Source: an uncultured Clostridia bacterium (lineage in GTDB: Bacteria; Bacillota_A; Clostridia; TANB77; CAG-508). Taken from it: DNA of 10,901 bases. The position numbers were made by a program, and so were the translations under genes. Numbering within the stretch: the first letter of the stretch is position 1; each line of letters opens with the position of its first letter. Location: positions 1-10,901 of the forward strand of contig CANPZA010000042.1 of assembly GCA_947588915.1 (NCBI GenBank). The letters are read 5' to 3'. Under the pieces are notes generated by a model. That model saw only the letters and a list, made by a program, of their open reading frames with translations, made no database searches and had not been told where the DNA came from. Shown here one piece after another: positions 1-10,901 of this stretch.

Positions 1-166
1 TAATTTTACATTTTATCTCAAAACTGGCATTTAGTCTTGGATTTCAAACCGGAATTTACTTTTGGAATTAACCTTTTATCAAATTGTTCTTGTTTGTTTT
101 CTATTTTTTTGGATTTTTTTGATTTGAAATTTTCGAATTAAATTTTTTTGATTTTTAAATGCATTT
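1..166. other. Intergenic AT-rich stretch, no gene seen
   Basis: No reading frame here has both a start codon and a ribosome binding site. A minus-strand frame is open for about 39 codons and is lysine-rich, but it has no usable start. The only structure I see is an imperfect direct repeat at 18-33 and 44-59 (roughly TCAAAMYGGMATTTA). It lies downstream of the terminator of the neighbouring operon. Confidence 0.4.
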
Positions 167-196
167 AAAAAAACTGTGATTATATTATCACAGTTT
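167..196 (-). terminator. Rho-independent terminator of the methyltransferase/pseudouridine synthase unit
   Basis: A perfect 10-bp inverted repeat (AAACTGTGAT at 171-180 and ATCACAGTTT at 187-196) has a 6-base loop. On the minus strand it is followed by a run of seven T (173-167). It starts 8 bases after the stop codon of the pseudouridine synthase gene. Confidence 0.88.
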
Positions 197-204
197 ACAT
201 ATTT

Positions 205-951
205 TTACAATGTCTTTTTATTTATTTTTTTAACTTTTAATCGCATTTTTCGACATTTTGTGGCATTACATTTTTCTATTTTAATATACACCATGTTCCG
301 AATTGGCTCTGGTAAATCTTTAAAAGTCTTTTTTTCTTTAGTTATTGGATGCTCTATAGTTAATTCATATGCCCATAAAGCAATTTGCTTACCTTTTCCT
401 CTTACTCCATATTTTTGATCTCCAAAAATACTATGTCCAAAGTTTGCAAGTTGCACTCTAATTTGATGATGTCTTCCTGTATGTAAGCTAATTTCTAATA
501 AACTTAAATCTTTTACTTCATTATATTTAAGTACTTTATAATCTAATTTCGCAAATTTAGCATTTTTCTTTTCTTTATTTACAACTTTACTAATATTATT
601 TCTTTCATCTTTATATAAATAATTTTCTAAAGTCCCCTCTTTTTCTTTCAATTTTCCATCTACTACTGCTAAATATTTTTTCTTAAAAGTTTTTAATCTC
701 ACTTGGTTACTTAATCTAGCTGCTGCTTTAGAAGTTTTTGCAAAAACCATAATTCCGCCTACTGGTCTATCTAATCTATGTACTAATCCTAAATACACAT
801 TTCCTGGCTTTTGATATTTCTCTTTTAAATATTGTTTTATTAGAGTTAACATATCAATATCTTCTGTTTTATCAGCTTGTGATGGAATATTAGGCTTTTT
901 TTCTACTACTATAATATGATTATCTTCGTATAATATTTTTAAATCTTGCAT
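205..951 (-). CDS. RluA/RluD-family RNA pseudouridine synthase
   Basis: The 248-residue product should isomerise specific uridines of rRNA or tRNA to pseudouridine. The family signature HRLDRPVGG is at residues 58-66, with the catalytic aspartate at D61. The downstream motif HTGRHHQIRVQL (about 157-168) and GDQKYG (about 177-182) match the family core. There is no N-terminal S4 RNA-binding domain, so it resembles the short RluA-like forms. The last 30 or so residues form an unusual Lys/Arg-rich tail (from about 219), which may contribute to RNA binding (inference). The ATG immediately follows the TAA of the upstream methyltransferase gene, and its GGGAGA ribosome binding site lies inside that gene, so the two are probably translationally coupled. 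The exact target base cannot be told from sequence. Confidence 0.93.
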   Translation of the reverse strand: MQDLKILYEDNHIIVVEKKPNIPSQADKTEDIDMLTLIKQYLKEKYQKPGNVYLGLVHRLDRPVGGIMVFAKTSKAAARLSNQVRLKTFKKKYLAVVDGKLKEKEGTLENYLYKDERNNISKVVNKEKKNAKFAKLDYKVLKYNEVKDLSLLEISLHTGRHHQIRVQLANFGHSIFGDQKYGVRGKGKQIALWAYELTIEHPITKEKKTFKDLPEPIRNMVYIKIEKCNATKCRKMRLKVKKINKKTL

Positions 952-1816
952 TTATTTCTCCCATCTTCCATAAATACCACATGGTAATATTAATTTTGAA
1001 TTTTCCATTGGAAGTCCTATTTCTCCACATTCTAATTTTCCTTTATATTTTTTGTCTATCATTAAGCTTAATATATTTTGTAAAACTGTACTAGATATGC
1101 CAGTTGTATATGAGTTAATTAAGAAAAATAATGGATTATCAGATAATACTTTTGAACACAATTCTACCAAATCATAAATATTTTCTTCAAATTGCCATAC
1201 TTCTCCTCTTGCCCCTCTTCCATAAGATGGTGGATCCATTATTATCGCATCATATTTATTTCCCCTTCTTATTTCTCTATTTACAAATTTTATTACATCA
1301 TCAACTATAAACCTAACTGTTTTGTCTTGTAATCCTGAAGATATAACATTTTCTTTTGCCCATGTAGTCATACCTTTTGAACTATCAACATGACATACTG
1401 ATGCTCCTGCAGATAAACAAGCTACAGTTGCTCCGACCAGTATATGCAAATAAATTTAATACTTTCACTTCTTTTTTTGCTGTTTTTATTTTATTTATCA
1501 TCCAATCCCAATTAACTGCTTGTTCTGGAAATAGTCCTGTATGTTTAAATCCCATTGGTTTTATATTAAAGGTTAAATTTTTATAGTGCACTTGCCATGT
1601 TTTTGGCATTTTGCCTTTAAATTCCCATGAACCTCCACCTGTTTTACTTCTATGATATTTTGCATTTACTTTATTCCATTTTTCTGGGAAGCTTTTATCT
1701 TTCCATATTATTTGTGGGTCTGGTCTTGCTAAAACAACATCTCCCCATTTTTCTAATTTTTCTCCATTTGCCATATCTAATATCTTATATTGTTTCCATT
1801 CATTTGCTAATTTCAT
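952..1816 (-). pseudogene. Class I SAM-dependent RNA methyltransferase-like gene, frameshifted
   Basis: The two halves of one protein lie in different frames. The N-terminal part (from M at 1816) runs through LNLFAYTG, the glycine-rich SAM-binding strand. The C-terminal part resumes at GATVACLSAGASVCHVD and contains the MDPPSYGRG motif typical of RlmI-like methyltransferases. Removing one base at 1434-1436 (GGTCGGA to GGNGGA) restores FAYTGGATVAC and a product of about 287 residues, the expected length. The extra base is not in a homopolymer. The gene is therefore either a recent pseudogene, a programmed frameshift (no slippery site seen) or an assembly error. An in-frame ATG at 1837 has no ribosome binding site. 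The ATG at 1816 has AAAGGA 12 bases upstream, so I prefer it, weakly. The pseudouridine synthase gene follows without a gap. Confidence 0.85.
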
Positions 1817-1820
1817 AAAA

Positions 1821-1849
1821 AATACTATTCCTTTCATTAGAATAGTATT
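1821..1849. promoter_or_regulatory. Dyad (possible operator) over the predicted start of transcription
   Basis: There is a perfect 10-bp inverted repeat, AATACTATTC (1821-1830) and GAATAGTATT (1840-1849), with 9 bases between the arms. It abuts the -10 box at 1850-1855 and spans the predicted transcription start near 1843 and the ribosome binding site (TCCTTT on +, 1829-1834). Because only part of the distal arm would be transcribed from that start, a DNA operator for a dimeric repressor fits better than an RNA hairpin. If transcription starts further upstream, it would instead form a hairpin followed by six T just before the ATG. Confidence 0.55.
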
Positions 1850-1878
1850 ATTTTAACATATTTTGTTGATTTTTCCAA
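1850..1878 (-). promoter_or_regulatory. Sigma-A-type promoter of the methyltransferase/pseudouridine synthase unit
   Basis: On the minus strand, TTGGAA (1878-1873) and TAAAAT (1855-1850) are 17 bases apart. The predicted start is near 1843. The -35 box overlaps a hairpin (1877-1895) at the end of the preceding gene. Confidence 0.65.
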
Positions 1879-1895
1879 GTTTATTTTATAAACTT
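1877..1895 (-). other. Hairpin at the end of the small membrane protein gene
   Basis: A perfect 8-bp inverted repeat (AAGTTTAT and ATAAACTT, 3-base loop) includes the TAA stop codon at 1886-1888. No T-run follows on either strand, so it is not a standard intrinsic terminator. It may act in mRNA 3'-end protection, or it may be incidental. Confidence 0.4.
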
Positions 1896-2095
1896 CGTAA
1901 TATCCCTATAAAACTATTTATCATAATAATATTAATAGTAGAAAATAATAAAAAAGTAATAACTATAGTAGTTATAAACCTATGTTTTTTTATTATTTTA
2001 TGGAGTTTACTTGTCCAATTTTCTCTTCTCATTTGAAGTCTGTTTAATTTTGTATTATATCTTATTTTAAAAATTTCATCATTAGTATATTCCAT
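1886..2095 (-). CDS. Small single-pass membrane protein of unknown function
   Basis: The product has 69 residues. The first 38 or so are polar and strongly charged (many Lys, Arg and Asn). A hydrophobic helix follows (about residues 40-62, starting at FITTIVITFLLF), with a short tail ending in LRSL. By the positive-inside rule the basic N-terminus should be cytoplasmic. A strong AAGGGGG ribosome binding site 7 bases upstream of the ATG supports real translation. I see no enzymatic motif. The sequence resembles small conserved hypothetical proteins common in Clostridia (recollection, not verified). No clear promoter is visible upstream, only weak AT-rich -10 candidates. Confidence 0.75.
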   Translation of the reverse strand: MEYTNDEIFKIRYNTKLNRLQMRRENWTSKLHKIIKKHRFITTIVITFLLFSTINIIMINSFIGILRSL

Positions 2096-2179
2096 AAAAA
2101 TTCCCCCTTAAATTTATTTCCTTATATATATATTCACAAAATTTTTAAATATGACTAAAATTTTAAAAAAAATTTTCAA

Positions 2180-2208
2180 TTGCAAACTTTTTTTATTTAT
2201 GATATTAT
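2180..2208 (+). promoter_or_regulatory. Sigma-A-type promoter of the 59-residue peptide gene
   Basis: TTGCAA (2180-2185) and TATTAT (2203-2208) are exactly 17 bases apart. The predicted start near 2215 gives a leader of about 50 bases with a short hairpin (AGGGA/TCCCT, 2228-2241) before the ribosome binding site. Confidence 0.55.
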
Positions 2209-2263
2209 ATTTATGTAACTTTTTACTAGGGAAAAGTCCCTTATTTTCAAAGGAGGTATTCCT

Positions 2264-2443
2264 ATGAAAAAATTTTTTTTAGTTACTTTGTTAGGTTTAT
2301 GTGTTCAAACACTTATTATTAGTGCTTTTTCCCATAAATCTAAATCGCATAATTCTATCCTAGAATATGCACCAGCATTAGGTATATATGCATTAATAAA
2401 GAAAAAGAATTATATCCTAATGAAAAAAGCAGAGAGTTCTTAA
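2264..2443 (+). CDS. Short secreted or membrane peptide, unknown function
   Basis: The reading frame has 59 codons. It opens with MKKFFLVTLLGLCVQTLIIS, a positively charged start followed by a hydrophobic stretch like a signal peptide or membrane anchor. A polar, lysine-rich remainder ends in KKAESS. A near-consensus AAAGGAGG (2249-2256) stands 7 bases before the ATG, and a good promoter lies at 2180-2208, so expression is plausible. AGGA/TCCT around the ribosome binding site (2251-2263) could form a weak stem. Its last codons overlap the uvrC stop codon by a few bases and contain the uvrC terminator stem, so the two genes converge with no spacer. No clear signal peptidase site is visible, so it may remain membrane-anchored. 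I do not recognise a family. Confidence 0.6.
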   Translation: MKKFFLVTLLGLCVQTLIISAFSHKSKSHNSILEYAPALGIYALIKKKNYILMKKAESS

Positions 2444-2451
2444 TTCTCTGC
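2423..2451 (-). terminator. Terminator of the hpt-uvrC operon
   Basis: On the minus strand, GCAGAGA and TCTCTGC form a 7-bp stem (2429-2435 with 2445-2451), extended by one G-T pair, followed by six T (2428-2423). The stem begins within the last sense codons of uvrC and covers its stop codon. The same bases encode the C-terminus of the convergent small plus-strand gene. Confidence 0.8.
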
Positions 2452-4248
2452 TTCTAATATTCTTTGTGCTATTTCTTTACTAATTCCTTTTACTTCCATT
2501 AATTCTTCTATACTTGCTTTTTTTATTTTTTCAACACTTCCAAAATGTTTTAATAAAGCCTTTTTCTTGACTTCTCCTATTCCTTCAATATCATCTAACT
2601 CTGATTTAGTAATTTGCTTATCTCTTAATTTTCTATGATATGTTATTGCTGTATCATGTACAGTATCTTGAAATTTTGTAATTAAATTCATTAATGCTTG
2701 TGATATCTCCAACTCTTTTCTATTTTCATCCATTAATGCTCTAGTTCTATGTTTATCATCTTTAACCATTCCAAATACTGGTATATCTAAATGATGTTTT
2801 TTAGCCTCGTCCCCAAATGAATCAATTGCTTTTTTTATGGCTCTTATTTGTGTTATACCTCCATCTGCAAATATGACATCTGGTAATTTTCCAAATCCTC
2901 CGTTTGGGTTTTCTATTGAATGTTTTAATCTTCTTTTTATTACCTCTTCCATACATCTTGGATCATCTTGTGTAAATACTGTTTTTATCTTAAATCTTCT
3001 AGATAAATTTTTCTTAATTTCTCCATCTTGCATAACACACATCCCAGCAACCATAAATTCTCCATAAATATTAGAGATATCAAAAGTTTCTATTTTTCTT
3101 GGTAACTTATTTAATTTCAAGACTTGCTTTAGTTCCATCAGAATTTCATTTTTATCTTTTTCTCTATTTTCTAATGTTACTTTGCTATTCATTTCTGCCA
3201 TTTCCACAAAACGTAATTTTTCTCCTTTTTTAGGTGTCTTTATTTCCACTTTTTTTCCTAAAATTGTTGATAACCATTGTTCAATAGCTTCTTTGTCTTC
3301 AATTTCTTCCCTTATCATAATCTTATTTGGTATATTAGGATTGTCTAGATAGAATTGTTTTATAAATCCTGATAATATTTCTTTATCATCCATGTCTTTT
3401 AAATCTGCATAAAAATAGTGTTCTCTTCCAATCATTTTACTTCCTCTGACAAAGAAAATTTCTATACAAACTTGTAATTCTGATTTTGCAATACCTATAA
3501 CATCTATACTATTTTCAGAAATATTAGATACTTTTTGTTTTTCAGAAACTCTTTCAATTGCCTGAATTTTATCTCTTATGTATGCTGCTTTTTCAAATTC
3601 CAATTTTTTAGATGCATTATCCATCTGTTCTTCTAAATCTTTTATTACTTTATCTATTTTTCCATCTAATAAGTCTATAATTTCATCAATCTGTTTTCTA
3701 TATTCTTCTTTTGTAATATTGCCTGTGCAAGGAGCAAAACATTTATTAATGTGATAATTTAAACAAGGTCTTGTCCTATCTTTCAATGTTCTGCACTGGC
3801 GAATTTTATATTTTTCTTTTATGAAATTAACCATTTCTTTTGCTGCTCCTGGATTTGCATATGGTCCAAAATATTTTGAGCCATCATTTACTATCCTTCT
3901 TGTTATAAATACTCCTGGATAATCTGATGGTAAGTCAATTTTTATATATGGATATGTTTTATCATCTTTTAATAAGACATTGAATTTTGGTCTGTTTTTC
4001 TTAATTAAATTACATTCCAAAATTAATGCCTCTGCTTCATTATCTACTACTATATATTCAAAATGATCTATTAAGCTTACCATTTTTTCTATTCTAGCTG
4101 TTTTATTATTTTTTCTAAAATATTGCCTTACTCTATTTTTTAAAGATATTGCTTTTCCGACATAGATTATATTATCATCTTTGTCTTTCATTATATAAAC
4201 TCCTGGTTTATTAGGCAATTTTTTTAATTCATTTTCAATATTAAACAT
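2440..4248 (-). CDS. uvrC: UvrABC system protein C (excinuclease subunit)
   Basis: This is the nucleotide excision repair nuclease, which makes the 3' and 5' cuts around a lesion marked by UvrA/UvrB. The 602-residue length is normal. Domains in order: an N-terminal GIY-YIG nuclease (about 14-92, with GVYIM and IIYVGKA); a four-cysteine cluster C152, C162, C170, C174, spaced like the Fe-S cysteines reported for UvrC; a UVR motif that contacts UvrB (about 200-237); an RNase H-like 5' nuclease domain (DISN near 393, FADGG near 460, VKDDKHRTRAL near 494); and a C-terminal double helix-hairpin-helix (IEGIGEVKKKALLKHFG and VKGISKEIAQRIL). It starts 11 bases after hpt with an AGAAGG ribosome binding site, so it is co-transcribed with hpt. 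All key regions look intact. Confidence 0.97.
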   Translation of the reverse strand: MFNIENELKKLPNKPGVYIMKDKDDNIIYVGKAISLKNRVRQYFRKNNKTARIEKMVSLIDHFEYIVVDNEAEALILECNLIKKNRPKFNVLLKDDKTYPYIKIDLPSDYPGVFITRRIVNDGSKYFGPYANPGAAKEMVNFIKEKYKIRQCRTLKDRTRPCLNYHINKCFAPCTGNITKEEYRKQIDEIIDLLDGKIDKVIKDLEEQMDNASKKLEFEKAAYIRDKIQAIERVSEKQKVSNISENSIDVIGIAKSELQVCIEIFFVRGSKMIGREHYFYADLKDMDDKEILSGFIKQFYLDNPNIPNKIMIREEIEDKEAIEQWLSTILGKKVEIKTPKKGEKLRFVEMAEMNSKVTLENREKDKNEILMELKQVLKLNKLPRKIETFDISNIYGEFMVAGMCVMQDGEIKKNLSRRFKIKTVFTQDDPRCMEEVIKRRLKHSIENPNGGFGKLPDVIFADGGITQIRAIKKAIDSFGDEAKKHHLDIPVFGMVKDDKHRTRALMDENRKELEISQALMNLITKFQDTVHDTAITYHRKLRDKQITKSELDDIEGIGEVKKKALLKHFGSVEKIKKASIEELMEVKGISKEIAQRILEAEN

Positions 4249-4259
4249 TTTTATACCTT

Positions 4260-4775
4260 CTATTCAAAATATCCTATATATGGTAAATTTCTATATTGTT
4301 CATTATAATCTAATCCATATCCTATTACATATTTATCTTCTATTGAAAAACCAATATAATCTACATTTAATTCTAATACTCTTCTTGATGGTTTTGATAA
4401 CATTGTAGCAATTCGTATACTATTTGGTGCTTTTTGTTTTAAATGTTCTAATATATAAGTTAAAGTCCTTCCTGTGTCTATAATATCTTCGACTATTATA
4501 ACATCTTTACCTTCTATCGAATTTCTAATATCTTTATTTATTTTTACATTTCCGGTGCTTTCGGTTCCATGATAACTTGTAGCATCTATAAAGTCAAATT
4601 CTATATTGTTTTTGATGTTTTTTGCAAGTTCTGTCATAAAGAATACAGAACCTTTTAAAATTCCAACAAATACTATATCTTTTCCTTTATAATCTTCCTC
4701 AATTTGTTTTCCTATTTCTTCTATTCTTTTTTCTAATTTTGTTTTATTAATTAATACATTTATTTCTTTCATCAT
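4260..4775 (-). CDS. hpt: Hypoxanthine phosphoribosyltransferase
   Basis: A purine-salvage enzyme that joins hypoxanthine or guanine to PRPP, giving IMP or GMP. The 171-residue length is typical. Visible motifs are the pyrophosphate loop LKGS (40-43), the flexible loop SYHGTESTG (67-75), the PRPP-binding signature VIIVEDIIDTGRTL (92-105, acidic pair E96/D97) and the purine-side segment VIGYGLDYNEQYRNLPYIG near the end. Two ATG codons are adjacent (4775 and 4772). The AGGAG site lies 5 and 8 bases upstream of them, so the second is equally likely or better. A consensus promoter lies just upstream. The gene sits between a (p)ppGpp synthetase gene and uvrC. In Firmicutes, HPRT is a known target of (p)ppGpp inhibition, which makes that neighbour suggestive. 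Confidence 0.96.
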   Translation of the reverse strand: MMKEINVLINKTKLEKRIEEIGKQIEEDYKGKDIVFVGILKGSVFFMTELAKNIKNNIEFDFIDATSYHGTESTGNVKINKDIRNSIEGKDVIIVEDIIDTGRTLTYILEHLKQKAPNSIRIATMLSKPSRRVLELNVDYIGFSIEDKYVIGYGLDYNEQYRNLPYIGYFE

Positions 4776-4803
4776 AAGTTCTCCTATATTTTTATTTTTT
4801 TCA

Positions 4804-4832
4804 ATTATACTAAATTATACTAACTTTTTCAA
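4804..4832 (-). promoter_or_regulatory. Consensus sigma-A promoter of hpt-uvrC
   Basis: On the minus strand, TTGAAA (4832-4827) and a perfect TATAAT (4809-4804) are 17 bases apart, giving a leader of about 22 bases before hpt. The -10 sequence is part of a perfect tandem 10-bp repeat (ATTATACTAA at 4804-4813 and 4814-4823), so a second TATAAT lies 10 bases upstream. Confidence 0.85.
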
Positions 4833-4851
4833 TATTTATAGTTATAGGATT

Positions 4852-5451
4852 TTATAAATAATTCTTTTTATTTGAATTTTTTTCTGGTTTGTACTTAATT
4901 TTATGTTCTAAATTTGCCCAAAAGTCCATTGCAATTGTTCTAATTTGTATTTCTATTTTCACAAATATAGTTTTCTCTAATAAAATAACTGGTATTTCTA
5001 CAATTAAGTGATAACTTGAATATCCACTTTTTTTAGGAGTTGTTATATAATCTTTTTCTTTTAAAACCTTTATTTCTTCCATTTGTTCTATTATTTTTTT
5101 TATAGTAAATATGTCCTTTTTTAAAGGACATATTATTCTAATTCCTGCTATATCATTAATATTTTCTATCATATTATAATAATCTAGTTTTAATTTTCTT
5201 TTTTCCATTTTGTTAATTATACTTTCTGGTCTTTTTATTCTAATATCTATATGGTCTATTAGATTATAATTTTTAAATATTTTATATTCATCTTTTAGCA
5301 TTTCTAATTTATTTGTTAATTCTTTAATTCCAGATGTATAAATAAACATTATTTTTTTGAATGTTTCATCTTCTATTTTTAATTTTTGTTTATTGTCTAT
5401 AACTTTTTTGATATCTATTAATTCTTTTATTTTTCCATTCTTTTGTTCCAT
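4852..5451 (-). CDS. Small alarmone synthetase (RelQ/YjbM-like GTP pyrophosphokinase), short C-terminus
   Basis: The protein should transfer pyrophosphate from ATP to GTP or GDP, making (p)ppGpp. It has only the synthetase domain, with no HD hydrolase, TGS or ACT domains. Motifs are RIKRPESI (71-78, ATP side), DIAGIRII (100-107), DYITTPKKSGYSSYHL (134-149, the G-loop; most relatives have Arg where this has the first Ser of YSSYH), EIQIRT (167-172 with catalytic Glu167), MDFW (175-178) and EH (182-183). RelQ/YjbM proteins continue for about 35-40 helical residues after this point. Here only a Lys/Asn-rich tail follows before the stop, and no other frame supplies the missing helix. The N-terminus is about 30 residues longer than in YjbM. 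The ribosome binding site is AAAGAGG, about 9-10 bases from the ATG. No clear terminator follows and the promoter is unclear. Confidence 0.88.
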   Translation of the reverse strand: MEQKNGKIKELIDIKKVIDNKQKLKIEDETFKKIMFIYTSGIKELTNKLEMLKDEYKIFKNYNLIDHIDIRIKRPESIINKMEKRKLKLDYYNMIENINDIAGIRIICPLKKDIFTIKKIIEQMEEIKVLKEKDYITTPKKSGYSSYHLIVEIPVILLEKTIFVKIEIQIRTIAMDFWANLEHKIKYKPEKNSNKKNYL

Positions 5452-5491
5452 ATAACATACACCTCTTTCTTTTTATTTATTAGTATATGCT

Positions 5492-5505
5492 ATATAATAT
5501 TATAT
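5492..5505. repeat. AT-only palindrome upstream of the alarmone synthetase gene
   Basis: The 14-base sequence ATATAATATTATAT is perfectly self-complementary. It contains TATAAT-like boxes on both strands in the 136-base gap between the proS terminator and the synthetase start. No -35 box at a good distance is evident, so whether this is the promoter is open. Confidence 0.35.
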
Positions 5506-5555
5506 TATTTTTATTAATTGTTTCTTATTTGATACTTTTCAATAAGTTTTTATAG

Positions 5556-5587
5556 AAAAAGAAGAAAAGTCTTTTTGACTTCTCTTC
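5556..5587 (-). terminator. Terminator of the scpB-proS operon
   Basis: An 11-bp stem with one G-T pair (5577-5587 with 5561-5571) has a 5-base loop. On the minus strand it is followed by TTTTT (5560-5556). It begins immediately after the proS stop codon (5588-5590). Confidence 0.87.
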
Positions 5588-6874
5588 CTAATTTTTTCTA
5601 AATTTTTCAATTAATTCTTTTAATGAAATTATTTGTTTTTCTCCTGTCTTTATATTTTCTAATTCTATATTTTCTCCATTTTCTTTTTCACCTACTACAA
5701 TAATGTAAGGCGTACCTAGAATTTTACTATCTTTTATTTTTGCACCAATGCTTATATTTTCTCTATCATCTAAAATAGTATCAATTCCTTCTTTTTGTAA
5801 ATTTTTATATAATTCATTTGCTTTTTTTACTTTTTGCTCATTATCCATTTTGGGAATAATCTGAATTTTGTATGGGGCTATAGTTTCTGGTAGGGAAAAT
5901 CCGCATGGTCCAAACTTATCATCTTTAATTAAGCATTGTTCATATAAAGTTGCAACTGTTCTACTAACACCTATTCCATAACATCCCATGTAATATAATC
6001 CATCTTTTCCATCTTGATTTGTAAATTTTCCATTCATTATTTCTGAGTATCTTGTTCCTAATTGAAATATGTGTCCTAATTCTATTGCTCTAATTTCTTT
6101 AAATCTAGAAATATCTTCAATGCCATATTCTTCTTTTAGATAGTCTTTATAATTTTCTCTTTCTAATATTTCTGTATTTAATCCTATTCCTGTTTCTTCA
6201 TCATATAGAATTTTGTCTTCTCCTTGATTAGAAATCATCATAAATTCTTCTGATTTTTTTCCTCCCATTGCTCCATTGTCAGCTACTATAGGAATTACAT
6301 TCATTCCTATTTTTTCAAATATTTCTATAAATGCTTTTCTTATATTTTCATAAGATTTTTCCATTGCTTTTTCATCTACATCAAAACTATATGCATCTAG
6401 CATAGGAAAAGCCTTTCCTCTTAATAAATAACCTCTTGTTCTTATTTCGTTTCTAAACTTCTCTCCTATTTGATAATATGTCACAGGTAAATTTTTATAA
6501 GATTTTAATTTTCCTCTAGCAAACTCAACAATTGCTTCTTCTCCAGTTGGTGCTAAGCAAAATGTACCTTTATTAGATTCTGTTACTAACATTGTACCAT
6601 CATTTACATAGTGATCATATCTTCCTGAATTTTTCCATATTGTGTCTGGTTGTAAAGTTGGAAGTAGTACTTCTGTACAACCATACTTATTTAATGTTTC
6701 TACTATTATTTTTTCTATATTTCTCCTTACTAATAATGGTATTGTATTATATCCAAATAATCCTGCACCATATTGTACTAATTGTCCTGTTTGTATTAAT
6801 ATGCTTTGACCTGGATACATTTCATCTATATTTTTTAATTTTATATTTCCAAATCCTGTTTGTGATAATTTCAT
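5588..6874 (-). CDS. proS: Prolyl-tRNA synthetase, short form without the editing insertion
   Basis: A class II synthetase that charges tRNA-Pro with proline. At 428 residues it matches the short type-2 ProRS and not the roughly 570-residue common bacterial form. Motif 1 is around LLPTLQPDTIWKNSGRYD (70-87), the TGEE loop is at 110-113, motif 2 is FRNEIRTRGYLLRGKAF (140-156) followed by MLDAYSFD, and motif 3 is MGCYGIGVSRTVATLYEQ (286-303). An anticodon-binding domain spans about 333-428. Between motifs 2 and 3 there are only about 130 residues, so the INS domain that clears Ala-tRNA-Pro is absent. Motif 2 is divergent: RGKAF and MLDAYSF replace the usual RGREF and MKDAYSF. Its AGAGGA site lies at the end of scpB and the ATG is 2 bases past the scpB stop, which indicates translational coupling. 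Confidence 0.94.
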   Translation of the reverse strand: MKLSQTGFGNIKLKNIDEMYPGQSILIQTGQLVQYGAGLFGYNTIPLLVRRNIEKIIVETLNKYGCTEVLLPTLQPDTIWKNSGRYDHYVNDGTMLVTESNKGTFCLAPTGEEAIVEFARGKLKSYKNLPVTYYQIGEKFRNEIRTRGYLLRGKAFPMLDAYSFDVDEKAMEKSYENIRKAFIEIFEKIGMNVIPIVADNGAMGGKKSEEFMMISNQGEDKILYDEETGIGLNTEILERENYKDYLKEEYGIEDISRFKEIRAIELGHIFQLGTRYSEIMNGKFTNQDGKDGLYYMGCYGIGVSRTVATLYEQCLIKDDKFGPCGFSLPETIAPYKIQIIPKMDNEQKVKKANELYKNLQKEGIDTILDDRENISIGAKIKDSKILGTPYIIVVGEKENGENIELENIKTGEKQIISLKELIEKFRKN

Positions 6875-6876
6875 TT

Positions 6877-7488
6877 TTATTCCTCTTTTCTATTTGTTTC
6901 TACAATTTCAGTTTGTTCTATATTTTCTTCTTGTTCTATTAATTCATCAATAACTATTTGCTTATTTTCATCCATTTTATATCGCGGTAATTCTGGGAGT
7001 TCTTCTAAAGATGAATACCCAAATTTTTTTAAGAACTCATCTGTTGTTTTATATGACATCGGTTTTCCTGGTAAATCAATTTTCCCTGCTTCTTCGATTA
7101 AACCATATTCTAATAATTTATACACACATGCATCTGCAGAAACTCCACGTATTGATTCTATTTCTGCTCTTGTAATTTTAGGATTGTATGCAATTATTGA
7201 TAATGTTTCTAATGCTGCATTTGATAAATTAGGTGCATTTCTTTTATCTATTATTGGGTAAACAAAATTATATAATTCTTTTTTTGTGCATAATTGATAA
7301 TTATCATTTACTTTTATAAGTTCTATTCCTCTTTCTTCTTTTTTATACTCTTCTTGCATATTTGAAATTATATTATCAATTTCATCTTCTGAAATTTCTA
7401 ATGCTAAAACAATTTCTTTTTTACTTACTTGTCTTCCTGCTGAAAAAAGAATTGCCTCTATTATTGATTTTAATTTATTAATCTCCAT
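6877..7488 (-). CDS. scpB: Segregation and condensation protein B
   Basis: A winged-helix subunit of the SMC-ScpA-ScpB complex that organises and segregates chromosomes. From the ATG at 7488 the product has 203 residues, a normal length. The first winged-helix domain covers about residues 1-80. The second begins near ALETLSIIAYNPKITRAEIE and carries the family signature IRGVSADACVYKLLEYGLI. After GKPMSYKTTDEFLKKFG and LEELPEL there is an acidic tail rich in Glu. A longer frame opens at 7524, but that ATG lies within the -10 box of a near-consensus promoter. The ATG at 7488 has AGGAAGG six bases upstream, which settles the start. scpA is not next to it: the gene is the first of its operon, with proS second. 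Confidence 0.95.
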   Translation of the reverse strand: MEINKLKSIIEAILFSAGRQVSKKEIVLALEISEDEIDNIISNMQEEYKKEERGIELIKVNDNYQLCTKKELYNFVYPIIDKRNAPNLSNAALETLSIIAYNPKITRAEIESIRGVSADACVYKLLEYGLIEEAGKIDLPGKPMSYKTTDEFLKKFGYSSLEELPELPRYKMDENKQIVIDELIEQEENIEQTEIVETNRKEE

Positions 7489-7494
7489 TTTATT

Positions 7495-7501
7495 CCTTCC
7501 T
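7495..7501 (-). promoter_or_regulatory. Ribosome binding site fixing the scpB start
   Basis: AGGAAGG on the minus strand lies 6 bases before the ATG at 7488. No comparable site precedes the earlier in-frame ATG at 7524. Confidence 0.8.
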
Positions 7502-7522
7502 AAATAATTTTTTAATATGTAC

Positions 7523-7551
7523 ATTATCCCATGTAATACTTAATTTGTCAA
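7523..7551 (-). promoter_or_regulatory. Near-perfect sigma-A promoter of scpB-proS
   Basis: On the minus strand, TTGACA (7551-7546, full consensus) and GATAAT (7528-7523, one mismatch) are 17 bases apart. The predicted start near 7516 leaves a leader of about 28 bases before the scpB ATG. Confidence 0.85.
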
Positions 7552-7657
7552 TATTTTTTCAATTTTTCTTGCGCTTTTTAGCTTATTGTGATAATATTAT
7601 TTTAATAATAATTTTAAGATAAATTTTTATATTTTGTATTTATTATTAATTTTTTTT

Positions 7658-7662
7658 GGAGG
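7658..7662 (+). promoter_or_regulatory. Ribosome binding site fixing the start of the small charged protein
   Basis: GGAGG lies 7 bases before the ATG at 7670. An earlier in-frame ATG at 7634 has no such site and would place the GGAGG inside the coding region. Confidence 0.75.
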
Positions 7663-7669
7663 TTTGTTT

Positions 7670-7852
7670 ATGGATGAGAAAAAAAATTTAGAAGTCGTTT
7701 CAGATGATGGCACTAGTTTAAATATTTCTCCTGTATATGACCATTTAAATATTGGCAAGCCAAAATCTGCTACTGAAAAACCTAAAAATATTGTAATACC
7801 TAAAGAAAAAGATAAAAAAAACAATGAAGAAAAGAAAGATGAAGAAAATTAA
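7670..7852 (+). CDS. Small, highly charged protein of unknown function
   Basis: The 60-residue product is soluble and probably largely disordered. It has an acidic start (MDEKKN), a middle part with SLNISPVYDHLNIGKPKSA, and a tail from about residue 37 made mostly of Lys, Glu, Asp and Asn. It has no signal peptide, membrane helix or cysteine. The GGAGG site and an immediately following strong terminator indicate a real single-gene unit. It is transcribed divergently from scpB. A promoter is not clear: TAATAT at 7592-7597 has only a weak TTGCGC 17 bases upstream. The IVIP and PVYDHLNIGKPKS segments look more constrained than the tail and would be the parts to compare across genomes. I do not recognise a function. 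Confidence 0.72.
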   Translation: MDEKKNLEVVSDDGTSLNISPVYDHLNIGKPKSATEKPKNIVIPKEKDKKNNEEKKDEEN

Positions 7853-7867
7853 TCTTCATCTTTTTTT
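7835..7867. terminator. Bidirectional terminator between the small charged gene and the cohesin gene
   Basis: An 8-bp core stem (GATGAAGA 7838-7845 with TCTTCATC 7853-7860) extends to 11 bp with AAA/TTT. On the plus strand it is followed by T7 (7861-7867). On the minus strand it follows directly after the cohesin-gene stop and leads into TTTCTTTTC. The loop carries the TAA of the plus-strand gene. Confidence 0.85.
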
Positions 7868-8624
7868 AAATATCCATATATTTATTTCTTTTATAAAGTA
7901 TTACTGCTACTATTAATGATACTATTATTGCAGTTGTTATTAATACACTTTTTATACCAGTTTGTGGTATTGTTTTATTAGATGTTGTTCCATCTTTTGG
8001 TGTTAAATTTCCACTTTGTTGGAAATTTGTTGTGCTTCCTCCATTACCACTTCCTGTATTTCCTCCCTGTGCAGTATTTCCACCTTGTGCTGTATTTCCT
8101 CCTTGTGCAGTGTTTCCACCTTGCACTGTATTTCCTCCACTAGCATTTTCTACTATTGCTATTGTTCCTGTAGCATCTGCTACTTCAAAAGTTTCATCAC
8201 CTGTTGAAAATTCTGCTTTGGTTAATGAAATGTTTTTATTTCCTATTGTTGCATTTTGTTTTGCTGTCAATGTTATTTTACCTATGGTTTGATTTGCTTT
8301 ATTAGCTGTATAATCTCCTCTTGCAATACTTACATTGTTTCCTATATACCCTTGTAATATCCAATTTCCTTGTTCATTTCCAGTTACTGTACAATCAAAT
8401 GCTTGCTCATCATAATTTACATTTGCATTAAATATTGCTATTCCATCTCCTTGAATATCGCTTGCTTTTATTAAGACTGTTACTGTTTCTCCTCTTTTCA
8501 CTTGTTTTTTGTCCATTTCTAATGTTAAATTACAAGTATTTTCTGCTGCAATACTATTTATACTAATACCTAAAACTAACATTATAAATGTTACTAATAT
8601 TAACATACTTTTATGTTTTAACAT
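7866..8624 (-). CDS. Cell-surface single-cohesin protein with IPQTG sortase-type anchor
   Basis: The product has 252 residues. Residues 1-27 form a signal peptide with likely cleavage after SIAA. Residues 30-149 resemble a cohesin domain: LTLEMDKKQVKRGETVTVLI, then GIAIFNANVNYDEQAFDC, a GNNVSIARGDYT loop, IGKITLTAK and a final TGTIAIV strand. C31 and C78 could form a disulfide. A Gly/Asn/Thr/Gln linker (about 150-218) contains GGNTAQ repeats. IPQTG (219-223) is followed by a 20-residue hydrophobic helix and the tail KRNKYMDI, the layout of a sortase substrate. The first ATG of the frame (8669) lacks a ribosome binding site. The ATG at 8624 has GAGGAGG 6 bases upstream and gives a clean signal peptide. 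The gene has its own promoter and follows an LRR-dockerin gene, so it is probably the wall-bound receptor for dockerin proteins (inference). Cohesin is assigned from the fold pattern. A related Ig-like surface domain is the alternative. Confidence 0.82.
   Translation of the reverse strand: MLKHKSMLILVTFIMLVLGISINSIAAENTCNLTLEMDKKQVKRGETVTVLIKASDIQGDGIAIFNANVNYDEQAFDCTVTGNEQGNWILQGYIGNNVSIARGDYTANKANQTIGKITLTAKQNATIGNKNISLTKAEFSTGDETFEVADATGTIAIVENASGGNTVQGGNTAQGGNTAQGGNTAQGGNTGSGNGGSTTNFQQSGNLTPKDGTTSNKTIPQTGIKSVLITTAIIVSLIVAVILYKRNKYMDI
8068..8139 (-). repeat. Four tandem 18-base repeats encoding the GGNTAQ linker
   Basis: The units are 8068-8085, 8086-8103, 8104-8121 and 8122-8139. They differ by a few bases and each encodes GGNT plus two residues (AQ or VQ). 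Tandem units of this kind can expand or contract by slippage, changing how far the cohesin stands off the wall. Confidence 0.85.
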
Positions 8625-8630
8625 TTGTAT

Positions 8631-8637
8631 CCTCCTC
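8631..8637 (-). promoter_or_regulatory. Ribosome binding site fixing the cohesin-protein start
   Basis: GAGGAGG on the minus strand lies 6 bases before the ATG at 8624. It sits inside the longer open frame, showing that the upstream ATG at 8669 is not the start. Confidence 0.85.
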
Positions 8638-8657
8638 ATATATATTTTCCTTCTTTT

Positions 8658-8686
8658 ATTATTCCACATTTATTAAAAAATTTCAA
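8658..8686 (-). promoter_or_regulatory. Sigma-A-type promoter of the cohesin gene
   Basis: On the minus strand, TTGAAA (8686-8681) and AATAAT (8663-8658) are 17 bases apart. The predicted start near 8651 lies downstream of the LRR gene, so the cohesin gene can be expressed on its own. No terminator hairpin separates it from the LRR gene, so read-through is also possible. Confidence 0.65.
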
Positions 8687-8689
8687 CAT

Positions 8690-8722
8690 TTTTTTATATT
8701 TTTTTATAATTTTTTATAATTT
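8690..8722. repeat. Low-complexity T/AT repeat between the LRR and cohesin genes
   Basis: Imperfect tandem copies of TTTTTATAAT or TTTTTATATT fill most of the 101-base gap. No hairpin is visible. On the minus strand it is an A-rich tract just upstream of the cohesin promoter and could act as an UP-like element (inference). Confidence 0.4.
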
Positions 8723-8725
8723 TAT

Positions 8726-10901
8726 CTATTCTATTATCCAATCTGGATTTTCTCTTTTTGTTTCTTCATCTTTACTTGCTGCTATATGTCTTAATAATTT
8801 TAATACATCTGTTGTGTTTATTTGATTATTATAATCAATATCTGCTATTTTATACTCTTTTTCTGTTAATATCCATGTTGGATTTTTACTTGCTATTTCC
8901 TCATCTTTATTTGCTGCTATATGTCTCAACATTTTTAATAAATCTGTTGAGTCTATTTTTCCATCTTCATCTATGTCTCCTTTTTTTATAATTATATATC
9001 CTTGTTTTCCTTCTTCTGCATATCTATGCCCTTCACTATTTGCTTTTACATAAATGATTGTTGTTTCATCTATTGTGGAACCTTCTATACTTGTTACATT
9101 ACCTGGTATATTTATTTCTCTTAAACTACTACAATTTTCAAATGCTCTCATTCCTATGTTTGTTACACTATTTGGGATTCCTATATTTACTAAACTACTA
9201 CATCCAGAAAATGCATACCTTCCTATGCTTGTTACACTACTTGCAATTGCTATTGTTTGTAAACTACTGCATCTTTCAAATGCCGTATGTACTATACTTG
9301 TTACTCCTTGTGGGATTGAATAACTGCTTCCTTCTTTTTTTTCTGGATATTTTATTATTTCTGTCTTATTTTTAGTAAATAATATTCCATTATCGCTCTC
9401 ATATTTTGTATTATTTCCATCTACATTTATTTCTTTTAAACTACTACAATTCCTAAATTCATTACCATTATTATTTCCTATATTTGTTACACTACTTGGA
9501 ATATTTATCTCTTTCAAACTACTACATTCATAAAATGCAAAATTATCTATTCTTATTACTCCTTTTGGGATTGAATAATTAGTTTCTTCTTTTCCTCCTG
9601 GATATTTCTTGATTGCTATTTTATTCTTAGTAAATAATACTCCTTCATCACTTTCATATTCTGTATTATTTCCATCTACATTTATTTCTTTTAAACTACT
9701 ACATCCATAAAATTCACTATCTATTATAATTGTTACACTGCTTGGAATTCCTATTGTTTCTAAACTACTACAATAACTAAATGCAGAATCTCCTATGCTT
9801 GTTACTCCTTCTGGGATATTTATTTCTTTTAAACTCTTACAATTCCAAAATGCATCCTCTCCTATGCTTGTTACACTACTTGGTATTTCTATTGTTTCTA
9901 AACTACTACATCTATCAAATGCACTCGATCCTATGTTTGTTATTTTGTCTTTTATAACTACTTTCTTTATAGCATAAGCATATTTAGTACCGTGCCAGTC
10001 CGTATTATCATTAAATTCCCAGTCCCTCATTTCTCCATCGCCTGAGATTGTAAGAGTTCTATCTTTTGATGTCCATTTTGCTTTAACACTTCCATTTTGC
10101 GCTTTTGATATATCCCATTCTTTTTCTTCTTTTATTTCATAATTTGTAGATATATTATTAGCATCTCCTTCTAATATATATCCTTGCTTATTTTCTTCTG
10201 CATATCTATGCCCTTCACTATCTGCTTTTACACACATAATTGCTGTATAATATATTGCAGAACTTCCTATTCTTGTAACTCCTTCTGGGATAGTTATTTC
10301 TTTTAAACTACTACATAAATAAAATGCACCATCTCCTATTCTTGTTACTTCCTCTGGAATTGAATAACTGGCTTCTTCTTTTCCTTCCGGATATTTTATT
10401 ATTTCTGTCTTATTTTTAGTAAATAATACTCCTTCATCACTTTCATATTTTGTATTATTAATATCTACATTTATTTCTTTTAAACTACTACATTTCCAAA
10501 ATGCTTCACTTCCTATGCTTGTTACATTACTTGGAATTTCTATTGTTTCTAAACTACTACAATTATTGAATGCATCATAATGTATATGTGCCATACTACT
10601 TGGTATTTCGATTCTTTCTAAACTACTACATCCAGAAAATGCATATTCTCCTATACTTGTTACTTCTTGTGGTATTGAATAACTGGTTTCTTTTTTTCCT
10701 TCTGGATATTTTTTGATTTCTGTCTTATCTTTACTAAATAATATCCCATCCTCACTTTTATACTTCATATTATTATTATCTACATTTATAGCTGTTAAAC
10801 TACTACAATCCTCAAATGCACGCTCTCCTATGCTTGTTACTCCTTCTGGAATATTTATTTCTTCTAGACTACTACATCCAGAAAATGCCCACTCTCCTAT
10901 G
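8726..10901 (-). CDS. BspA-type leucine-rich-repeat surface protein with C-terminal dockerin (5' end outside window)
   Basis: The frame stays open to the window edge. The ATG at 10768 is internal and continues a repeat, so about 724 C-terminal residues are visible. Numbered from that M, an LRR_5/BspA block of about 23-residue units (pattern IGxxAFxxCSSLxxIxIPxxVTS) runs to about 165 and ends in a VKADSEGHRYAEE cap. A spacer follows, then a WDISKAQNGSVKAKW to LTISGDGEMRDW domain (about 217-275) as often seen in clostridial LRR proteins. A second LRR block (276-565) ends in a near-identical cap, followed by a dockerin (597-680). Fifteen CSSL-type units are visible. The dockerin has two calcium-loop repeats (DIDEDGKIDSTD and DIDYNNQINTTD), each followed by a helix ending in LLRHIAA or MLRHIAA. 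There is no wall anchor at the C-terminus. The signal peptide would be outside the window. Likely role: a secreted adhesin or binding protein docked to a surface cohesin, such as the next gene's product (inference). Confidence 0.92.
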   Translation of the reverse strand, partial: IGEWAFSGCSSLEEINIPEGVTSIGERAFEDCSSLTAINVDNNNMKYKSEDGILFSKDKTEIKKYPEGKKETSYSIPQEVTSIGEYAFSGCSSLERIEIPSSMAHIHYDAFNNCSSLETIEIPSNVTSIGSEAFWKCSSLKEINVDINNTKYESDEGVLFTKNKTEIIKYPEGKEEASYSIPEEVTRIGDGAFYLCSSLKEITIPEGVTRIGSSAIYYTAIMCVKADSEGHRYAEENKQGYILEGDANNISTNYEIKEEKEWDISKAQNGSVKAKWTSKDRTLTISGDGEMRDWEFNDNTDWHGTKYAYAIKKVVIKDKITNIGSSAFDRCSSLETIEIPSSVTSIGEDAFWNCKSLKEINIPEGVTSIGDSAFSYCSSLETIGIPSSVTIIIDSEFYGCSSLKEINVDGNNTEYESDEGVLFTKNKIAIKKYPGGKEETNYSIPKGVIRIDNFAFYECSSLKEINIPSSVTNIGNNNGNEFRNCSSLKEINVDGNNTKYESDNGILFTKNKTEIIKYPEKKEGSSYSIPQGVTSIVHTAFERCSSLQTIAIASSVTSIGRYAFSGCSSLVNIGIPNSVTNIGMRAFENCSSLREINIPGNVTSIEGSTIDETTIIYVKANSEGHRYAEEGKQGYIIIKKGDIDEDGKIDSTDLLKMLRHIAANKDEEIASKNPTWILTEKEYKIADIDYNNQINTTDVLKLLRHIAASKDEETKRENPDWIIE
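8729..8980 (-). other. Dockerin domain coding segment
   Basis: The 84 C-terminal residues hold two repeats of about 40. Calcium ligands fit positions 1, 3, 5, 9 and 12 of both loops (D,D,D,D,D and D,D,N,N,D). Recognition positions 10-11 are ST and TT, and position 18 is Arg in both. Each helix is followed by a shared KDEE and NPxW extension. Confidence 0.9.
9311..9430 (-). repeat. 120-base in-frame module, copy 4
   Basis: This encodes 40 residues from INVDGNNTKYESDNG to SYSIP. Four copies of identical length occur in the LRR gene; the others are at 9566-9685, 10355-10474 and 10670-10789. Each splits the regular LRR units with a hairpin-like insertion of the type seen in BspA proteins (xGVLFTKNKTEIIKYP). 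Confidence 0.85.
9566..9685 (-). repeat. 120-base in-frame module, copy 3
   Basis: This encodes INVDGNNTEYESDEG to NYSIP. It shares long near-identical DNA stretches with copy 2, for example the segment encoding YESDEGVLFTKNK. Confidence 0.85.
9944..10123 (-). other. Inter-block domain within the LRR protein
   Basis: About 60 residues starting at EWDISKAQNGSVKAKW and containing LTISGDGEMRDW separate the two LRR blocks. This segment commonly starts LRR blocks in clostridial surface proteins. Its internal position suggests the protein arose by joining two LRR units. Confidence 0.6.
10355..10474 (-). repeat. 120-base in-frame module, copy 2
   Basis: This encodes INVDINNTKYESDEG to SYSIP, the second of four equal-length copies counted from the upstream side. 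Confidence 0.85.
10670..10789 (-). repeat. 120-base in-frame module, copy 1
   Basis: This encodes INVDNNNMKYKSEDG to SYSIP. It contains the internal ATG at 10768, which is a repeat residue (the copies have Thr there) and not a translation start. Confidence 0.85.

Follow-up and report, generated by a model that had tools for sequence, protein, structure and literature searches.

A probable plug-and-socket pair in a Clostridia bacterium: a single-cohesin protein with a sortase-type tail encoded beside a leucine-rich-repeat dockerin protein

The plug-and-socket pairing of cohesin and dockerin is known from cellulose-digesting machines; to our knowledge, neither domain has an agreed role outside the cellulosome. 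The window, the whole 10,901-nucleotide stretch of DNA analysed here, encodes a single-cohesin surface protein beside a leucine-rich-repeat (LRR) protein that ends in a dockerin, which raises the question of whether the two neighbours serve each other. Judged from sequence, they are very probably plug and socket, a wall-held cohesin displaying the LRR protein via its dockerin. The cohesin protein would be exported and joined by sortase to the cell wall through its IPQTG tail, with a linker to present its single cohesin. The LRR protein would be secreted without a C-terminal anchor, and its C-terminal calcium-binding dockerin would be caught by the cohesin, leaving the LRR domain displayed on the cell.

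Both genes are read from the minus strand at the positions in Table 1. The reading frame of the cohesin gene is open beyond the ATG at 8624, but a GAGGAGG ribosome site at 8631-8637 precedes this codon, and the two closest homologues of the cohesin protein (P0001 and P0002) start at the matching position. The gene most likely begins there, which gives a protein of 252 rather than 267 aa and places the cohesin gene 101 nt downstream of the LRR-dockerin gene.

Table 1. Positions of the two genes and their features in the window.
Feature	Position	Strand	Basis or remark
Single-cohesin surface protein gene, likely 252 aa	7866..8624	-	ATG at 8624; ORF open to 8669
Cohesin domain PF00963, residues 49-168 of the 267-aa ORF	8166..8525	-	Pfam and fold match
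Linker with GGNTAQ-type repeats, cohesin to sorting motif	7971..8165	-	Sequence
IPQTG sorting-type motif	7956..7970	-	Followed by hydrophobic segment and KRNK tail to 7869
Terminator-like hairpin just 3' of the cohesin gene	7835..7863	-	Weak
LRR-dockerin protein gene, 724 aa seen	8726..10900	-	5' end cut by window edge
BspA-type leucine-rich repeats (LRR_5), non-repeat stretch midway	8984..10900	-	Pfam
Type I dockerin PF00404, running on to protein end at 8729	8783..8983	-	Pfam
Dockerin calcium loop 1, DIDEDGKIDSTD	8942..8977	-	Sequence and alignment
Dockerin calcium loop 2, DIDYNNQINTTD	8807..8842	-	Sequence and alignment

The cohesin protein begins with a signal peptide and ends in a sortase-type tail, with a single cohesin between them. 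PF00963 matches at 30.5 bits (E 4.7e-7; curated cut-off 24.1 bits) and places the domain further along the 267-aa frame than residues 28-150, the span given in a preliminary description of this locus. The jelly-roll expected there is found in the AlphaFold2 model, built from three sequences at modest confidence (mean pLDDT 61.6): the predicted fold resembles that of solved cohesins, the closest being 2vo8 and 2jh2 (Foldseek E 1.2e-7 and 1.1e-6, TM by target 0.76-0.81), with integrin beta-sandwiches entering the list from rank 20. The single sequence also has a C. perfringens cohesin as its top PDB match, a weak one (E 0.0037). The IPQTG-type motif recurs in the cohesin proteins of relatives, and the NCBIfam LPXTG model TIGR01167 scores the tail at 14.3 bits, just below its cut-off of 15.9.

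In the neighbouring protein, PF00404 matches at 27.6 bits (E 3.3e-6, cut-off 22.9 bits) over two calcium-loop-helix repeats, and the LRR_5 match (E 3.6e-113) identifies the repeats as BspA-type. Other cells or host proteins are common binding targets of BspA-type proteins, and the LRR domain here may act as an adhesin or binding protein. A three-sequence structure prediction gives the LRR region mostly high confidence; the dockerin region has pLDDT block means of 30-49, with two long helices at the expected places. The layout named in the preliminary description, an anchored single-cohesin protein directly downstream of an LRR protein with a two-repeat dockerin, is thus recovered with both Pfam matches above their cut-offs, and the window proteins scanned include no dockerin enzyme, carbohydrate-binding module or multi-cohesin protein, as it had also said. 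Its remark that the LRR protein has no visible wall anchor holds for the C-terminus; the N-terminus, with any anchor there, lies beyond the window edge.

The tests of pairing were run on the genomes of relatives, and the lineage was reached via the neighbouring prolyl-tRNA synthetase. A three-sequence cohesin alignment scanned against genome and viral contigs gave no match. Many matches of alignment A1 covered the sorting tail only, so a stricter profile cut-off was adopted. The cohesin-protein profile matches 167 of 390 genomes of one Clostridia family. The gene directly upstream on the same strand encodes a dockerin protein at 44 of 59 sampled cohesin loci; a second set gives 45 of 58, and adjacent genes in it are separated by a median of 43 nt. 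About a quarter of the loci are without such a neighbour. Among 11 other offsets in the first set, seven score zero and the remaining four 2 to 5 (of 30-59 loci). One set of 20 regions (14 adjacent) is excluded from these counts, nine having been picked for adjacency already seen, though its pairs were kept for the identity matrices (n = 62) and for the covariation analysis (n = 130) described below. The side-by-side order looked for in relatives is present, and it is retained while the type of cargo varies. At 80 loci near scpB-proS, some of them short, tblastn (E <= 1e-3) finds no match to the window cohesin or dockerin, so the pair seems not to be tied to that site.

Anchor and cargo are divided between the two partners. 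A C-terminal membrane segment occurs in 58 of 61 cohesin proteins vs none of 58 dockerin proteins, and an xPxTG motif in 41 of the 61 (the window protein included) vs again none of the 58; 11 of the 20 cohesin proteins without xPxTG read xPxAG. An N-terminal hydrophobic segment is present in 47 of the 50 dockerin proteins having a complete start, and sortases are found in all 20 related genomes. These features are consistent with wall attachment of the cohesin protein and secretion of its partner.

The sequences of the partners also evolve in a matched manner. Identity matrices of cohesins and dockerins correlate at r = 0.85 (n = 62), a value reached in none of 2000 shuffles, although part of it is co-inheritance, because linked genes travel together. 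In seven genomes with two pairs, the dockerin tracks its own cohesin over its own genome in 12 of 14 comparisons, two of the 12 being narrow (0.32 or 0.33 vs 0.27). Across 130 unique pairs, covariation is enriched, in both repeats, at those dockerin positions that correspond to contacts in a crystal structure (p = 0.0001, contact set C); this set follows contacts printed in PMC5429695, with two choices inferred, that residue 39 of its dockerin is loop position 10 and that both repeats are used. A second set, B, based on general literature background, gives p = 0.010, and covariation favours the 8-3-6-5 face of the cohesin (p = 0.019). Sliding the contact set by four positions leaves covariation nearly as high (0.0291 vs 0.0310), an effect that helix periodicity would also produce. 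Of the 60 top-ranked covarying pairs, 22 involve cohesin residues outside strands. Contact set A, written after the top covarying pairs were known, was dropped as evidence; the value p = 0.001, obtained when strands 5 and 6 are taken by themselves, is likewise post hoc.

These data bear on the possibility that descent or regulation links the two genes with no binding between their products: the cohesin would have a different ligand, or the dockerin would belong to a different cohesin. Genomes of the lineage hold several cohesins, often outnumbered by dockerins, and a single cohesin can take the dockerins of several proteins, as described for ScaE (PMC5301203, PMC2930009); a cohesin elsewhere in the window organism's genome might also fit this dockerin better. 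Partner sequences nevertheless match within and between genomes, with the signal concentrated on contact positions, and gene order is kept despite the change of cargo, which makes this alternative improbable. In the preferred reading the neighbours bind each other; plug and socket are matched in sequence, and the further pairs that a genome holds mostly differ widely from them.

The inventory of 20 related genomes (1.2-2.0 Mb, 2-15 dockerin matches each) comprises 67 cohesin and 97 dockerin matches. For 35 of the 67 cohesins a dockerin lies within 1 kb upstream, for five within 1 kb downstream and for five in the same frame; 12 have one only at 1-5 kb, and 10 have none on that contig strand. 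One PF00963 match is present in 65 of the 66 cohesin-bearing frames, two in the remaining one, and more than two in none. PF00963 misses some cohesins, as with gene L278 of genome G358, which was found with a profile built for this analysis. Pfam Dockerin_1 is detected in 42 of 46 partner proteins, whose cargo is mostly NPCBM/F5-8C, papain, transglutaminase, LRR or Ig-like. No glycoside hydrolase appears among the families listed for the 46 (the best 25 of 40 and the best 25 of 30, per half); one partner, L214, has a GH42-like match (23.2 bits, cut-off 21). Cellulosome hallmarks, a multi-cohesin scaffoldin with dockerin-bearing glycoside hydrolases, were not found in the window or in the relatives analysed, with two-cohesin frames and L214 as exceptions. 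As an observation beyond the preliminary description, the partners in relatives include enzymes (papain, transglutaminase), and each genome has 2 to 6 cohesin matches.

This inventory leaves little probability that the pair is one piece of a larger multi-enzyme, cellulosome-like complex, with the gene for a multi-cohesin scaffoldin lying in another part of the genome: in the 20 relatives nearly all frames are single-cohesin, the listed partner families are free of glycoside hydrolases, and genomes of 1.2-2.0 Mb have 2-15 dockerin matches. Such a complex would draw on the roles reported for the single-cohesin, sortase-anchored ScaE of Ruminococcus flavefaciens (PMC2930009, PMC5301203) and for a sortase-motif scaffoldin in Limousia (PMC12997984), on the cohesins overlooked by PF00963, on L214, and on the window being the only DNA of its organism that was searched. 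Still less probable is that the dockerin protein, once released, binds the cohesin on adjacent cells, giving cell-cell adhesion and not self-display; the binding habits of BspA-type proteins and the lack of a visible C-terminal anchor would suit it, but the short gap between adjacent genes points to their being expressed together, in which case a cell might load its own cohesin before any other, and papain, transglutaminase and NPCBM cargo in our opinion seem better suited to self-display.

Self-display may extend to more than one cargo. The protein P0123 has different cargo, yet it matches 87% of residues 625-724 of the LRR-dockerin protein at 91% identity. Other dockerin-ended proteins, which the preliminary description had proposed to look for, are present in relatives: in G358, 13 of 15 dockerin matches are of one type, some perhaps contig-end duplicates, and with this type on many proteins the arrangement there is that of a hub, not a pair. 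P0123 and these 13 matches suggest that cargo could be exchanged by fusing a dockerin of this kind to a different protein. The earlier reading of a wall-bound cohesin capturing the LRR protein is supported at the level of sequence.

The arrangement is best read as a cellulosome-free analogue of ScaE, with several docking pairs per genome. In PMC2930009 and PMC5301203, ScaE is described as an LPXTG-anchored scaffoldin that captures secreted proteins with symmetric dockerins, and the group 4 dockerins of R. flavefaciens sit on LRR proteins, peptidases and transglutaminases; a papain-like client is described in PMC3573020. The window protein likewise has one cohesin, a sortase-type tail (here below the curated cut-off) and no dockerin, and the cargo classes in the window and its relatives overlap the group 4 clients. 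ScaE also anchors a cellulosome and serves many clients; the 20 relatives show no frame with more than two cohesins and have several cohesin genes per genome, many beside a dockerin gene. The ScaE structure 2zf9 ranks only 48th for the window model, whereas a C. perfringens cohesin ranks best. The non-cellulosomal cohesins of Clostridium perfringens (GH84C/NagJ, GH33), which supply these closest structures, resemble it in that the two modules work in pairs and not as scaffolds (PMC12997984); they are, however, parts of glycoside hydrolases, whereas in the predicted wall-anchored window protein no domain besides the cohesin was found. The Limousia mucinolysome of the same source resembles our case in belonging to animal-gut bacteria (the window's source bacterium is probably from an animal gut), in its sortase-motif cohesin protein and in its dockerin peptidases, and differs in its tandem-cohesin scaffoldins and dockerin-bearing mucin glycosidases. 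In the scheme of a 2024 survey (PMC11557425), the domain content corresponds to class 5, non-SLH-anchoring scaffoldins, by cohesin plus sorting signal, or to class 2, single-cohesin proteins of unknown function, if IPQTG is rejected. That survey treats cellulosome producers and leaves out metagenome genomes, whereas here there is no cellulosome sign and the partner gene is adjacent. A search of the open-licence literature found no report of such an arrangement.

As far as the relatives show, the plug-and-socket design appears to be used here without a cellulose-digesting machine. For the Clostridia lineage, represented mainly by metagenome assemblies, we lean towards a reading in which each genome holds several mutually private cohesin-dockerin pairs, not scaffolds, that co-diversify and sort cargo to its own anchor. 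If true, cohesin and dockerin would form a general cellulosome-free means of surface display, an alternative to a sortase tail fused to each protein. The 130 unique pairs suggest that such pairing shapes surface display in many bacteria of the lineage; having diverged in nature, they may also be of use as orthogonal binding pairs. The conserved neighbour, the anchor/cargo split and the matched sequence code make the role of a lone cohesin directly testable with two small proteins.

Transcription signals at the locus are faint. The terminator scan finds no hairpin between the two genes, and the hairpin after the cohesin gene is weak because one was found in the region vs 0.6 expected by chance. 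The intergenic stretch has a promoter-like site at 8686-8658, but such sites are at chance level for the region (25 found vs 21.9 expected).

In the window, a BspA-type LRR protein with a dockerin is encoded directly before a short protein that carries a single cohesin and a sortase-type tail. Sequence, gene order and covariation are the observations on which a model of the pair is built. In this model, which is the most likely reading, the secreted neighbour would be caught by the anchored cohesin (the socket) through its dockerin (the plug). The socket would be linked to the wall, and the LRR part might serve in adhesion or binding. The cargo, that is, the body of the dockerin protein, would vary among genomes, with plug and socket remaining matched.

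Features of the LRR-dockerin and cohesin gene pair
Feature	Position	Strand	Remarks
LRR-dockerin gene	8726-10900	minus	5' end cut at window edge; 724 residues seen
Short cohesin gene, open frame	7866-8669	minus	3' of LRR gene
Dockerin	residues 640-706 of the 724 seen, LRR protein	minus	Pfam, above curated cut-off
Cohesin	residues 49-168, short protein as open frame	minus	Pfam, above curated cut-off

The probable start codon of the short protein is the ATG at 8624, which is preceded by GAGGAGG and at which both nearest homologues also begin; with this start it has 252 aa, and 101 nt separate the two genes. Its tail consists of IPQTG, a hydrophobic stretch and KRNK, scoring just under the cut-off of the LPXTG model. 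The sole terminator-like hairpin found in 7400-10901 is located 3' of the short gene. Elsewhere in the window, at 952-1837 (minus strand), an RlmI/RlmL-like RNA methyltransferase gene occupies two overlapping frames (1385-1837 and 952-1449) and is thus frameshifted in this contig, through mutation or assembly error.

Relatives were found through the neighbouring prolyl-tRNA synthetase gene (proS), followed by whole-genome searches. A match to the cohesin protein (E ≤ 1e-12) is present in 167 of the 390 genomes in the family of genome G006, with at most six candidates scored per genome. Among the matches listed, a first set of 60 loci comprised the best 20 (one per genome; a second locus of G342 was skipped and fetched afterwards) and 40 taken at about every third lower rank. 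The second set comprised the next 60 still unused rows by rank, chosen blind to their neighbours, minus two without a called cohesin frame; 19 lower-ranked rows lie outside both sets. In the first set, a dockerin gene lies immediately upstream on the same strand at 44 of the 59 loci having a gene there, and immediately downstream of the cohesin gene at 5/59. Other offsets give 3/50 (+2), 2/49 (+3) and 3/55 (-2), and the remaining seven give 0 of 30-47. The second set repeats the upstream position at 45 of 58 loci, with a median gap of 43 nt and one locus at a contig edge.

Counted over the whole genomes of the 20 best loci, 67 cohesin matches stand against 97 dockerin matches. A dockerin lies within 1 kb upstream for 35 of these cohesins, within 1 kb downstream for 5, in the same frame for 5 and at 1-5 kb for 12; the other 10 have no dockerin on that contig strand. 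Of 66 cohesin-bearing frames, one has two PF00963 matches and none has more; since PF00963 overlooks some cohesins, at least one of them in G358 (L278), larger scaffoldins could in principle exist in these genomes. Judging by the window and the relatives, the pair appears to stand outside any cellulosome. Very long open frames (~3,800-5,800 aa) with one detected cohesin each occur in G007:C25, G003:C22, G022:C8, G028:C11, G462:C33 and other contigs.

The anchors are divided between the partners. By simple hydropathy, rather than a trained predictor, an N-terminal hydrophobic segment is found in all 61 cohesin proteins (the window's included) and a C-terminal one in 58/61; xPxTG is present in 41/61. 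Neither a C-terminal membrane segment nor xPxTG is found in any of 58 dockerin proteins of the same loci, and an N-terminal hydrophobic segment is seen in 47 of the 50 dockerin proteins whose start is complete. Sortases are present in 20/20 genomes. Eleven of the 20 cohesin proteins without xPxTG end in xPxAG (e.g. LPYAG, LPNAG, IPHAG), which may be a modified sortase signal. The cohesin proteins at L188 5747-6412, L199 9605-10243 and L201 723-1358 lack a sortase tail and have an N-terminal membrane segment after a DRR-rich start, perhaps an alternative way of fixing the cohesin to the cell.

In 62 adjacent pairs, the identity matrix of the cohesins correlates with that of the dockerins at r = 0.85, a value reached by none of 2000 shuffles (largest 0.18). 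Because relatedness and linkage add to this value, the test was moved to seven genomes with two pairs. There, in 12 of 14 comparisons, two of them narrow, the dockerin is nearer to the partner of the most similar foreign cohesin than to the dockerin of the second pair in its genome. Both exceptions fall in G160, whose two pairs are alike (cohesins 47%, dockerins 65%).

Covariation was scored as average-product-corrected mutual information over 130 unique pairs, with p-values that assume independent columns. On the dockerin, it peaks at loop positions 14 and 18 in both repeats, and likewise at positions 23 and 9 in repeat 1 and position 1 in repeat 2; positions 10, 15 and 19 are high too. On the cohesin, the peaks are strand 6, loop residues 90 and 119, and residue 78, which immediately precedes strand 3; of the 60 top-scoring pairs, 22 fall outside the strands. 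The helix 1 contacts of Ruminococcus flavefaciens Doc1a, as printed in PMC5429695, were mapped by us onto both repeats. With entropy and gaps corrected for, these columns score above the remaining ones (p = 0.0001; repeat 1 0.0038, repeat 2 0.0008). Values fall when the contact set is slid along the dockerin, but barely at a shift of +4, in line with one turn of the helix. Covariation is also enriched on the cohesin 8-3-6-5 face (p = 0.019), the sheet named as interface in PMC5429695. The scores of the two repeats are alike (r = 0.62, 23 positions), which hints at dual binding.

Modelled with AlphaFold2 on the basis of three sequences, the cohesin reaches a modest mean pLDDT of 61.6. The top PDB matches of the model are cohesins, led by non-cellulosomal examples from Clostridium perfringens (2vo8, TM by target 0.76; 2jh2, 0.79-0.81) and followed by many cellulosomal ones; integrin beta-sandwiches enter at rank 20. 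A sequence profile of 44 cohesin relatives retrieves scaffoldin cohesins from the PDB (top 1g1k, E 1.3e-7), and one of 37 dockerins retrieves solved dockerins (top 8x39, a serine protease dockerin, E 2.5e-20; 1ohz, E 2.6e-15). In the LRR-dockerin model, confidence is mostly high for the LRR part but not for the dockerin.

The cargo was scanned with Pfam in 46 partner proteins from adjacent pairs of the first set. Of these proteins, 42 carry Dockerin_1, 16 F5/8 type C, 12 NPCBM, 9 a papain-type peptidase domain, 7 a transglutaminase-like domain, 6 Lectin_like and 5 LRR_8. The 25 families listed per half of the 46 include no glycoside hydrolase family; a partner in L214, outside the 46, has a GH42-like match above cut-off. 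The best cohesin match comes from G342; in this genome, LRR-dockerin and papain-dockerin genes stand in tandem upstream of one cohesin gene. In G358, a single dockerin type, placed directly after the signal peptide, makes up 13 of 15 dockerin matches (L267-L275, L277, L279, L280, L188), so this genome resembles a hub more than a pair. Contig ends truncate nine of these genes, a pattern to be expected if a repetitive gene family disrupted the assembly, and some may be duplicates of a single gene. Four of the proteins were scanned; all have Big_2, and one has a sub-threshold L,D-transpeptidase match.

In a word-based search of 5.8 billion proteins, the cohesin protein had two homologues, and a similar dockerin turned up in three proteins. 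One of the latter three, P0123, matches the window dockerin region with 91% identity over 87%, its own dockerin scoring 22.4 bits against a cut-off of 22.9. The rest of P0123 differs, with Flg_new repeats and an SLH match just under cut-off, indicating that a similar plug serves other cargo. A broader profile (E ≤ 1e-10) finds matches in 64 of 143 genomes from the order but in just 13 of 291 from the class, five of the 13 also belonging to the order-sample matches; the system thus looks like an expansion of this lineage. The 80 proS loci come from assemblies of Clostridia, Clostridium, Clostridiaceae or Eubacteriales, nearly all metagenome-assembled or uncultured, and some isolate names point to rabbit (Lapin) or chicken.

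The window pair would work like ScaE of R. flavefaciens. As described in PMC2930009, PMC5301203 and PMC3573020, ScaE has one cohesin and a sortase tail and holds ScaB, CttA and a peptidase, and ScaE group 4 dockerins occur on LRR proteins, peptidases and transglutaminases. A 2024 survey that excluded metagenomes (PMC11557425) places cohesin proteins bearing a sorting signal in one class and single-cohesin proteins of unknown function in another.

Cohesin and dockerin also occur in one chain, at L211 8224-12069 (with a transglutaminase-like domain as well), L212 5946-9797, G207:C11, G251:C115, G280:C6, G268:C4 and G413:C33, a possible chaining of cargo. A second recurrent cluster is present in seven relatives (L282 on G342:C2, L354, L356, L359-L362). 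Its members are a sortase gene, a cohesin frame of ~350-400 aa and a dockerin frame of ~570-760 aa located 3.4-3.8 kb away from the cohesin; in three of the seven, another cohesin gene follows the dockerin frame.
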